Notes under the pieces: model-generated
Databases searched by the model: none
What the model saw: the letters and a program-made list of their open reading frames with translations, nothing else
What the model was told of the DNA's origin: nothing
In this document: piece after piece, positions 1 through 64,000 of the stretch
Layout: every line of letters begins with the position of its first letter
How positions within the stretch are numbered: position 1 is the stretch's first letter
NCBI RefSeq assembly: GCF_016595465.1
Contig: NZ_JAENIK010000011.1
Location: 930,001-994,000, forward strand
Direction of reading: 5' to 3'
Source: Luteolibacter yonseiensis
GTDB lineage: Bacteria > Verrucomicrobiota > Verrucomicrobiia > Verrucomicrobiales > Akkermansiaceae
DNA length: 64,000 nucleotides
Made by a program: the position numbers and the translations under genes

Positions 1-1023
1 GTGGCTGGCGCGCGTCCTTTCGACGGAGTGCTTTCCACGACGGGGCCGGACGAACTCTGGCGCTGGACCCGTGGACTGGATTGTCCGCTGGTCCGCATCG
101 TCGGCAACACGGTTTCCGCCGCCAGCGTGATGCCCGCCGACGGGATGTGCACGGTGGCGCCGGATCTGGCCAAGGCCGGAGAATTGGCCGCGAAACATCT
201 GCTTTCGTTGGGAAATGCCAATATCGTTTTTTTCCGCAACTATGGTTCCGGCGGACCGGGACTGTTGTGCGCGTCATTTCTCGAAGCCTGCCGCCTCGCG
301 GGGAAGGAGCCGACCGTCATCGACTCTACCATCCATCATCCGGTGGATCGTGCGAACTGGCTTCTTCAACAGGTTTCCCAGCTCCCGCTTCCAAGCGTGA
401 TCATGGCGGATCATGACCGCTTCGCCGTCGAGATCATCGCCGCCGCGAGGGAGCTGGGGCTGCGCGTGCCCGAAGACATCGCGGTCATGGGCATGGAGAA
501 CGTGGCGGCCGTGCGGCAGCGGTCCCATGTCCCAGTCACATCCGTGGACATGAACCTCGAGCTGCTGGGCTACACCGCGGCCCGGCTGCTGGACCGTGCG
601 ATGCGTGGAGAGGCCATCGAACCGACCCTCCGTCTCATTCCGCCGAGGCGGGTGGTGGAGCGTGAATCCACGGCCACGTTCGCTTGTGAGGTTCCCGGCA
701 TTTCCAAGGCGATCCTGAAGATCCGGAGCCAGTATCCGAATTCCATCTCGATCCCGACAATGGCCCGCGAATGCGGCATGTCGGTGAGGAATCTCTATCG
801 GCTCTATCGTTCCACCACCGGCAACACCATCGGCAAGGACATCATGGCCAGGAGGATGGCGGCGGCCGCCGAACTGCTGATGGACGACGCCCTCAAGCTT
901 GAACCCATCGCCATCGAGACAGGCCTGGGCAATGCGAAAAACCTCTGCCGGTTGTTCAAGGAGCACTTCGGCAAAACTCCCGGTCAGTGGCGGGCCGCAT
1001 GCAATCCATCCGTCGTCGGCTGA
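1..1023 (+). CDS. XylR-like AraC-family transcriptional regulator (5' partial)
   Basis: The first ~230 residues resemble the LacI/periplasmic-binding-protein sensor fold: they contain the phrases GELAAKHLLSLG, PEDIAVMGMEN and PVTSVDMNLELLGYTAA, typical of the sugar-responsive effector domain. Residues ~235-335 form a double helix-turn-helix AraC domain (MARECGMSVRNLYRLY, then AIETGLGNAKNLCRLFKEHFGKTPGQWR). This combination is that of the XylR-type activators of sugar-use genes. The reading frame is open at base 1, and the N-terminal part of the sensor domain seems to be missing, so the true start lies outside the window; the GTG at base 1 should not be taken as the start. It lies just upstream of a surface protein, a CotH protein and a rhamnosidase, so control of saccharide-responsive surface genes is a reasonable inference. 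The ligand is unknown. Confidence 0.85.
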   Translation: MAGARPFDGVLSTTGPDELWRWTRGLDCPLVRIVGNTVSAASVMPADGMCTVAPDLAKAGELAAKHLLSLGNANIVFFRNYGSGGPGLLCASFLEACRLAGKEPTVIDSTIHHPVDRANWLLQQVSQLPLPSVIMADHDRFAVEIIAAARELGLRVPEDIAVMGMENVAAVRQRSHVPVTSVDMNLELLGYTAARLLDRAMRGEAIEPTLRLIPPRRVVERESTATFACEVPGISKAILKIRSQYPNSISIPTMARECGMSVRNLYRLYRSTTGNTIGKDIMARRMAAAAELLMDDALKLEPIAIETGLGNAKNLCRLFKEHFGKTPGQWRAACNPSVVG

Positions 1024-1065
1024 GATTTTTTTTCCAATTTTTTTCTCATATAGCAAATACCCGAA

Positions 1066-1083
1066 AATACCCAAAACCCCATG
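1066..1083 (+). promoter_or_regulatory. CAAAACCCC start-codon context without Shine-Dalgarno
   Basis: The bases directly before the ATG at 1081 read AATACCCAAAACCCC and contain no purine-rich Shine-Dalgarno stretch. Very similar contexts precede the three other giant beta-strand repeat genes (starts 47244, 52618, 57491), all continuing into ATGAAA. The function is unknown; it could be an unusual translation-initiation context or part of a promoter. Confidence 0.45.
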
Positions 1084-4000
1084 AAACCCCGTAATCCTCA
1101 ATTCCTCCCCCGGACCCTGATGGTCTGCCTCGCGCCATTGCTGGCCTGTGCCACGGCCCAGGCGGAGGTTGTCTTCACGAACGAGTCCAATACCAACGGA
1201 GTGTGGACGCTCCCCGCCGGAACGAACCTGCTCACCGGCCGCGCGCCGGTTGTCACCGCCGCCACCCACGAAGCGTCATCCAGCAGTTGGGATACCGTGG
1301 TCGACGGCACCTTGGGAGATGCCGGCGGAAATGCCACCACCAGCGTAACTCCCAACAATGGCGAGAGCGTCACATTCGCATTGGATCTCACCTCGAAACC
1401 GGAGGGGCATAACATCACCTCGTTCGATTCCTACTGCACGTGGGGGAACTCGGGACGGGACAACCAGAATTACATGCTCCAGTACTCCACTGTGGCGAAT
1501 CCCAGCAATTTCATCACCATTTCCACGGTTGACCTGAGAACCAGCAACGACCGTTCCACCCACACCCGCCTGACGGACACCTCAGGCTTCCTCGCCACGG
1601 GCGTCCACTCGATCAAGATCATCTTCGACCGGCAGGAAAACGGCTATGTGGGCTATCGGGAGTTTGTTCTCAAGGACGACTCCAGCGTCGTCTGCGTGGA
1701 CAACAGAAACCGCAATGACAATGCCAACTGGTCCCCGCTTGTCGGACCGAATCTGCTCAACGGGGCCACCGCCACACCCGCTCCCGCCCAACCGGTGCAC
1801 GGCGGCGACACCGCCTCCTCCAGCTGGGCCACCGTGACCGACGGCGTGCTCGGGACGACGGATGCGGCGGGCAACATCCAGAGCGTGACACCGAATAATG
1901 GCAATACGGTCACGTTCCCATTGGATCTGGCGGCGAAACCCGCCGGCTACGACATCACCTCCTTCGAATCATACGCCGCATGGGGAAGCAACGGTCGTGA
2001 TGACCAGAGGTTCACGCTCGAATACTCGGTCGTCGGCGCTCCCACGGTTTTCCTTCCTCTGACGGAGGTTTTCAACCACACGGAATATCCACCCACCGAT
2101 TCTCCCAAAAAGGCGACACGGACCAGGGTCACCCGCAGCGGCGGAACTCCTCTGGCGCTTGGGGTGGCGGCCATCCGCCTGACGTTCCACGATCAGGAAA
2201 ACGGCTATTGCGGCTATCGCGAGTTCATTCTTCGTGACACTCCTCCGGTGATCACCGTCGTCAAGGAGTCGAACAACACCAACATCTGGACCTTCCCCAC
2301 CGGCACCAATCTTCTCGCAAACACCCTGCCGAAAGATCCCGCCTTCGCCGCCGGCAGCAACCACGGGGCGACGGACAATACGAATCCGGATTGGGCGGTG
2401 CTGACCGACGGTTCGGTCGGATCCGCAGGGAACCAGTTGGAAAGCGTCGGGCCGAACAATGACACCTATGTCGTTTTCCCGCTGGATATCTCCACCAACT
2501 CGAAAGGCTACAACCTGACCTCCATCGACACCTATGCCGCGTGGGCGAACAGCGGCAGGGATGACCAGAACTACAAGGTTTCCTATTCCACCGCGGAAGA
2601 TCCGACGGTCTGGATTCCCATCCAGACGATCAGCAACCAGACGCTTCCTCCCGTCAACGCGACCCACACCCGGATCGCATCGACAGCTGGCAATGTGTTG
2701 GGAACCCATGTGGGCGCGCTGAGATTCGACTTCGCCGGCCAGGAGAACAGCTGGGTCGGCTTCCGCGAATTCATCGCCCTGGGCAGCCCGGTGCCGCTCT
2801 TCACCCCGCTCACCTGGTCGGGTGCCACCAATTCCACCTGGGATCTGACGGCGGACAACTGGAAGGAAGGAACCGCAAGCGCGCCTTACAATGTCCTGGC
2901 GCCGCTCAGCTTCGATAGCAGCAGCAACGCCTCCAACAGGAACATCAACATTCCGTCTGCGATCAATGCGGCCGGAATGACCTTCACCAACGGCGTCGCC
3001 GCTCCCTACACATTCGCGGGACAAACACTCACCGTTGCGAACAACATCTCCTTGGAAGGAGCCGGGAACGCCACGTTCAACAATCCGGTGGTCGCCGGCG
3101 GCATCTCGATTTCCGGAACCGGCAGCCTGACCCTGGGGACCAACAACGACCTCACCACCAGCATCCTCGTGAGCAACGGCTCGCTGAACGTTGCGAGTGA
3201 CTCGGGTGTCGGCACCGCTTCGGTGGCTGTGTCCGGAGGCATCGCGAACTTCAGGTCCGGGCAACCGGTGGTTGCCAGCCTTTCGGGAACGGGTGGCTCG
3301 GTGATCCTCGGAAATTCCACCTCCGGAACGGATACGGAGCTCTACATCGGCAGCTCGACGTCCACCAGCTATGAGGGAGCCATCACGGATGCCTCGGCCA
3401 CGGCGAACGGCGGCCTGTTCAAGGTGGGTATGGGAACGCTGACCCTGGGCGGTGCCAATACCTACACCGGAATAACGACGGTGAGCGAAGGAGCGCTCAC
3501 CTTTGGGAAGCGCAACTCGCTCTATAACGGCGACACCACGAAATGGACCGGCTCCAACATCATCGTTTCAACACTGCTGACCCTCCGTGTGGGAGGGACC
3601 GGTGAGTTCACCAGCGCGGACGTCGCGGCGATCGGAACCAGCGGATTCGCGGAGGAAGCCACGCTGGGTCTGGATTCGACGAGCGGAAACGCGGTGATTT
3701 CGAATGTGATCGCCAGCTCCGCCCCGCTTTCCAAACTCGGGGTGAACAGCTTGTCCTTGTCGGGCACCAACACGTTCACCAAGGGAATCACCGTCACACA
3801 GGGAACACTTGTCGGAGCGAATCCTGACGCCCCTTCGTTCCCGAGCGACGTGACCGTGGGGAATGGCACCTATGACACGTTCGTGAACATGGCCTTCGAC
3901 AACCAGTTCGGTCCGGACGCGGTGCTCAGGTTCAATGTCGGCAGCGGTGCGATCAACGGCAAGGTCCAGCTCCGTGGCACCAACCAGACGGTGGCGGGTC

Positions 4001-5730
4001 TTGAGAGCGCGACGACCAACCGCCTCGGAATGATCCAGAACGACGAAGTGGGATCTCCCGGCTACACGGAGGATCCGGGTTCCGCCTGGCTGACGATCGA
4101 CACGGACGAGGATCATGTCTTCAACGGTTTCATCCGCAACCAGGCGGGAGGCTCCATCTCCGTCACCAAGACGGGAGCGGGAACTCAGGAATTCTCCAAC
4201 GCGTTGATCCCGACGAACTTCAGCTACAATGGTCTGACGATCATCGAGGAAGGCACGCTCCGGTTGAACTTCAGGAATGCGAACAGCGGATTCTCGTCGC
4301 CTGTCACGATCGAGGAAGGCGCGACGTTCAACCTGCGCGGACTGGAGGTGAACGGAGGCGGATTCAACTTCGCGCCCGTCATCGACGGACCCGGCAAGCT
4401 GCTGGTGGATGGCATCAACGCGGTGCGGCTCACCAACAATGCCAACACCCTCACCGGCGGCATCACGGTTGGCTCCGAAGTCCTCGAGTCCTACTACGGA
4501 TTCCTCGCGCTTGTCGGCAACGGCGGTGCGGGAGCCGGTGATGGCGAAGGACAGTATTGCGCGGCCGGCGCAATGATCCCGAGCAACGTGCTCACCGTCA
4601 ACGGTGGTGCGACCCTGGCTCTGGATGGCATCGCCCCGCTTGGCAATTCAACCATGCTGGCGGAGTTCGGACCTTCGATCCGCATCAACCAGGGATCGCT
4701 CCTCAGCGGCGGAAGCGGCACGGTCGCCTTCGTGCCGAACCTCACGCTGGATGGCGCCGAGGTGAGGATCACCGGCGGCGGCACCGCGGGTGATTTCAAT
4801 ACGAACCTTGCCTTCGTCGGAACGGTGGTGGTTCCCGCCGGATCAAGCACCAGGGCGTCCCGTATCTTCACCGATCCGGCCTTCCTGATCGGTGGCGCGA
4901 CTCCGAGTGACAATGCCAATGTCTCCCTCGGTTCCGCCGCGTCTCCCGGAACGGTCTTCGATGTGGCGGATGTCACGGGCAATGGCGATGCCGACCTCAC
5001 CGTCAGCTCGTCGTTGAAAGACATCCGTCCGCTTGGTGTTGCTACGGCGTCACCGCTGACCAAGAGCGGTCCGGGAACGATGGCGATCACCGGAGACAAT
5101 TCCTACACGGGTGACACCCGCGTTCTCGGTGGTGTGCTGACGGTGAACGGCGGCTCCATCCCGGACTCCAACAAGCTCGTCATCGATGGTGGCAAGCTCG
5201 GCCTCGCCGGGGATGAAACCGTGGGCACCTTGTATTACGCAGGGGTGCAGCAGATCGCCGGAACCTACGGCAGCACCGCTTCCACCGCGGCGTTCAAGGA
5301 TGACACCCGTTTCTCCGGAACCGGAGTTCTGACCGTGAGCAACAATCCCGTGACGGATCCGTACCTGATCTGGGATGACGTGATTCCCAACGCCGCCGAC
5401 CGCGACCGTGGGGATGATCCGGATGGCGACGGATTCACCAACCTTCAGGAATACCTCTTCGGCACTTCACCGGTCGCCAGCACCGGTTCGCTGTCCACCA
5501 TGGAAAAATCCGGCACGAACCTGATCCTCCGCTGGTGCCAGCGCGCTCCCGGAAACTATGTGGTGCAGGAAAGCGAGACCCTGGCGGCGGATTCATGGTC
5601 CACCAGCCTGGTGACGCCTTCCAATGCGTCGGATCAAGGCGGCCTCTATTCGTCCGATTACGTCCGCAAGGAGGTGGTCATCCCGATCAGCGGCTCGAAG
5701 AAATTCATCCGCGTCAAGGCCACCGAATGA
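1081..5730 (+). CDS. Giant secreted beta-strand repeat protein with three tandem discoidin-like repeats
   Basis: A 1549-aa protein with a signal peptide (MKPRNPQFLPRTLMVCLAPL, cleavage near ATAQA, residue ~29). Residues ~30-580 hold three copies of a ~185-residue repeat. Each opens with a phrase like VWTLPAGTNLL, includes S.TPNNG..VTF.LD and ends ENGYVGYREF, ENGYCGYREF or ENSWVGFREF; this looks like a discoidin or galactose-binding beta-sandwich. After residue ~590 the protein becomes Gly/Asn/Thr-rich with autotransporter-associated repeats such as GTLTLGGANTYTG and TMAITGDNSYTG. The last ~110 residues hold an acidic loop (DDPDGDGFTNLQEYLFGT) and a beta module ending KKFIRVKATE. There is no C-terminal beta-barrel, so it is not a classical type V autotransporter. 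A large cell-surface or matrix protein with carbohydrate-binding ability is inferred. Confidence 0.85.
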   Translation: MKPRNPQFLPRTLMVCLAPLLACATAQAEVVFTNESNTNGVWTLPAGTNLLTGRAPVVTAATHEASSSSWDTVVDGTLGDAGGNATTSVTPNNGESVTFALDLTSKPEGHNITSFDSYCTWGNSGRDNQNYMLQYSTVANPSNFITISTVDLRTSNDRSTHTRLTDTSGFLATGVHSIKIIFDRQENGYVGYREFVLKDDSSVVCVDNRNRNDNANWSPLVGPNLLNGATATPAPAQPVHGGDTASSSWATVTDGVLGTTDAAGNIQSVTPNNGNTVTFPLDLAAKPAGYDITSFESYAAWGSNGRDDQRFTLEYSVVGAPTVFLPLTEVFNHTEYPPTDSPKKATRTRVTRSGGTPLALGVAAIRLTFHDQENGYCGYREFILRDTPPVITVVKESNNTNIWTFPTGTNLLANTLPKDPAFAAGSNHGATDNTNPDWAVLTDGSVGSAGNQLESVGPNNDTYVVFPLDISTNSKGYNLTSIDTYAAWANSGRDDQNYKVSYSTAEDPTVWIPIQTISNQTLPPVNATHTRIASTAGNVLGTHVGALRFDFAGQENSWVGFREFIALGSPVPLFTPLTWSGATNSTWDLTADNWKEGTASAPYNVLAPLSFDSSSNASNRNINIPSAINAAGMTFTNGVAAPYTFAGQTLTVANNISLEGAGNATFNNPVVAGGISISGTGSLTLGTNNDLTTSILVSNGSLNVASDSGVGTASVAVSGGIANFRSGQPVVASLSGTGGSVILGNSTSGTDTELYIGSSTSTSYEGAITDASATANGGLFKVGMGTLTLGGANTYTGITTVSEGALTFGKRNSLYNGDTTKWTGSNIIVSTLLTLRVGGTGEFTSADVAAIGTSGFAEEATLGLDSTSGNAVISNVIASSAPLSKLGVNSLSLSGTNTFTKGITVTQGTLVGANPDAPSFPSDVTVGNGTYDTFVNMAFDNQFGPDAVLRFNVGSGAINGKVQLRGTNQTVAGLESATTNRLGMIQNDEVGSPGYTEDPGSAWLTIDTDEDHVFNGFIRNQAGGSISVTKTGAGTQEFSNALIPTNFSYNGLTIIEEGTLRLNFRNANSGFSSPVTIEEGATFNLRGLEVNGGGFNFAPVIDGPGKLLVDGINAVRLTNNANTLTGGITVGSEVLESYYGFLALVGNGGAGAGDGEGQYCAAGAMIPSNVLTVNGGATLALDGIAPLGNSTMLAEFGPSIRINQGSLLSGGSGTVAFVPNLTLDGAEVRITGGGTAGDFNTNLAFVGTVVVPAGSSTRASRIFTDPAFLIGGATPSDNANVSLGSAASPGTVFDVADVTGNGDADLTVSSSLKDIRPLGVATASPLTKSGPGTMAITGDNSYTGDTRVLGGVLTVNGGSIPDSNKLVIDGGKLGLAGDETVGTLYYAGVQQIAGTYGSTASTAAFKDDTRFSGTGVLTVSNNPVTDPYLIWDDVIPNAADRDRGDDPDGDGFTNLQEYLFGTSPVASTGSLSTMEKSGTNLILRWCQRAPGNYVVQESETLAADSWSTSLVTPSNASDQGGLYSSDYVRKEVVIPISGSKKFIRVKATE

Positions 5731-5758
5731 TCCTTTCGGCACGATGACCTGATTCCAA

Positions 5759-5798
5759 GGATTCCCGGAGTCGCTCGTGAGAGCGGCACCGGGAATCC
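5759..5798 (+). terminator. Long hairpin after the repeat-protein gene
   Basis: GGATTCCCGG (5759-5768) is perfectly complementary to CCGGGAATCC (5789-5798), and the sequence between can extend the stem by seven more pairs (GTCGCTC with GAGCGGC, one wobble) closed by a GTGA tetraloop. No T-run follows, so it may be a factor-dependent terminator or a 3'-end stabilising hairpin. Confidence 0.5.
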
Positions 5799-5892
5799 CA
5801 TATCGGCGGAAGGCTGGTCATCCGCCGGAGATCCGCCATTTTCCACTTCAGAGAAGTTCTGAAAAACCCAATCCCGCTTCTCCCGGTCCACG

Positions 5893-8800
5893 ATGATCCC
5901 TCATGCCATCCTCCGTTCCGCCGCCCGCATGGCGGCGTTTTTTCCGGCACTTCTGTTTGCCGATGCCGTCGTCACTTTCAACGAGGTGAACTACAATCCC
6001 GCTTCGAACCAGGATGCCGAGTGGCTTGAGCTGCACAACCAGATGGCGGTGAATGTCGATATCTCCGGGTGGAGGATCACCGAAGGGATCGATTACACAT
6101 TTCCCAATGGTACGGTCATCGCCGGGGGCGGCTACATGATCGTGGCGAAGAATCCCGCGAACCCGGCACTCACCGGCATCCCCGGAGTGCGGGGGCCGTT
6201 CTCCGGAAGCTTGTCGAACTCCGGAGAAACCATCGAACTCGTCAGCCGCTCCGGCCGGGTGATGGATCATCTGGAATTCGGCGACGTGGGTGCCTGGCCG
6301 ATCGCCGCCGATGGGGTCGGTGCGACCCTCGCCAAACGCGCGCCCGGGACCGATTCGGAAAAAGCATCCAGCTGGACCGCAAGCCTCACGACCGGCGGAA
6401 CCCCGGCAGCGAGGAACTTCCCCACGCCCGGAGTGCCGATCCAACACGTTTTCGCGAACACCGCTTCGGCATGGCGGTTCAATGACACGGATGCCGCCCC
6501 CGCCACCGGCTGGACCGGCGCCGCGTTCGACGACTCCACTTGGGCGGCCGGCCAGCCGCTTTTCGGCACCACGACCTCGTCGCCGGTGCTCACCGTCACC
6601 GCCGATCTGACCTCGAGATATCGCGCCGGTGCCATCACGGGAGTGTCCAACGGTTCGACATTCTCCCAATGGACGGACACCGCCACGGCCGACGGGGTTT
6701 CACAGAACACCTCCGCCGGAGGAAATCCGACCTACCGGACCGATGTCACACCGTCGGGAGAACCTGTCGTGCGCTTTGACGGAAATGATGAATACCGCGC
6801 GTCACAGGCACCCGGCATCTCCGCTTCGTCCGGTTTTGTCTATTTCATCGTCTGCAAGGCCAATCCGGGGATGGCGAATGGCGACTTCTTTTTCGATCGA
6901 GACAGCACTGACTTCGATTACCCGCTCGCATCCCTCAAGGTGAACGACAACCGCTATGAGTTCCAGAAACGGGATGATTCGAACAACGGCCTCGGCGGCC
7001 CTGTCTCCACCTCGTCCATCGCGACGGACAGGTTCCAGATCGTCGCGATCCGCAGGAATCCCGCCGCCTCCCGTTTTGAAATCTGGGTGGATGGCGTGAT
7101 GGAGGCCAGCACCCCGGATGACGGTGAGAACCTGACTCCCCAGCCCATCGTCATCGGAGGCCACTCCACCGCGGGCAGCAGCGCGGGGGTTCCAGCGGAC
7201 ATCGCGGAACTGCTCGTTTATAAAAACGAACTGTCGGACGGCGATTTCCTATCCGTCGGGGCCTATCTCGAAGCCCGTTACGGCCTGGCCACCGCATTCC
7301 CCGATACGGCGGTGAAAACGGGAATCTCTTCGACAGCCCAAACCAGTTATTTCAGGAAGTCCTTCAATTTCTCGGGGGATCCCGGCCGCACACAACTCCG
7401 CCTCGATCAGACGACGGCGGATGGAGCGGTTTTCTATCTGAATGGTCAGGAGATTTCACGGACGAATCTCCCGCCGGGAGAGGTGGCTCATGGCACCGCC
7501 GCGCTTTCGAACATCGTCCAGCCTGCGGCGTCGGGTTTCCAAACGGTACCATCGGGCGCTCTGGTGACTGGAACAAACGTGCTCTCGGTATCGCTTCACA
7601 AGGCGCCGGGTGACAACAGCGCGTTTTTCTCCGCGCTACTGGAGGCGACGGAAACGCCCGTTGATCCCGAAGCCGCTCCCTCCCTGAAGTTGAACGAAAT
7701 CGCCGGGACGGGCGACACTGCATTTTTCGTTGAAATCATCAACGACAGTCCCGCTGCCATTTCGACTGCTGGTTATGCTATCGGCATTTCGGGTGGAGCC
7801 ACCCATGCGCTGGCCGCCACTTCCATCCCGGCGGGCGCGGTGGCGGGCTTCACCGAAGCACAACTGGGGTTCCGTCCGGCGGCGGGCGACAAGATCGTCC
7901 TGTCCGCTCCGGGTTCCAGAATCGCGGATGTGCGGCTGGCCGCCACCACTCCCGGCGGACGTGACCGGACTTCCCCGGGGGACTGGCTCAGGCCTGCTGC
8001 GGCGACTCCGGGAAGCGCGAACCAGTTCGCATTGAATACGGACGTCGTCATCAATGAAATATGTTACAATGCTCCCGATCTGGCAGCCATTCCCGGTGTG
8101 CCGCCCGTCACCGGCACGCTTCCGTTGATCTCCTATGGCACCACCTGGCGCTACAACCAAAGCGGACCCGCCCTGCCTGCGAATTGGGCGGCTACGGCAC
8201 ATGCCGTAGGTGGTGGCTGGCAGTCCGGACCCGGCACGCTCGGTTACTCGACGAACGGAACGCTCCAATCCGGCTTGGCCACGGTGCTGACCTCTCCCGC
8301 CCTGAACAATCCGTTCGTCATCACCTATTACTTTGAGACGGATTTCACCCTCAGCGCGCCGAACGCGGCGACCCTGTCCGCATTGAATCTCACGCATCTG
8401 CTGGATGACGGCGCGGTTTTCTATCTGAATGGCGTGGAGCTGGCGCGGGTCAACATGCCTGGCGGCGCGGTGACCTCCGGCACGGTGGCCGGCACCGGCG
8501 TCGCCAATGCCGTCGAGACGGGACCCATCACCGTCGCGGTTCCTCCTGGTGTCGCTGTCGCCGGTTCGAACAGGCTTTCGGTCGAGGTGCACCAGAACAG
8601 CACGAGCAGCAGCGATGTGGTATTCGGGCTCCAGGCTTCCGCAACCATCACTTCCGATCCGGGCAGCCCGGCGGTCCCGGAACTTGCCTCACAGCAGCAA
8701 TGGATCGAATTATACAACAAGGGCCCGGTCTCCGTCGACCTGTCCGGGTGGAAACTGAGCGAAGGCGTCGGCTACACCATTCCCTCCGGAACAACCCTGG

Positions 8801-11800
8801 CTGCGGGAGGGTATCTGGTGGTGGCGAAGGATCCGGCGCTGGTTTCCGCGGCAGGGCCGGTGCTCGGTCCGTGGTCGGGCAGCTTGTCCGGAAGCGGCGA
8901 GCGTGTGGTGCTCTCGGACGCGGTGGGGAATCCAGCTGATTCCGTTTCCTATGTCGATGGAGGACGCTGGCCGGAGACAGCCGACGGCGGGGGGAATACC
9001 TTGGAACTCCGCGATGCGCGGTCGGACAATTCCCTTCCCGAGTCATGGGCCGCCAGTGATGAGACAGCCCGGCGCACCTGGCAGACCTTCACCTACCAGG
9101 GAGTCGCGACCGCCAGCACGGTGGGCCCGGATGGGCAGTGGCGGGACTTTGTTTTCGGTCTGCTGGATGAGGGAGAGATGCTGATCGACGACATCACGGT
9201 CACGGAAAATCCGGCTGGAAGCCCGGTTCAGATGATCAGTGGCGGAGACTTCGAAAGCGGAGCTACGGGCTGGCGTTTTCTTGGCAACCACAGCGACGCC
9301 CGTGTCGTCGTCGATCCGGCCAACGCCTCGAACCACGCGCTCTACCTGCGGGCCACCGGGGCCACCGAGCACATGCACAACCATGTGGAAAAGACGCTTC
9401 AGAACGGACGCTCGATCGTCAACGGCCGCACCTACCGGATTTCCTTCAAGGCCCGCTGGATCAGCGGCTGCAACAAGCTCAACACCCGCTTGTATTTCAA
9501 CCGCCTGGCTCGGACCACCACCCTGGCCCGGACCGAGGTCCTCGGCACTCCGGGTGCGGTGAATTCCACCGCCGTGACGAATGTCGGCCCCGGCTTCACC
9601 CGGTTCACCCACTCGCCCGCCGTTCCGCAGCCGGGGGAGCCGGTCACCGTCACCGCCCGCGCGGGCGATGTGGACGGGCTGGGCGGCCTCACGCTTCATT
9701 ATTCTCCGGCCGGCGGCGCGTTTGTCAGCGTGCCGATGACCCCCACGGGGGAGGATGGGACTTATGCCGCAAGCATTCCGGGATTTTCCGCAGCATCCGT
9801 GGTGCGTTTCTATGTGGCCGCCACCGACGGCGCGCAAGTTCCCGCGATCTCGTATTTCCCGGCGGAGGGCCCGTCGTCCCACGCGCTCTATCAGGTGAAC
9901 GACGGTCTGGCCGCGACCAACGGCCTGCATAACATCCGCATCATCATGGATCCCGCCGACAAGGCCCTGCTTTACCGAGTGAACAACCTGATGAGCAACG
10001 GCCGCATCGGCTGCACCGTCATCTATGGTGAAAGGGAGATTTACTACAACACCGGCGTCCGGTTGAAAAGCAGCCAGCGCGGGCGGCAGAATTCCGCCCG
10101 TGTGGGATTCAATCTCTCGTTCAACGACGACCAGCTTTTCCGGGGTGTGCACGGCACGATCGCGATCGACCGTTCGGAGGGCCAGATCACCGGAGCACAG
10201 GAGATTCTCTATGATCACATGATGTATGCCAGCGGCGGCATTCCCGCGGAGTGCAATGATCTGGTGAAGGTCATCGCGCCGGATCCTGCGCACACCAGCA
10301 CGGGCATCCTGCAGATGGCCCGCTTCGGGTCGGTCTTCCTGGATTCGCAGTTCGAGGATGGCGCGGACGGGACGGTTTACGAATATGAACTCATCTACTA
10401 TCCGACCACGGCGGATGCGAATGGCTACAAGCTGCCGCAGCCGGACAATGTCGTCGGCGTGGGGGTGACCGCCATGGGGGACGACAAGGAGAACTACCGC
10501 TGGAGTTATCTGACGAAAAACAGCGAGGACAAGGATGACTACTCGCGGATCATCGCAATGACCAAACAGTTCGACCAGTCCGGCGCCACATTCGACGCCA
10601 CCGTGAACGATGTGCTGGATGTGAACCAGTGGCTCCGTGCGCTGGCCTATTCCTGCGCCAGCGGGGCGGGGGATTCGTTTTTCTCGAACTCTGGTCACAA
10701 CGGCCAGTTCTACGCCCGCCCGTCCGACGGGAGGGTTTTGTATTTCCCCCATGACATGGACTACGCGTATAACGCGACGATGTCGATTTTCGCCAATACC
10801 GAGTTGCAGAAACTCACGGCCAATCCGGCCCGGCGTCGTATCTATCTCGGCAACCTGCATGACATCTGCACGACGGTTTTCAACCAGTCCTACATGTCCG
10901 CATGGACGGGCCACTACGGCTCGCTGCTGCCAAACGAGAACTTTTCAGGACACCTGGGTTATATCAACACCCGGTCGAACTATATCCTTTCCGCCATCAA
11001 CGCGGAAATCGCCCCGCTGGCGTTTTCCATCACGACCAATGGCGGTGCGGATTTCTCCTCCACGGACACGCCCGTCGTCATCTCGGGCAAGGGGTGGGTG
11101 AACGTGAAGGACATCCGCCTCGCGGGATCCGGCACCACTCTCGGCGTCACGTGGACATCGTCCACGGAATGGAGCGTGGTGGTCCCGCTCAACGGAGGGG
11201 TGAATCTCATCCAACTGGAAGCCTTGAACTATTCCGGGCAGGTGGTGGGGACGGACAGCGTCACGGTGACGAACAGCGGGAATACCCAGCTTCCTTCCAG
11301 CGGGAATCTGGTGATCTCGGAGATTTACTATCACCCGCTGGCGAATGCGGATGCTGAGTATCTCGAACTGAGGAATGTCTCAACCGCGACGGTGGACATG
11401 AGCGGCCTCGCCATCACCGGAATCTCCTATGTCTTCCCGAGTGGAGCCACCCTGGCCCCCGGCGCGAGGGCGTTGCTGGTGAAAAACCAGACAGCCTTCC
11501 AGTCTGTGTTCGGCACCGGCCGGCCGGTAACGGGTGTTTTCATCTCCGGCTCGCTCGCCAACGAGGGGGAGACCCTGACCCTCCGCCGCGCGAACGGAGA
11601 TCTGGTCCTGACAATGGATTACAGTGATGATCCCCCGTGGCCGACCCTCGCGGACACCGCGGGTTATTCGATCGTTCTCATCGCACCTTTTTCAAATCCG
11701 GATCTGTCGGATCCCCTGAGCTGGCGCGCGAGTGTGGCACCCGGCGGTACGCCCGGCACGGATGATTCGGTCGATTTCGCGACGTGGAAAGCGGAGCATG

Positions 11801-12144
11801 GCAATCATGCCGATCATCTCGATGCCGATGGTGACGGGCTGACCACGCTGATGGAGTATTTCGTCGGTGGCGATCCATCCGTCGCCGAGCCAGGCCTTGC
11901 TCCGACCTATGCCCTGGAGGCGGGTGGCACGGCGCTGCTTTCCATCACGCGGCGTGCCGATGTGGCCGGACTCAATCTCGTGCCTCAGCGCTCGGAAAAC
12001 CTCCGCGTCTGGGAAACTGCGGAAAAGACGGCGTTTGTTGGCAACACCCGTATCTCCGGTTCGCCCGCCCGCGAGCGGCTCACCTTCCGCGTGTCCGGTC
12101 CCGCAGGGGCCAGCCGCCGGTTTTTCCGGTTCGCCATCCACTAG
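5893..12144 (+). CDS. Giant secreted lamin-tail / CotH-kinase domain protein
   Basis: A 2083-aa protein with a signal peptide (cleavage near ALLFADA, residue ~23). Lamin-tail domain 1 spans ~24-170 (VTFNEVNYNPASN, EWLELHN, GWRITEG). A concanavalin/LamG-like domain lies around ~270-465 and a beta domain at ~480-590. The second lamin-tail domain begins at ~716 (VINEICYNAP) but resumes only at ~934 (QQWIELYNKGP), with a ~200-residue beta domain between. A carbohydrate-binding-like module follows (~1080-1190). A CotH-type atypical kinase region spans ~1350-1700 (NTGVRLKSSQRG; FPHDMDYAYN near 1617, with the acidic pair expected at the metal site). Lamin-tail domain 3 (~1800-1930, ISEIYYHPL) and an acidic-loop/beta C-terminus (DADGDGLTTLMEYF, ending RRFFRFAIH) complete it. 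The rhamnosidase gene starts 16 bp downstream, suggesting co-transcription. CotH proteins can phosphorylate secreted proteins; the substrate here is unknown. Confidence 0.85.
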   Translation: MIPHAILRSAARMAAFFPALLFADAVVTFNEVNYNPASNQDAEWLELHNQMAVNVDISGWRITEGIDYTFPNGTVIAGGGYMIVAKNPANPALTGIPGVRGPFSGSLSNSGETIELVSRSGRVMDHLEFGDVGAWPIAADGVGATLAKRAPGTDSEKASSWTASLTTGGTPAARNFPTPGVPIQHVFANTASAWRFNDTDAAPATGWTGAAFDDSTWAAGQPLFGTTTSSPVLTVTADLTSRYRAGAITGVSNGSTFSQWTDTATADGVSQNTSAGGNPTYRTDVTPSGEPVVRFDGNDEYRASQAPGISASSGFVYFIVCKANPGMANGDFFFDRDSTDFDYPLASLKVNDNRYEFQKRDDSNNGLGGPVSTSSIATDRFQIVAIRRNPAASRFEIWVDGVMEASTPDDGENLTPQPIVIGGHSTAGSSAGVPADIAELLVYKNELSDGDFLSVGAYLEARYGLATAFPDTAVKTGISSTAQTSYFRKSFNFSGDPGRTQLRLDQTTADGAVFYLNGQEISRTNLPPGEVAHGTAALSNIVQPAASGFQTVPSGALVTGTNVLSVSLHKAPGDNSAFFSALLEATETPVDPEAAPSLKLNEIAGTGDTAFFVEIINDSPAAISTAGYAIGISGGATHALAATSIPAGAVAGFTEAQLGFRPAAGDKIVLSAPGSRIADVRLAATTPGGRDRTSPGDWLRPAAATPGSANQFALNTDVVINEICYNAPDLAAIPGVPPVTGTLPLISYGTTWRYNQSGPALPANWAATAHAVGGGWQSGPGTLGYSTNGTLQSGLATVLTSPALNNPFVITYYFETDFTLSAPNAATLSALNLTHLLDDGAVFYLNGVELARVNMPGGAVTSGTVAGTGVANAVETGPITVAVPPGVAVAGSNRLSVEVHQNSTSSSDVVFGLQASATITSDPGSPAVPELASQQQWIELYNKGPVSVDLSGWKLSEGVGYTIPSGTTLAAGGYLVVAKDPALVSAAGPVLGPWSGSLSGSGERVVLSDAVGNPADSVSYVDGGRWPETADGGGNTLELRDARSDNSLPESWAASDETARRTWQTFTYQGVATASTVGPDGQWRDFVFGLLDEGEMLIDDITVTENPAGSPVQMISGGDFESGATGWRFLGNHSDARVVVDPANASNHALYLRATGATEHMHNHVEKTLQNGRSIVNGRTYRISFKARWISGCNKLNTRLYFNRLARTTTLARTEVLGTPGAVNSTAVTNVGPGFTRFTHSPAVPQPGEPVTVTARAGDVDGLGGLTLHYSPAGGAFVSVPMTPTGEDGTYAASIPGFSAASVVRFYVAATDGAQVPAISYFPAEGPSSHALYQVNDGLAATNGLHNIRIIMDPADKALLYRVNNLMSNGRIGCTVIYGEREIYYNTGVRLKSSQRGRQNSARVGFNLSFNDDQLFRGVHGTIAIDRSEGQITGAQEILYDHMMYASGGIPAECNDLVKVIAPDPAHTSTGILQMARFGSVFLDSQFEDGADGTVYEYELIYYPTTADANGYKLPQPDNVVGVGVTAMGDDKENYRWSYLTKNSEDKDDYSRIIAMTKQFDQSGATFDATVNDVLDVNQWLRALAYSCASGAGDSFFSNSGHNGQFYARPSDGRVLYFPHDMDYAYNATMSIFANTELQKLTANPARRRIYLGNLHDICTTVFNQSYMSAWTGHYGSLLPNENFSGHLGYINTRSNYILSAINAEIAPLAFSITTNGGADFSSTDTPVVISGKGWVNVKDIRLAGSGTTLGVTWTSSTEWSVVVPLNGGVNLIQLEALNYSGQVVGTDSVTVTNSGNTQLPSSGNLVISEIYYHPLANADAEYLELRNVSTATVDMSGLAITGISYVFPSGATLAPGARALLVKNQTAFQSVFGTGRPVTGVFISGSLANEGETLTLRRANGDLVLTMDYSDDPPWPTLADTAGYSIVLIAPFSNPDLSDPLSWRASVAPGGTPGTDDSVDFATWKAEHGNHADHLDADGDGLTTLMEYFVGGDPSVAEPGLAPTYALEAGGTALLSITRRADVAGLNLVPQRSENLRVWETAEKTAFVGNTRISGSPARERLTFRVSGPAGASRRFFRFAIH

Positions 12145-12160
12145 ACTTTCCATAACTCTC

Positions 12161-15100
12161 ATGAAACTTCATTCCAATCCAACAAGCCGGAAGGTGTGTG
12201 CCGCGTTAGCGCTGCTTGCGAACCCACTGCTCGCCGAGGTGACCTCCACCAACCTGCGCTGCGAGTATCTCACGGATCCCCACGGCATCGAGGTGAGGCA
12301 GCCGCGCCTTTCCTGGCTGGTCGGATCGCTCGAGCGTGGTGAAAAACAGACGGCTTATCAAATACTCGTGGCCTCATCCGAAGAGCTTCTGGCCAAGGAC
12401 AAGGGTGACCTGTGGGACAGTGGCAAGGTCGGCGGGGACGCGACGAGCCAGATCGTTTACCAAGGTGCGGCCCTCGCATCGCGTTCACGTTGTTTCTGGA
12501 AGGTGCGGTCATGGGACAAGGGGGGAGAACCTTCCGAATGGAGCAAGCCCGCCACATGGTCGATCGGGTTGCTGGAGCAATCCGACTGGAGCGCGAAGTG
12601 GATCGACGCAAGCGCGCGGGTGAAGCGTGACCCGGGCCTGCCGACTCCCGTGATCTTGAAGGCCTCCTACGAACCGGTGCAGGGTGGAGGAGGCCTTGAT
12701 GTGACCGAACAACTCACCGCGAAAGCCACGTCAGGCGGGTTTTCCGTAGAAGTGGGCAACGAGGGTTTTGGCAATGACCCTGCCTATGGCAAGGTGAAGC
12801 ACCTGCGCGTGGAGTATGACATCGCGGGGAAAAAATCCGTCAGGTTTTTCCCCGAGAAGGCGTCCATGAATTTCCCCCAGGACCTCTCGCCGCCACCCAG
12901 GATCCTCCGCGCCTCGTATGAGGCGGCGGATGGAGTCGGTTCCATGGATGTGACCGCGAAGCTGGCGCAACTGGCCGAGGCGGGGAGTTTCACGCTTGCG
13001 GTGGACAATGGGTCCCTCGGGGCCGATCCGGCCTTCAACCGCGTCAAGAAACTGCGCGTCGAGTTTTCCGTGAACGGACAGCCGGTGACGAAGTCCTTCG
13101 ATGAAAACACCCGGCTCCACTATCCGACGGATCTGGTGGCTCCCGCAACCGTCCCCTATCTGCGGAAGACCTTCACGGTGGATAAACCGGTGGTGAGGGC
13201 CACCGTGTATGCCACGGCCCTGGGCATCTATGAGCTCAACCTCAACGGCAAACGGGTGGGTGATCATTTCCTGGCCCCCGAGTGGACGGACTTCTCGAAA
13301 CGCCTGCGCTATCAGGAATATGATGTCACGGCCTTGCTCGCCCAAGGACGGAACGTGCTCGGGGCGCAGGTGGCGAATGGTTGGTATTCCGGCCATATCG
13401 GCAACGGAGGATTCCAATATTGGGGGAAAAGCCCGGCGCTTCTCGCCCAACTGGAACTGACCTATGCGGATGGCGGCAAGGAGCGCGTCGTCACGGACCA
13501 CACTTGGAAATCCCATGTCAGCCCGTTGACCGCGACGGATTTCATGCTTGGGGAGGACTATGACGCGACCAAGGAAATCAAAGGCTGGAACGAACCCGGA
13601 TTCGATGATTCCGGATGGCTCCCGGTGGCGGAGCGGGATGAACCCGCGCGTGAGATGAACGGCCAGGTGATGGAGCCGGTGAGGCAGTTGTCCACGATCA
13701 AGGCGAAGACCCTGACGGAACCGAAGGCGGACAAGTGGACCTACGATCTCGGGCAGAACATGGTGGGCATTGTCAGATTGAAGATCACCGCCGCGGCAGG
13801 CACGAAGATCACCTTGCGCCACGCGGAGATGCTCAATCCCGATGGCACCGTTTACACGGACAACCTGCGCGGAGCACCATCGATCGACACTTATGTCTGC
13901 AAAGGGAAGGGTGAGGAAATCTGGCAACCGTCATTCACCTTCCATGGGTTCCGTTATGTCGAACTGACGGGCGTGTCCGAAAAGCCCCCGTTGGACGCGG
14001 TGACCGGCGTGGTGATCGCATCCGATACGCCGCAAACCGGTAAATTCGTCTGCTCTGACGGACAGGTGAACCAGCTCCAGTCCAACATCGAGTGGGGGCA
14101 AAGGGGGAACTACCTGAGCGTGCCGACGGACTGCCCGCAGCGGGACGAACGTCTGGGCTGGATGGGCGACGCGCAGGTCTTCGTCCGCACCGCGACCTAC
14201 AATGCGGATGTCGCGGCATTTTTCACGAAGTGGCTGGTGGACGTGACGGACAGCCAAGCACCCAACGGCCAGTTCGCGGATGTCGCCCCGTTCGCCGGAC
14301 CATCGAAGGGGACACCCGCTTGGGGCGACGCCGGCGTCATCTGCCCGTGGACGATCTACCAGGCCTATGGCGATCTCCAACTGCTGGCCCGCCAATATCC
14401 CTCGATGGTCCGTTGGGTGGATTATTCGAGGTCGGGAAGCACCGGATTCATCCGGAGCGGAAACCGTGGCAGCGACTATGGAGACTGGCTGTCCATCGGT
14501 GCGGACACCGACAAGGAACTCATTGGTACGGGATATTTCGCCTATTCCACGAAGCTTGTGGCGAAGGCCGCGGCGGCTCTTGGGAAGACCGAGGATGCCG
14601 CCAAATACGAGGAGCTTTTCCAATCGATCAAAAAGGCGTTCATCGCGAAGTATGTCTCCTCCGATGGCAAGGTCGCCGGAGAGACCCAGTGTGCCTATGT
14701 GATGGCGTTGAAATTCGACCTGCTGCCCGACGAACTCCGCGCGAAGGCCGCGGATCATCTGGAGGCCGACATCATCTCGAAGGACTACCACCTCTCGACC
14801 GGATTTGTCGGAGTGAGCTACCTGCTGCCGGAGCTCACCAAGGCCGGGAAAACCGCCACCGCCTACCGGCTTCTCCATCAGGACACGTTCCCTTCCTGGC
14901 TGTTCTCCGTGAAAATGGGAGCCACGACCATCTGGGAGCGCTGGGACGGCTGGACGCCTGACAAGGGATTCCAGAACGTCATCATGAATTCCTTCAACCA
15001 CTATTCGCTCGGTTCCTGCGGGGAATGGCTCTACGGCTCGGTCGCGGGCATCGACCTGGACCCTGCCGCGCCGGGATTCAAGCGGATCATCATCAAGCCG

Positions 15101-15679
15101 GTGCCGGGTGGCAAGCTGACGGAGGCGAGCGGTGAGCTGAAGACCATCCATGGACTCGTCACCAGCGCATGGAGTTCGGCGAACGGGACCTTCACCCTCA
15201 CCACGGCGATTCCGACGAACACCACCGCGACGGTCCATGTCCCGGCGAAGGGGCTCGACAGCGTGTTGGAATCCGGCAAGCCGGTGGACTCGGTGGAGGG
15301 CGTGAAATTCCTCAGGATGGAAAACGGTGCCGCCGTATTCTCGGTGGAATCCGGCCGTTACCAGTTCACCAGCGGAAAAGGAGTGGTCTCCGGCACGGAC
15401 AAGATCTCACGGCCCGCGACCGGGGATGTGAAAATCCTGGTGAGCACCCTTCTGGCGAATGATGGAAAGGGCAGTGTTTTCCGTTCCGCCGCCCCCCTGA
15501 GCATCAATGGCGCGGCGATCACCGTCCGCGACGGCTCCCTTCACTACCAGCCCCCGCCCGGGAACACCGGGCCGGATGTGTTCACCTACACCATCCAGAC
15601 TCCTCAAGGGGGAGTCGCCACGCACACGGTCCAGATGGCCGTCGCGCAGGAAAGAGCCACGGCGCAAGCCATGGAATAG
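12161..15679 (+). CDS. Alpha-L-rhamnosidase, GH78, with duplicated inserted module
   Basis: The start chosen is the ATG at 12161, which gives a signal peptide (MKLHSNPTSRKVCAALALLA, cleavage near NPLLA) and 1172 residues; the upstream in-frame extension lies inside the previous gene. After an N-terminal fibronectin-like domain (RQPRLSWLV) come two tandem ~75-residue copies (~160-235 and ~243-320) with the pattern SYE...G..DVT..L, then DPA or DPAF and K.LRVE. These look like the accessory beta module seen in DUF3395-type proteins. The rhamnosidase N domain (~330-470, LRKTFTV, YELNLNGKRVGD) and the (alpha/alpha)6 catalytic region follow, with the family signature CPQRDERLGWMGDAQ near residue 660; the acidic residues there are the usual catalytic set. 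The last ~100 residues form an Ig/cadherin-like tail (GPDVFTYTI). It should release terminal rhamnose from plant or algal polysaccharides in the periplasm or outside the cell. Confidence 0.9.
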   Translation: MKLHSNPTSRKVCAALALLANPLLAEVTSTNLRCEYLTDPHGIEVRQPRLSWLVGSLERGEKQTAYQILVASSEELLAKDKGDLWDSGKVGGDATSQIVYQGAALASRSRCFWKVRSWDKGGEPSEWSKPATWSIGLLEQSDWSAKWIDASARVKRDPGLPTPVILKASYEPVQGGGGLDVTEQLTAKATSGGFSVEVGNEGFGNDPAYGKVKHLRVEYDIAGKKSVRFFPEKASMNFPQDLSPPPRILRASYEAADGVGSMDVTAKLAQLAEAGSFTLAVDNGSLGADPAFNRVKKLRVEFSVNGQPVTKSFDENTRLHYPTDLVAPATVPYLRKTFTVDKPVVRATVYATALGIYELNLNGKRVGDHFLAPEWTDFSKRLRYQEYDVTALLAQGRNVLGAQVANGWYSGHIGNGGFQYWGKSPALLAQLELTYADGGKERVVTDHTWKSHVSPLTATDFMLGEDYDATKEIKGWNEPGFDDSGWLPVAERDEPAREMNGQVMEPVRQLSTIKAKTLTEPKADKWTYDLGQNMVGIVRLKITAAAGTKITLRHAEMLNPDGTVYTDNLRGAPSIDTYVCKGKGEEIWQPSFTFHGFRYVELTGVSEKPPLDAVTGVVIASDTPQTGKFVCSDGQVNQLQSNIEWGQRGNYLSVPTDCPQRDERLGWMGDAQVFVRTATYNADVAAFFTKWLVDVTDSQAPNGQFADVAPFAGPSKGTPAWGDAGVICPWTIYQAYGDLQLLARQYPSMVRWVDYSRSGSTGFIRSGNRGSDYGDWLSIGADTDKELIGTGYFAYSTKLVAKAAAALGKTEDAAKYEELFQSIKKAFIAKYVSSDGKVAGETQCAYVMALKFDLLPDELRAKAADHLEADIISKDYHLSTGFVGVSYLLPELTKAGKTATAYRLLHQDTFPSWLFSVKMGATTIWERWDGWTPDKGFQNVIMNSFNHYSLGSCGEWLYGSVAGIDLDPAAPGFKRIIIKPVPGGKLTEASGELKTIHGLVTSAWSSANGTFTLTTAIPTNTTATVHVPAKGLDSVLESGKPVDSVEGVKFLRMENGAAVFSVESGRYQFTSGKGVVSGTDKISRPATGDVKILVSTLLANDGKGSVFRSAAPLSINGAAITVRDGSLHYQPPPGNTGPDVFTYTIQTPQGGVATHTVQMAVAQERATAQAME

Positions 15680-15713
15680 GAATACGGAATCCGGAGCCGT
15701 GTTTCATGGGTAG

Positions 15714-15747
15714 GGCGGCCCGCGTGGATGGGTTCACGCGGGTCGCC
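15714..15747 (+). terminator. Hairpin after the rhamnosidase gene
   Basis: GGCGGCCCGCGTG (15714-15726) pairs over 13 positions, one of them a wobble, with CACGCGGGTCGCC (15735-15747). TGATTT follows. It separates the rhamnosidase gene from the sigma factor operon and probably ends transcription from the upstream genes. Confidence 0.6.
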
Positions 15748-15837
15748 TGATTTCCGGGTTGCGTGGCCCGGATTCGGCGCGCAGGCTGTGATCCATGTTC
15801 GCCGGATTCCTGCCGGTGGAGATTTTTTCCTGAAACA

Positions 15838-16500
15838 ATGAATAACAACCATGGTGAGCCGTCCAAGATCATGCGGGAGCCTGTCGGCTCCCTCGATCCG
15901 GATTCCTCCATGAATGATCCGGACGAGGATTTCCGACTGGTGGCACTGGCGCAGAAGGGGGACATGAAGTCCTACGACGCGCTGGTGACACGGCACCGTG
16001 GAAAGATATTCGCCATGATCCGGAACATGATCCATCAGGAAGCCGACGCATGGGACCTCTCTCAGGAGGTCTTCATCAAGGCGTGGCATGCCCTGCCCCG
16101 GTTCGAGGCGAAGGCGAAATTCTCCACGTGGCTCTACCGCATCGCCCACAACGCGGTTTACGACTGGGTTCGCAAACGGAAAATCGAGAGCGCGGGTGAG
16201 TTGAATGATGAGATTTTCGAGCGCGAACGCATTGACTCCGGGTCACTTACCACACCGTCCGGAGGAGAATCTCCCGACGATACCCTGGTACACGGCGAGC
16301 TGCGTGAGAAGATCCAGATCGCTCTCAACAAGCTTTCCGCGGAACACCGTGAGGTCGTTATCTTGAAAGACGTGCAAGGATTGTCGTATAAGGAAATCGC
16401 CGAGGCCATGTCCAGCACCATGGGCACGGTCATGAGCCGGTTGTTCTACGCACGTCAGAAACTCCAAGCCCTGCTAAAAGATGAATACGAATCCCGATGA
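15838..16500 (+). CDS. ECF-type RNA polymerase sigma factor
   Basis: 220 residues from the ATG at 15838. An earlier in-frame start exists at 15763, but the region just before it contains the terminator hairpin and the extra residues do not look like sigma sequence. Region 2 (ALVTRHRGKIFAMIRNMI, DAWDLSQEVFIKAWHALPRF, FSTWLYRIAHNAVYDWVRKR) and region 4 (ALNKLSAEHREVVILKDVQGLSYKEIAEAM, GTVMSRLFYARQKL) are intact, separated by an acidic linker; there is no region 3. The downstream anti-sigma-like gene overlaps its last 20 bases, so the two are translationally coupled. It heads a six-gene operon of envelope proteins. The target regulon cannot be read from the sequence. Confidence 0.92.
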   Translation: MNNNHGEPSKIMREPVGSLDPDSSMNDPDEDFRLVALAQKGDMKSYDALVTRHRGKIFAMIRNMIHQEADAWDLSQEVFIKAWHALPRFEAKAKFSTWLYRIAHNAVYDWVRKRKIESAGELNDEIFERERIDSGSLTTPSGGESPDDTLVHGELREKIQIALNKLSAEHREVVILKDVQGLSYKEIAEAMSSTMGTVMSRLFYARQKLQALLKDEYESR

Positions 16501-17095
16501 AGCGACGCTGGCCCTTTGGCTGGACGACGAATTGACCGGCGCGGAACTTGCCGCTGTCGAGGCGTGGGCGGTTGGCCAACCGGAGCAACTCGCCGCCCGT
16601 GAGGAGATCCGCAACTGGCGGAAAACCATCGCCGCGGTTCTGCCTGCGAGCGAGGAACCCCCGTATCCGGATTTTTTCAACAGCCGCGTGATGCAGGCGA
16701 TCCGGGAGCAGTCGCCTGCGATTCAGGCTGCTGAAACGGCTCCGGTGCGGAAAAAATCGTTCTCATTCACCTCATGGCTGATGCCGTTGACCGCTTGTGC
16801 CGGGATGGTGCTGGCGTTCTGGGTGGGGAAAACATCGCAGACCGCTCCGGAATATGATGTGTCCAATGCTCCCCGGGCGGTTTTGGTGGACCCGGTCATC
16901 TACACCCCCGAGAGCGGTGTGAATGCCGAATGGTTCGCGAGCACGAAGGCTTCCGCCAATGTCATCGTCCTGAACGGTGTCGCGGCGATCCCCGATGCCA
17001 TGGATTTCAACGAAACGGTTTTCGTTCCGACCGAGAGCGAGGTCGATTCGACGGCTGAGGTGGAATCTCAACCCGAAATCGAAACGGGGCCATGA
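16481..17095 (+). CDS. Membrane anti-sigma-like protein
   Basis: 204 residues. The N-terminus (EATLALWLDDELTGAELAAVEAW) resembles the small cytoplasmic helical domain of anti-sigma factors, but the zinc-binding His/Cys signature of the ZAS family is absent. A single transmembrane helix lies at ~102-121 (WLMPLTACAGMVLAFWVG), giving a cytoplasmic N-terminal domain of ~100 residues and a periplasmic C-terminal domain of ~80 acidic residues. Its 20-bp overlap with the sigma factor gene and its topology are the main evidence for a role in holding that sigma factor. Function is inferred from context and is not proven by any catalytic motif. Confidence 0.7.
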   Translation: MNTNPDEATLALWLDDELTGAELAAVEAWAVGQPEQLAAREEIRNWRKTIAAVLPASEEPPYPDFFNSRVMQAIREQSPAIQAAETAPVRKKSFSFTSWLMPLTACAGMVLAFWVGKTSQTAPEYDVSNAPRAVLVDPVIYTPESGVNAEWFASTKASANVIVLNGVAAIPDAMDFNETVFVPTESEVDSTAEVESQPEIETGP

Positions 17096-17607
17096 TGCGG
17101 CGTGAATGGATACGGACCGGCGTCATGCTGGCGGCTCTGGCCTTCTCCGGCCTTTCCACGGCTCAGGACGACCCGGGTAAGACCAACATGGGACGGGTGA
17201 GTGTCACCGTTTATTACGCGACGAATGGCGATCCCAAGGCGGCCGGCGAGGGGAAAAAAGAGGTGAGCAAGGAGACGGAGAAACGTCTGCGCGGGGAAGA
17301 ACGGCTGAGTTTCAAGAATTACCGGGTGCTGGGGCAGGACGTGCAACCGCTTCTCCGGAGCTATGAAAGCTGGGCCCAGCCGCTGAAACCTTCGGATGAG
17401 GTGCTCGTACGCTTCGAGGCGCGCAGCAAGCCGACGCCGGATGAGGTCGCCCTCGATCTGGAATTCTGGCTGAGCCGGAAGAAGATCCTGAAAACGGACG
17501 CACGCCTGGAGGGTGGCAAGCCGTTGTTTGTCCTGGGGCCCGAATGGAGGGGCGGGCGGCTTATTATCGCCGTTGCCCTTGCGTCGAAGGAGAAACCGGC
17601 TTCATAA
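17092..17607 (+). CDS. Small exported protein of the sigma operon, function unknown
   Basis: 171 residues, beginning inside the stop codon of the previous gene (ATGA overlap). A signal peptide is visible (MMRREWIRTGVMLAALAFSG, cleavage near LSTAQ, residue ~25). The mature part is charged and probably a beta-sandwich (RVSVTVYYATNG, DEVLVRFEARSKPTPDEVALDLEFWLSRKKIL). I do not recognise the family. Tight overlap on the upstream side and an 8-bp gap to the next gene imply that it acts with the sigma/anti-sigma pair and the DUF1573 proteins at the envelope. Confidence 0.7.
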   Translation: MMRREWIRTGVMLAALAFSGLSTAQDDPGKTNMGRVSVTVYYATNGDPKAAGEGKKEVSKETEKRLRGEERLSFKNYRVLGQDVQPLLRSYESWAQPLKPSDEVLVRFEARSKPTPDEVALDLEFWLSRKKILKTDARLEGGKPLFVLGPEWRGGRLIIAVALASKEKPAS

Positions 17608-17614
17608 TGGAGGC

Positions 17615-18307
17615 ATGAAAACCATCATCGCCCTCTGGCTGTCTTTCCTGGCCTTTTCGCAGGCGGCGGAACTCAAGTTCAAGGAACTGACCCAGGATGT
17701 GAACGCCCCGGCGGACGCCAGGACGGTGACGGCGGATTTCAGTTTCACTAATGACACCGGCAAACCGGTGACGATTTCAAAGAGCGATCCCGGCTGCTCG
17801 TGCCTCAAGGTGGAGATTTCCGGCGGAAAGCTCAAGTATGGCCCCGGAGAGTCCGGTACCCTTCGCGCGACGTTCGATCTGGGGAATTTTTCCGGCACCG
17901 TGGACAAGGTTATTGGCCTGTGGCTGGACGACGACTCCAGCGCCACTCCCACGATGCGGCTGACGGTGCGCATCCACATCCCCGTGCTTGTCGTGATGGA
18001 ACCCGCCAAAACCTTGTCATGGACCGTGGGTGAAAAGCCCGCGCCACAGACCATCCACATCCGCATGGCGGAAGGGGAATCGATCCGTGTGACAGGAGTG
18101 AAATCCTCCAGTCCGAATTTTGTTTGCGAAATCAAAACCGTGGAAGAAGGGAAAAAATACGATCTGGTGGTCTCTCCGCAGGATACGGCGACTCCCGGTA
18201 TGACCGTGATCCGCGTCGAAACCGACTGCAAGGTCGACAAGCACAAGACCCAGCAGGCCTTCGGTGTGGTCCGCAAGGCCTCCGCACAAGCCGCCACCAA
18301 TCCATGA
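17615..18307 (+). CDS. DUF1573 domain protein, copy 1
   Basis: 230 residues from the ATG at 17615, preceded by a good Shine-Dalgarno (ATGGAGGC); the longer upstream frame lies in the previous gene. The signal peptide ends near SQAAE (residue ~18). The mature chain has DUF1573 features: FSFTNDTGKPVTISKSDPGCSCLKVEI with a CxC motif, then YGPGESGTLRATFDLGNF, a beta-sandwich that resembles immunoglobulin/ASPM-type domains. A second beta domain follows. It is about half identical by eye to the next gene, so the pair is a tandem duplication. DUF1573 proteins are exported and of unknown biochemical role. Confidence 0.85.
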   Translation: MKTIIALWLSFLAFSQAAELKFKELTQDVNAPADARTVTADFSFTNDTGKPVTISKSDPGCSCLKVEISGGKLKYGPGESGTLRATFDLGNFSGTVDKVIGLWLDDDSSATPTMRLTVRIHIPVLVVMEPAKTLSWTVGEKPAPQTIHIRMAEGESIRVTGVKSSSPNFVCEIKTVEEGKKYDLVVSPQDTATPGMTVIRVETDCKVDKHKTQQAFGVVRKASAQAATNP

Positions 18308-19008
18308 TGCGCGCGTGGAATGCCGCTGCGATGTTTGTTTTGGTGTCCGCAAGCCTGGTCCGGGCGGCGGGACTGGAATTCGCCGAACTCCGGAAAGAGA
18401 CCCGGGCCGCGATCGACGCGAAGTCAGTGATCGTGGATTTTCCTTTCATCAACAAAAACGGCAGGCCTGTCACCATCACCAAAAGCGATGCGAAATGCTC
18501 CTGCCTCACCGTCCAGATATCAGGCGGAAAGTTCACCTACGCTCCCGGGGAGTCCGGCGTCATCAGAACGACGATGGCCCTTGGAAACCTCTTGGGCCCC
18601 CAGGAAAAAACGATCGATCTCTGGCTTGACCAGGCACCGCCCGACAAGCCGTCGATGCGCCTGGATCTGGTGGTCCAGATTCCCAACGTCATCAGCCTGG
18701 AGCCGAAAACAGTGCATTGGGACATTGGTGGCAAACCGGAACCCCGGACGATCCACATCGTCATGGATGGCGGCAAGCCGATCCATGTCACCAATGTGAC
18801 GGTTCCCGAGGAGTCGTTCCGGTATGAGCTGAAGACCTTGGAAGCCGGCAAACGATACGACCTCGTCGTGACCCCCTTGGATACCAAGTCTCCCCTGCTG
18901 GGCAGGATCCAGGTTGAAACCGACTGTTCGATTTCGAAATACAAGAACCAGCAGGCCTTCGCCCAGGTGCGCAAACCTGTGGCGGAGAACGTCGCCAACC
19001 AGCCATGA
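18304..19008 (+). CDS. DUF1573 domain protein, copy 2
   Basis: 234 residues, start overlapping the previous stop (ATGA). Signal peptide ends near LVRAAG. It repeats the layout of copy 1: FPFINKNGRPVTITKSDAKCSCLTVQI with the same CxC pair, YAPGESGVIRTTMALGNL, a middle strand region with TVHWDIGGKPEPRTIHI, and a C-terminal QVETDCS segment with a further Cys shared with copy 1 (VETDCK). Conservation of the cysteines in both copies suggests a redox or metal role, but no such activity is established for this family. Confidence 0.85.
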   Translation: MMRAWNAAAMFVLVSASLVRAAGLEFAELRKETRAAIDAKSVIVDFPFINKNGRPVTITKSDAKCSCLTVQISGGKFTYAPGESGVIRTTMALGNLLGPQEKTIDLWLDQAPPDKPSMRLDLVVQIPNVISLEPKTVHWDIGGKPEPRTIHIVMDGGKPIHVTNVTVPEESFRYELKTLEAGKRYDLVVTPLDTKSPLLGRIQVETDCSISKYKNQQAFAQVRKPVAENVANQP

Positions 19009-19475
19009 ATGCTTTCGGTCAATTCGCAGCCATCGTCTCCATTTCGTGCGCGGCAGCGGGCGGAACCTACCTGATCAAGGGCGAGCCGGTGCGCCGGCTG
19101 GCATGCGATCCCGCGACCTTGAAGGCGGGGGAGGTCTGCCTGGAGCAGATCCCGCCGGATGACAAGATCCTCTGGGTGGACGCTCGTCTTCGCAAGGACT
19201 GGGAAAAATCCGGAGTTCCGGGGTCCGTGCTCTGGAATCTGGACCCGGCGGAAGACATGCAGGTGTTCGAGGCGGAGACGGCCATGAAGATCATGGAAAC
19301 CCCGCGTGTCATCGTCTATTGCGGCGACGAGAACTGCGGCATCAGCAGCCAGGTCGCCGAGCGGATCCGATCCTTGCAACTCGGTGCGGAGGTTTCCGTG
19401 CTGCGAGGGGGCTGGAGGGCGTTGAGTGAGGCGGGAAGGGTGAAAAAGCCGGTGGATTCCGCCGCATCCAAGTGA
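19005..19475 (+). CDS. Rhodanese-like domain protein
   Basis: 156 residues, start overlapping the previous stop. The N-terminus (FGQFAAIVSISCAAAGGTYLIKG) is a single hydrophobic anchor or signal, so the domain probably sits at or outside the inner membrane. The rhodanese fold shows in LWVDARLRKDWEKSGVPGSV and in the active-site strand VIVYCGDENCGISSQVAERI, where the first Cys occupies the expected catalytic position and a second Cys lies four residues later. It closes the sigma operon. Thiosulfate sulfurtransferase activity is possible; with neighbouring CxC proteins, thiol handling in the envelope is an inference only. Confidence 0.8.
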   Translation: MNAFGQFAAIVSISCAAAGGTYLIKGEPVRRLACDPATLKAGEVCLEQIPPDDKILWVDARLRKDWEKSGVPGSVLWNLDPAEDMQVFEAETAMKIMETPRVIVYCGDENCGISSQVAERIRSLQLGAEVSVLRGGWRALSEAGRVKKPVDSAASK

Positions 19476-19496
19476 TGGCTCCGCCGGATTCCGCCT

Positions 19497-20297
19497 CTAG
19501 TCCTCGTTCGTGGGGAGCAGGGTGAACCCCTTCAGGAAGGGTTTCCAGCGGTCGGGAAAAACCTCATCGGCAGGAATCGGAGTTCCGTCGTCCGCGTATT
19601 TCGCATCCACCTCTGGTCCTGTCTTTCCGGAAATTGTCCTGGCCCATGCGATCAATCTGCCCGAACTGGTCCGGGTGATCGTAAGGGTGGGGAACCACTT
19701 CTCTTCGGTGCTATACAAGAGGTTCCATTTCAGCGAGCTTATCAGGACTTCCGCTTGTTCGGTGGCTAGATGGGAGCGGAGGCTTTCCTGAATCCGTGCC
19801 GGCAGGGTTTTCGAAAAAGCCTCCATCCCGCTGCTGTCCAGACGGATCTCGGATGGGTCGGTTTGGATCGCCTTCAGTTGCTTTTTCTCCTCATCCTGTA
19901 TCTCGGCATCGATCCGTTTCAGGGCATCGATGACATTTTTTTTCTCCACTTCCGACACGCCGAGGAGCGGCAGGGATCGTTCCACCCCATAAATGAGATA
20001 CTCCATCCCGGCGGCCACCTGGTGCTGGGAGATCATCTTGGTCACGGTGGCCAGCGGGATGGACACCGTCGGCTCGGTGGCTTTTTTCTTTTCCTCCCGT
20101 AAAGCGACCCGGGTACGCCCCGCCGGATCCTCATTCTCCCCGCGGGTGTTTCCGGGGTGGGACCTGAGGGAGGAATTGGTATCGGGACTGCCCGTCGCAG
20201 GGGGCTGGTGGTCGCGGAAGGTGGGTGCGAATGCCACGCCCAGCGCGAAGCTCACCACCGCCGTGGCTGCGGTGATCCTGAATTGACGGGATTTCAT
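19497..20297 (-). CDS. Membrane-anchored protein of unknown function
   Basis: 266 residues with one N-terminal hydrophobic segment (RITAATAVVSFALGVAFAP), then a low-complexity polar linker (~30-75) and a mostly helical, charged domain (VEKKNVIDALKRIDAEIQDEEKKQL, ESLRSHLATEQAEVLISSLKWNLLY). No known motif. It starts 18 bp after the stop of the amidase gene on the same strand, so the two are likely one transcript and it may work at the cell wall. It converges on the rhodanese gene with only 21 bp between. Confidence 0.65.
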   Translation of the reverse strand: MKSRQFRITAATAVVSFALGVAFAPTFRDHQPPATGSPDTNSSLRSHPGNTRGENEDPAGRTRVALREEKKKATEPTVSIPLATVTKMISQHQVAAGMEYLIYGVERSLPLLGVSEVEKKNVIDALKRIDAEIQDEEKKQLKAIQTDPSEIRLDSSGMEAFSKTLPARIQESLRSHLATEQAEVLISSLKWNLLYSTEEKWFPTLTITRTSSGRLIAWARTISGKTGPEVDAKYADDGTPIPADEVFPDRWKPFLKGFTLLPTNED

Positions 20298-20315
20298 GGT
20301 TTTGTGGAATGGGAC

Positions 20316-21059
20316 CTATTCAGGCGCATCCGTCGGACGGCTTGGCGGAGCGTTGATCGGGCGGGGCAGGGGACCTGTTCCCGCGTCTCCTATCCGGGCT
20401 TGTGTCCGGATGGCTCCGGCGATGGCGTTCGCGAGCTTCTGGCGGTAGCCCGCGTCGCCAGCCAACCGCGCCTCGGCGGGGTTGCTCAGGTAGCCGCCCT
20501 CCAACAGGACACACGGGATTTCCGGATTCCGCGTCAGGCGGATGCGGCGCCGGACGAGACCACGGTTGCCGACCTCCACAGGGGATACCTGCGCCATGGC
20601 CTGTTGGCAGCGCACCGCCAGCCCGTGACTGTCCACCCGCCAGTAGTAGGTTTCCGGTCCACGGATCGGCGAAGGGCCGCTGTTGTAGTGCATGCTCACG
20701 AGAATCGCACCGCCATGCTTGTTGGCGCGGTCCACGCGTTCGTCCAGATCGATGAATGTGTCGTCACCCCGCATCAGGATGACTTTGAAATCCCCGCGCA
20801 GTTCGCCGGCGATCCGTTTGGCCGTGTCCAGCGCGAGATCCTTTTCCCGTTGATGGGTGTGGCGGCTTACCGCCCCCGGATCCTTGCCGCCATGGCCCGC
20901 ATCGATGATCACGGTCTTGAATCCCTTGGGACCCGGGCGATGACCGTAAACATCCCGCCCGACGGATGACGGCGTGGCGGATGGACCGGAAGGGCCGGCG
21001 CAGGAGATGAACAAGGCACACGCGGAGACACACAGCGGGATTTTCACAAACAGACTCAT
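20316..21059 (-). CDS. N-acetylmuramoyl-L-alanine amidase (Amidase_3), lipoprotein
   Basis: 247 residues from the ATG at 21059, which places a clear lipoprotein signal at the N-terminus (MSLFVKIPLCVSACALFIS followed by Cys ~21); the longer frame upstream would bury it. Zinc amidase motifs are in order: VIIDAGHGGKDPGA (His), EKDLAL (Glu), ILVSMHYNSG (His), and VLLEGGYLSNP (catalytic Glu). It cleaves the lactyl-amide bond between muramic acid and the stem peptide of peptidoglycan, typically in cell separation or recycling; being lipid-anchored, it would be held at the outer or inner membrane. It diverges from the helical-repeat gene pair at 21154. Confidence 0.9.
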   Translation of the reverse strand: MSLFVKIPLCVSACALFISCAGPSGPSATPSSVGRDVYGHRPGPKGFKTVIIDAGHGGKDPGAVSRHTHQREKDLALDTAKRIAGELRGDFKVILMRGDDTFIDLDERVDRANKHGGAILVSMHYNSGPSPIRGPETYYWRVDSHGLAVRCQQAMAQVSPVEVGNRGLVRRRIRLTRNPEIPCVLLEGGYLSNPAEARLAGDAGYRQKLANAIAGAIRTQARIGDAGTGPLPRPINAPPSRPTDAPE

Positions 21060-21153
21060 GTGTGAATCCATCGCATGGGAACCAGCCCGGGAAAAGCCTG
21101 ATTCTTTCCGTCCTTTCCCGCCACTCTTTCCCCCGCCTTGACGGATCATTCCT

Positions 21154-22440
21154 GTGAGTCAAAATTCCCCTCGCTTGAAAATCATCCACCTCATTGCTCC
21201 CGCGGCGTCGCTCGTCCTGATCGGCGTGTGGAATCTCTCGCTGTCGCGGTCCATTTCCGGCGTCGAGAATGACAACGGCGTCATCCGGAAAAAAATCTCC
21301 GCCACGGGTGCGGCTGGAAATGTTTCCGAATCCACACGGGCATCCGTCGCATCCCGGGGAAATTCCACCAATGGCAAACAAGGCATCGATTGGAAGCACA
21401 TGTCCGGCAACCTGCTCGCCGCGGAAGACGATGACCGGAACGTCGAGGTCCGTGCGATGATCGATTTCCAACTCCGTTTGGCCGGAATGGCGCGTGAGGA
21501 GCTGATCGCCGCGCTGGATGAGATTTCCACGCTCGATCTTTCCGATGCGGAACGCGGCGCGCTGGAACAGAAGATTCTGGAATTCCTTGTCAAAAAGGAT
21601 CCTCAATATGCCCTGGACCGTTTCGTGGACCGTATCGAGAGCGAGCCGGACACCATTGGCTGGCAGCTTTCCAACGCCATGAAGGAGTGGGCGAAAAAGG
21701 ACCGGGCCTCGGCCGGCGCATGGTTGGACAGCCAGATCGCGGGCGGTAAATTCGAGAGCAGGACCCTGGATGGCAACAGCGAGATGCGCGTCCAGTTCGA
21801 GTCCGGATTGCTGGAGTCGATCCTCGGCTCCGATCTGACCGCCGCCGGAAACCGGCTCGCCGCCTTGCCGGAAGACCAGCGCCGCGAGGTGCTCGAAAAC
21901 CTGTCCTTCCCGGAGCTCTCTGCCGGCGAGCAGAAATCCTACGCCGCCCTGGTGCGGCAGCTCGTTCCGGCGGACGAGCGCGAGGGTTCGTTCGCCCACA
22001 TCGCCGACCAGCTTGTGGACGAAAACGGCTACGACAAGGTCAGTGGATTCCTCGATTCTGTCAGTGCGAATCCGGAGGAACGCGCCGCCGCCGCGATGCA
22101 GGTCGCCGAGTCCCGTCTTGGCAACCTGGCCTCCGATGGCGGGGTCACACAGGGCGAGATCGACAGCCTCCGCACCTGGTTGGACAAACAGGCTCCCGGC
22201 CAGACGGATGGCATCATCGGCAAGTCCCTCGCGGAAGCCGCGCAGGACGGCGGCGACTTCGGCTTTTCCGAAGCATCCCAGCTCGCTCTTGGCTATCAGA
22301 AAACCAGCGGCAGCGACGAGGTGCTCATCGCTTTTCTCAAAAGCTACTCCGCCCACTCGAATCTCGAGGAGGCACGCCACCTGGCGGAAATGATCTCCGA
22401 CGAGAAGCGCCGCGAGGCGGTGCTCCGTGACCTGGAATGA
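21154..22440 (+). CDS. Anchored helical-repeat protein, copy 1
   Basis: 428 residues with a GTG start. One N-terminal hydrophobic segment (IIHLIAPAASLVLIGVWNL) is followed by a polar linker and a long all-helical region. Repeating elements carry a Trp with an acidic/alanine pattern, for example AMKEWAKKDRASAGAWLDSQ, and blocks rich in EER, AAAMQVAE and LA. The next gene repeats the design, so these are probably a paralogous or co-working pair. I do not recognise the family; TPR- or HEAT-like scaffolding facing the periplasm is plausible. The divergent amidase suggests a link with the envelope. Confidence 0.65.
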   Translation: MSQNSPRLKIIHLIAPAASLVLIGVWNLSLSRSISGVENDNGVIRKKISATGAAGNVSESTRASVASRGNSTNGKQGIDWKHMSGNLLAAEDDDRNVEVRAMIDFQLRLAGMAREELIAALDEISTLDLSDAERGALEQKILEFLVKKDPQYALDRFVDRIESEPDTIGWQLSNAMKEWAKKDRASAGAWLDSQIAGGKFESRTLDGNSEMRVQFESGLLESILGSDLTAAGNRLAALPEDQRREVLENLSFPELSAGEQKSYAALVRQLVPADEREGSFAHIADQLVDENGYDKVSGFLDSVSANPEERAAAAMQVAESRLGNLASDGGVTQGEIDSLRTWLDKQAPGQTDGIIGKSLAEAAQDGGDFGFSEASQLALGYQKTSGSDEVLIAFLKSYSAHSNLEEARHLAEMISDEKRREAVLRDLE

Positions 22441-22447
22441 TACGAAG

Positions 22448-23752
22448 ATGAAATTTTCCCTCGCCACCTCCCTCCTTATCCTCGTCCTCGGCGGAGCCAT
22501 GGGGCTCATGCAGCGGAGTCGCCTGACAGGCCTGCGCCAGGATCAGGCCGAACTCGTCACCAGGGCTGGAACGCTCGGCATCACCGTCCAGCCGTCCGAC
22601 GAAACACCGCTCACCAAGCGCCAGCGCGAGGAGGCCGGCGGCGGGCGGGCCGGTGAGATCCTCTCCCGGCTCGTTCCGGAAGCGAAGGAAATGGAACAAC
22701 GTGAAAAATCCGGTGAAGAGATATCCGATACGGATACCGCACAACTGTTGAAGCAGCTCGTCGGCCTGGACGCGGGGCAACTCAAGCAGGTCATCGCCGG
22801 AGTTCATGACGACCCGGGCCTTTCGGACGAGATGCGCGGGAACCTCACGGGAGTGATGGTGATGCTTCTGGCCGAGCAGAATCCGGCGGCCGCTCTTGCC
22901 CTGGTTTCCGATTCCAAGGACCTGCTTGCGGACGAAAGCACGCGGAAGCAAATGATGCTTTCAGCGCTCACCCGCTGGTCGAAACAAGATCCGCAGGCCG
23001 CCCTGTCATGGATGCGCGGGCACACCGAATCGTATCCGGAACTCGCCGAAGACGAGACCAAACAAAGCATCATCAGCGGAGCCGCGGAAACCGATCCGAA
23101 GCTCGCTATAAAACTGATGGTCGAGATGAAGCCCGACGATGTGTCGTCAGCCATCAGCACGTTGGTCGAGACCGGCACGACTCCCGAGAAACGCAGCGCG
23201 GTGCTCGCGGCCCTGCGTGAATATGCCACGACCCTTCCTGACGAGACAGAGCGGGAGGACCTGATCGCCACCTCCCTCGAAGACATGGCGCGAAGCTTGT
23301 CCAACGAAAAGCTGGCATCCGTGAAAACCTGGTTGGACGCCGCGAACCTCAATCCTGCCGAGACTTCCCAATTTGCCGCGGGATTGTCCTATTTCAATAC
23401 CAAGGAGGAGACCGGCCAGTGGATCGACTGGATGGCGGGAAATCTCCCTGCGGAAGACATCGCGGAAAACGTGGACAATCTTGTGGGACAGTGGACCCAG
23501 CAGGATTATCTGGCAGCGGGGAGATGGCTCTCCAACGCCGCGGAAGGACCCGCGAAGGCCGCCGCAGTGAAAACCTACGCCGCGACCGTCGCCGAATATG
23601 AACCGCAGACCGCCGTGCAATGGGCGCTCACGCTGCCTGCGGACGAGAGACAGGAAACCTTCGAAGCGATCTACGAGAACTGGCCCAAGCGGGACTCCGC
23701 CGCTGCCGAGGCTTTCGCAAAGGCCCACGGCATCGAGGTCACTCCCGAATGA
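22448..23752 (+). CDS. Anchored helical-repeat protein, copy 2
   Basis: 434 residues from the ATG at 22448 (a GTG at 22427 inside the previous gene is an alternative). The N-terminal helix (FSLATSLLILVLGGAMGLMQ) is a membrane anchor, then a short coiled-coil-like stretch (LRQDQAELVTRAGTLGI). The rest is helical repeats of ~38-45 residues with a W..(K/Q).D..AA..W core: LTRWSKQDPQAALSWMRG, VGQWTQQDYLAAGRWLSN, YENWPKRDSAAAEAFAKA. Stop-to-start spacing to copy 1 is 7 bp, so translation is probably coupled. Function unknown. Confidence 0.65.
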   Translation: MKFSLATSLLILVLGGAMGLMQRSRLTGLRQDQAELVTRAGTLGITVQPSDETPLTKRQREEAGGGRAGEILSRLVPEAKEMEQREKSGEEISDTDTAQLLKQLVGLDAGQLKQVIAGVHDDPGLSDEMRGNLTGVMVMLLAEQNPAAALALVSDSKDLLADESTRKQMMLSALTRWSKQDPQAALSWMRGHTESYPELAEDETKQSIISGAAETDPKLAIKLMVEMKPDDVSSAISTLVETGTTPEKRSAVLAALREYATTLPDETEREDLIATSLEDMARSLSNEKLASVKTWLDAANLNPAETSQFAAGLSYFNTKEETGQWIDWMAGNLPAEDIAENVDNLVGQWTQQDYLAAGRWLSNAAEGPAKAAAVKTYAATVAEYEPQTAVQWALTLPADERQETFEAIYENWPKRDSAAAEAFAKAHGIEVTPE

Positions 23753-23790
23753 GGGGGATCGCCGGGCCTTGGTGCCGCAGACCATCCTGA

Positions 23791-24969
23791 CTACGCTTTT
23801 CTCAACGTCAGATGGATGATCTCGGCAGGCGCGTTCACCCGCAGCGGAAACCAGTTGCCGGTGCCGTTTCCGACGACCAGCGCGCGATCTGCTTTCCTAT
23901 ACAATCCGGACCAGTAGCGGAACATCAGGGGACCCGCGCCAAGTTCGTGCGTCAGCATCATCTGCCCGCCGTGGGTGTGACCCGCCAGCGTCAGCGGGAT
24001 GCCGTTCTCCGCCGCCCGGTCGAACGCGTGTGGGTGGTGTGCGAGCAAGATCGGAAACGCGCCCGGCCTGCGCAGGGCTGACACCGTATCCACATCCGCC
24101 GCCATTTCCTCCTCGCCGTGATTCCATACGATTCCTAGCAGATCGACAGGCACGCCTGCGATCTCGATCGCGGCCATCTGGTTCAGCAGCAAGGTGATGC
24201 CCGCGTCCCGGACCCCTTTTTCAAACGCGGGCGCGTCGTCGAAGAGATCGTGGTTTCCCTCGATGACATACACTCCGGACTTCGCGCGGAGCTGTCGCAG
24301 CATGTGCACCGCCAGAGGAAGATCCCGGATGGTGTTGTCGATGAGATCGCCGGTGAAAAGCACCAGATCCGCGTCCAGTCCGTTGGTTGCTTTCACGATC
24401 TCGTCCAGAACCCGTCCCTTTGTGAACTTGCCCACATGGGTATCCGTCACATGGGCGATCCTCAACCCGTCCAAGGCGGCGGGGAGGTCCGGCAATGCCA
24501 CCGTCAGCTCGCGAATGCGGAAACGCGTCATCCTCGGCAGGCTGAAGGCACCGGTGCCGTAGGTCGCCACCACCGGCAATGTTATTGCCAGGGTCCCCAA
24601 CAACTGCCGCCGGGTCCATGGTTCTTCCGCGATGGGAGAAGGTAAGGGTGTGGATTTCCTGTTGAAGAGCCTTTTGTAAATCGAACCAACCGCCCACACC
24701 AGCATTGTCGGCAGGCCCAGGAACGGCAGGAAAATCAATCCCCACAACAAAACCAGCGCGTACAGCACGGCGGGGATCGGCATGGTCACCGTGTTCGCCC
24801 TGCCCAGCAGCACCCAGACGTAGCCGGCCAGCAGCACCGCCACCATCAGGCCCAGTGTCCACTTGATCCCGGCTGGAGCGGCCAACCGTTTAAGCCGCCG
24901 GTGTGCCCAGAACCACCAGGCGAGGGAAAGCAACGGGATTCCGAGAATGATGAAGTAAACGACAGGCAT
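23791..24969 (-). CDS. Membrane-bound metallophosphoesterase
   Basis: 392 residues. Residues 1-~100 contain three to four hydrophobic segments (VVYFIILGIPLLSLAWWFW, WTLGLMVAVLLAGYVWVLL, LYALVLLWGLIFLPFLG). At ~118 an internal twin-arginine-like sequence (TRRQLLGTLAI) precedes another hydrophobic stretch. The calcineurin-like catalytic domain follows with its metal ligands: HVTDTHVGK, FTGDLIDN, VIEGNHD, AHHPHAF and LAGHTHGGQ. This matches the YkuE/YaeI-type membrane phosphoesterases, whose substrates are often lipid phosphates. It is not the small PdeM nuclease often found with the ligase-exonuclease genes, although it lies just downstream of one here. Confidence 0.85.
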   Translation of the reverse strand: MPVVYFIILGIPLLSLAWWFWAHRRLKRLAAPAGIKWTLGLMVAVLLAGYVWVLLGRANTVTMPIPAVLYALVLLWGLIFLPFLGLPTMLVWAVGSIYKRLFNRKSTPLPSPIAEEPWTRRQLLGTLAITLPVVATYGTGAFSLPRMTRFRIRELTVALPDLPAALDGLRIAHVTDTHVGKFTKGRVLDEIVKATNGLDADLVLFTGDLIDNTIRDLPLAVHMLRQLRAKSGVYVIEGNHDLFDDAPAFEKGVRDAGITLLLNQMAAIEIAGVPVDLLGIVWNHGEEEMAADVDTVSALRRPGAFPILLAHHPHAFDRAAENGIPLTLAGHTHGGQMMLTHELGAGPLMFRYWSGLYRKADRALVVGNGTGNWFPLRVNAPAEIIHLTLRKA

Positions 24970-25082
24970 AAGCGACAGCGCCGCAACCTAACCGGGTTTG
25001 CTGTCCTGTCCACTTCCGCCAAGGGGAAATATCCGACGGGGTGGAACTCCGGCCTTCTGCCTCCCGACCAGCCGCTTTCAAT

Positions 25083-25109
25083 ATTCCGCCCGTCCCGGAC
25101 AGACGGAAT
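25083..25109 (-). terminator. Hairpin after the exonuclease-ligase gene
   Basis: ATTCCG and CGGAAT bracket a stem that, in the minus-strand transcript, continues through G-U wobbles (GUCC with GGAC core). It begins five bases after the ligase stop codon. There is no clear U-run, so it is a weak terminator candidate. Confidence 0.4.
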
Positions 25110-25113
25110 AAAT

Positions 25114-27810
25114 CTACACCAGCGCTTTTGTAGATTTCAGCGTGTCGATGTCCTCCAGGGTTTTGTCGCGGCGGATGGACTTGATGCGGGGGAATCTCAG
25201 CGCCAGTCCGGAGTCGTGGCGGGAAGAGGGGATGATGGCGTCGAAGGCGATTTCGAGCACGATGTCCGGCTTCACGTGATGCTTGAGCTTCTCCTTGCGC
25301 AGCGTGTTCCGCTTGAAATGGGCGGTGAGTTCCGCGGTTTCCTCGTCGCTGAGGCCGGAGTGGGTCTTGCCCAGGATGCAAAGTTTCCCCGAGATTTCGT
25401 CACGGATGGCGAAGGTATAGTCGGTGAGGATGTCCGGCCGCAGGCCTTGCCTCTGCCGGGCGATGACGACGACGCAGTCGAGCGTGGGCATCACCCCCTT
25501 GAGCTTGATCCACGAGTTTTCACGGCGGCCGGGCAGGTAGATGCCGGAGGGGTCCTTCGCGACCAGCCCTTCATGATTGTTCTGGAGCGAGTGCTTGAAG
25601 GTGGCCTCGATTTCCGCCGCATTTTCCGCCGCGTAGATGGTGATGGTTTCAAAAGGGGCGGCGAGAGCGAGTGACTCCAGCTTGAGGTGCCGTTCGACCA
25701 ACGGCTGGCCCAGAAGGTCCGCGCCTTGATGCCAGAGGAGGTCGAAGGCGATGAAACGGGAAGGGGAGGCCGGCGGAAGATCCTTGTCTGTCAGAAAAAG
25801 ATCACCGCTTGTTTGTTTGGGTGGCTGGCGCTTTTGCAAATCACGCGGCTTGAGCTTGCGGCCATCGGTGTAGGCGATGATTTCACCGTCGAGGATGAAA
25901 TCGCCGCTGATTTTTCCCGCGGCGGCGACGAGTTCGGGAAACCTGGCGTTGATCGGCCTGAGATCGCGGGAGAAGAGGGTGACCTCGTCGCCCCGTTTGT
26001 GGAGCTGCGCGCGGATGCCATCATACTTCGCCTCCAGCCAATAGGGGGGAGGGAACGGGAGTTTTTCAAACAGGGGGCGGGTGTCCGTTTCATCATGCCC
26101 GGGCGACGAGGCCAGCATGCATTTGACCGGGATGCCCACCCGCAGGCCGGCTTCGGCGAGCCTGCCATGTTTGGCCAGCAGGATGGTTTCCCCGATGTCT
26201 CCGGAGAGCATGTGCGCGTCCCGCACACTGGCGGAGTCCAGCTTGAAGACCGCGGCGATGGCATCCTCGATGTGCTCCGCCTTGAGTCCCACGCGGAGAT
26301 CTCCGGTGAGCAGCCTGACGATGGTCTCGCTCTCGACCGGATGCAGTGTCGAAAGGCGCGCGGCAAGCAGGGAGATGCGGTCCAGATCGCTGGCCGTGGC
26401 GAGAAGTGTTTGGAAAAACGTTTCAAGTCCGGCGAGATCGAGCGGTTCCGGACGGATCTGGATTTCCTGCAGCACAAGCCGTGCGGTGCGGGCTGTGTCG
26501 CTCTGGGCGTGTGAGATCTCGCGATAGCGTTCCTCCCGGACGCTGGGCAGGGAGAGCAGCGCGTGACGGATGCCGGCGTCGCTGAAACGCAGGGTGGCTT
26601 GTCCCGGCTTGCCGGGGAGAGCCTGGCCGGTCAGCCAGATGGCGGAAAGGCTGAGTTCCTGCTCGGTGGTCAGGCCGCGCAGGTAGGTGGCGATGTATTC
26701 GGTTTTCGAAACCCGGCTGCTGGTTTCACCGATGAGACGGCAAAGGTCCCCGAAATCCGCGAGCGTGCAGATGGCGCGGATGTGGCGCGTGGTGCCCGAA
26801 CCGCCGCCACGCTGCGCGGCTTGGTTGATGGAAAGCTCCAGTTGGTCGTCCCCCATGGCGCACCAGGCTTCCATGCCTTTCGCGCGGAGTTCCCGGGCGA
26901 ATTCCCGGGCGAAGCCGTGGACGGTCAGGATCCGCTTCGGGCGGACGCGCTGGATGCATTCCAGAAGTCCGGTGTGATCCGCATGATCGGAAAGAGGGAA
27001 GATTTCATCCACCGAATAGCGGAATTTCGCGCCTTTTTGCATCGCCCAACCGGTGAGCATGGCGGTGCGTTTGGATTTCAATCCGCGGAGAAGTTTCGAG
27101 CGGATGGTGCTGGGCGGTGCGATGACGACATGGCCCGGTGGCGCGTGACCGTCGAATTCCACAGGTTCGGGCAGCGTTTCCACGCCCACCTCGCGGCAGG
27201 CCCTGGTCATGGCGGCGACCGTCGGATGAAGCAGGGCCGGGATGCCGTGTTCGGTGAGAAGGGCCAGGGCTTCCTGGGCTTTCCCCAGCGCATAGCCGAA
27301 GAGGACGGGTGTCTCGCCATCGGCAAAGGCGTCATGGACGAAGCGCAGGATGCCGGCCTCGATCTCCATGCTGCCGGGAAATTCGTAATTCGGCAGACCA
27401 AAGGTGGTCTCCAGAATGAGGGTGTCGGCATTGAGGAAGTTGACCGACTCCGCCGTCCTGCCGCGACGGGTCTTGAAATCTCCGGTGTAGAGCAGGCTCG
27501 CGTTGTCCTTGATGCGGGTGATGTGGAGCATCGCCGAGCCGGAAATGTGGCCTGCGGGAAGGAGCCGGAGGCGGAACCCGTCACGCACCACAGGCACATG
27601 GAAGGACACGGCTTCGATCCTGCTTTCCGCCAGATGAAAACGTTTGTGAACCAGCGCCGCGGTGACTTCCGAGCAGAGCGCGGATTCATGCCGTGCGAAG
27701 TGATCCGCGTGGGCGTGGGAGACGAACGCCCGTGGCTTCGCATCCCATGGGTCCAGCCACAGGTCGAGCTCGGGTAGATATAATCCACGTTTGAATCTGA
27801 CTTCGATCAA
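25114..27810 (-). CDS. Fused MBL-fold DNA exonuclease / ATP-dependent DNA ligase
   Basis: 898 residues in one uninterrupted frame. Residues ~1-335 are a metallo-beta-lactamase/beta-CASP-like nuclease: HAHADH at 32-37, LPAGHISGSAML, LYTGDF at 108-112 and SDHADH near 274, matching the ligase-associated DNA exonuclease family. Residues ~340-900 are an ATP-dependent DNA ligase: N-terminal domain ~345-560, adenylation motif EAKYDGIRAQ with catalytic Lys595, FSRDLRPIN, DGEIIAYTDG, HEGLVAKDP and WIKLKG, then an OB-fold. In many bacteria these are two neighbouring genes with an Lhr-type helicase and a PdeM phosphoesterase, acting in repair of damaged DNA. Here they form one chain, and neither the helicase nor PdeM is in the window. 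Processing of ends followed directly by sealing is inferred. Confidence 0.9.
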   Translation of the reverse strand: MIEVRFKRGLYLPELDLWLDPWDAKPRAFVSHAHADHFARHESALCSEVTAALVHKRFHLAESRIEAVSFHVPVVRDGFRLRLLPAGHISGSAMLHITRIKDNASLLYTGDFKTRRGRTAESVNFLNADTLILETTFGLPNYEFPGSMEIEAGILRFVHDAFADGETPVLFGYALGKAQEALALLTEHGIPALLHPTVAAMTRACREVGVETLPEPVEFDGHAPPGHVVIAPPSTIRSKLLRGLKSKRTAMLTGWAMQKGAKFRYSVDEIFPLSDHADHTGLLECIQRVRPKRILTVHGFAREFARELRAKGMEAWCAMGDDQLELSINQAAQRGGGSGTTRHIRAICTLADFGDLCRLIGETSSRVSKTEYIATYLRGLTTEQELSLSAIWLTGQALPGKPGQATLRFSDAGIRHALLSLPSVREERYREISHAQSDTARTARLVLQEIQIRPEPLDLAGLETFFQTLLATASDLDRISLLAARLSTLHPVESETIVRLLTGDLRVGLKAEHIEDAIAAVFKLDSASVRDAHMLSGDIGETILLAKHGRLAEAGLRVGIPVKCMLASSPGHDETDTRPLFEKLPFPPPYWLEAKYDGIRAQLHKRGDEVTLFSRDLRPINARFPELVAAAGKISGDFILDGEIIAYTDGRKLKPRDLQKRQPPKQTSGDLFLTDKDLPPASPSRFIAFDLLWHQGADLLGQPLVERHLKLESLALAAPFETITIYAAENAAEIEATFKHSLQNNHEGLVAKDPSGIYLPGRRENSWIKLKGVMPTLDCVVVIARQRQGLRPDILTDYTFAIRDEISGKLCILGKTHSGLSDEETAELTAHFKRNTLRKEKLKHHVKPDIVLEIAFDAIIPSSRHDSGLALRFPRIKSIRRDKTLEDIDTLKSTKALV

Positions 27811-27924
27811 TGTGCGGAAAGCCTAGACCTAGTGCGGGCTGATGGCCAAGGGAAAGTGGAGAAACTGCCGGAGGCGCGGTCCGGATACACGGGAAATGGA
27901 AGAACTCAGGGTATCACCCCGCGT

Positions 27925-29283
27925 TTATTTACCGATGCAGAAACTGCTGAAAATAACGCCAAGCAGGTCTTCCGTGTCGACCTTGCCCGGGATTTCTCCA
28001 AGGGCGTCCAGTGCCTCTCGCAGGTCGATGGCGGCGAGTTCCTGATCCCCCGACAAATCCTCCAGGAGAGCCAGGGCCGCGAGCAGGGAGGTCCGGGCCA
28101 TTTGCAGGCTGGCCTGATGCCGGGCGTTGATGGCGACGGCGTGCTCTCCCCAGTCGGCCTCGCTGAAATGAAGCGTGTCGCTGATGGCTTGGGAGAGTTG
28201 TTCGAAGCCATCGCCCTTGTCGCAGGAGATCCGCACGGCGGAAACCTCCGCCCACGACGGATGTTCCCCGAGATCGGTTTTGTTGAGGACGAGAATGTGC
28301 TTGGCCGAGGTTGCGGGCGATGCCGCGTCAGCGGGGCGGGGGCCGCTGGCATCCGCGATTTCCAGAAGAAGATCCGCGGCTTCGATCTGCCTCACCGTCC
28401 GTTGGATTCCTTCCGCCTCGATGCGGTCGTCCGACTCGCGCATTCCGGCGGTGTCGACCAGCCGCAGGGGGATGCCATGGAGGTTGATGATTTCCTCGAT
28501 GGTGTCGCGGGTGGTTCCGGCGATGTCGCTGACGATGGCCCGCTCGAATCCGAGCAGGCGGTTCAGCAGGCTGGATTTTCCGACGTTCGGCTCGCCGAAG
28601 ATCACGGTGCGGACACCCTCGCGCAACACACGGCCCTGGTCGGCGGTGGAGAGCAGGGAATCCACGACCGCGAGGACCGAGCCGACGCGGCCACGCAGCA
28701 GCACGCCGGTCTGGGGATCGATGTCCTCCTCCGGGAAATCGATCCACGCTTCCAGATGGGCGAGGGTTTCCAGGAGCATGTCCCGGGCCTCGGTGGTGCG
28801 GCGTCCGAGCGTGCCTTCAAGCTGGCTGCGCGCCGCACGCAGGGAGAGCCGTGTCTGTGCGGAAATGAGATCCATGACGCCCTCGGCTTGCGTGAGGTCG
28901 AGTTTTCCATTCAGGAACGCCCGCTGGGTGAATTCGCCCGGACCTGCGGCGGTGGCCCCACAGGCGAGGAAGCGGGACAGCACTTCCCGCGTGACCAACA
29001 TGCCGCCGTGGCCGGTGAATTCGACACTGTCTTCACCGGTGTAGCTGTTGGGACCGCGGAACACGGTGAGAAGCCCGTCATCGAGGATCTCCCCGTTTTC
29101 ATCCCGGATGTGGCAGTAGCGTGCGGCTCGCGGCACGGAGGTGGATGCCTTGCCGGCGGTGGCGAGATCGGCGACCTGCAGCGCGCGGGGACCGGAAATT
29201 CTCACAAGCGAGACCGCGCCGACGCCTACAGGCGTGGCGATGGCCACGATGGTGGTGCGGGAAGGATCCGAAATGGCGTGCAT
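27925..29283 (-). CDS. mnmE: tRNA modification GTPase MnmE
   Basis: 452 residues, the usual length. The N-terminal folate-binding domain (TIVAIATPVGVGAVSLVRISG, GEDSVEFTGHGG, GEFTQRAFLNGKLDLTQAEG), the inserted Ras-like G domain (FGEPNVGKSSLLN as P-loop, IAGTTRDTIEE, VDTAGMRES for G3, LNKTDLG for G4) and the C-terminal CIGK tail with the redox or catalytic Cys are all present. With MnmG, which is not in this window, it makes the 5-carboxymethylaminomethyl group on the wobble uridine of certain tRNAs. It lies between the ligase fusion and hisC on the same strand. Confidence 0.97.
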   Translation of the reverse strand: MHAISDPSRTTIVAIATPVGVGAVSLVRISGPRALQVADLATAGKASTSVPRAARYCHIRDENGEILDDGLLTVFRGPNSYTGEDSVEFTGHGGMLVTREVLSRFLACGATAAGPGEFTQRAFLNGKLDLTQAEGVMDLISAQTRLSLRAARSQLEGTLGRRTTEARDMLLETLAHLEAWIDFPEEDIDPQTGVLLRGRVGSVLAVVDSLLSTADQGRVLREGVRTVIFGEPNVGKSSLLNRLLGFERAIVSDIAGTTRDTIEEIINLHGIPLRLVDTAGMRESDDRIEAEGIQRTVRQIEAADLLLEIADASGPRPADAASPATSAKHILVLNKTDLGEHPSWAEVSAVRISCDKGDGFEQLSQAISDTLHFSEADWGEHAVAINARHQASLQMARTSLLAALALLEDLSGDQELAAIDLREALDALGEIPGKVDTEDLLGVIFSSFCIGK

Positions 29284-29380
29284 CCGTGGAAGTTGCTTCT
29301 TCGTTTTTACGATACGTGTCTCCCAGCCATCAAGGCCGGGGAATCCCAGCGGATGCCGGTTTCGGAAGATCGGTGGCGTC

Positions 29381-30484
29381 TCAAACCGCCGCTGCGGCGA
29401 GCACCGAATCCAGGACCTCGAGGCAGCGCTTGTTCTGCTCTTCGGTCCCGATGGAGATGCGCACCCAGTCCGGGAGCTTGTAGCTGCTCATGGCGCGGAC
29501 GATGACGCCCTGCTTGAGCATGTCACGGAAGACGCGATCGCCTTCGCCGGTTTTGACAAGCAGGAAGTTCGCATGGCTGGGGACGAATTCCAAGCCACGC
29601 GCGGCGAGTTCCTTTTCATAAAAGGCCATCCCGGCGGAGTTCACCGCGCGGGTCTTCGCGATGTGCTCCGCATCAGCCAAGGCTGCGAGAGCCCCTGCCT
29701 GGGCGATGCTGTTCACATTGAAAGGTTGGCGGGCCTTCTGCAGAAGCGTCGCGACATTTTTCGAAGCCAGACCGTAGCCGACGCGCAGTGCCGCGAGACC
29801 GTGGATCTTGGAAAAGGTGCGGAGCACGCAGACGTTCCTGCCCTCGCGGACATACTTCAGCGTGTCCGGCGGATTGTCCGGGAATTCGTAATACGCCTCG
29901 TCGAAGACGACGATCACATGTTCCGGCACGCGTGCCATGAAGCGGTCGATGGCGGCCTGGTCCACCATGGTGCCTGTCGGGTTGTTCGGATTCGCGATGA
30001 AAACGAGGCGTGTGTTCTCGTTGATCGCATCCGCCATGGCGTCGAGATCGTGGAGGAATCCCGGATCCTCGACCTCCACATATTTCGCGCCGAAGAGCGT
30101 GGCCATCAGCTTGTAAACGACGAAGGCGTGTTTCGCGGCGATGAGCTCCGCGTCGCGGTTCAGGAAGGTGTGGCAGAGCAGTTCGATGATTTCGTTCGAA
30201 CCATTTCCCAAGATGATGTTGGAGATCTCCATGTCGAACGATCCGGCGATGGCGCTGCGCAGGCGGTAGCCGCCGCCGTCCGGATAGATGTGCGATTCTT
30301 CGAGAGCCTCACGCATCGCCGCCTTCGCAAGCGGCGAGGGGCCCAACGGGTTCTCATTCGAGGCGACCTTGACGATTTGTGAAGGATCCAGACCGAGCTC
30401 GCGCGCGGTTTCGTCGATGGGCTTTCCTGGCTCATAGGCCACGAGGTCACACACAAACCGGTTCGCGTATTGGTCAATCGTCAT
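29381..30484 (-). CDS. hisC: Histidinol-phosphate aminotransferase
   Basis: 367 residues, typical of HisC. The PLP aminotransferase class I/II fold shows ASNENPLGPSPLAKAAM, YPDGGGYRLRSAIA, LGNGSNEIIELLCHTFL, NPNNPTGTMV, VFDEAYYEF and the Schiff-base lysine in RTFSKIHGLAALRVGYG. The last arginine-containing segment LPDWVRISIGTEEQN binds the substrate carboxylate. It transaminates imidazole acetol phosphate to histidinol phosphate in histidine synthesis, and some members also act in aromatic amino acid synthesis. No other his gene is adjacent. Confidence 0.95.
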   Translation of the reverse strand: MTIDQYANRFVCDLVAYEPGKPIDETARELGLDPSQIVKVASNENPLGPSPLAKAAMREALEESHIYPDGGGYRLRSAIAGSFDMEISNIILGNGSNEIIELLCHTFLNRDAELIAAKHAFVVYKLMATLFGAKYVEVEDPGFLHDLDAMADAINENTRLVFIANPNNPTGTMVDQAAIDRFMARVPEHVIVVFDEAYYEFPDNPPDTLKYVREGRNVCVLRTFSKIHGLAALRVGYGLASKNVATLLQKARQPFNVNSIAQAGALAALADAEHIAKTRAVNSAGMAFYEKELAARGLEFVPSHANFLLVKTGEGDRVFRDMLKQGVIVRAMSSYKLPDWVRISIGTEEQNKRCLEVLDSVLAAAAV

Positions 30485-30517
30485 CGCGGGAATCAGTAGG
30501 GCGCGGGCCCCGTTTGG

Positions 30518-32071
30518 TCAACGGTTGGCTTTGAGAAGTGTTTCGAATTTTACGAGCGCTTCATCGTAAACGGCCGCGAGGGAACGGTCGGGCTGGAGGG
30601 TGGAACCGGCGGAAGCCTTGCAGAAAACGTCCTGCAGGGCCTCGAGATCGTGGCCATCCGCCGCCGCGGCGACGAGCGCCGCACCGAGGGCCGCGGAGTT
30701 CGAGACGTCCAGCCGCTCGACCGGGGCTTGGAAGATGTCGGCGACAAGCCGGGCGATGCCGTCGTTCTTGGATGCTCCGCCGGTGAGGCGGATGCGCTCG
30801 GTCTTGACGCCCATCCACCCGGAGTGCAGGCGCATGTTCAGGAACTGCCCTTCCAGCAGCGCACGAACTTGGAGGCCGGGGTTTTCAGCGGATTCAAACT
30901 CGGCGGACCCTTGCAGCACTGGTCCGGTGAAGTCGTGGCGCGGGGTGATTTCAGGGCCGTAGAACGGCAGCATCTGGTTTTTTCCCGCCGCATCCGAGGT
31001 GGCGGCGAGCGCGGGTTGGTCGAAGGCCGACCAATCAAGACCGAGTTGGTCACGCAGCGCCTCACGGGCGAGGGAGCCGTTGCGGAAACAGATGAGCGAC
31101 ATGAAGCCGCCGGCGGGATTTCCGAAGACATGACCGAAGCCGTTCGGATCGGTCTTCGGCCCCGGCATGGCGGCGAAGAACGTGTCGCTCGTGCCGAGGG
31201 AGATCACGATGTTTCCCGGTGTGGTGGCACCCATGCCGACGAGCGAGGCGGGATTGTCTCCGGTGAAAAGCGCGGTGCGGCAATTTTCCGAGATCCCGTA
31301 TTTTTTTGTGAAATAGGGGGAAACCGTGCCTTGGACGCTGGTTTGTGGCGCGGGGGGTAAAAGCTTGGAACCCAGATCCGGAGCCGTGGCGGCCAGGAGC
31401 TCGGTGTCCCAGCCGAGTTTGGCCAGGCCGAGCAGGTTCATGCCCGCGCCGTCACCGAAGTCGATGGGCACGGACTTTCCGGCGATGACCGAAGCGATGA
31501 AGGAGCTGACGAGATGGATGCGGGCGGTTTTCCCATAAGCGGCAGGGTCGGTCTTGTAAAACCGGCGGATCTGAGGGCCGGTGAAGCGTTCGATGGCGAT
31601 CGATCCGCTGCGGGCGCAGACAGCCGCAGGGCCGCCGGTGGCGGAGGTGATCTCGGCGCACTCGGTTCCGGTGGAGGTGTCCATCCAGATGGGAGATGTC
31701 GCGCGGGTGAGGGAGGGGGAGAGCTGGGTGGACAGGTTTTGGGAAATATCCAGGCCCGCGAGGCGGCTGTCGAAGGTGCTGTCCAGATAAACCGAACCGT
31801 GTTGCTGGCCGGACCCCGCGATCATCCGGATTTTCGAGAGATCCGTCTCCGCCGCGAGACGTGTGAAGAGGAGGTCGAGCGCGTCGAGCCACATCAGGGG
31901 ATTCGCATGGACCTCCCCATCCCTGCCACCGGGGATGAAGCCGCTGGGTGAGCCGTATTCGGGGAGGCTGCTCCCGAAGTTCACGGAAAGCTGGCAGGTG
32001 ATTTCGCCGGAACCGGGGTCGATGATGACGGCGGTGAGGGATTGGGTGGAGGAGTCGAGTCCGAGAAACAT
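30518..32071 (-). CDS. xylB: Xylulokinase-like FGGY carbohydrate kinase
   Basis: 517 residues. The N-terminal FGGY half begins FLGLDSSTQSLTAVIID and has AGSGQQHGSVYLD and WMDTSTGTEC. The C-terminal half contains the ATP-site motifs GNIVISLGTSDTFF, RLTGGASKNDGIARLVADIF and SNSAALGAALVA. The length and the phrase pattern fit the eukaryotic-like XYLB branch better than the E. coli-type enzyme. It would phosphorylate D-xylulose or a related ketose. No xylose isomerase is in the window. Assigned at family level with good confidence; the exact sugar is less sure. Confidence 0.85.
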   Translation of the reverse strand: MFLGLDSSTQSLTAVIIDPGSGEITCQLSVNFGSSLPEYGSPSGFIPGGRDGEVHANPLMWLDALDLLFTRLAAETDLSKIRMIAGSGQQHGSVYLDSTFDSRLAGLDISQNLSTQLSPSLTRATSPIWMDTSTGTECAEITSATGGPAAVCARSGSIAIERFTGPQIRRFYKTDPAAYGKTARIHLVSSFIASVIAGKSVPIDFGDGAGMNLLGLAKLGWDTELLAATAPDLGSKLLPPAPQTSVQGTVSPYFTKKYGISENCRTALFTGDNPASLVGMGATTPGNIVISLGTSDTFFAAMPGPKTDPNGFGHVFGNPAGGFMSLICFRNGSLAREALRDQLGLDWSAFDQPALAATSDAAGKNQMLPFYGPEITPRHDFTGPVLQGSAEFESAENPGLQVRALLEGQFLNMRLHSGWMGVKTERIRLTGGASKNDGIARLVADIFQAPVERLDVSNSAALGAALVAAAADGHDLEALQDVFCKASAGSTLQPDRSLAAVYDEALVKFETLLKANR

Positions 32072-32136
32072 GAATCCAGTCTTTCTTGCCGGGTGATTTT
32101 TCCAAGCGGGAAAATCACCCCATGCGTGGTAGGAAT

Positions 32137-32166
32137 GAAAAAGGCGGTTGCTTTCGCAACCGCCTT
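32137..32166 (-). terminator. Rho-independent terminator of the porin gene
   Basis: On the minus strand AAGGCGGTTGC-GAAA-GCAACCGCCTT forms a perfect 11-bp stem with a GAAA tetraloop, followed by a T-run (complement of the A-run at 32137-32142). It lies 36 bases after the stop codon of the porin gene. Confidence 0.85.
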
Positions 32167-32201
32167 CGGAGGTATGTCAGGTGCTATGACCCGGAGCCGG
32201 C

Positions 32202-32927
32202 TCAGAAGCCGACGCTGAGGAGGGAACCTGCGACGAATTCGTTTTCGGTGCTGTTCCAGAGGCTGCCGGTGCTTTCACCGAGAGCGATGGAGTAGGCAGC
32301 GAATGGGGAAAGCTTCGCGTGTTCGGCAAAGCCCCAGTCGAGGGAGACCTTGGTGGTCAGGGCGGTGAAGTCACCACCTTCGATGAGGTAGCCGAGGTTG
32401 CCACCGACGTTGAGGGTGAGGCACTGGTTCAGTTCGAAAGCGCGGCTGAGGGCGAGTTCGCTGTAACCTTCGTTGCCACCGTCGTTTTCGATGATGTCCC
32501 AGAAGTAGGTCAAGGAAGCCGTTGCGAAGCCAAGGTCGCGGGAGAGCGAGAAGTAAACTTCCTGATCGTCCGTGCCACCGTTGGTGTTGTCGAGGTTCCA
32601 GTAGTAGATGTAGCCCACGGAAGCGGTCGCGAATCCGAAGTCCTTGCCGACTTCGGTGTAGAGATCGACTTCGCTGTCGATGTCGTTCGAGGTGCCGTCT
32701 TGGTCGAAAGCGGCAGCCCAGACGCCACCGCTGATGCTCAAGCCGTTCCACTCGGCAGCGGCGTCAACGCCGACTTCGACGAGGTCGTCACCAAGCTCAA
32801 CTCCACGGAAGAGGTAGGAGCTGGTGTATCCGGTGTGGAGTTCGTATTCGACTTCCGCGTTAGCGTTGCCAGCCACGAGGGCGGAGGCAGCGGCCAAGGC
32901 GCCAATGGTTTTGCAGTAGTTGTGCAT
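32202..32927 (-). CDS. TorF-family putative porin (TIGR02001-like)
   Basis: 241 residues from the ATG at 32927, which gives a proper signal peptide (MHNYCKTIGALAAASALVAG, cleavage near NANAE); the longer frame adds a hydrophilic, improbable N-terminus. The mature chain opens EYELHTGYTSSYLFRGVELGDDLVEVGVDAAAEW and alternates polar and hydrophobic residues as an outer-membrane beta-barrel does, ending with the aromatic SLLSVGF. These are traits of the TIGR02001 family of putative porins. It is divergent from the ammonium transporter, and the shared 386-bp region carries a sigma-54 promoter and two dyads, so a role in nitrogen-compound uptake is inferred. Confidence 0.8.
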   Translation of the reverse strand: MHNYCKTIGALAAASALVAGNANAEVEYELHTGYTSSYLFRGVELGDDLVEVGVDAAAEWNGLSISGGVWAAAFDQDGTSNDIDSEVDLYTEVGKDFGFATASVGYIYYWNLDNTNGGTDDQEVYFSLSRDLGFATASLTYFWDIIENDGGNEGYSELALSRAFELNQCLTLNVGGNLGYLIEGGDFTALTTKVSLDWGFAEHAKLSPFAAYSIALGESTGSLWNSTENEFVAGSLLSVGF

Positions 32928-33313
32928 CTTGTTATGTTGGTTTTCGGTTGCTGCTTCGTCCGTGGCTGCCGATGTCGACAGACAGGAGCGAGTCGGATTC
33001 AGCGTCCTGCATGCCGCATAGCAGCTGGAAACTTTCCGTTGGCGCGAATATTTCACCTTTCCGAAAGATGTGTCCAGAAATTAATTGGCATGCGGATTCA
33101 GGTTCCGCACGACGAGGGGATAGGATTCCGGCCGGGGGGATGGCAAGAGAGAATCTCCAGTTTCCCTGTTTTTTCCAAAACAGTTGCGGCTTGTTGTCAG
33201 TGGATTAGCTCGAATTGTCATATTGGCACGGGCCTTGCTTATTGCCGCTCATCTCCCGCGAATTTGGAATTCCCGGGCTCAAGCAACCAATCATCCGATT
33301 AACCCTGACCACC
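32928..33313. promoter_or_regulatory. Divergent control region of the porin and ammonium transporter genes
   Basis: A 386-bp gene-free region. It holds a perfect dyad TGCGGA-N7-TCCGCA (33091-33109), a second dyad TGTTTT-N4-AAAACA (33167-33182) and, close to the transporter gene, a sigma-54 promoter (33224-33239). The dyads lie about 115 and 42 bases upstream of the -24 element, where an enhancer-binding activator such as NtrC would sit, but they do not match the E. coli NtrC consensus. I see no sigma-54 element pointing towards the porin gene. Confidence 0.6.
33224..33239 (+). promoter_or_regulatory. Sigma-54 (-24/-12) promoter of the ammonium transporter
   Basis: The sequence TTGGCACGGGCCTTGCT matches the sigma-54 consensus at every conserved position: GG at 33225-33226, ten bases, then GC at 33237-33238. 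It lies ~75 bases before the ATG at 33314, with room for an initiation site near 33250. Nitrogen-limitation control of ammonium transporters through sigma-54 is well known in other bacteria, which makes a chance match unlikely. Confidence 0.88.
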
Positions 33314-34795
33314 ATGACCAGTCGATACCTATGTAAAGTGCGAGCCCTCACGGCGGCCGCGATCGCTTCCATCGCCATTCCCATGTGTATGACCGCGCAT
33401 GCGCAAGAGGCGGCCACTCCTCCGCCGGCCGCGGAGGCCGCGGCACCTGCCGCGGCGACGCCGACTCTTGAAGAACGGATCGCGGATGTGGAAGCCTATA
33501 TGAACAACGTCGCCCGTCCGGAAAAAGCGAGCGGTGCGACATCGCTCGTTGCCGGACCTGGTCCTGGCACGAACGCCTGGCAGATGGTCAGCACGGCCCT
33601 GGTGCTGTTCATGACGCTTCCGGGTCTCGCCCTTTTCTACGGTGGTCTCGTCCGACGCAAGAACGTGCTTTCCGTTCTCGCGCAATGTCTTGGAATCGCC
33701 TGCGTCGTCACTCCTCTCTGGTGGTTGTGCGGATACAGCCTCTCCTTCGGGGTGGATGCGAAGAGCGCGTTCATCGGTGACTTCAGCAACATGATGTTCA
33801 AAGGCGTCGAGCCGGGAAATGTTGGTGCCGGTTACTACTGGATCTCCGACAGCATGTGGGCCATGTTCCAGCTCACCTTCGCGATCATCACGCCCGCCCT
33901 CATCATCGGCGCCATCGCCGAGCGCATGAAGTTCGCGGCCATCATGGCCTTCGTGGTGATCTGGATGTTCGCAGTCTACTTCCCATTCGCCCACATGGTG
34001 TGGTCCACGGTCGGCTTCATGTGCGGACCTCTCAACCCTGCCGCCGGCATCAAGGCCATCGACTTCGCAGGTGGCACGGTCGTTCACATGACCTCCGGCT
34101 GGTCCGCTCTGGTTCTCTGCCTCATCCTCGGCAAGCGCAAGGGCCTTGGCAAGGAGTCGATGGCTCCCCACAGCATGGTTCTCTGCATGGTCGGCACCGG
34201 CATGCTCTGGGTCGGCTGGTATGGATTCAACGCCGGCTCCGCTCTTGGTGCCGACGCCATCGCCTCGAACGCCTTCGTCACCACCACCCTTTGCGCCGCA
34301 ACCGCGGGTCTGGCATGGGCGCTCATCGAATGGATCTGCAAGGGCAAGCCAAGTGTTCTCGGTTTCTGCTCGGGCATCGTCGCCGGTCTCGTGGTCATCA
34401 CTCCAGCCGCTGGCTTCGTGACCTCCACCTCCTCGGTCATCATGGGCGTCATCGCCGGTGTGGTTCCCTTCCTCGCGGTGGCTTACCTCAAGCAAATGCT
34501 TGGATATGACGACGCTCTCGACACCTTCGGTGTTCACGGTGTCGGTGGAACTCTCGGAGCCATCCTTACGGGTGTCTTCGCGGATGAGAAAGCCAACTCG
34601 GTGGTCGCCGGACTCAAGAACGGCCTCATCGTCGAGCAACTCAAGGCTGTCGGCCTCACCATCGTCTGGAGCGTGGTCGCCACCGCCATCATCGCCTACA
34701 TCGTGAAAGCGGTGATCGGCCTCCGCCCAAGCGCTGAAGTCGAGGAAGCCGGTCTCGACCTCGCCGAGCACGGTGAGCAAGGCTACGAACACTGA
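33314..34795 (+). CDS. amt: Ammonium transporter (Amt family)
   Basis: 493 residues from the ATG at 33314; a longer frame starts at 33215 but that would overlap the sigma-54 promoter. A signal-like segment (ALTAAAIASIAIPMCMTAHAQ) and an Ala/Pro-rich linker plus a short helix (~25-75) precede the 11-helix Amt core. Core motifs: LPGLALFYGGLVRRKN, the ammonium-funnel region with DSMWAMFQLTFAII, VHMTSGWSALV with the first pore His, and DTFGVHGVGGTLGAI with the second pore His. It transports ammonium or ammonia across the inner membrane. The usual PII gene (glnK) is not next to it. Confidence 0.96.
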   Translation: MTSRYLCKVRALTAAAIASIAIPMCMTAHAQEAATPPPAAEAAAPAAATPTLEERIADVEAYMNNVARPEKASGATSLVAGPGPGTNAWQMVSTALVLFMTLPGLALFYGGLVRRKNVLSVLAQCLGIACVVTPLWWLCGYSLSFGVDAKSAFIGDFSNMMFKGVEPGNVGAGYYWISDSMWAMFQLTFAIITPALIIGAIAERMKFAAIMAFVVIWMFAVYFPFAHMVWSTVGFMCGPLNPAAGIKAIDFAGGTVVHMTSGWSALVLCLILGKRKGLGKESMAPHSMVLCMVGTGMLWVGWYGFNAGSALGADAIASNAFVTTTLCAATAGLAWALIEWICKGKPSVLGFCSGIVAGLVVITPAAGFVTSTSSVIMGVIAGVVPFLAVAYLKQMLGYDDALDTFGVHGVGGTLGAILTGVFADEKANSVVAGLKNGLIVEQLKAVGLTIVWSVVATAIIAYIVKAVIGLRPSAEVEEAGLDLAEHGEQGYEH

Positions 34796-34822
34796 GATTT
34801 GAAATCAGTCTGAACATTCACT

Positions 34823-34855
34823 ACGGGCGGATCGGAAACGGTCCGCCCGTTTTCA
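34823..34855 (+). terminator. Rho-independent terminator of the ammonium transporter
   Basis: ACGGGCGGA (34823-34831) pairs perfectly with TCCGCCCGT (34842-34850) around a TCGGAAACGG loop that can add further pairs, followed by TTTTC. It lies 27 bases after the amt stop codon and separates it from the next operon. Confidence 0.85.
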
Positions 34856-34891
34856 TTTGCCCCGGATCGCCCGACAGGTTCCTCTCTCCGC

Positions 34892-35341
34892 GTGTCACGC
34901 CACTCCGCCAGAATCCTCATCGTCGCCAGCCTGCTCGCAGCATCGGCGTTCGCGGCGTGGAGCTGGCTCCGCCCTTATGAATGGATGGCGGATCCCGCCG
35001 CGCGCGGCGAAATTTCCGAATCTCTCGTCACCCGTGACCAGTCGTTCTACTGGGTGACCGTCCATCTGATGATCAGGGAAGGTGAGCGGCACGATCTTGA
35101 GATCCCCGTCAGCCTCGTCACGGATGAAGGGAAAAACATCCAGCCTGCCGACAGCACCTTCGCAGGCCCGGACCCGTTGAACGCCACGGAGATTTGGTTC
35201 AAATTCTGGCTGGATTCCGCGGATCTCAGCCGTCCGCTCACCCTTCATCTGAATGGTGGAAGGCTCGCTGTCAAAACCACCACCGGCCTTCCCGCCCTGG
35301 GGGACTCCGGATCCCGAAATTTCACTACGAACCGCTGGTAA
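34892..35341 (+). CDS. Small exported or anchored protein of unknown function
   Basis: 149 residues from a GTG start. The N-terminal hydrophobic segment (ARILIVASLLAASAFAAWSW) is a signal or anchor; the rest (VTVHLMIREGERHDLEIPVSLVTDEG, FKFWLDSADLSRPLTLHLNGG) reads as a small beta-sandwich. I do not recognise the family. The coaX start lies two bases after its stop codon, so they are translationally coupled; this is the first gene after the amt terminator. Confidence 0.7.
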   Translation: MSRHSARILIVASLLAASAFAAWSWLRPYEWMADPAARGEISESLVTRDQSFYWVTVHLMIREGERHDLEIPVSLVTDEGKNIQPADSTFAGPDPLNATEIWFKFWLDSADLSRPLTLHLNGGRLAVKTTTGLPALGDSGSRNFTTNRW

Positions 35342-35343
35342 TC

Positions 35344-36087
35344 ATGCCCTGGCTCCTCATCGACAACTCCAACACCCGTACCAAGTTCGCCCTGGCTGAC
35401 AAGGACCGGCTCCTGCCATGGCGGGGAGTCCTGCCCACCGCGGATATTTCTCCGGAGAGCCTGCGGGACCTGCTTGAGGGTGTGGGTTTCGAAGCCACCA
35501 TCATCTGTTCGGTAGTCCCCGAGAAGGCTGCCATCCTGGACTCCTGGTTTTCCGCAAAAGGTCCGCTCCATTTCCTCACCGCATCAAGCCCCCTGGGCAT
35601 GGGTATCGATTATCCGACGCCCGGACAGATCGGCGCGGACCGTCTGGCCAACGCGGCCGGGCTTCTCACCCGCCACCGGGTGCCGGCCATCATCATCGAC
35701 TTCGGCACCGCGGTCACATTCGACGTCATTTCCGCCGAGCCCGCCTATTGCGGCGGTGTCATCGCGCCCGGGCTCGGTGCGATGTCGGGCTACCTCACCC
35801 GCAAGACCGCGCTGCTGCCGGAAATCGAGCTTGAGGAGCCTTCCTCCGCCATCGGCAAATCGACCGTCCATGCCATGCAGGTCGGGGCGGTCATCGGCTA
35901 TCGCGGGCTGGTGAAGGAGATCATCGCACGCATCTGCGAGGAGCTTCCCGGCGTGCCGGAAATCATCGCCACCGGTGGCGACGCGGCGCTCATTGCCAGA
36001 GGTGTGGCGGAGATCGACACGGTTGATCCCGACATCACTCTCGACGGCCTGCGGCAGGTCGCGGCCCGTGTTTTTTTAACCCCGTAA
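35344..36087 (+). CDS. coaX: Type III pantothenate kinase
   Basis: 247 residues from the ATG at 35344, two bases after the previous stop; the longer frame from 35194 lies within the previous gene. ASKHA-fold signatures are clear: LLIDNSNTRTKFALAD at the phosphate-binding N-terminus, GADRLANAAGLL, IIIDFGTAVTFDVIS and GGVIAPGLGAMSGYL. It phosphorylates pantothenate, the first step of coenzyme A synthesis; this type is not inhibited by CoA and needs a monovalent cation. Confidence 0.93.
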   Translation: MPWLLIDNSNTRTKFALADKDRLLPWRGVLPTADISPESLRDLLEGVGFEATIICSVVPEKAAILDSWFSAKGPLHFLTASSPLGMGIDYPTPGQIGADRLANAAGLLTRHRVPAIIIDFGTAVTFDVISAEPAYCGGVIAPGLGAMSGYLTRKTALLPEIELEEPSSAIGKSTVHAMQVGAVIGYRGLVKEIIARICEELPGVPEIIATGGDAALIARGVAEIDTVDPDITLDGLRQVAARVFLTP

Positions 36088-36138
36088 TTGCGGAAAAAAC
36101 GTGTCATTTGTTCCCAATCCTATACCACTCACGCCGAC

Positions 36139-37092
36139 ATGAGCGACAGTCCCCTAGCCATCGGCATCGACTTCGGTGGAACCACCGTAAAAATTGCCGT
36201 CGTTTATCAAAGCCACATCATCGATCAGGCTCCACCCATCGCAACCCAGGATTTCGAAGGCCATGAGGCCTTGATCGATGCGATGGTGCGTGTGGTCGAG
36301 GACCTGCGTGCGCGGCACCACGGCATCGCATCCGTCGGCGTCGGCATGCCGGGGTTCGTGAATTTTGAAAAAGGCCTGGTTTACGGCCTTACCAACGTCC
36401 CTGACTGGGAGGCGGTTCCTCTCAAGAGAATCCTCGAATCCAAGATCGATCTCCCGGTTTCCGTCGATAACGACGCCAACTGCATGGCCTTCGCCGAATG
36501 GCGCTGCGGTGCGGGGCGTGGTTATCAGAACGTGGTTTTCGCCTCTCTCGGCACGGGTGTCGGCGGCGCCATCATCGCGAACGGGCAGATGATCCGCGGG
36601 ATGCGCCACGGGGCGGGGGAGATCGGGCAGTCCTCCATCGATTACCAGGGCCGCGTGGGCCATTATGGGAACCGTGGCTCGTTGGAAGACTACGTCGGAA
36701 ACAGCGAGATCACCGCCCGCGCCCGCGAGGCCTACACGGCCGCAGGCATCCAGAAAAACCTCGATGAATGCGTGCCGGCGGCCCTCGCCAACGCGGCCCA
36801 CCACGGCGACACCATCGCCATCGCACAGTGGCAGGAAACGGCCAGGATGCTCGCCACCGCCATGATGAATTGCTGCTGGCTGCTGAATCCGGAAGCGATC
36901 GTCATCGGGGGAGGCGTCGCCCGTGCCGGCGAGCTGCTTTTCCATCCTTTCAAGGAGCATCTTTTCGCCCAGCTTTCCGGTCCCTTCAAGGACGGGCTGA
37001 TGATCCTTCCCGCCGCTTTCGGTCACGAGGCGGGCACCATCGGGGCCGCCGCGCTCGCCCGGGAACATGCGAGCCACCGTCAAGTTGGTTGA
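36139..37092 (+). CDS. ROK-family sugar kinase-like protein lacking the zinc site
   Basis: 317 residues from the ATG at 36139. ATP-binding region IGIDFGGTTVKIAVV, GVGMPGFVN, VDNDANCMAFAEW (with the catalytic Asp of the DNDAN motif) and ASLGTGVGGAIIANG are intact, as is PEAIVIGGGVARAGELL. In most ROK proteins a zinc site follows, formed by the last residue of GEIGH and three Cys in CxCGxxGC; here the matching stretches are GAGEIGQ and GHYGNRGSLEDY, so all four ligands are replaced. A glucokinase-like sugar kinase is the most likely role, but stability or specificity may differ. It follows coaX by 51 bp on the same strand. Confidence 0.85.
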   Translation: MSDSPLAIGIDFGGTTVKIAVVYQSHIIDQAPPIATQDFEGHEALIDAMVRVVEDLRARHHGIASVGVGMPGFVNFEKGLVYGLTNVPDWEAVPLKRILESKIDLPVSVDNDANCMAFAEWRCGAGRGYQNVVFASLGTGVGGAIIANGQMIRGMRHGAGEIGQSSIDYQGRVGHYGNRGSLEDYVGNSEITARAREAYTAAGIQKNLDECVPAALANAAHHGDTIAIAQWQETARMLATAMMNCCWLLNPEAIVIGGGVARAGELLFHPFKEHLFAQLSGPFKDGLMILPAAFGHEAGTIGAAALAREHASHRQVG

Positions 37093-37119
37093 TTTTCCTC
37101 CGACCCGTCGTAGTCATCC

Positions 37120-37860
37120 ATGCTCATGAAAAATTCATCCAACATCGACCGCCGTCATTTCGTGAAACTCGGCACCCTCGCGGCCTCGGCCACGCTCCTG
37201 CCTTCTGCCAGCCGGGCCGCTGAAACCGCCGCCGCGCCCTACAGCCTGCCGCCGCTGCCATTCGCCGCCGAGGCGCTCGAGCCGCACATCGATGCGAAAA
37301 CGATGGAGATCCATCATGGCAAGCATCACCAGGCTTACATCACCAATCTGAATACCGCGCTTGCCGCGGCACCGCAGAAGGTGGGTGGCCAGCCACTCCA
37401 GTCCCTTCTCGCCGACCTTTCCTCCGTGTCGGACGAAGCGCTGCGCACCACGGTGCGTAACAATGGCGGTGGTCACTGGAACCACGATTTTTTCTGGAAA
37501 TCCCTCTCGCCTGCCGACAAGTCCGGAAAACCATCCGCAGAACTCGCGAAAGCGATCGATGCCGCGTTCGGATCCTTCGACGAATTCAAGAAGGCATTCG
37601 CCGCCTCGGCCACCAAGAACTTCGGCTCGGGATGGACATGGCTGGTTTCGCAGGACGGCAAGCTCAAGATCACCAGCACACCGAACCAGGACAACCCGCT
37701 CATGAAGGGTGTCGTAAAGGAAAACGGCACACCTCTGCTCGGCCTGGATACCTGGGAGCACGCCTACTATCTCCACTATCAGAACCGCCGCCCCGACTAC
37801 ATCGCCGCTTTCTGGAACGTCGTCAACTGGCAGGCTGTTTCCGGGCGTTTCAAGGCCTGA
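37120..37860 (+). CDS. Fe/Mn superoxide dismutase with Tat signal
   Basis: 246 residues; a second ATG two codons in (37126) is an equally possible start. The N-terminus has a Tat signal ([19 protein letters not shown], cleavage near ASRAAE), which is unusual for this normally cytoplasmic enzyme. The metal-ligand residues of the Fe/Mn family are visible: [46 protein letters not shown] (Asp and His ligands). The sequence does not settle Fe against Mn. It would remove superoxide in the periplasm after folding and metal loading in the cytoplasm. Confidence 0.92.
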
Positions 37861-38357
37861 GGACGGTGGGTTGAACCAACCTGATGCCGGCAGGACATTT
37901 TCCTGCGGAGGCTGTGGATTCATAAATCGATGGCAGATGGGGAAACGGCTCCATCTGCCATCATTCGTATCGGGGCCCGGTGATGGCGGTCGAGGAATGC
38001 GGAGCCGGGCGATGTCCTGCGGTCATGGACGCATGGAACGTTGGCGGTATTTCCGCTTCGCCCGCGTCATGAGGCTGTCATGACCGTTATTATCTTTCGG
38101 GATTCCGGCAGTGCCCGGACTCTCTGCCGGGGGCTTCGCGGTTTGGATGAAATGAAAATAATTATAGATCAAAACATTCTTGCGAATGATCATGGATGAT
38201 AGATATGAGTGGTAGATGAAAAAATAACTTTTCGCATTCCATCATCTCCATCGGAATTCCCTGATCCCCGTCATGGTGTTCCTATATCTGATATATATTT
38301 TCAGGTTTCAGGTGGGGCCGGTGGGATTTTTCAACCCCAATCATATCCCGATTCATC
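37861..38357. other. Gene-free region, AT-rich in its right half
   Basis: A 497-bp stretch without a convincing gene. The left half is GC-rich; a ~70-residue frame at 37871-38083 has no start signal or plausible composition. The right half (38150-38320) is strikingly AT-rich (TAATTATAGATCAAAAC, TATATATTTT) and probably carries the promoter of the small secreted protein at 38358. I see no RNA gene. Confidence 0.5.
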
Positions 38358-38816
38358 ATGAAAACCATCACGCTTGTCCGTTTGGCGATATATGCTTCAC
38401 TATTGATCGGACCGGTTCACGCGGCTGGTCCGGCAGGCAAGCGATTCGGTGGATTCGCTGCCAAACAGACGTTCAGTTTCAGGGTTCAGGACAGGCAGGC
38501 TTTCGAATCCAAAGGTTCGGCCACGGTTCAGACGTTCCAGATTCCAACGGGTGTTCCGAAGTTCGGAATAGGTCAGAAGGTGAAGTTCACCATTGGTAAA
38601 AACGGCCAGCTCCAAGGACCGGGGTTTTCCCTTCCGCTCGAGCAAGGTAACAATGGTTATAACCAATATCTCACCCAGGCGACACCGAAGAATCCCACGC
38701 CTGACACCGCGCTTCTCACGAAAACATCTTCCGGCAAGGCCAGGCAGGTCGCCCTATATTTTTTCCATGGGAAGAAGCCGGGCAGCCGCCACAGTGTGAC
38801 CTATCTCCTGAAGTGA
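38358..38816 (+). CDS. Small secreted protein of unknown function
   Basis: 152 residues with a signal peptide (MKTITLVRLAIYASLLIGPV, cleavage near HAAGP). The mature protein is basic and beta-rich (KQTFSFRVQDRQAF, GQKVKFTIGKNGQLQGPG) and has no Cys. I do not recognise it. The ATG sits after an A/C-rich context (CCGATTCATC) without a clear Shine-Dalgarno, somewhat like the giant repeat genes. A strong AT-rich upstream region suggests it is actively transcribed on its own. It converges on miaB. Confidence 0.65.
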   Translation: MKTITLVRLAIYASLLIGPVHAAGPAGKRFGGFAAKQTFSFRVQDRQAFESKGSATVQTFQIPTGVPKFGIGQKVKFTIGKNGQLQGPGFSLPLEQGNNGYNQYLTQATPKNPTPDTALLTKTSSGKARQVALYFFHGKKPGSRHSVTYLLK

Positions 38817-38867
38817 TGGCGCTTTCCGGACGATGTGGGAATGATCCGCCGGAAACAGGCGGTCGTT

Positions 38868-40247
38868 TCAACCTTCCAGGCAGGCGGTCCCGAACAGGGT
38901 GAATCCGGTGGACTGTTCGATGAGGACATCCAGCATCTGTCCGGTAAGCCGGTCCGGATCGCCATCGAAAATCACGATCTTGTTCTGGGTCGTCCGTCCC
39001 GTGAGCCTTGCCGCGTTGTTTTTCGACGGCCCTTCGCAAAGCACCCGCTGGCGGGTCCCGATGATGGCGGCGTTGCTGGCGATGGCGAGGCGGTCCACCA
39101 CCGCGAGAAGCCGTTGGTTGCGCTCCTCCTTCACGGATTCCTCAAGCTGGCCTTCCATTTCCGCCGCCGGGGTGTTCCGGCGTTTCGAGTAACGGAAGAC
39201 AAAGGCGTTGTCGAATTTCAGCCGCTCCACCGTGTCGATCGTGGCCTGGAAATCCTCTTCGGTCTCGCCGGGGAAACCGACGATGATGTCCGTGGTGATG
39301 GCGATGCCCGGGCGCGCGGCCTTCATCTTCTCGCAGATTTCGACGAACTTCTCGTTCTTGTAGGGGCGGCGCATCACCTTGAGGATGCTGTCCGAGCCGC
39401 TCTGCATCGGGAAGTGGATGTGCGAACACAGCTTGGGAAGATAGGTGAACGCGGCGATCAGGTCGTCCCGGTAGCCGATGGGGTGCGGCGAGGTGAAACG
39501 GATGCGCTCGATGCCCTCGATTTCATGCACGGCCTCCAGCAACTGGACGAACGGTGACTTGCCATCGACTTTCGGAAACTCGGTGCGGCCGTAAAGATTG
39601 ACGATCTGTCCGAGCAGGGTGACTTCCTTCACTCCATGTGCCGCCAGATGGCGGACTTCCGCCACGATGTCCGCGATGGGCCTGCCGCGCTCTTTTCCGC
39701 GGGTGTCCGGCACGATGCAGAACGAGCACCGCATGTTGCAGCCCTGCATGATCGAAACGAATGAGGACGCCTCGCGGGCCTTCGGCACGTGGTCGCGGAT
39801 GGTGTTCTGCGAGCCCTCTTCCGCCGCCGTGTCGCAGACGGAGGTGCCGCGCAACGAATATTGCGGGTCATCCATCCGCGCTTCGAGGCGGCGGGTGAGG
39901 ATGTTGTCCACGTATTCAAAGACCTTGTGGTATTTCTGCGTGCCCACCACCACGTCGAGGTTCGGCACGGTTTTGAAAAGCTCCTCGCCGCGTGACTGGG
40001 CCATGCAGCCCATGAAACCGTAGACCACGTGTTTCCGGTCGCGTCCGGCGTGGATCATGGTTCCCATTTTCCCCAAAGCCTTCTGCTCGGCCTGGTCGCG
40101 GACCGAGCAGGTGTTGATGAGCACGGCATCCGCCTCACGCTCGTCGGTCGTGACGGTGTAGCCGCCTTCAGTGAACATCTTCGCGACCTGTTCGGAATCG
40201 CGTTCGTTCATCTGGCAGCCGTACGTCTTGACGTAAACCTTGGGCAT
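38868..40247 (-). CDS. miaB: tRNA-2-methylthio-N6-dimethylallyladenosine synthase
   Basis: 459 residues. The N-terminal UPF0004 domain (VYVKTYGCQMNERDSEQVAKM, LINTCSVRDQAEQKA, GCMAQSRGEEL) supplies three Cys for one 4Fe-4S cluster. The radical SAM domain carries MQGCNMRCSFCIVPDTRGKERGRP with the CxxxCxxC motif; TTDIIVGFPGETEEDF and QRLL follow, then a TRAM domain (~390-459). It adds the methylthio group at A37 of tRNAs reading codons that begin with U. The start matches the normal MiaB N-terminus. Confidence 0.97.
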   Translation of the reverse strand: MPKVYVKTYGCQMNERDSEQVAKMFTEGGYTVTTDEREADAVLINTCSVRDQAEQKALGKMGTMIHAGRDRKHVVYGFMGCMAQSRGEELFKTVPNLDVVVGTQKYHKVFEYVDNILTRRLEARMDDPQYSLRGTSVCDTAAEEGSQNTIRDHVPKAREASSFVSIMQGCNMRCSFCIVPDTRGKERGRPIADIVAEVRHLAAHGVKEVTLLGQIVNLYGRTEFPKVDGKSPFVQLLEAVHEIEGIERIRFTSPHPIGYRDDLIAAFTYLPKLCSHIHFPMQSGSDSILKVMRRPYKNEKFVEICEKMKAARPGIAITTDIIVGFPGETEEDFQATIDTVERLKFDNAFVFRYSKRRNTPAAEMEGQLEESVKEERNQRLLAVVDRLAIASNAAIIGTRQRVLCEGPSKNNAARLTGRTTQNKIVIFDGDPDRLTGQMLDVLIEQSTGFTLFGTACLEG

Positions 40248-40254
40248 CGGAAAA

Positions 40255-40350
40255 AGTTGAGAGTGGGTGGTTGATAGTTGATGGTGAAGAGAAAGAGGCG
40301 AAAGCGTGGTCTTTTCTGTCTATCAACCATCAACTCCAGACCATCAACTT
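40255..40350. repeat. GTTGATGG-type inverted intergenic repeat
   Basis: The 104-bp gap between miaB and the gene to its right contains GTTGA/GTTGATAGTTGATGG on the left arm and TATCAACCATCAACT...CCATCAACTT on the right. The arms are inverted copies built from a ~7-8 base unit (GTTGATGG or GTTGATA) and could form a large hairpin around AGGCGAAAGCG. Such unit-based repeats often recur between genes, but this window shows only one. Confidence 0.6.
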
Positions 40351-40351
40351 A

Positions 40352-40852
40352 TTACGCCAGCTTCAGGCGTTCGTCGGATTCCAGCTTGGCGGTGAGTTCC
40401 GGCCAGCCTTCCGGGACCTGCATGTTGAAGCAGTGGAGATAAACGGCGAGCAGCTTGTTTTCGAAGATGTCCGCGAGGCGGTCGATGGTGGTGTCGAGGC
40501 GCGCTTGGTCGATCTTCTTCGGCAGGTCGCCCACCACGGAGCCTTTGCCGTCGTGCGGGATGCCCATGCCGTCGCAGAACATCGCGAGCAGCGACTGTTG
40601 TCCGGCCATCAGGTAGGCTTGCAGGAGATGCTCGCCGATGGTGTCACAGGGCTTGAGCTTGAGCGTCTTGTGGATCCATGCGTATTGCTCGGCCATGGAT
40701 TTCTTTTCGACGAAAATCGGGCGGAGCTTGCGGTTTCCTGCAAGGGTGGCGACGGCGGACCGGTACACGTTCTTGTCATTGGCACGGAACCAATCAAGCA
40801 TTTGTGTGACGATGGCGGGGTCGACGGCGGTGTAAAGTTCGTGGGCTTTCAC
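40352..40852 (-). CDS. Conserved-looking cytoplasmic protein of unknown function
   Basis: 166 residues, mostly helical, no signal or membrane segment (MKAHELYTAVDPAIVTQMLDWF, MAGQQSLLAMFCDGMGIPHDGKGSVVGDLP, DIFENKLLAVYLHCFNMQVPEGWPEL). Codon use and composition are like the neighbouring genes, supporting a real gene. No motif allows a function to be named. It precedes miaB on the same strand, with the intergenic repeat between. Confidence 0.7.
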   Translation of the reverse strand: MKAHELYTAVDPAIVTQMLDWFRANDKNVYRSAVATLAGNRKLRPIFVEKKSMAEQYAWIHKTLKLKPCDTIGEHLLQAYLMAGQQSLLAMFCDGMGIPHDGKGSVVGDLPKKIDQARLDTTIDRLADIFENKLLAVYLHCFNMQVPEGWPELTAKLESDERLKLA

Positions 40853-40970
40853 AGGTAGGAAAAATGAAGTGGCGGGAAGTCAACGCACTCACCCGCATCA
40901 TGGCAAGGGCGGAGACACGGGAATTTTCCGGAAGAAACGGAGCTTCCCGCCGCCGGCAGCGCCTGCGAGG

Positions 40971-42389
40971 CTAGCGGATCCCCAAAACTTTCGGCGCGCT
41001 GGCATTGCCGAACCGGTCAAGCGCGGTCACCGCAACGGCGTCGGCGCGGGGGATGGTGACGGTCTGGGAGCTGCCGGGGTAGATTTTCATCGTGCGCCAG
41101 GTCCCGCCGATCTTGGCCTGGAGGGCGAGTTTCGCGGTCCGGTTGTCGGGGGTGCAGCGGACGAGGGTGTTTCCGGCCTCGACCGTGGCGCTGACGCCGG
41201 GCGAGCCGGGGGCGCTGTTGCTGATCCATGGCATCGGCGGAATGGCGGCGGGCTGGGTGTAGGTGCCGGCGAGTTTGGTGGCGATGCCTCCCTGGTTCCG
41301 GACGAGGCTTTTCGCGCTCCAGTGGATGTGCCCGTTCCAGTTCTGGCCGATCTGGCGGCTGAGGTTGATCTGGTTGGTGATTTCCGACGCCGGGCGGCGG
41401 TCTTCCGGACCGCCGATGCGGGCGGTGGCGATGCCTGGCCAGACAGGGCGCGAACCTTGCTGCCGCCACCAGTTCAGAAGCGTGGAGAAGCTTTGCTTCT
41501 GAGGGGAGTTCGGCCAATAGAGCTGGGGGGCGAGGTAGTCCACCCAGCCATTCTTGAGCCATTTGCGCGAGTCACCGGCGAGCTGCTCATAGCTGTCGAT
41601 ACCTGCCTCGATGCCACCCGGCACACCGGGCCGCCAGATGCCGAAGGGGCTGATGCCGACACGCACCCATGATTTCTGGCGTTTCACGGCGGAATAGAGG
41701 TTGCTCACGAAGCCATCCACATAGCCTCGGCGCTCGGCGGGGCTTTTGCCATCAGGGAAACGCAGGTTTCCGGACGGGTAGGGGTAAAAGTAGTCGTCGA
41801 GGTGGACGCCGTCGATGTCGTAGCGTTTCACGACGTCGAGGATGACATTGAGCGCCCGGGTGCGGGTCTGTTCGCTCGCGGGATCGCACCACGTCATGGT
41901 GCCGAATTTTTTGGTGATCTGTGGCAGGGTGCGGCTGATGTGGTTGCCCGCGACTTGCTGGGAATTGTTGGAAAGGGCGCGGAAAGGATTAAACCACGCG
42001 TGGACTTCGATGCCCCGGGCGTGGGCCTGCTGGATGCAGTAGGCGAGCGGATCGTAGCCGGGCGAACGTCCCATGGTGCCGGTGAGGCTGGAACTCCACG
42101 GCTCGATGGGCGAGGCGTAAACGGCGTCGCACTGGGGGCGGACCTGGAAAATGACAGCGTTCATTTTCAGGGCGGACACCTTGTCCAGGATGCCGCGCAA
42201 CTCCGCCTGCTGGGAAGCCGCGCTGAGGCCGGGGGAACTGGGCCAGTCGATGTTGTAGATGGAGGCGATCCAGGCGCCCCGGAACTCCCGGGCGATGGCG
42301 GGAGGACGTTCGTTGACCGGGGAGTAGGACTGGGCTGAAGCGGTGACGCCTAGGGCGAGTGCGGTGAGAAGGGTGATCAGACGGACCAT
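40971..42389 (-). CDS. Secreted glycoside hydrolase-like family GHL10 (DUF187) protein
   Basis: 472 residues from the ATG at 42389, which yields a signal peptide (MVRLITLLTALALGVTASAQ); an upstream in-frame ATG is unlikely. The GHL10 barrel is evident: EFRGAWIASIYNIDWPS, LKMNAVIFQVRPQCDAVYAS, GIEVHAWFNPFRA, YDIDGVHLDDYFYPYP, VRVGISPFGIWRPG and WVDYLAPQLYWPN. Acidic residues at strand ends are consistent with a retaining glycosidase. The last ~90 residues form a small beta domain. Such proteins are thought to act on peptidoglycan or other amino-sugar polymers outside the cell, but the substrate here is not known. Confidence 0.88.
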   Translation of the reverse strand: MVRLITLLTALALGVTASAQSYSPVNERPPAIAREFRGAWIASIYNIDWPSSPGLSAASQQAELRGILDKVSALKMNAVIFQVRPQCDAVYASPIEPWSSSLTGTMGRSPGYDPLAYCIQQAHARGIEVHAWFNPFRALSNNSQQVAGNHISRTLPQITKKFGTMTWCDPASEQTRTRALNVILDVVKRYDIDGVHLDDYFYPYPSGNLRFPDGKSPAERRGYVDGFVSNLYSAVKRQKSWVRVGISPFGIWRPGVPGGIEAGIDSYEQLAGDSRKWLKNGWVDYLAPQLYWPNSPQKQSFSTLLNWWRQQGSRPVWPGIATARIGGPEDRRPASEITNQINLSRQIGQNWNGHIHWSAKSLVRNQGGIATKLAGTYTQPAAIPPMPWISNSAPGSPGVSATVEAGNTLVRCTPDNRTAKLALQAKIGGTWRTMKIYPGSSQTVTIPRADAVAVTALDRFGNASAPKVLGIR

Positions 42390-42467
42390 GGTCCCGATGA
42401 TGCAGCGGGATCGTGGCGTCCGCAAGTCCGGGGGTGTGCGGCGGGAAGGAGCATCCAGCCCACCGGT

Positions 42468-42651
42468 TCTGCATTCTCTCCGCCGGGACGAGACCAGGAT
42501 TATAGATCATGGCGGGGATGTGGAACTTGGTCACATCCATGATGCGGCAGCCGGAAGTGGAGAAGTAACGGTTCATGTGGTCGAACCTTCCGTCTCCTCC
42601 GTAGAAAAAGGCGCATTCCCCATCCGGACAGGCGGGGGTCATTTCTTCCAC
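42468..42651 (-). pseudogene. Remnant of an LTA-synthase/sulfatase-family gene
   Basis: One frame of the gap downstream of the EamA-type gene encodes CAFFYGGDGRFDHMNRYFST followed almost directly by TKFHIPAMIYNPGLVPAERM. In LTA-synthase-type membrane sulfatases (phosphoglycerol or phosphoethanolamine transferases) the blocks like FFYGGD..FDNM and HIP.LIYAPGL are separated by roughly 150-200 residues. Here they are fused, no N-terminal membrane segment or nucleophile Thr region is present, and the frame then leaves the family. It is best read as a gene relic left after internal deletion. The call rests on memory of the family only. Confidence 0.5.
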
Positions 42652-43061
42652 GCCAGCACCAGAGCTCCGGCGACGATCAGCGAGCCACCGATGGCGTGCT
42701 GCCAGTTCATCTTCTCCTTGAGGAAAACGGCCGCGAGGACGATGGCGAAGACGACGCTGAGTTTGTCAATGGGGGCGACGTTGGCGACATCGCCGAGTTG
42801 CAACGCGCGGAAGTAACAGATCCACGAGAGACCGGTGGCGATGCCGGAGAGCGTGAGAAACAACCATGTCCGTTGCGAAAATTGGAGGGCGTCGGAGGGT
42901 TTCGCCACGGCGAATGCGATGCCCCAAGTGAAGATCAGGACGACAGACGTGCGGATGGCGGTGGCGAGATTCGAGTCCACTCCGTTCACGCCAGCCTTCG
43001 CCAGGACGGCGGTGACACCGGCGAAGAGAGCGGAAAGCAGCGACCAGGTGAGCCAGTTCAT
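42639..43061 (-). CDS. EamA-type small multidrug/metabolite transporter-like protein
   Basis: 140 residues with four to five hydrophobic helices (WSLLSALFAGVTAVLAKAGV, TSVVLIFTWGIAFAV, WLFLTLSGIATGLSWICYF, LSVVFAIVLAAVFLKE, AIGGSLIVAGALVL). This is half the length of standard ten-helix EamA proteins and corresponds to a single EamA repeat with the phrase APIDKLSVVF near the middle. It may act as a dimer. Substrate unknown. Its start lies 4 bp after the stop of the methyltransferase gene, so they form an operon. Confidence 0.82.
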   Translation of the reverse strand: MNWLTWSLLSALFAGVTAVLAKAGVNGVDSNLATAIRTSVVLIFTWGIAFAVAKPSDALQFSQRTWLFLTLSGIATGLSWICYFRALQLGDVANVAPIDKLSVVFAIVLAAVFLKEKMNWQHAIGGSLIVAGALVLAWKK

Positions 43062-43065
43062 TTCA

Positions 43066-43755
43066 TCAATACCATGACAACAACGGATGAATCATGCCAT
43101 GGGTTCTGAGAATGTCCAAGGCTTCCACGCCGACGACCGCCACCATGAACCACAGGACCTCCTTGAGGGAGCGGATGAAGACGCTGGTATCGATCTGGAT
43201 GAGTTGGGAATCGCCGAGCGGCAGCGACCGCGGCCAGAAACGTGGGGTGGATTTCGCGTAGACCGGGAAATCCGAGGGGAAAAGACGCAGCAACTTTTTC
43301 TCCTCGCTGAGAATCACCGCCCGGTAGAGAGCGAGGAAAAGAGAGGTGGCGACGAGAGTGAGCGTCAGGTTCTGGGAGGCGAGACAGACACCGGTGAGGC
43401 CGAGAAACGAAAAGAAGTAGAGAGGGTTCCGGCACATCGAGTAGATGCCTGACTGGCAGAGTTCGCGGTTCTTGCGTCCGCCGATGTAGAGGGTGCAGAG
43501 GATGCGACCGAGAGCGCCGGCGAAGACGAGGAACAGTCCGGCCAGCTTCACTCCTTCCATGGCGAGGGTGCCGAAGCCCCGTGGGTGGACGAAAACGAGC
43601 AGGAATATCAATGTGGCGGCGACCACATGGGAGAGGGGTTTTCGCAGCCGCTCGACGGCATCCTTCCCGCTGGAACGGCGGGTGGTTTCAGTTGGGGCGG
43701 CCGGAAGTGCGGGCGCTTTGTAAAAATCCGTCTCGGTGGTGGATGGTGGAGTCAT
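43066..43755 (-). CDS. ICMT/PEMT-like membrane methyltransferase family protein
   Basis: 229 residues. Hydrophobic helices at ~40-60 (HVVAATLIFLLVFVHPRG), ~65-85 (GVKLAGLFLVFAGALG) and ~120-145 (FFSFLGLTGVCLASQNLTL). The family phrase LCQSGIYSMCRNPLYFFSFLG matches the G-x-Y-x-x-x-R-N-P/H-P region of isoprenylcysteine carboxyl methyltransferase-like proteins, and EEKKLLRLFPSDFPVYAKSTPRFWP the terminal E..L...F...Y...T.R..P motif. It is probably an S-adenosylmethionine-dependent methylase of a lipid-like or isoprenoid substrate. Confidence 0.82.
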   Translation of the reverse strand: MTPPSTTETDFYKAPALPAAPTETTRRSSGKDAVERLRKPLSHVVAATLIFLLVFVHPRGFGTLAMEGVKLAGLFLVFAGALGRILCTLYIGGRKNRELCQSGIYSMCRNPLYFFSFLGLTGVCLASQNLTLTLVATSLFLALYRAVILSEEKKLLRLFPSDFPVYAKSTPRFWPRSLPLGDSQLIQIDTSVFIRSLKEVLWFMVAVVGVEALDILRTHGMIHPLLSWY

Positions 43756-43808
43756 GCCCCGTGCTTAGCGGACGGATCATGAGAGAATGGTGAGTGGCGG
43801 GTTTTTTC

Positions 43809-45248
43809 TCACACCGAAGCGTTCGGCGCGCGCAGCAGGAATTCGATCCATCCGGCATCCGTGGTGTGGGCGGTGAGACTCCAGCCCATGGCGTTGGCGG
43901 CATTCAGGCTGAGCGTCAGGCCGATTCCGAGGTGGGAGCCGGCATCGTGGCGCGAGGGGTCGCGCCGGAAAAGCGGCTCGAACCATTGGTCGGGATTTTC
44001 CACGGGGAGGTCGGTGGGATTCGAAATGCGGAGCTCCGCGTGACCCTGGGTTTTCGTGAGATGGATCCGCACGGTTCCGGATGTGTAGGAAAGGGCGTTA
44101 TCCAGCAGATTGTTGAAAATGATGCGGGACAGGGATGGATCGCCAAGTGTCCGGATTTCATCGGTTGGCAAATGACAGGATAGTCCTATTCCCTTCGCCT
44201 CGAAGAGGGGGACGAAGGAAGCCACACAGCGGGAGAACTGGCCCGCAAGGTCGAAGACCGTGGACTTTTGCGTGTCGCCGGGGCGGCCGATGCGTGCGAG
44301 GGCGGTGAGCCGCGTGATGAGCTCGCCAAGCTCGCCCGCGGTGTTTTGGCAGGTGGCGAGATGTTCGCGATATTCATCCGCGGTCCGGATTTTGGAGAGT
44401 GCCAGATCGGTCGTGGCGCGGAGTCCGGCGATGGGGGTGCGGAGTTCGTGCGCGGCGTGGCGGATGAAATCGCGCTCCCGTTCGCGGATAGCGGCGACGC
44501 GTGCGAGCAGGATATCGAAATTCCTCGCCAGGCTGGTCAGCTCGGACGGGAGTGTGTGCGGGAGGTTCAAGGCCGAGTCCAACTGGTGTTCGGCACGGTC
44601 CTGGACCTGGGATGTCAGCTGATTGATCGGCTTGAGGGATGTGTGGATCACCCGGTCGATCACCAGGAATCCCATGCCGAGCGTGAGGATGGTCCCGGTG
44701 GCGAGTATCCATTGGAGACGCTCCAGGGTCCGGAGGACGGGATCGGCATCGTCCGCGACGACGAGGAGGTAAGGAATGGTTTGGGGATTGATGACATGAC
44801 CCCGGGCTTTCATCCGGGCCATTTCCTCGGGCACCACGAACGGGTGGATGCGCAGGCCGATGGCGCGGCCATGGCCGCCGTCCGAGAGGGTGATGTCCCG
44901 CAACAGAGGCTTGCCCCCGTCTCCCGAGAAACGGGGCAGGTTTTGCTCGCCGAGTGCGGGAGAGCGGGTGGTGGCGCCGGTTTTCTCGTCCCAGAACTGG
45001 AAAAGCCCGTCCGCGATGAGGGAGCGGTTCGTGCCGAGTCCTTCCTGCCATTCGAAGGTGATGCCGCCGTTCTCCAGTTCCACCTGGTTTGCGAGCAATG
45101 CCGCCGTTTGTTTGATCGAGTTGTCCAGTTCTTGGAACATGCTGCGCCGGACGATCAGGTAGATCGCGACGCTCAGGATGCAGAGGAGAATGCCGACACC
45201 CGCGCCACAGCGGATGAGAAGCAGGCGGCGCAGCGAGGGGGCGTTCAT
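43809..45248 (-). CDS. Sensor histidine kinase with degenerate G1 box
   Basis: 479 residues. Helix 1 at ~12-32 (LIRCGAGVGILLCILSVAIYLIV), a periplasmic sensor of ~145 residues, and helix 2 at ~175-195 (ILATGTILTLGMGFLVI), then a HAMP-like linker. H box: RHAAHELRTPIAGLRATTDLALS. N box: NNLLDNALSY. The G1 box (normally DxGxG) is replaced by LRISNPTDLPVENPDQWFEPLFR, while the G2-like GSHLGIGLTLSLNAANAMG is kept. The start overlaps the response regulator stop (ATGA), so both are translated from one mRNA. The stimulus is unknown. Confidence 0.9.
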   Translation of the reverse strand: MNAPSLRRLLLIRCGAGVGILLCILSVAIYLIVRRSMFQELDNSIKQTAALLANQVELENGGITFEWQEGLGTNRSLIADGLFQFWDEKTGATTRSPALGEQNLPRFSGDGGKPLLRDITLSDGGHGRAIGLRIHPFVVPEEMARMKARGHVINPQTIPYLLVVADDADPVLRTLERLQWILATGTILTLGMGFLVIDRVIHTSLKPINQLTSQVQDRAEHQLDSALNLPHTLPSELTSLARNFDILLARVAAIRERERDFIRHAAHELRTPIAGLRATTDLALSKIRTADEYREHLATCQNTAGELGELITRLTALARIGRPGDTQKSTVFDLAGQFSRCVASFVPLFEAKGIGLSCHLPTDEIRTLGDPSLSRIIFNNLLDNALSYTSGTVRIHLTKTQGHAELRISNPTDLPVENPDQWFEPLFRRDPSRHDAGSHLGIGLTLSLNAANAMGWSLTAHTTDAGWIEFLLRAPNASV

Positions 45249-45922
45249 GGTGCGGGTTCCTCCAGAATGTAACCCAGCCCGCGGCGGGTGTGGATCAGTT
45301 CCGTCTGGCCGCTGGAGTTGATTTTTTTCCGCAGGTAGCCGATGTAGACATCCACCGCATTGCTGCTGCCGCCGGTCCCGTCTTCGAAGACGTGCTCCCA
45401 GATATCCGTGCGTGAAACGACCTCGCCGGAACGGTAGAAGAGATATTCCAGCAACCGGTATTCGAGAGCGGTGAGTTCGACCGGCCTGTCACCGCGGCAG
45501 ACGCTGCGGCGCATGGGGTCGAGCTCGAGATCCGCGACGGACATCCGCGGGCTTTTTTTCACGTAGCTCCGCCGCAGGAGAGCCCGGACTCGGGCGAGGG
45601 CTTCGGAGAGCGGAAAAGGTTTTACCAGATAATCATCCGCGCCCGCGTCCAGCGCCGCGAGCCGGTCTTCCAATCCATCCCGCGCGCTGATGACGATGAT
45701 GTGAACGGAATTTCCCTTGGTACGAAGCCGCCGCAGGATCTCCATGCCATCCACATTCGGCAGCATCAGGTCGAGCAGGACGAGGTCATGCCCGCCGCCG
45801 TCCGCAGCCCAAAGGCCTTCGTCGCCGGTTGCGGCGACATCCACGAGGTAGCCGGCCTCACGAAGGTATTGGCCGACGGCATTGCGCAGCGGGGCGTTGT
45901 CTTCGATGAGGAGCAGGCGCAT
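45245..45922 (-). CDS. OmpR/PhoB-family response regulator
   Basis: 225 residues from the ATG at 45922; a slightly earlier in-frame start would overlap the gene before it. Receiver domain (~1-115): LLLIEDNAPLRNAVGQYLREAG with acidic pocket, phospho-acceptor Asp in LVLLDLMLPNVDGMEIL, SARDG and KPFPLSE. Winged-helix DNA-binding domain (~125-220): ELTALEYRLLEYLFYRSGEVVSRTDIWEHVFE and VDVYIGYLRKKI..... HTRRGLGYILEE. It is the partner of the kinase encoded 4 bases overlapping downstream. Confidence 0.95.
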   Translation of the reverse strand: MRLLLIEDNAPLRNAVGQYLREAGYLVDVAATGDEGLWAADGGGHDLVLLDLMLPNVDGMEILRRLRTKGNSVHIIVISARDGLEDRLAALDAGADDYLVKPFPLSEALARVRALLRRSYVKKSPRMSVADLELDPMRRSVCRGDRPVELTALEYRLLEYLFYRSGEVVSRTDIWEHVFEDGTGGSSNAVDVYIGYLRKKINSSGQTELIHTRRGLGYILEEPAP

Positions 45923-45930
45923 GGCGGGTT

Positions 45931-46785
45931 TTATCTCCAACGTTTGGTCAGATCACCATATCCATCGATCCTCCGGTCCCGGAAAAAGGGCCAGATGCGG
46001 CGGAAATCTTCCACCGCTTGGAAATCGAGGTCGTGATAAAGGATTTCCTCACGCTCGGTGGAGGCCTTGGCGACGAGTTCTCCGTAGGGATTCGCGACAA
46101 AGGAGCGGCCCCAGAACTCGGTGTCGCCCTGGGTGCCGGTGCGGTTCACCGCGGCGAGGTAGCAGCCGTTGGCGACGGCGTGGCCGCGCTGCACGGTTTC
46201 CCATGCGCAATGCTGGGCATCTCCGAGAGTCGGCTTTTCCTCCGGCAGCCAGCCGATGGCGGTGGGATAAACGAGGATCTGCGCACCGCCGAGAGCCATC
46301 AGACGGGCGGCTTCGGGATACCATTGGTCCCAACAGATGAGCACGCCGATTTTCCCGAACTTCGTATCCCAGACAGGCCAACCGCTGTCGCCGGGGGTGA
46401 AATAGAATTTTTCTTCGAACGCGGGATCCTGCGGAATGTGGCTCTTCCGGTATAGACCCATCAGGGACCCGTCTGCATCGTGGATGGCCGCGGTATTGTG
46501 ATAAAGGCCGGGGCCGCGATGCTCGAAGAGCGAGGAAACAAGCACGATGCCAAGTTTCCCGGCGAGTTTTCCAAGCCGGTCGGTGACAGGGCCGGGAAGG
46601 GTGTCGGCGAGATCGAACAGGGATGGATCCTGAACAGTACAGAAATAAGGAGTGAGGAAAAGTTCCTGGGTGACGACGATTTGCGCGCCACCGGCGGCGG
46701 CCTGGCGGATGAGAGTTTCGTGGTGATCGAACGATTCGGCCTTGGTGGGGAAGGTGCCGGATTGAAGCAGGGCGAGGCGTGGCAT
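45931..46785 (-). CDS. aguB: N-carbamoylputrescine amidase
   Basis: 284 residues of the nitrilase superfamily with the catalytic triad visible: Glu in VVTQELFLTPYFC, Lys in GLYRKSHIPQDP and Cys in IGVLICWDQWYPEAARLMAL. The phrase IPQDPAFEEKFYFTPGD is characteristic of N-carbamoylputrescine amidases. It hydrolyses N-carbamoylputrescine to putrescine, CO2 and ammonia; the usual partner agmatine deiminase (aguA) is not in the window. The response regulator start lies 8 bases after its stop, so this gene probably leads the two-component operon. Confidence 0.9.
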   Translation of the reverse strand: MPRLALLQSGTFPTKAESFDHHETLIRQAAAGGAQIVVTQELFLTPYFCTVQDPSLFDLADTLPGPVTDRLGKLAGKLGIVLVSSLFEHRGPGLYHNTAAIHDADGSLMGLYRKSHIPQDPAFEEKFYFTPGDSGWPVWDTKFGKIGVLICWDQWYPEAARLMALGGAQILVYPTAIGWLPEEKPTLGDAQHCAWETVQRGHAVANGCYLAAVNRTGTQGDTEFWGRSFVANPYGELVAKASTEREEILYHDLDFQAVEDFRRIWPFFRDRRIDGYGDLTKRWR

Positions 46786-47000
46786 GTCTTGAGACTAGCG
46801 AGGCCTTCGACGGGCGCAAGAAATCTGCGGAGGCCCCGCCACAACAGGGAATATCCGCGCCGGTGACTTCTCAAGCTATCCGAATCTTTCAACAAATAGG
46901 GCTCACCCCCCGTTTGGGGGGGTTCAAAAAATGAAGAAAGTAGTTACAAATGCATCGTGTCATCTTGCTTCGAACCCATTCAATGGGCAAGAGCCTGATA
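46786..47000. other. Gene-free region with a G/C hairpin
   Basis: Part of a 458-bp gap that also includes the conserved upstream element and the start context at its right end. CCCCCC (46906-46911) faces GGGGGGG (46916-46922) around GTTT, and a similar C6-G6 pair occurs at 57132-57149 before the third paralog. No gene is visible. It lies between divergent genes (aguB and the first giant repeat gene) and must contain promoters, which I cannot place. Confidence 0.5.
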
Positions 47001-47076
47001 ATCAAAAACCCAACGATCCCTGAGGATCGACCTCAAACCCTTGTCTTATGCTACCAAACCCATACCGGTGCATATC
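47001..47076 (+). promoter_or_regulatory. Conserved structured upstream element, copy A
   Basis: This ~75-base stretch is shared with 57251-57325 before the other long paralog. Common blocks: CCAACGATCC, a dyad CGATCC-CTGA-GGATCG at 47014-47029, CCTCAA, TTGTCTTATGC and CAAACC. ATGC (47048-47051) can pair with GCAT (47070-47073). It ends ~170 bases before the start codon. Structured mRNA leader and DNA operator are both possible; I match it to no known riboswitch. Confidence 0.55.
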
Positions 47077-47218
47077 AAAACAGCGTTTTCCTGATCCGGG
47101 GAGAACGTTCGGAGAATAGCGTCGGCTATATTACCCCCCAAATTTGGTAGATTTTTCAAACCCGTGAGGCCGGTAATCGAGGCTCTTGGAGGATCGTGAT
47201 CATATATAACCCAAAAAG

Positions 47219-47246
47219 AAATACCCCTCATTCCAAAACCCGTATG
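47219..47246 (+). promoter_or_regulatory. CCAAAACCCGT start-codon context without Shine-Dalgarno
   Basis: AAATACCCC and TTCCAAAACCCGT lead directly into ATGAAACCC. This matches the context before the genes at 1081, 52618 and 57491 and has no purine-rich ribosome-binding site. Confidence 0.5.
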
Positions 47247-50200
47247 AAACCCAAATTCAATACCTCGAGGCTCCGTTTCCAACAGACTGTCGGAGCTTCC
47301 CTGATCACCGCCATCACCATCTGCTTCGGAGGCTCCGCCTTCGCTTCGGATTGGGTGGGCGGCACCAGCACCGACTGGAACGTTGACGCCAACTGGTCCG
47401 GAGGCGCAGGCACCGGCGGTTCCCAAGCGAACATCAACATCCCGAGTCCGGTAGCGACCATTTCAGCAAACATCGTCGCCACCCCGGTGGACATCGTGAT
47501 CGGTGACGGATCCGGCATCAGCGGTCGCCTCGACCACGTCGCCGGAACCGCACAGACCGGTGCGGGCAACTGGATGAAAGTCGGGCGCAACGGAGGAACC
47601 GGTGTCTACAACCTCGGCAACACCGCCGCGACGGGGGGAACCTTTACCGGAATCGGCCAGGGCACCGGAACAATGAATGTCAGAGGGCGGCTTTATGTCG
47701 CTGGTGAAAGCGGCTCGAACAGCAACGGCACCGCGAACATCAACACCACGGGGAACCTTGCGATCGACAGCGAGTTCAACATCGGCACGAACGCCAGCAC
47801 CGGTGTGGTGAATCTGGACAGCGGCGTGGTCACCAACAACGACTGGGTGCGTATCGGCGCGGGTAACTCGGGTACGGGAACCGTGAATATCTCCGGAGGA
47901 TCGCTGACCAAGAACGGAGGCAACCATTTCATCCTCGGTGACGGGGGCGGCTCCACCGGTTCCGTCACGCTGAACGCCGGCACGGTCGCGATCAGCGGCG
48001 AGTGCTGGGTGGGGCAGGCAGGCGGCAAGGGCACGTTGAACATCAACGGTGGAACCTTTTCCAACAACAGCTGGGCCGCGGTCGGGCGGGCGAACGGTGC
48101 CAGCGATGGTACGGTGAACCACGTCGCCGGCAAGTGGGACAAGACCGGTGGCGGCCAGTTCATCATCGGTGACGGCGGCAAGGGGGTCTACAATCTCAGC
48201 GGGACCGGAGAGCTTGCCGTCAATGGCGAGGTGTGGGTCGGCCAGGCAAGCACCGGCAACGGCAAGCTGAAGTTCGAAGCCGGAAAAATCTCTAACAACA
48301 ACTGGGTGGCGATCGGCCGCGACAATGGCACCGGTGTGGTTGACATGACGGGGGGAGAGTGGATCAAGACCGGCGCGGGCAGCCAGTTCATCGTCGGTGC
48401 GAGCGGACCCGGGACCTTCAACCTGAGCGCCGGTCTGGTGGATGTCCAGGGAGGTTTCACCTGGGTGGGTGAAGCCGGGAACGCGACCACCGCGGTTTTC
48501 AATATTTCGGGCGGTGAGTTCCGCAGTCCAATCATTTCGGTCGGACCGGAGTCGCCGAACGCGACCCTCAACCTGACGGGCGGCACGGTGAGGACCCGGC
48601 GCTTCTCCGGCACCCGCGAACGGGATGCGAACCAGCAGACCGGCGTGGGAACCATCCACTTCAGCGGCACCCAGGTCATCGCCACCGCGAACGACTCGGC
48701 GTTCTTCAACCAGGTGGACAACACCATCATTGATGGTGGCGGCTTCCTTCTGAACAGCAACGGATTCAATCTCCTCGCCTCTTCCCAGATCCTGAGCGGA
48801 ACGGGCGGAATTGTGAAATCCGGCCTCGGCACCCTCACGCTGAACGGCGTGCACACCTATGCCGGTGCGAACACCATCAATGCGGGCAAGCTGGCCTTGA
48901 ATTCCGCCTCCACCGGCACCGGCAACATCACGGTTGCGAATGATGCGGCCCTGGGCGTCAACCAGCTCGATGCGACGAAGAGCCTCTCTCCGGTCAATGT
49001 CACCTTCGGTTCATCGGCGGCGGTTTCCGCATTGCCGACCTCTCTGGACATCGACCTTGGCAACACGGTCGGAAATCCGGGAGTGCCGGCATTGAATGTC
49101 ACCGGCACGCTGACGCTGAACCGTACGGTGACGATCAACATCGCCGACCAACTGCCGGCCACCGGTACGTTCCCGCTGATTAATTACGCCGGAGCGAAAG
49201 CCGGCACGGGCGGCTTCGTCCTCGGCACATTGCCGAATGGTGTTGTGGCCACTCTCGTCGAGAGCGCTGGAGTTGTATCCCTCTTCGTGAGCAGCGCCTC
49301 GCTGCCCACCTGGGATGGAAGCGATGCCACCGGAGTGACGAAGGTGGGTAATGTCAGCGAGACGCTCGTCACGTTGACGGATGTCTCAGGCATCACGGCT
49401 GGTCAACAGGTCCGGGGCCCCGGCATTACCTATGGAACCACGGTGAGCACCATCGATGTGCCCAACAACACCCTCACCCTGAGTGCTCCCGCCACCGTCC
49501 CCGGCACTGGCGTCAATATCCTGTTCGTGACCACCCCTGGGACCAATGATGGTGCGTGGAACCTTTCTACGAATAACTGGGTCAACCAGATCACCAATAG
49601 CGATGTCCCCTATGCTGATCCGAATCCGGTCCTGTTCAACGATACCGCCACCGGACCCACCGCAGTGGCCCTGGGCATCACGGTGGCTCCGAGCTCCGTG
49701 ACATTCAACAACAGCACCAAGGTTTACAGCCTTGGCGGCGCCGGAAAAATCACCGGTGCCACGGGCCTGACCAAGGCCGGCACCGGATCGGTCACCGTCG
49801 GCACGACCAACGACTACACCGGTGTCACCCGTCTCGAAGGAGGAACCACATCGGTGGCCACGCTGACCAACGGCGGCGTCGCCAGCCCGCTCGGTGCGGC
49901 GACGGCGGCTCCGGAGAAACTGGCTCTTGCCGGTGGAACCCTGGATTATACAGGTACGGCGGTCACCATCGACCGGGGCATCTCCCTCCAGGCGGTGGAC
50001 AACACCGTGATGAGCGGCCTGACCCTGGCCTCGGATGTGACCTTGAGCGGTCCGATCTCCGGAACCCTTGGCAAACTGACCAAGTCCGGTCCCGGAAAAC
50101 TCACGCTCACCAGCCCTACCAACGTCCTGGCCACTGGAAACGGTGGTGACAACATCGCCCACGCCTTCCGTGTGGCGGAGGGCGGTCTGGCGCTGGAAGT

Positions 50201-52355
50201 CGCCGGCCAGACCAACACGGTCAACGGCTGGGCGGCCTTTGGTTCGGCGGCGGGCACCTCCAGTCTTTCGCTGCTCAACGGAGCGACGCTGACCGTCAAC
50301 GGACGGACCGCCATCGCGTTGGCCGCGGATTCGAACACGACCGTGACGATCGGCAACACTTCGTCATTGGTGTCCACCGACGCGCTGCAGATCGCCCTCG
50401 GAGCCAACTCGGTCGGCAATGTTGTCATCAAGGACAGCGGCAGCCTCACCAAGACCGGTGGCTGGCTTTCCATCGGTAACGACGCCGTCGGCACGATGAC
50501 CGTGCAGAACGATGGCATCGTCACTTCCAACGGCGACTTCAATGTCGGCGATGTGGGCAGCGCCAACGGCACGCTCACTCTGGAAAACAAAGGCAAGGTG
50601 ACATCCAGCGGCAACGTCTTTGTCGGCAAGAACGGCACCACCGGAGCACTGGTGATGGGAGATCAGACCACGATGACCGCGGCTGAAACCAATATCGGCG
50701 GCAACGGCAACTCCCACGGAAATGTGACCGTGAAGGGCAACGCCGTCTACACCTCCAACGGCCGCCTGCAGGTGGGACCGGGCGGTGGTTCCCAAGGCAG
50801 CCTGGTGATCGAGGGTTCCGGCGAGTTCAAGGTGAATTCGTATGTCTCCGTCGGCTTCAACGGCGGTGGCAGCATGACCGTCAAGGACAGCGGCAAGTTC
50901 AGCAACACGGATGATTTCTCAGTGAACGAGAGCGGTGACGCGCCTGCGACCGTGACCTTGCAGGACAACGCCCAGATGTCCATCGAGAGGACCCTCCACG
51001 TCGGAAGAAACGATAATCGGACCGGCACTCTCACGCTGACCGGCAACGCCGTGTTCAACCAAAACGGGGCGGGCTACTCCGCGGTCATCGGCCGCGCGGG
51101 CACCGGCACGCTCACCATTGATGACAGCGCCAGCTTCACCCTTGCGGGCAACGCCGGCTTGATCCTCACCGACGAAGTGCCGGGCAACGCCACGGTCAAC
51201 CTCGACGGTGGAACGCTCACCACCAAAAAAATCAGTGACAGCGGTGGAGACGATACCGCTCCGAATGCCGGCAGCAGCGTCTTCCACTTCAACGGTGGTG
51301 TGCTGAAAGCCGCGGTTGGCGCTGACCTCAACTTCCTGAGCGGGATCAAGACGCTGGACGTCAAACCCGGAGGTGCCTTCATCGACACCAACGGCCAGAC
51401 GATCGCCATCGCACAAGGAATCAATGATGCCAATGGTTTCCTGACCAAACAAGGAACGGGAACCCTTCTGCTCAATGGCAGCAGCAGCTACATCGGTACT
51501 ACCACGGTTTCCGCCGGCACCCTTGGTGGCTCGGGATCGATTGACGGGGAACTGGTGGTTTCGGCGGGCGGCTCGGTCGCTCCGGGTGTTGCTGGCGTCG
51601 GGACCTTCACGGTGAATGACGTTTTGCCCATCGGATCGACCATCAGCGGCACTTTCGTCGCGGAGATCGCGGGAGCCACCTCCGGGCAGTTGGCGGTGGG
51701 AGATCTTGATATTTCGGCGGCGACGCTGGATGTCAACGTGCTGTCCGCGCCGACCGCAGGGGTCTACATCATCGCTTCCTATGGTTCGTTGACCGGTCAG
51801 TTCGCCAACGTCCAGGACCTGCCCGCAGGCTTCACCCTGGAATATAACTACCAGAATCAAAAGAAGATCGCCCTCATCCAAACGGCCACTCCATACAGCC
51901 TCTGGGCCGCCGGTTATGGATTGAACCCGCTTACCGACGGGGCTCCTGGTTTCGACAAGGATGGTGACGGACAAACGAATGGAATTGAATATGCCCTCGG
52001 TGGATCCCCCATCAGCGGCAGTAACAACGCCAAGATCTTCCATATCGAGGCTGACAGCAGCGATGTCGGAACCAACAAGGAACTGCTCCTGACCATCGCT
52101 GTCCGCAGCGGAGCTCTGGCGTTCGCTCCGGCGTCTGGTGGCCAGCCCACCGTAACCCACGATGGAGTGACCTACCTCATCCAGGGAAGTCCTGATCTGG
52201 CCGGATTCAATGGCACCGTTTCGGTGGTGACCACCATCGCCCCACCGGCCCCGAATGCGACGCCGCCTCTCGGCTACGAATACCGCACCTTCAGTCTGGA
52301 AGGTTCGGATGGCTTGCCGGCGAAAGGCTTCCTTCGCGTGAAGGTCTCCAACTGA
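47244..52355 (+). CDS. Giant secreted beta-strand repeat protein, tandem paralog 1
   Basis: 1703 residues from the ATG at 47244, which gives a signal peptide (cleavage near GGSAFAS, residue ~35). The mature N-terminus reads DWVGGTSTDWNVDANWSGG, a signature shared with the two following genes. The rest is Gly/Asn/Thr-rich parallel-beta-helix sequence: first ~450 residues of repeats of ~35-40 residues with W..(V/I)G and GGT/NINGGTF pattern, then autotransporter-associated repeats near ~515 (GTLTLNGVHTYAGANTINAG), ~845 and ~1405. A C-terminal acidic loop (DKDGDGQTNGIEYALGG, ~1570) and beta module end GFLRVKVSN. No beta-barrel, LPXTG or PEP-CTERM anchor is present. A surface fibre or adhesin is inferred. 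Confidence 0.85.
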   Translation: MKPKFNTSRLRFQQTVGASLITAITICFGGSAFASDWVGGTSTDWNVDANWSGGAGTGGSQANINIPSPVATISANIVATPVDIVIGDGSGISGRLDHVAGTAQTGAGNWMKVGRNGGTGVYNLGNTAATGGTFTGIGQGTGTMNVRGRLYVAGESGSNSNGTANINTTGNLAIDSEFNIGTNASTGVVNLDSGVVTNNDWVRIGAGNSGTGTVNISGGSLTKNGGNHFILGDGGGSTGSVTLNAGTVAISGECWVGQAGGKGTLNINGGTFSNNSWAAVGRANGASDGTVNHVAGKWDKTGGGQFIIGDGGKGVYNLSGTGELAVNGEVWVGQASTGNGKLKFEAGKISNNNWVAIGRDNGTGVVDMTGGEWIKTGAGSQFIVGASGPGTFNLSAGLVDVQGGFTWVGEAGNATTAVFNISGGEFRSPIISVGPESPNATLNLTGGTVRTRRFSGTRERDANQQTGVGTIHFSGTQVIATANDSAFFNQVDNTIIDGGGFLLNSNGFNLLASSQILSGTGGIVKSGLGTLTLNGVHTYAGANTINAGKLALNSASTGTGNITVANDAALGVNQLDATKSLSPVNVTFGSSAAVSALPTSLDIDLGNTVGNPGVPALNVTGTLTLNRTVTINIADQLPATGTFPLINYAGAKAGTGGFVLGTLPNGVVATLVESAGVVSLFVSSASLPTWDGSDATGVTKVGNVSETLVTLTDVSGITAGQQVRGPGITYGTTVSTIDVPNNTLTLSAPATVPGTGVNILFVTTPGTNDGAWNLSTNNWVNQITNSDVPYADPNPVLFNDTATGPTAVALGITVAPSSVTFNNSTKVYSLGGAGKITGATGLTKAGTGSVTVGTTNDYTGVTRLEGGTTSVATLTNGGVASPLGAATAAPEKLALAGGTLDYTGTAVTIDRGISLQAVDNTVMSGLTLASDVTLSGPISGTLGKLTKSGPGKLTLTSPTNVLATGNGGDNIAHAFRVAEGGLALEVAGQTNTVNGWAAFGSAAGTSSLSLLNGATLTVNGRTAIALAADSNTTVTIGNTSSLVSTDALQIALGANSVGNVVIKDSGSLTKTGGWLSIGNDAVGTMTVQNDGIVTSNGDFNVGDVGSANGTLTLENKGKVTSSGNVFVGKNGTTGALVMGDQTTMTAAETNIGGNGNSHGNVTVKGNAVYTSNGRLQVGPGGGSQGSLVIEGSGEFKVNSYVSVGFNGGGSMTVKDSGKFSNTDDFSVNESGDAPATVTLQDNAQMSIERTLHVGRNDNRTGTLTLTGNAVFNQNGAGYSAVIGRAGTGTLTIDDSASFTLAGNAGLILTDEVPGNATVNLDGGTLTTKKISDSGGDDTAPNAGSSVFHFNGGVLKAAVGADLNFLSGIKTLDVKPGGAFIDTNGQTIAIAQGINDANGFLTKQGTGTLLLNGSSSYIGTTTVSAGTLGGSGSIDGELVVSAGGSVAPGVAGVGTFTVNDVLPIGSTISGTFVAEIAGATSGQLAVGDLDISAATLDVNVLSAPTAGVYIIASYGSLTGQFANVQDLPAGFTLEYNYQNQKKIALIQTATPYSLWAAGYGLNPLTDGAPGFDKDGDGQTNGIEYALGGSPISGSNNAKIFHIEADSSDVGTNKELLLTIAVRSGALAFAPASGGQPTVTHDGVTYLIQGSPDLAGFNGTVSVVTTIAPPAPNATPPLGYEYRTFSLEGSDGLPAKGFLRVKVSN

Positions 52356-52375
52356 GCCAGCCTCAGTAACATCAG

Positions 52376-52410
52376 CCCCCGGTCGCTTGTGCGACCGGGG
52401 GTTTGATATT
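52376..52410 (+). terminator. Rho-independent terminator after paralog 1
   Basis: CCCCCGGTCGC (52376-52386) pairs perfectly with GCGACCGGGGG (52391-52401) around TTGT, followed by TTTGATATT. It begins 20 bases after the stop codon, so paralog 1 is transcribed on its own. Confidence 0.88.
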
Positions 52411-52604
52411 CCTCTCGAAACGTGTGAATCCCGATGAAGATTTGTTTTTCGGGAGTATGTTCAAACCCGAATGCCCGTGACAGACCGTTTCCTTCCAGGG
52501 ACGGACCGGAGCACGGCCATTTTTTCAGATAAAACCCGGATGCCGGGCATCATTCGCGACCCGGCAAATGGGATAGGTTCCCTTTTTCAGCGAATTCATA
52601 TTTT
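52411..52604. other. Upstream region of paralog 2
   Basis: A gene-free stretch between a terminator and the next start context. A short in-frame extension from 52471 has no signal-peptide sense and was not used. It lacks the conserved dyad element found before the other two paralogs, so paralog 2 may be regulated differently. Promoter not located. Confidence 0.45.
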
Positions 52605-52620
52605 CCTATTCAAACCCATG
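52605..52620 (+). promoter_or_regulatory. CAAACCC start-codon context without Shine-Dalgarno
   Basis: CCTATTCAAACCC runs straight into ATGAAAACC at 52618, again without a purine-rich ribosome-binding site. Same context type as at 1081, 47244 and 57491. Confidence 0.5.
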
Positions 52621-55600
52621 AAAACCCCGATTTTTCGTTCCCGCACCGCTTTCTCATCCACCATCTTTTATCACGCCCGTGCCTTCGGAGTGGCTGGTTT
52701 TGCCGCCATCCTCAGCACCAATACGGTTCTCGCCGCAGCGTGGAATGGAAGCGTCAGCACCGATTGGAACACTTTCGCAAACTGGTCGGGTGGCGCCGGT
52801 TCGGGCGCATCGGTCACGATCAATTCCATTCCAGCCAATGTCGCCACGATCAGCGCGAACATCACACCGACCCCTACCACCATCGCCATTGGCGTGAATA
52901 CGGCCGCGCGTGTCGACCATGTTGCGGGAACAGCCAATGTGGCTGCTCCTGGTGACATCAACATGGGGCGGCTCACCGGGGCCAGCGGAACCTACAACCT
53001 CGCGAATACTGCGGGGACCGGAGGCACTCTGACGGGCTTCGGACAGGGCTCGGGAACCCTTGGTGTCGTCAACAATATCATTTTGGGAGGTTACTCCGGA
53101 GCGGGAGGGATAGGAAACCTGAACATCCATACCACCGGCACGCTTTCGGTCGGCAATCAGTTGGTGGTCGGCAACCCCGGAAGCACGGGTACCGTGAAAA
53201 TGGACTCGGGAACCCTGTCCGTAGTGAACGCCCTCGAGATCGGCAACGGAGCCGGTTCGACAGGAACCTTCAGCATGTCCGGCGGCACGGTGACGAAATC
53301 CGGCGCGGGCAGCGCGGTTACGGTCGGGGGCGGCCTGACGGACGACGGCGGAACAGGAACCGCGAATCTCAACGGCGGAACCTTCACGACGGCGGGCACG
53401 TTCCGCGTGGGGCAGAACAGCGGAACGACCATTCCCCACTCCTCCGGCATCCTCAATCTCGCCGGCACGGCGCTCACGGTGAACGGTGAGTTCTGGATCG
53501 GAAACAACACCGGTGCCAGCGGCGTGATGAATTTCACCAGTGGGACGCTCACCACGAACAACTGGACGAGCATCGGGCGCAAGGACGACACGAATGCCGG
53601 AACCGGAGCCACGGGCACCGTGACCATGTCCGGTGGAACATGGATCAAGAACGGAGAAACCAATTTCATCGTGGGCGATACGGGCACCGGGACTATGGTC
53701 ATGACCGGAGGACTGGTCATCGTGAACCCCCACACCACACCGGACCGCGGGATCACCTGGATCGGCAACCGGAACGCCGCAACCGGCACCTTGACCATTT
53801 CCGATACCGCCGAATTCCGCAGCCCGCGGATCGTCCTCGGCTCCCAACCGGAGACCACAGGCACGCTGAATCTGAACGGCGGCACCGTGAAGACCAAAGG
53901 CATTTACGGCGGTGTGGGCACGAGCAACGTCCATTTCAAGGGCGGAAAGATCATCGCCACCGACAACAGCGAGGACTTCATCAACCTGCTGACCGTGGCC
54001 ACTTTCGAAACCGGCGGACTGGTGGTGGACACCGCGGGATTCAATGTGACCTCGGCGCAGACGTTCGATGGGGTGGGGGGAGTCACCAAATCGGGCGCGG
54101 GATCCCTCTCCCTGACGAGTTCCAATTCCTACACCGGCAACCACACCATCAACGAGGGAAAATTGTTCGTGTCCACGGACCATGGGGGGAATGGAAGTTT
54201 CACGGTGGCGAATGGAGCGGGCATGGGCGTCATTCAATATTTCGACACCGGAACCTTGAACGCTCCGAATGTCACCTTTGGCACCACAGGGGGCTCCTCG
54301 ATCGACTTCAAGCTCAGTGATTCCGCCTCCAACCCGACGGATGCGCCGCTTCATGTCTCAAACACGCTCCGATTGAACGGAACGGTCACCGTCAACATTT
54401 CCGACACCGTGCCATCGACCGGAACCTTTCCCCTGATCACCTACAGCGCGAAAACCGGTGCGGGGACTTTTGCCCTCGGCAGCCTGCCGCTGGGCGTGCG
54501 CGCCACGCTCAACGACAATGGAACCGGCACGGTGTCGCTCACCATCTCGGAAATCACCTTCCCTGTGTGGAATGGCAATCTCAGCGCCAACTGGGAGACC
54601 GCCACTCAAAACTGGAAGGAGCTGACCACGTCCGACCCGATCAAATACACGGACCAGGGACCCGCCATCTTCGACGACAGCGCCGCAGGCTCCACTTCCG
54701 TGATCCTGAGCACCACCGTCACCCCGAGCGACGTGAAGTTCAACAATGATACGAAGCCCTACACCTTGACCGGCTCCGGAAAAATCAGCGGTTCCGCAAG
54801 TTTGACCAAGATGGCGGCCGGCACTTTGGAGATCGGCACGGTGAATGAATATACCGGAGTGACCACGCTGGGAGGCGGCACTACTTCGGTGAATTCGATT
54901 ACCAATGGAGGAGTCGCCAGTCCGCTGGGCAAGGCTTCCGCAGCCGCAGGGAATCTGGTGATCAACGGCGGCATCCTGAGCTACACCGGAACAACCGCGG
55001 CAAGCGACCGCGGCTTCACGAATGCCGGGCCGGAGGGCGGCATTTCCGTTCCCACCGGTGTCAATCTGACGCTTTCCGGCGCGGTGGCGACCACCACCGG
55101 CGGCAGTTTCGACAAGCGGGGAGATGGCACCCTCACGCTGACGAATCCCACCGTATCACTTGGAGAGCCCGGCCAAACAAACGAGATCCTCGCGGGGACG
55201 CTGGCCTTGGCGGGACCGGGCCAGACGGCTTCCATCGGAGGGGATCTCTTCGTCGGCTCTGTTCCGAATGTTCCCGGGCATCTGTCCGTCCAGAACAGCA
55301 ACCTGACGGTGACCGGAGTCATCGCGGTCGGCCGTGGCAACGGGGATACAGGAACGGTGAGCACGGTCACGGCCACGAATTCGGTGGTCGTGGCGGGCAG
55401 CCTGAGTGCCGGATTCGACAATGGTCTTCCCACCAACGACAGCGATCAAACCCTGACGCTGAACAACACCAACTGGACCACCAACGGGACCACCTTGATC
55501 GGGGAACGCCAGAACTCGAAGACCAACATGGTACTGGCCGGAAACTCGGTTTATACCGCGAAATCGAACATCCAGATGGCGTTGAACACCACCGGCGAGG

Positions 55601-57051
55601 CGAACATCACCATCCAGGACACCGCCAGCCTGACGCATAGCGGCGGGTGGTTCTCCGTCGGAAATGACGGACTCGGAACCATCACGGTCAAGAACAACGG
55701 CAGCCTCTCCACGGTGAACGCCGACTTCAACGTGAGCGACGTCGGCACTTCCACCGGAGTCCTGAACATCCAGGACAACGGCAACGTCTCCGCGACCGGG
55801 ACGGTTTTCGTCGGGAAAAATTCGGGAACCACCGGAACGGTGAACATTACCGGGGGAACCTTCACCTCCGCCACTTGGGTCACCATCGGGCGGAGGGCGG
55901 GAGCGATAGGAAATTTCAACATCAGCGGTGGCACGGTCAACCAGACGAACGACACGGGATTCATCGTCGGGGAAAACGGCACCGGGAACCTGACGATAAC
56001 GGGAGGCACCCTGAACATCAACGGAGGCGGTCTCTATCTCAGTGCGGAAGGAGCGGGGACGAGTGTCTCGAAGGCCTTCCTGAACGGTGGAACCATCATC
56101 GCCAAACGGGTGGTGCAACGCGACTTCAATAACTTGAATTACACCGAGTTCCGTTTCAACGGAGGTGTCCTGCGTGCCCAGACCGGAGCGAACTCCAACT
56201 TCATGGCTGATCACGACCTGGTATCCGTGGACGCCGGAGGGGCCTTCATCGACAGCAACAACCAAGGCATCACCATTGCCCAGGTGCTGGTTGGCGAAGG
56301 CAGCCTGACCAAGCAAGGCACCGGTGTGTTGACCCTGTCGGGAACGAACACCTATGCCGGAAACACCACGGTCAGCGCGGGAACCCTTACGCTTACCAAG
56401 GCCTACCTGTCCAACAGCGGCACTGTCAACATCGCTGCGGGAGCGGTGCTGAACCTCACGCACGGATTGGTTGACCAGGTGGCGGGGCTGACCATCGGTG
56501 GGACCCCTCTTGCGGCGGGAACATACGACTCCGGCACTCATCCCGGTGTGATCACCGGCACAGGAAAACTCCTGGTTAGCGGATCGACCGCATCGGCCTA
56601 CGACAGTTGGATTGCCGGTTATCCTTCCATTCCCTTGGCGGATCGCGATCCCGGTGACGATCCGGACCGCGATGGAAGCTCGAACATCCTCGAGTTCGCC
56701 CTGGGAGGAGTACCCAACAGCGGCAGCCAGAGACCACAGGTCTACCACATCGAGGCGGACGGCAGTGTGGATGTCGGAACCAACAAGGAACTGTTGATGA
56801 CGATCGCCGTCCGCAGCGCGACCCCGGCGTTTTCCTCCTCGACTTCTCCGACCGCGACGAAGGATGGCGTCACTTACACGATCCAAGGAAGCACCGATCT
56901 GGCGGGATTTGGAATCGGGGTTACTCCCGTAAATGTCGTCGCTCCGGCGGGCAATCTGATTCCGCCCCTCGGATACGAATACAGAACTTTCAGTCTCAAT
57001 GGCTCGGACAGCCTGCCGAACAAGGGCTTCCTCCGGGTCAAGGTAGAGTGA
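52618..57051 (+). CDS. Giant secreted beta-strand repeat protein, tandem paralog 2
   Basis: 1477 residues from the ATG at 52618; this start places the signal region (FGVAGFAAILSTNTVLAAAW, cleavage near VLAAA, residue ~43) at the N-terminus. The mature start WNGSVSTDWNTFANWSGG matches its neighbours. Repeats of the W..IG..../GGT type fill residues ~60-470, followed by autotransporter-associated repeats near ~490 (SLSLTSSNSYTGNHTINEG), ~725 and ~1230 (VLTLSGTNTYAGNTTVSAG). The last ~140 residues (DPGDDPDRDGSSNILEFALGG, then TIAVRS, YTIQGSTDLAGF, PNKGFLRVKVE) are nearly the same as in paralog 3. The calcium-type acidic loop is probably structural. Its extra serine-rich N-terminal extension before the signal core is longer than in the other two. 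Confidence 0.85.
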   Translation: MKTPIFRSRTAFSSTIFYHARAFGVAGFAAILSTNTVLAAAWNGSVSTDWNTFANWSGGAGSGASVTINSIPANVATISANITPTPTTIAIGVNTAARVDHVAGTANVAAPGDINMGRLTGASGTYNLANTAGTGGTLTGFGQGSGTLGVVNNIILGGYSGAGGIGNLNIHTTGTLSVGNQLVVGNPGSTGTVKMDSGTLSVVNALEIGNGAGSTGTFSMSGGTVTKSGAGSAVTVGGGLTDDGGTGTANLNGGTFTTAGTFRVGQNSGTTIPHSSGILNLAGTALTVNGEFWIGNNTGASGVMNFTSGTLTTNNWTSIGRKDDTNAGTGATGTVTMSGGTWIKNGETNFIVGDTGTGTMVMTGGLVIVNPHTTPDRGITWIGNRNAATGTLTISDTAEFRSPRIVLGSQPETTGTLNLNGGTVKTKGIYGGVGTSNVHFKGGKIIATDNSEDFINLLTVATFETGGLVVDTAGFNVTSAQTFDGVGGVTKSGAGSLSLTSSNSYTGNHTINEGKLFVSTDHGGNGSFTVANGAGMGVIQYFDTGTLNAPNVTFGTTGGSSIDFKLSDSASNPTDAPLHVSNTLRLNGTVTVNISDTVPSTGTFPLITYSAKTGAGTFALGSLPLGVRATLNDNGTGTVSLTISEITFPVWNGNLSANWETATQNWKELTTSDPIKYTDQGPAIFDDSAAGSTSVILSTTVTPSDVKFNNDTKPYTLTGSGKISGSASLTKMAAGTLEIGTVNEYTGVTTLGGGTTSVNSITNGGVASPLGKASAAAGNLVINGGILSYTGTTAASDRGFTNAGPEGGISVPTGVNLTLSGAVATTTGGSFDKRGDGTLTLTNPTVSLGEPGQTNEILAGTLALAGPGQTASIGGDLFVGSVPNVPGHLSVQNSNLTVTGVIAVGRGNGDTGTVSTVTATNSVVVAGSLSAGFDNGLPTNDSDQTLTLNNTNWTTNGTTLIGERQNSKTNMVLAGNSVYTAKSNIQMALNTTGEANITIQDTASLTHSGGWFSVGNDGLGTITVKNNGSLSTVNADFNVSDVGTSTGVLNIQDNGNVSATGTVFVGKNSGTTGTVNITGGTFTSATWVTIGRRAGAIGNFNISGGTVNQTNDTGFIVGENGTGNLTITGGTLNINGGGLYLSAEGAGTSVSKAFLNGGTIIAKRVVQRDFNNLNYTEFRFNGGVLRAQTGANSNFMADHDLVSVDAGGAFIDSNNQGITIAQVLVGEGSLTKQGTGVLTLSGTNTYAGNTTVSAGTLTLTKAYLSNSGTVNIAAGAVLNLTHGLVDQVAGLTIGGTPLAAGTYDSGTHPGVITGTGKLLVSGSTASAYDSWIAGYPSIPLADRDPGDDPDRDGSSNILEFALGGVPNSGSQRPQVYHIEADGSVDVGTNKELLMTIAVRSATPAFSSSTSPTATKDGVTYTIQGSTDLAGFGIGVTPVNVVAPAGNLIPPLGYEYRTFSLNGSDSLPNKGFLRVKVE

Positions 57052-57077
57052 CCGCTCGTTGAAAATCAGCGGGAAAC

Positions 57078-57115
57078 TTTCCAAATCCGGACAACTTGTC
57101 CGGGTTTGGAAATTT
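57078..57115 (+). terminator. Hairpin terminator after paralog 2
   Basis: TTTCCAAATCCGGACA (57078-57093) pairs with TGTCCGGGTTTGGAAA (57097-57112) with one mismatch, followed by TTTG. It lies 26 bases after the stop codon. Confidence 0.75.
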
Positions 57116-57250
57116 GCGTACACGGAGGACTCCCCCCGATTGAGGGGGGTTGCGTGGAGGATGGGCCGCAATTACTTAAAGCGCTTCAGATTTTTCGCTC
57201 CCCGCGCCCTATGAAAGGGCGGAGAGTGTGATAGTCTGAAAAGCCATATA
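57116..57250. other. Gene-free region with a C6/G6 hairpin before paralog 3
   Basis: First part of a 439-bp gap between paralogs 2 and 3. CCCCCC (57132-57137) faces GGGGGG (57144-57149), as in the region before paralog 1. CTTAAAGCGCTT and a GCCCTATGAAAGGGC hairpin follow. No gene is visible. The repeat of the same layout before two paralogs suggests a duplicated promoter-leader block. Confidence 0.5.
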
Positions 57251-57325
57251 AATCCATAACCCAACGATCCCTTGGGATCGGCCTCAACCCTTGTCTTATG
57301 CCAACAAACCATCGCGGCGCATGCC
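57251..57325 (+). promoter_or_regulatory. Conserved structured upstream element, copy B
   Basis: Matches copy A at 47001-47076: CCAACGATCC, perfect dyad CGATCCC-TT-GGGATCG (57265-57280), CCTCAA, TTGTCTTATGCCAACAAACC and GGCGCATGCC. The dyad keeps its symmetry although bases differ from copy A, and ATGC (57298-57301) can pair with GCAT (57319-57322). This pattern favours a conserved structure or a protein-binding dyad over chance. Confidence 0.55.
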
Positions 57326-57465
57326 GGGAAGGAGACTTCCCATGGGGGAAATCCTTCAGGGAGATCCGCGCGAGCGTTTCTCTCCGATTTTTCGGCCGCA
57401 GGTGACATCCGCGTAGAAGTCGAACCCAATGGCGTTGATGGATCTACCATACAACCCAGCAGATA

Positions 57466-57493
57466 ATATACCCATTATTCCAAACCCGTTATG
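57466..57493 (+). promoter_or_regulatory. CCAAACCCGTT start-codon context without Shine-Dalgarno
   Basis: ATATACCCATTATTCCAAACCC precedes the ATGAAACC at 57491. Closest match to the context of paralog 1; no ribosome-binding purine run. Confidence 0.5.
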
Positions 57494-60400
57494 AAACCAA
57501 AATTCCTCACGCCGAAACTCCGGTCCCACCTGCTCGGAGCTTCGTTGGTGACCGCCGTCACCATCTGCTTCTCCTCGTCCGCCTTCGCGGTGGACAATTT
57601 CTGGACCGGCAACACCAGCACCGACTGGAACACGGCCTCCAACTGGAGCCTCAACCGCGTGCCCGCCAATCCGAATGGCGAGACCTCCGGAGACCCCTTT
57701 GATGACGCAGTGGTGAATGTGGCGTCTCCGGTGGCGAAAATCACCGCCACCGTCCCCATTCCACGGGACTTCCGGGTCGGACAGGGCGAGGGAACGAACG
57801 GTCGGGTGGATCACTCGGCGGGCAGCGCTTCGACCGGCGGCGGAAACTGGGCGTTCATCGGCCGCCAGGGAGGTACCGGTGTTTACAACCTTGCGAACAC
57901 CTCGGCTTCCGGCGGAGCCTTCACCGGGTTCGGCACGGGTTCCGGCAGTTTCACCTGCAACGGCTCGCGGTTGTATGTGGGCGGAGCGAACGGTGAAACC
58001 CCTACCAACGGGAACGGCACTTTCAATGTGAACACCACCGGAACCCTCGCGATCGGTAGCGACCTCGCGATCGGTTCGGGGACAGGAGCTGTCGGCGTGG
58101 TGAATGTGGACGCCGGCACGGTCACCTCGGGTGGCTGGACGTTCATCGGTAAGGACGAGAATGGAGCGGGTGGCGTCGGCAGTCTGAAGATCTCGGGTGG
58201 CTCGGTCTCCAACAACAACAGTCGGACTTACGTGGGCCTCGGCAACTCGGCCGGCAGCATCACGATGAGCGGTGGCACCTACAACAACACCGCCGGTGGC
58301 GACAACACGTTTTTCGTCGTTGGATGCTTGAACCTCCCGAATGCCACCACTTCCTCATTTTCAATCACCGGCGGCACGCTGAACGCGGCGCGGCGTTTGT
58401 CCATCGGCGGTATGGACGGTAACAATGGCGACAACAACGCGGGCTTCATCGGTTCCGGCAAAGGCCAGATGACCATCAACGGTGCGAACGCGTTGGTGAA
58501 CTCGACCGGGGAATTCTGGGTCGGACAGGGTGCCGGCAGCGTCGGTGCCTTGGAGCTCAACGCCGGAACGCTTCAGGTCGGAAGCTGGATGGCCGTGGGC
58601 CGCGGCGGGAGCACCGGCTCGGTGAACATGACGGGCGGCACCTTGGCCAAAACGGGTGACGGCCACCTCATCATCGGCGACAACGGCACCGCCACCTTCG
58701 GCAAGTCTGCGGGAACCATTACGGTGAACAACGACATCTGGGTCGGCCAAGGCGGCAGCGGCAACGGAGTCTTCAACGTCAGCGGCGGAAGCATCACAAA
58801 CAACGCCTGGGTTGCGATTGGGCGTGATGGCGGAACCGGCGAAGTCAACATGACCGGTGGAACCTGGGTGAAGAATGGGGGGCCCAATGACGGGTTCGAC
58901 ATCGGGGCCAGCGGAACGGGCACTCTGAACCTGTCCGCAGGCACCATCGACGTGCAGGCGGGCCCTACCTATGTGCCGGAGAATAACACCGGAAATTTCA
59001 ACCTTAGTCTGACAGGAGAGTTCAAGGCGGGCTACTTCCAGATTGCAAAGAATGGCGGTTCCACCGGGAATGTGAGCCTGAAGGGCGGCAAACTGCAAGT
59101 GAACCAGATTGCCGGCGGTGGCGGGACCGAGAATGTAAGCTTCGACGGCACCGAGATCATCGCCCGCGGAATACAGCCGACCTTCATTTCCGGACTGGAG
59201 AACGCGGTGCTCGCCGCTGGAAATCTGAAAATCAACAGCAACGGTTTCGCAATTGCCTCAGCACAAGTGTTCACAGGCACGGGAGGACTTGTCAAATCCG
59301 GAGCCGGGACGCTCACACTTACGGGCGGAAACACCTACACGGGTCTGACATCGATCACGGGAGGGAAGCTCGACATCAATACCAACAGCGTCGGTGGCGG
59401 CGATATTTCGGTATCCTCCGGTGCCGTGCTCGGCGTGACGCCCGTGTTCTTCGGCAGCCAATTGAATACGGCGAACCTGACCTTCGGAGCGGGTTCTAGT
59501 TCGGTGGACATCAACTACGGCGGAATGTCCGGAAATCCCACGGACTTGCCACCGTTGAACGTGACCAACACCCTGGCGATCAATGGCACGGTGGCGCTGA
59601 ACCTCACGAACTCCCTGCCCCAAACCGGAGAGTTCCCGCTCGTGACTTATAACATCAAGACCGGAGGAAACTTCGTGCTGGGTACCTTGCCACCCGGAGT
59701 GCAGGCCGAATTGATACACGATGACTTTAACAAGACCTACTATCTCAACATCATCAGTGTCGCCGTTCCACGATGGGATGGCACGATCAACGGTGTCTGG
59801 GATGTGAACACGACCGAGAACTGGATTGATGAGGTGTCGGGTGCTCCTTCCAAATTCATCAACGGCAATCCGGTCTTGTTCAATGATCTTCCGTCGGGAG
59901 ACCCTCCCATCACGGCCATCACCTTGGGGACGGCGGTTCTGCCTTCTCAAGTCACCTTCAACAACTTCGCCCTGGACTACTCCCTGTCCCCGACGGCTCC
60001 CGCCGGGAAAATCAGCGGTGCCGCCAGCCTGACGAAGCTTGGAACAGCCTCGCTGACGATTTCCACATTGAATGACTACACCGGCAAGACCACGCTGGGC
60101 GGGGGCGTGACGAGCGTCACAACCCTGGCCAACGGGGGAGATCCGAGTTCGCTCGGAGCCGCGTCCGCGAGCCCGGGCAATCTCGTGTTCGCCGGAGGAA
60201 TTTTGAACTACACCGGCGCGAACACGACGATCAATCGCGGCTACCAGATTTCGGCAGCCACGGATACGGTCGCGAGTGGTCTGACGATCACGAACAACCT
60301 GACCCTATCCGGTGAGGCGAAGACGGAATTGGGCAAATTCGTCAAGAACGGTCCCGGAACCTTGACCCTTACCAACCCGGGTGCGAACGTGCTTGCGAAC

Positions 60401-62674
60401 AGCACCAACGGTGCTTCGTACATCGTGAACAACGGCAGCGTCGTGCTCAGCGGCGGAGGCACCCAGACCAACAGCGTCACCGGCGAGATCTGGGTGGGCA
60501 ACACCAGCGACACGGCTGCGAACCTGACGCTGGCGAACACCACCCTCACCAACAACACGTGGCTTACGGTTGGAGTGGGCAACGGAACGACCGGCCTGGT
60601 GAGCTCCCTGACCGTTACCGGATCCACGGTGACCAGCGGAAGCAGCACCTTGGGCTATGACGGCGGGATCGCCAACCACCTCGCCACGGCGAACGCGACG
60701 TTCACGAACTCTTCGTTCACCACGGGAACGCTGAACCTCTCGGAAAGCGGCGGATCCACCGCGACCCTGACCTTCGACGGCACCTCCACCGCCACCACGG
60801 GCGAGTTGTTTGTCGGCAAGAACGGCGGCTCGAACGGAACGCTGGTTCTGAAGGGTAGCTCGGTCTACAATACCGCCAGTCCGCTGCGGGTCGGGTTCAA
60901 CACCGGCTCCACCGGAACCGTGAGCATCGAAGGAACCGCAGTGCTCAACCGGACCGCAAACTACACCTCCGTGGGTGTCAATGGAACCGGCCATCTGACG
61001 GTTAAGGGGCAGGGCACGTTGAACACCCCGACGGGAGACTTCAACATCACCGACCTTGCGAACTCGGTGGGAAGCTTAACTCTCCAAGATTCGGGAACCG
61101 TCAACGTGGGCACCACCTTCTTCGGAAAGGCTACCGGTTCGTCCGCCACTGTCACCATCTCCAGCGGAACCTACAACGGCACCGGAAACGCCTATGTGGC
61201 GAACGGCACCACCTCCACCGGCCTCGTCACCCAGACGGGCGGCACCGTGAACATCGGTAACGACGGCGGAGAGGTCTTCATCGGCGCGCGCGGCACCGGC
61301 ACCTGGACCCAGAGCGCGGGTGTGGTGAACGCCAGGGGATGGGTTGGAGTCGGCCGCTATGCGGAACCCGGAGCCAACGGAACCCTGAATGTCACCGGAG
61401 GCACCTTCAACCAGCTCACGACGGGAAGAAACTTCATCATTGGTGAGGAAACCACCGGGGTGATGAACATTTCCGTGAATGGCACCGTCAACGCCGCGGG
61501 CGGCCCGGGCATCTTCGTGTCGAACTCCACTGTCGGAAACGGCACGATCAACCTCAGCACCGGCGGCACCCTTGTGGCACGGAGCATCCAGGAAGGGGTC
61601 GGCGGAACCAGCGCCGTCAACTTCGACGGCGGCACCCTCCGCGCACAGGCTGCGGGTGTGAATGCGGTGTTCCTGCAGAAGCTGGACAGCGCGGTCATCA
61701 AGACAGGCGGCATCACCATCGATTCGAACGGACAGAACCTGGTCTTCAACCAGATTCTCAGCGATGACGGCAGCACCGGAATCCTGACCAAGACCGGAAA
61801 CGGTGCTCTCCTGCTGAACGAAGTGAACACCTATGACGGCAACACGGTCGTGAGCGGAGGCTCCTTGGGCGGAACGGGAACAATCCCCGGAGCTGTCTCC
61901 ATCCTGGCAGGTGCGAACCTGAATCCGGGTGCCACCGCGGGCACGCTCACCGCTGGATCGGTAACCTTCGCCGCGACGTCCACGTTCACGACCGATCTCG
62001 CCGCTGATCAGGACAAACTCGCCGTCACGGGCAACCTGAACATCGGTTCGGCAACGCTCATTCTGAACGGAACGCCAACTGCGGCGGTCTACATCCTGGC
62101 CAGCTACGGCAGCCTCACAGGTACGTTCAGCAGCACGCCGGTGCTTCCGTCGGGTTATTCGATCGATTACGCCTATCAAGGAAACCAGATCGCCATCAAG
62201 CGCAGCTCCTCGCCGTTCGAGGCGTGGATCGCCACCTACTTCCCAGGTCAGACCAACGCCTCCGTCATTGGTGCGGCGGCCGACCCGGATGGTGACGGCA
62301 GCTCGAACATCCTCGAGTTCGCCCTCGGCGGCCTGCCGAACAGTGGAAGCGATGGACCGAAGGTCTATCACATCGAGGCTGACGGCAGCGTGGACGTGGG
62401 AGTGAACAAGGAGTTGCTGATGACGATCGCCGTCCGCAGCGGAACCCCGACGTTCTCGACCGCCACCTCTCCTTCCGCAACGAAGGATGGGGTGACCTAT
62501 ACCATCCAAGGCAGCACGGATCTGACAGGATTCGCGGTCGGTGTCACTGGCGTGAACGTCGTCGCTCCAGCGGGCCCTATCGCTCCTCCTTCGGGTTACG
62601 AATACCGCACGTTCAGTCTGAACGGCTCGGATACCCTGCCGAACAAGGGCTTCCTCCGGGTCAAGGTGGAGTGA
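57491..62674 (+). CDS. Giant secreted beta-strand repeat protein, tandem paralog 3
   Basis: 1727 residues. The signal peptide (LLGASLVTAVTICFSSSAFA, cleavage ~33) is close in sequence to that of paralog 1 (MKPKF, GASLITAITICF). The mature start FWTGNTSTDWNTASNWS repeats the family signature. Residues ~60-560 carry beta-helical repeats with W.FIG or W.AVGRGG and MTGGT phrases; autotransporter-associated repeats lie near ~600 (TLTLTGGNTYTGLTSITGG), ~845 and ~1430 (ALLLNEVNTYDGNTVVSGG). The C-terminal module (DPDGDGSSNILEFALGG near 1597, TIAVRSG, YTIQGSTDLTGF, PNKGFLRVKVE) is almost identical to paralog 2. No barrel or known sorting tag. Probably a surface-exposed structural or adhesive protein; no enzymatic motif is visible. 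Confidence 0.85.
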   Translation: MKPKFLTPKLRSHLLGASLVTAVTICFSSSAFAVDNFWTGNTSTDWNTASNWSLNRVPANPNGETSGDPFDDAVVNVASPVAKITATVPIPRDFRVGQGEGTNGRVDHSAGSASTGGGNWAFIGRQGGTGVYNLANTSASGGAFTGFGTGSGSFTCNGSRLYVGGANGETPTNGNGTFNVNTTGTLAIGSDLAIGSGTGAVGVVNVDAGTVTSGGWTFIGKDENGAGGVGSLKISGGSVSNNNSRTYVGLGNSAGSITMSGGTYNNTAGGDNTFFVVGCLNLPNATTSSFSITGGTLNAARRLSIGGMDGNNGDNNAGFIGSGKGQMTINGANALVNSTGEFWVGQGAGSVGALELNAGTLQVGSWMAVGRGGSTGSVNMTGGTLAKTGDGHLIIGDNGTATFGKSAGTITVNNDIWVGQGGSGNGVFNVSGGSITNNAWVAIGRDGGTGEVNMTGGTWVKNGGPNDGFDIGASGTGTLNLSAGTIDVQAGPTYVPENNTGNFNLSLTGEFKAGYFQIAKNGGSTGNVSLKGGKLQVNQIAGGGGTENVSFDGTEIIARGIQPTFISGLENAVLAAGNLKINSNGFAIASAQVFTGTGGLVKSGAGTLTLTGGNTYTGLTSITGGKLDINTNSVGGGDISVSSGAVLGVTPVFFGSQLNTANLTFGAGSSSVDINYGGMSGNPTDLPPLNVTNTLAINGTVALNLTNSLPQTGEFPLVTYNIKTGGNFVLGTLPPGVQAELIHDDFNKTYYLNIISVAVPRWDGTINGVWDVNTTENWIDEVSGAPSKFINGNPVLFNDLPSGDPPITAITLGTAVLPSQVTFNNFALDYSLSPTAPAGKISGAASLTKLGTASLTISTLNDYTGKTTLGGGVTSVTTLANGGDPSSLGAASASPGNLVFAGGILNYTGANTTINRGYQISAATDTVASGLTITNNLTLSGEAKTELGKFVKNGPGTLTLTNPGANVLANSTNGASYIVNNGSVVLSGGGTQTNSVTGEIWVGNTSDTAANLTLANTTLTNNTWLTVGVGNGTTGLVSSLTVTGSTVTSGSSTLGYDGGIANHLATANATFTNSSFTTGTLNLSESGGSTATLTFDGTSTATTGELFVGKNGGSNGTLVLKGSSVYNTASPLRVGFNTGSTGTVSIEGTAVLNRTANYTSVGVNGTGHLTVKGQGTLNTPTGDFNITDLANSVGSLTLQDSGTVNVGTTFFGKATGSSATVTISSGTYNGTGNAYVANGTTSTGLVTQTGGTVNIGNDGGEVFIGARGTGTWTQSAGVVNARGWVGVGRYAEPGANGTLNVTGGTFNQLTTGRNFIIGEETTGVMNISVNGTVNAAGGPGIFVSNSTVGNGTINLSTGGTLVARSIQEGVGGTSAVNFDGGTLRAQAAGVNAVFLQKLDSAVIKTGGITIDSNGQNLVFNQILSDDGSTGILTKTGNGALLLNEVNTYDGNTVVSGGSLGGTGTIPGAVSILAGANLNPGATAGTLTAGSVTFAATSTFTTDLAADQDKLAVTGNLNIGSATLILNGTPTAAVYILASYGSLTGTFSSTPVLPSGYSIDYAYQGNQIAIKRSSSPFEAWIATYFPGQTNASVIGAAADPDGDGSSNILEFALGGLPNSGSDGPKVYHIEADGSVDVGVNKELLMTIAVRSGTPTFSTATSPSATKDGVTYTIQGSTDLTGFAVGVTGVNVVAPAGPIAPPSGYEYRTFSLNGSDTLPNKGFLRVKVE

Positions 62675-62707
62675 ATCCCGCCCGGCTGAATTAGTTCCAA
62701 CAACCAA

Positions 62708-62741
62708 ACAGGCCCGGACGTGCGTCCGGGCCTGTTTTTTT
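62708..62741 (+). terminator. Rho-independent terminator after paralog 3
   Basis: ACAGGCCCGGACG (62708-62720) pairs perfectly over 13 bases with CGTCCGGGCCTGT (62723-62735), followed by a run of seven T. A strong terminator for the plus strand; the A-rich left side means it could also act weakly on the minus strand for the peptidase gene. Confidence 0.92.
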
Positions 62742-62924
62742 GTGGAGATGTTCCGGAGCGTTGCGGGAATCACCCGGCGATTGCTTCCACCGGAGCGAAA
62801 CCGGAGAAAGCATCCGGCTGTGTTGCCAGATTACGTTTCCTCCGTGCTGGGTCGGAAAACATGGGAAAACCCGACCTTGCGGAACGACATCGTCGCCGAA
62901 GGCTGGGTTGGAATCGCAGGAAAC

Positions 62925-64000
62925 TCAGAGTTTCAGCCGTTTGGCGTTCGCGTCTTTCCAGTCCTTGCCAAGTTCCTCAGCCGTCTTGCCGGTGGATTCC
63001 TTCCAGACCTTCTCCGAGTATTTTCCCTCCCGGGCCGCCGCGTTCAGCTTGCGGATGAAATCCTTGTCGTGGGTCTCGACCACCCAATTCAGGAAATTGG
63101 CCGAGACACGGTAGCTGCTGTCATATTTGGCTCCCTCGAAATTCCCCGTGGTGATCTCGGCACCTTTGAGTTTCGGCTCGAAGAGGAACCAGCGGATGTA
63201 GTCCGGAATTCCCTCCGTAACCCAGCCCGGGGTAGGGGATGGGTTGGGATTGGTGGTGGATGCCCGCCAGTAGTTCTGGATGACGTGCACGAGTTCGTGG
63301 ATGACGCATCCCTTGGCTTCTCCCTCAAGCTGGCCGTTGAAGAAGGGGACGCTCATGCAGATCTTGCTGCCGATCGCGTAGGCGGGAGTGCCGCCAAGAT
63401 CGTCCCGGAACTCCAATGTGACGGTCTCCGGAGCCGTATAGCGGTCGCTTGGAAGCATGGCGACCATTTTCGGGTACCATTCGAAGACGACCGGGATGAG
63501 TTCCTTGTTCGCCCACTTCCCGAGGTCGGGAGCGATGGTGGAATCCACGATGAAGGTGTATTTCTTGTCCGGGGTCTGGTAGGTGGTGAGTATTTTCGGA
63601 ACGAAGGGTTCCGGCGCCGGTCCCTTGGCATCGATGACATCGATTTCGCTGAGATAGGTGTTTTGTTTCCCATCCGGGTTCACCGCGTCGAAGTCGAGCA
63701 GAAGGTAACGGAATTCACCGAGACTCAGGGTACGCGGATCGGTGACGCTGGCGGCATGTTGTCCTCCTTGGCTGCCGCGGCCTGTGGAAACCTTGGCGAT
63801 GGGCTTCCAACCGGTGGTGCGGGGATCAGGGCCGCGTTTCGGCAGGGGATCGAAATCCTTCTCATCACCCTTCGCCGCGTAGATCTTGTAGGACTGCGAC
63901 GAGCGCTCGCCGGAATGCCACGAATAGGAGTTGATGGCTTTGACGGAAATCGCCTTGCCCAGATCGATCTGGATCCGCCCGCCATCATTGCCGTCCTTGA
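62925..64000 (-). CDS. Basic secretory protein-family metallopeptidase with discoidin-like domain (5' partial)
   Basis: The frame is open to the window edge, so the N-terminus is missing; about 358 residues are visible. An internal GTG at 63683 is not the start, because the frame upstream of it encodes a sensible domain: GRIQIDLGKAISVKAINSYSW and FRYLLLDFDA, as in F5/8-type (discoidin) carbohydrate-binding domains. The C-terminal ~230 residues match the plant-and-bacterial peptidase family PF04450: YTFIVDSTIAPDLGKW, the zinc motif CVIHELVHVIQNYW (HExxH), WVTEGIPDYIRWF and FLNWVVETHDKDFIRKLN. It is likely a secreted zinc peptidase with a binding domain. It faces the terminator of paralog 3. 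Confidence 0.88.
   Translation of the reverse strand, partial: KDGNDGGRIQIDLGKAISVKAINSYSWHSGERSSQSYKIYAAKGDEKDFDPLPKRGPDPRTTGWKPIAKVSTGRGSQGGQHAASVTDPRTLSLGEFRYLLLDFDAVNPDGKQNTYLSEIDVIDAKGPAPEPFVPKILTTYQTPDKKYTFIVDSTIAPDLGKWANKELIPVVFEWYPKMVAMLPSDRYTAPETVTLEFRDDLGGTPAYAIGSKICMSVPFFNGQLEGEAKGCVIHELVHVIQNYWRASTTNPNPSPTPGWVTEGIPDYIRWFLFEPKLKGAEITTGNFEGAKYDSSYRVSANFLNWVVETHDKDFIRKLNAAAREGKYSEKVWKESTGKTAEELGKDWKDANAKRLKL

Follow-up and report, generated by a model that had tools for sequence, protein, structure and literature searches.

The ammonium transporter gene amt of Luteolibacter yonseiensis is predicted to be transcribed from a sigma-54 promoter and to belong to a small regulon together with the PII gene and rpoN. 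Its likeliest activator is a response regulator that we call L018, and the divergent gene for a small outer-membrane barrel, called the porin here, was probably once under sigma-54 as well. We give this reading as a whole a probability of about 0.78. The amt gene (33314-34795, plus strand; 493 aa) encodes, by its sequence, a clear member of the Amt family (PF00909, E 6.4e-112; TIGR00836, 420.8 bits with a cut-off of 343.3). The putative -24/-12 promoter of amt, TGGCACGGGCCTTGCT, lies at 33224-33239 on the plus strand, in the 386-base intergenic region that separates the start of the porin gene (32927, minus strand) from that of amt (33314, plus strand). As the sequence-only reading had claimed, TTGGCACGGGCCTTGCT at 33223-33239 has GG and GC ten bases apart. 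The ATG of amt (33314) follows 74 bases downstream. The site scores 20 of 20 on our own scale, with GG-N10-GC standing in the TGGCAC and TTGCW context. TGGCAC-N5-TTGCW occurs only once on both strands of the window, the whole 64-kb stretch of DNA that was analysed, and that copy is the amt site.

The motif alone proves little. The strict promoter pattern is not enriched in the 5.7-Mb genome, with seven matches versus six for the reversed control, and this is what could be said for a chance resemblance, with amt on a housekeeping promoter only. We regard such a coincidence as extremely improbable, since a -24/-12 site scoring at least 17.5 stands upstream of amt in all 51 distinct divergent porin-amt loci, where shuffling predicts 0.85, and sites likewise recur at the PII gene and at rpoN. 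In the first 18 amt loci read, every site scored 18-20 of 20 and was located 70-107 bases upstream of the start. Among the 51, the site of L089 barely reaches 17.5, at an odd position (-27). These loci come from 56 distinct porin loci, of which five have no divergent amt within 2.5 kb; three relatives, taken from a named collection, are Verrucomicrobia metagenome genomes. For alignment, 35 regions were chosen by a porin-amt gap of 340-420 bases, leaving out the duplicates L070 and L073 and the loci of the distant-amt type (L088, L094, L098, L104 and L114). Because three of the 35 rows are identical sequences, 32 regions are counted below; the count of 51 re-admitted loci dropped from the alignment. 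It is thus by conservation in the relatives that we judge the amt promoter at 33224-33239 to be a real sigma-54 promoter.

The sequence-only reading had made sigma-54 control of amt depend on rpoN, which was found in one copy (PF00309, 52.3 bits, G000:C13:195389). Together with the conserved site, this supports the proposed control. Among 41 relatives, rpoN was found in 38, the misses being G003 (69% complete), G045 (96%) and G010 (98%). The last two, unexpectedly for the proposed control, both carry the amt site (L036 and L047); since rpoN was sought by the 46-residue AID model only, a gap or divergence is possible in these two genomes. The genome's own rpoN is preceded by a -24/-12 site, TGGCACAAATTTTGCT, and such a site was found at rpoN in 29 of the 31 loci read (30 of the 38 matches and our own). 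The single PII gene is preceded by TGGCACACGTCATGCT, at a distance of 43 bases from its start. All 30 PII loci read, our own included and representing the best 30 of the matches in 67 genomes, have a -24/-12 site, and so has the PII gene of G102. No site of at least 17.5 was found at the second amt of the genome; in the relatives, a sigma-54 site precedes 8 of 15 amt genes of the second type and 8 of 11 of the third type. From these upstream regions, amt, the PII gene and rpoN itself are predicted to form a small Ntr-like regulon. A conserved TTTCC-CTCGTCA-like stretch lies upstream of the PII site (L118:3280-3340), its loose pattern being present in 22 of 30 loci, and may represent an additional promoter of the housekeeping kind, arranged in tandem with the sigma-54 one. 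A further gene of nitrogen metabolism was looked for with PF00120, which has one weak match in the genome (E 5.4e-16, G000:C12:818224-818904); the genome may have a glutamine synthetase of a different type, or the true gene may be absent from the assembly.

At promoters of the sigma-54 class, RNA polymerase with RpoN waits for an enhancer-binding protein. By analogy, the polymerase would wait at the amt promoter until such a protein opens the complex, and transcription of amt from the site at 33224-33239 would start near 33250. The activator would be L018 (G000:C11, about 189284-190648). A PAS histidine kinase, whose gene directly precedes that of L018, would phosphorylate it, presumably under nitrogen limitation.

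The genome encodes five clear sigma-54 activators, and none of these five passes an NtrC model. One of them, L021 (G000:C8:336033-339533), is RtcR (769.3 bits, cut-off 650); the product of its neighbour gene presumably resembles the Ro60/TROVE protein. L018 is composed of a receiver domain (PF00072), a sigma-54 activation domain (PF00158) and a Fis-type helix-turn-helix (PF02954), the combination by which NtrC-type sigma-54 activators are broadly defined, and the neighbouring kinase has PAS, HisKA and HATPase domains. Its scores are below the NtrC cut-offs (421.3 of 558.6 bits for TIGR01818 and 354.7 of 620 for NF008176). The L018 type is present in all 20 genus genomes examined, which were selected from 73. 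Among 29 family genomes, 28 have it at an identity of at least 57%, G003 being the miss. The earlier suggestion that the activator may be a different one, or an NtrC that has diverged, agrees with these results, with the diverged NtrC/AtoC-like L018 as the core candidate.

The promoter could instead be worked by L017, L019 or L020. The L017 type is present in 19 of the 20 genus genomes examined. L019 adjoins a 13-domain PAS/GAF kinase and a molybdopterin oxidoreductase gene, which we take to be of the nitrate-reductase type, and the L020 gene is followed by its own kinase gene. However, L017 has Ala at the position of the acceptor Asp, both in our protein and in the 12 orthologues read (12 of the 15 E17 orthologues tried enter this count), and had no helix-turn-helix match in the domain search. 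Moreover, at E<=1e-20 five genus genomes (G063, G112, G122, G123 and G126) show no activator types other than L017 and L018, and G102, which is 90% complete, has the L018 type alone at this threshold, yet keeps the sites at PII and rpoN. Control by one of these other activators is therefore unlikely in our view, and L018 is left by elimination as the likeliest activator of amt. Its distribution also speaks against it. All six genomes without an amt match retain the L018 type, and in G004 and G017 it is the sole activator, yet neither amt nor rpoN has a -24/-12 site in these two genomes. This indicates that L018 serves more than amt, and that its link to amt is one by elimination. The kinase-regulator operon itself has no sigma-54 site (none above 16.0 in nine loci). 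L017 (L017:1063-2445) deserves mention in its own right as a widespread sigma-54 activator with neither an acceptor Asp nor a helix-turn-helix match; the gene that it adjoins is presumably uracil phosphoribosyltransferase-like.

For the binding place of the activator, the sequence-only reading had proposed two dyads, which are both present as described. Dyad 1, TGCGGATTCAGGTTCCGCA (TGCGGA-N7-TCCGCA), is at 33091-33109, and dyad 2, TGTTTTTTCCAAAACA, is at 33167-33182, or at 33166-33183 with 7-base arms (CTGTTTT-N4-AAAACAG). Their distances from the -24 element, about 115 and about 42 bases, suit enhancers, for amt alone or for both genes. The core of dyad 1, CGG-N9-CCG, occupies the same alignment columns in 10 of 32 regions, the window included, a count that the alignment may inflate. 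Related sequences also have an excess of dyads over single-base shuffles from 33085 (z 3.4) and from 33155 (z 3.1), but the excess is greater elsewhere, from 32935 (z 5.7) and from 33255 (z 4.0). The number of dyads in the region is at the level of chance: there are three hits, two of which are both dyad 2, where shuffling gives a mean of 0.93, and two or more occur in 23.7% of shuffles. Dyad 2 (TGTTTT-N4-AAAACA) is private to the window, the only one of the 32 aligned regions that has it, and was rejected as a conserved site. Genome-wide, the dyad 1 pattern has two perfect copies and 67 sites with at most one mismatch versus 19 for the reversed control; this excess is partly due to the commoner half TGCGGA (76 in the window versus 36 for the control half). 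A search for further copies of dyad 1 near -24/-12 promoters had been suggested in the sequence-only reading. Among the 15 loci read of these 67 sites, a -24/-12 site of at least 18 within 300 bases was found only at the copy in the window; the other 14 had no strong site nearby, and dyad 1 was rejected as a mark of a regulon. The second perfect copy is followed by a stretch of T and, in our reading, resembles the hairpin of a terminator. It is doubtful, then, that the dyads are binding sites of the activator. The conserved core lends slight support to dyad 1, dyad 2 is not supported, and the two add little. The sequence-only reading noted that they do not fit the NtrC site of E. coli. The consensus of that site, GCAC-N7-GTGC, is absent from all 32 aligned regions, and an E. 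coli-type NtrC site was rejected.

Another element is better conserved than the dyads. ATGGCAAGAGAGAATCT, at 33140-33156 on the plus strand, contains GGCAAG (33142) and is a candidate upstream activating site. In 21 of 32 loci (10 of 32 and 1 of 32 for the dyads) GGCAAG stands at this position of the alignment, and its distance from the -24 element downstream is 73-91 bases. On the porin side, a conserved block, CTGGACA...AAATAT (33047-33077, minus strand), is a candidate for a housekeeping-type promoter or a site for a regulator; 45 of the 56 distinct porin loci have its TGGACA, roughly 150 bases upstream of the porin ATG. GGCAAG was found in none of 30 PII upstream regions, and TGGACA or its complement in one; hence no enhancer motif common to amt and PII was found. 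As a candidate dyad shared by the amt and PII upstream regions, the strongest word pair was GCA-N7-TGC, which is the -24/-12 site itself and was rejected.

The divergent gene (32202-32927, minus strand) encodes a 241-aa protein that is modelled, with low confidence, as a small outer-membrane beta-barrel. The protein has no Pfam match. Compared with the TorF family putative porin (TorF/gcw_chp, TIGR02001), it gives a weak match over residues 10-174 (31.3 bits, below the cut-off of 47.15) and seems at best a distant relative. The structure model, with a mean pLDDT of 62, shows a helix at the N terminus and about 12 strands, and loosely matches PDB entries such as PcoB, NanC and KdgM (query TM 0.45-0.52). 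A degenerate -24/-12-like site, CGGCATGCAGGACGCT, lies at 33001-33016 on the minus strand, at -89 of the porin ATG; it scores 15.5 of 20, keeping GG and GC with a poor remainder. On the porin strand, a site of at least 16 is present within 140 bases in 24 of 55 loci, where 2.3 are expected (of the 56 distinct loci, L091 was too short). Sites at -88 to -96 are found in 23 of the 55, the window included. Judged by these sites, the porin and amt probably once had a back-to-back pair of sigma-54 promoters, and the porin, probably under sigma-54 in the past, may still be so in many relatives. The sequence-only reading had suggested that the dyads could also affect the porin gene. Support for an effect on the porin came from elsewhere, namely from the porin's own -24/-12 site, which is present in 22 of 54 relatives and degenerate in the window. 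Solely by its neighbourhood, the porin may have a part in the entry of ammonium.

Control of glnK-amtB by sigma-54 and NtrC is known in Pseudomonadota. The present arrangement resembles it in the -24/-12 promoters at amt and PII and in a response-regulator candidate with a PAS kinase. It differs in that amt and the PII gene are far apart, amt is divergent to a porin gene, the candidate activator is under the NtrC cut-off and there is no E. coli-type NtrC site. Passages of PMC12316311 state sigma-54 control of the ammonia permease (COG0004) and PII (COG0347) for Pseudomonadota, and describe the enrichment of nitrogen functions as weaker in certain classes that they list and as lacking in further ones. 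The same passages report rpoN autoregulation for Verrucomicrobiia, which agrees with the -24/-12 site at rpoN in our loci; this autoregulation is already in print there as a class-level prediction. In the relevant portion of PMC3404531, amtB of 'Ca. Methylacidiphilum fumariolicum' SolV is three- to fourfold up in N2-fixing cells, and ntrB and ntrC4 have neighbouring locus tags; this verrucomicrobial methanotroph is a distant relative, and that comparison concerns features other than the promoter. Our searches of the open literature found nothing that joins Verrucomicrobia, sigma-54, ammonium transporter and NtrC, and nothing that joins the TorF porin name with an ammonium transporter. What we describe seems to be a known kind of control in a bacterial group where it is apparently little described. 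It would bring ammonium uptake and PII under sigma-54 control in a poorly studied group, whereas the passages of PMC12316311, a broad survey, make that statement for Pseudomonadota, and it singles out one kinase-regulator pair as a candidate.

The most interesting part is the paired porin and amt promoters. We tentatively propose, at somewhat less than even odds, a minimal Ntr circuit in this family, in which one diverged NtrBC-like pair drives amt, PII, rpoN and, via back-to-back sigma-54 promoters, a dedicated outer-membrane channel. The outer- and inner-membrane routes of ammonium would be switched together, and the porin half would be decaying in this lineage. The divergent porin-amt pair is a test case for joint control of nutrient entry through the outer and inner membranes.

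The leader of amt was also analysed as RNA, in 31 of the 32 loci (L109 was unmatched). RNAalifold on the 31 untranslated regions gave no common structure (energy 0), and an RNA family search gave two sub-threshold matches, neither of them at the amt untranslated region. The mean fold z over the 31 loci is -1.0 versus +0.29 for a control stretch, and that of our own leader is -0.62. A possible hairpin, CCCGCGAATTTGGAATTCCCGGG, lies at 33255-33277 (plus strand), close to where the amt transcript would begin, with a fold of its own of -11.8 kcal/mol. The amt and PII leaders have no obvious ribosome-binding site. Just before the start codon, the amt (33282-33313) and PII (L118:3380-3394) leaders have an ACCAATC..CCG-like stretch in common.
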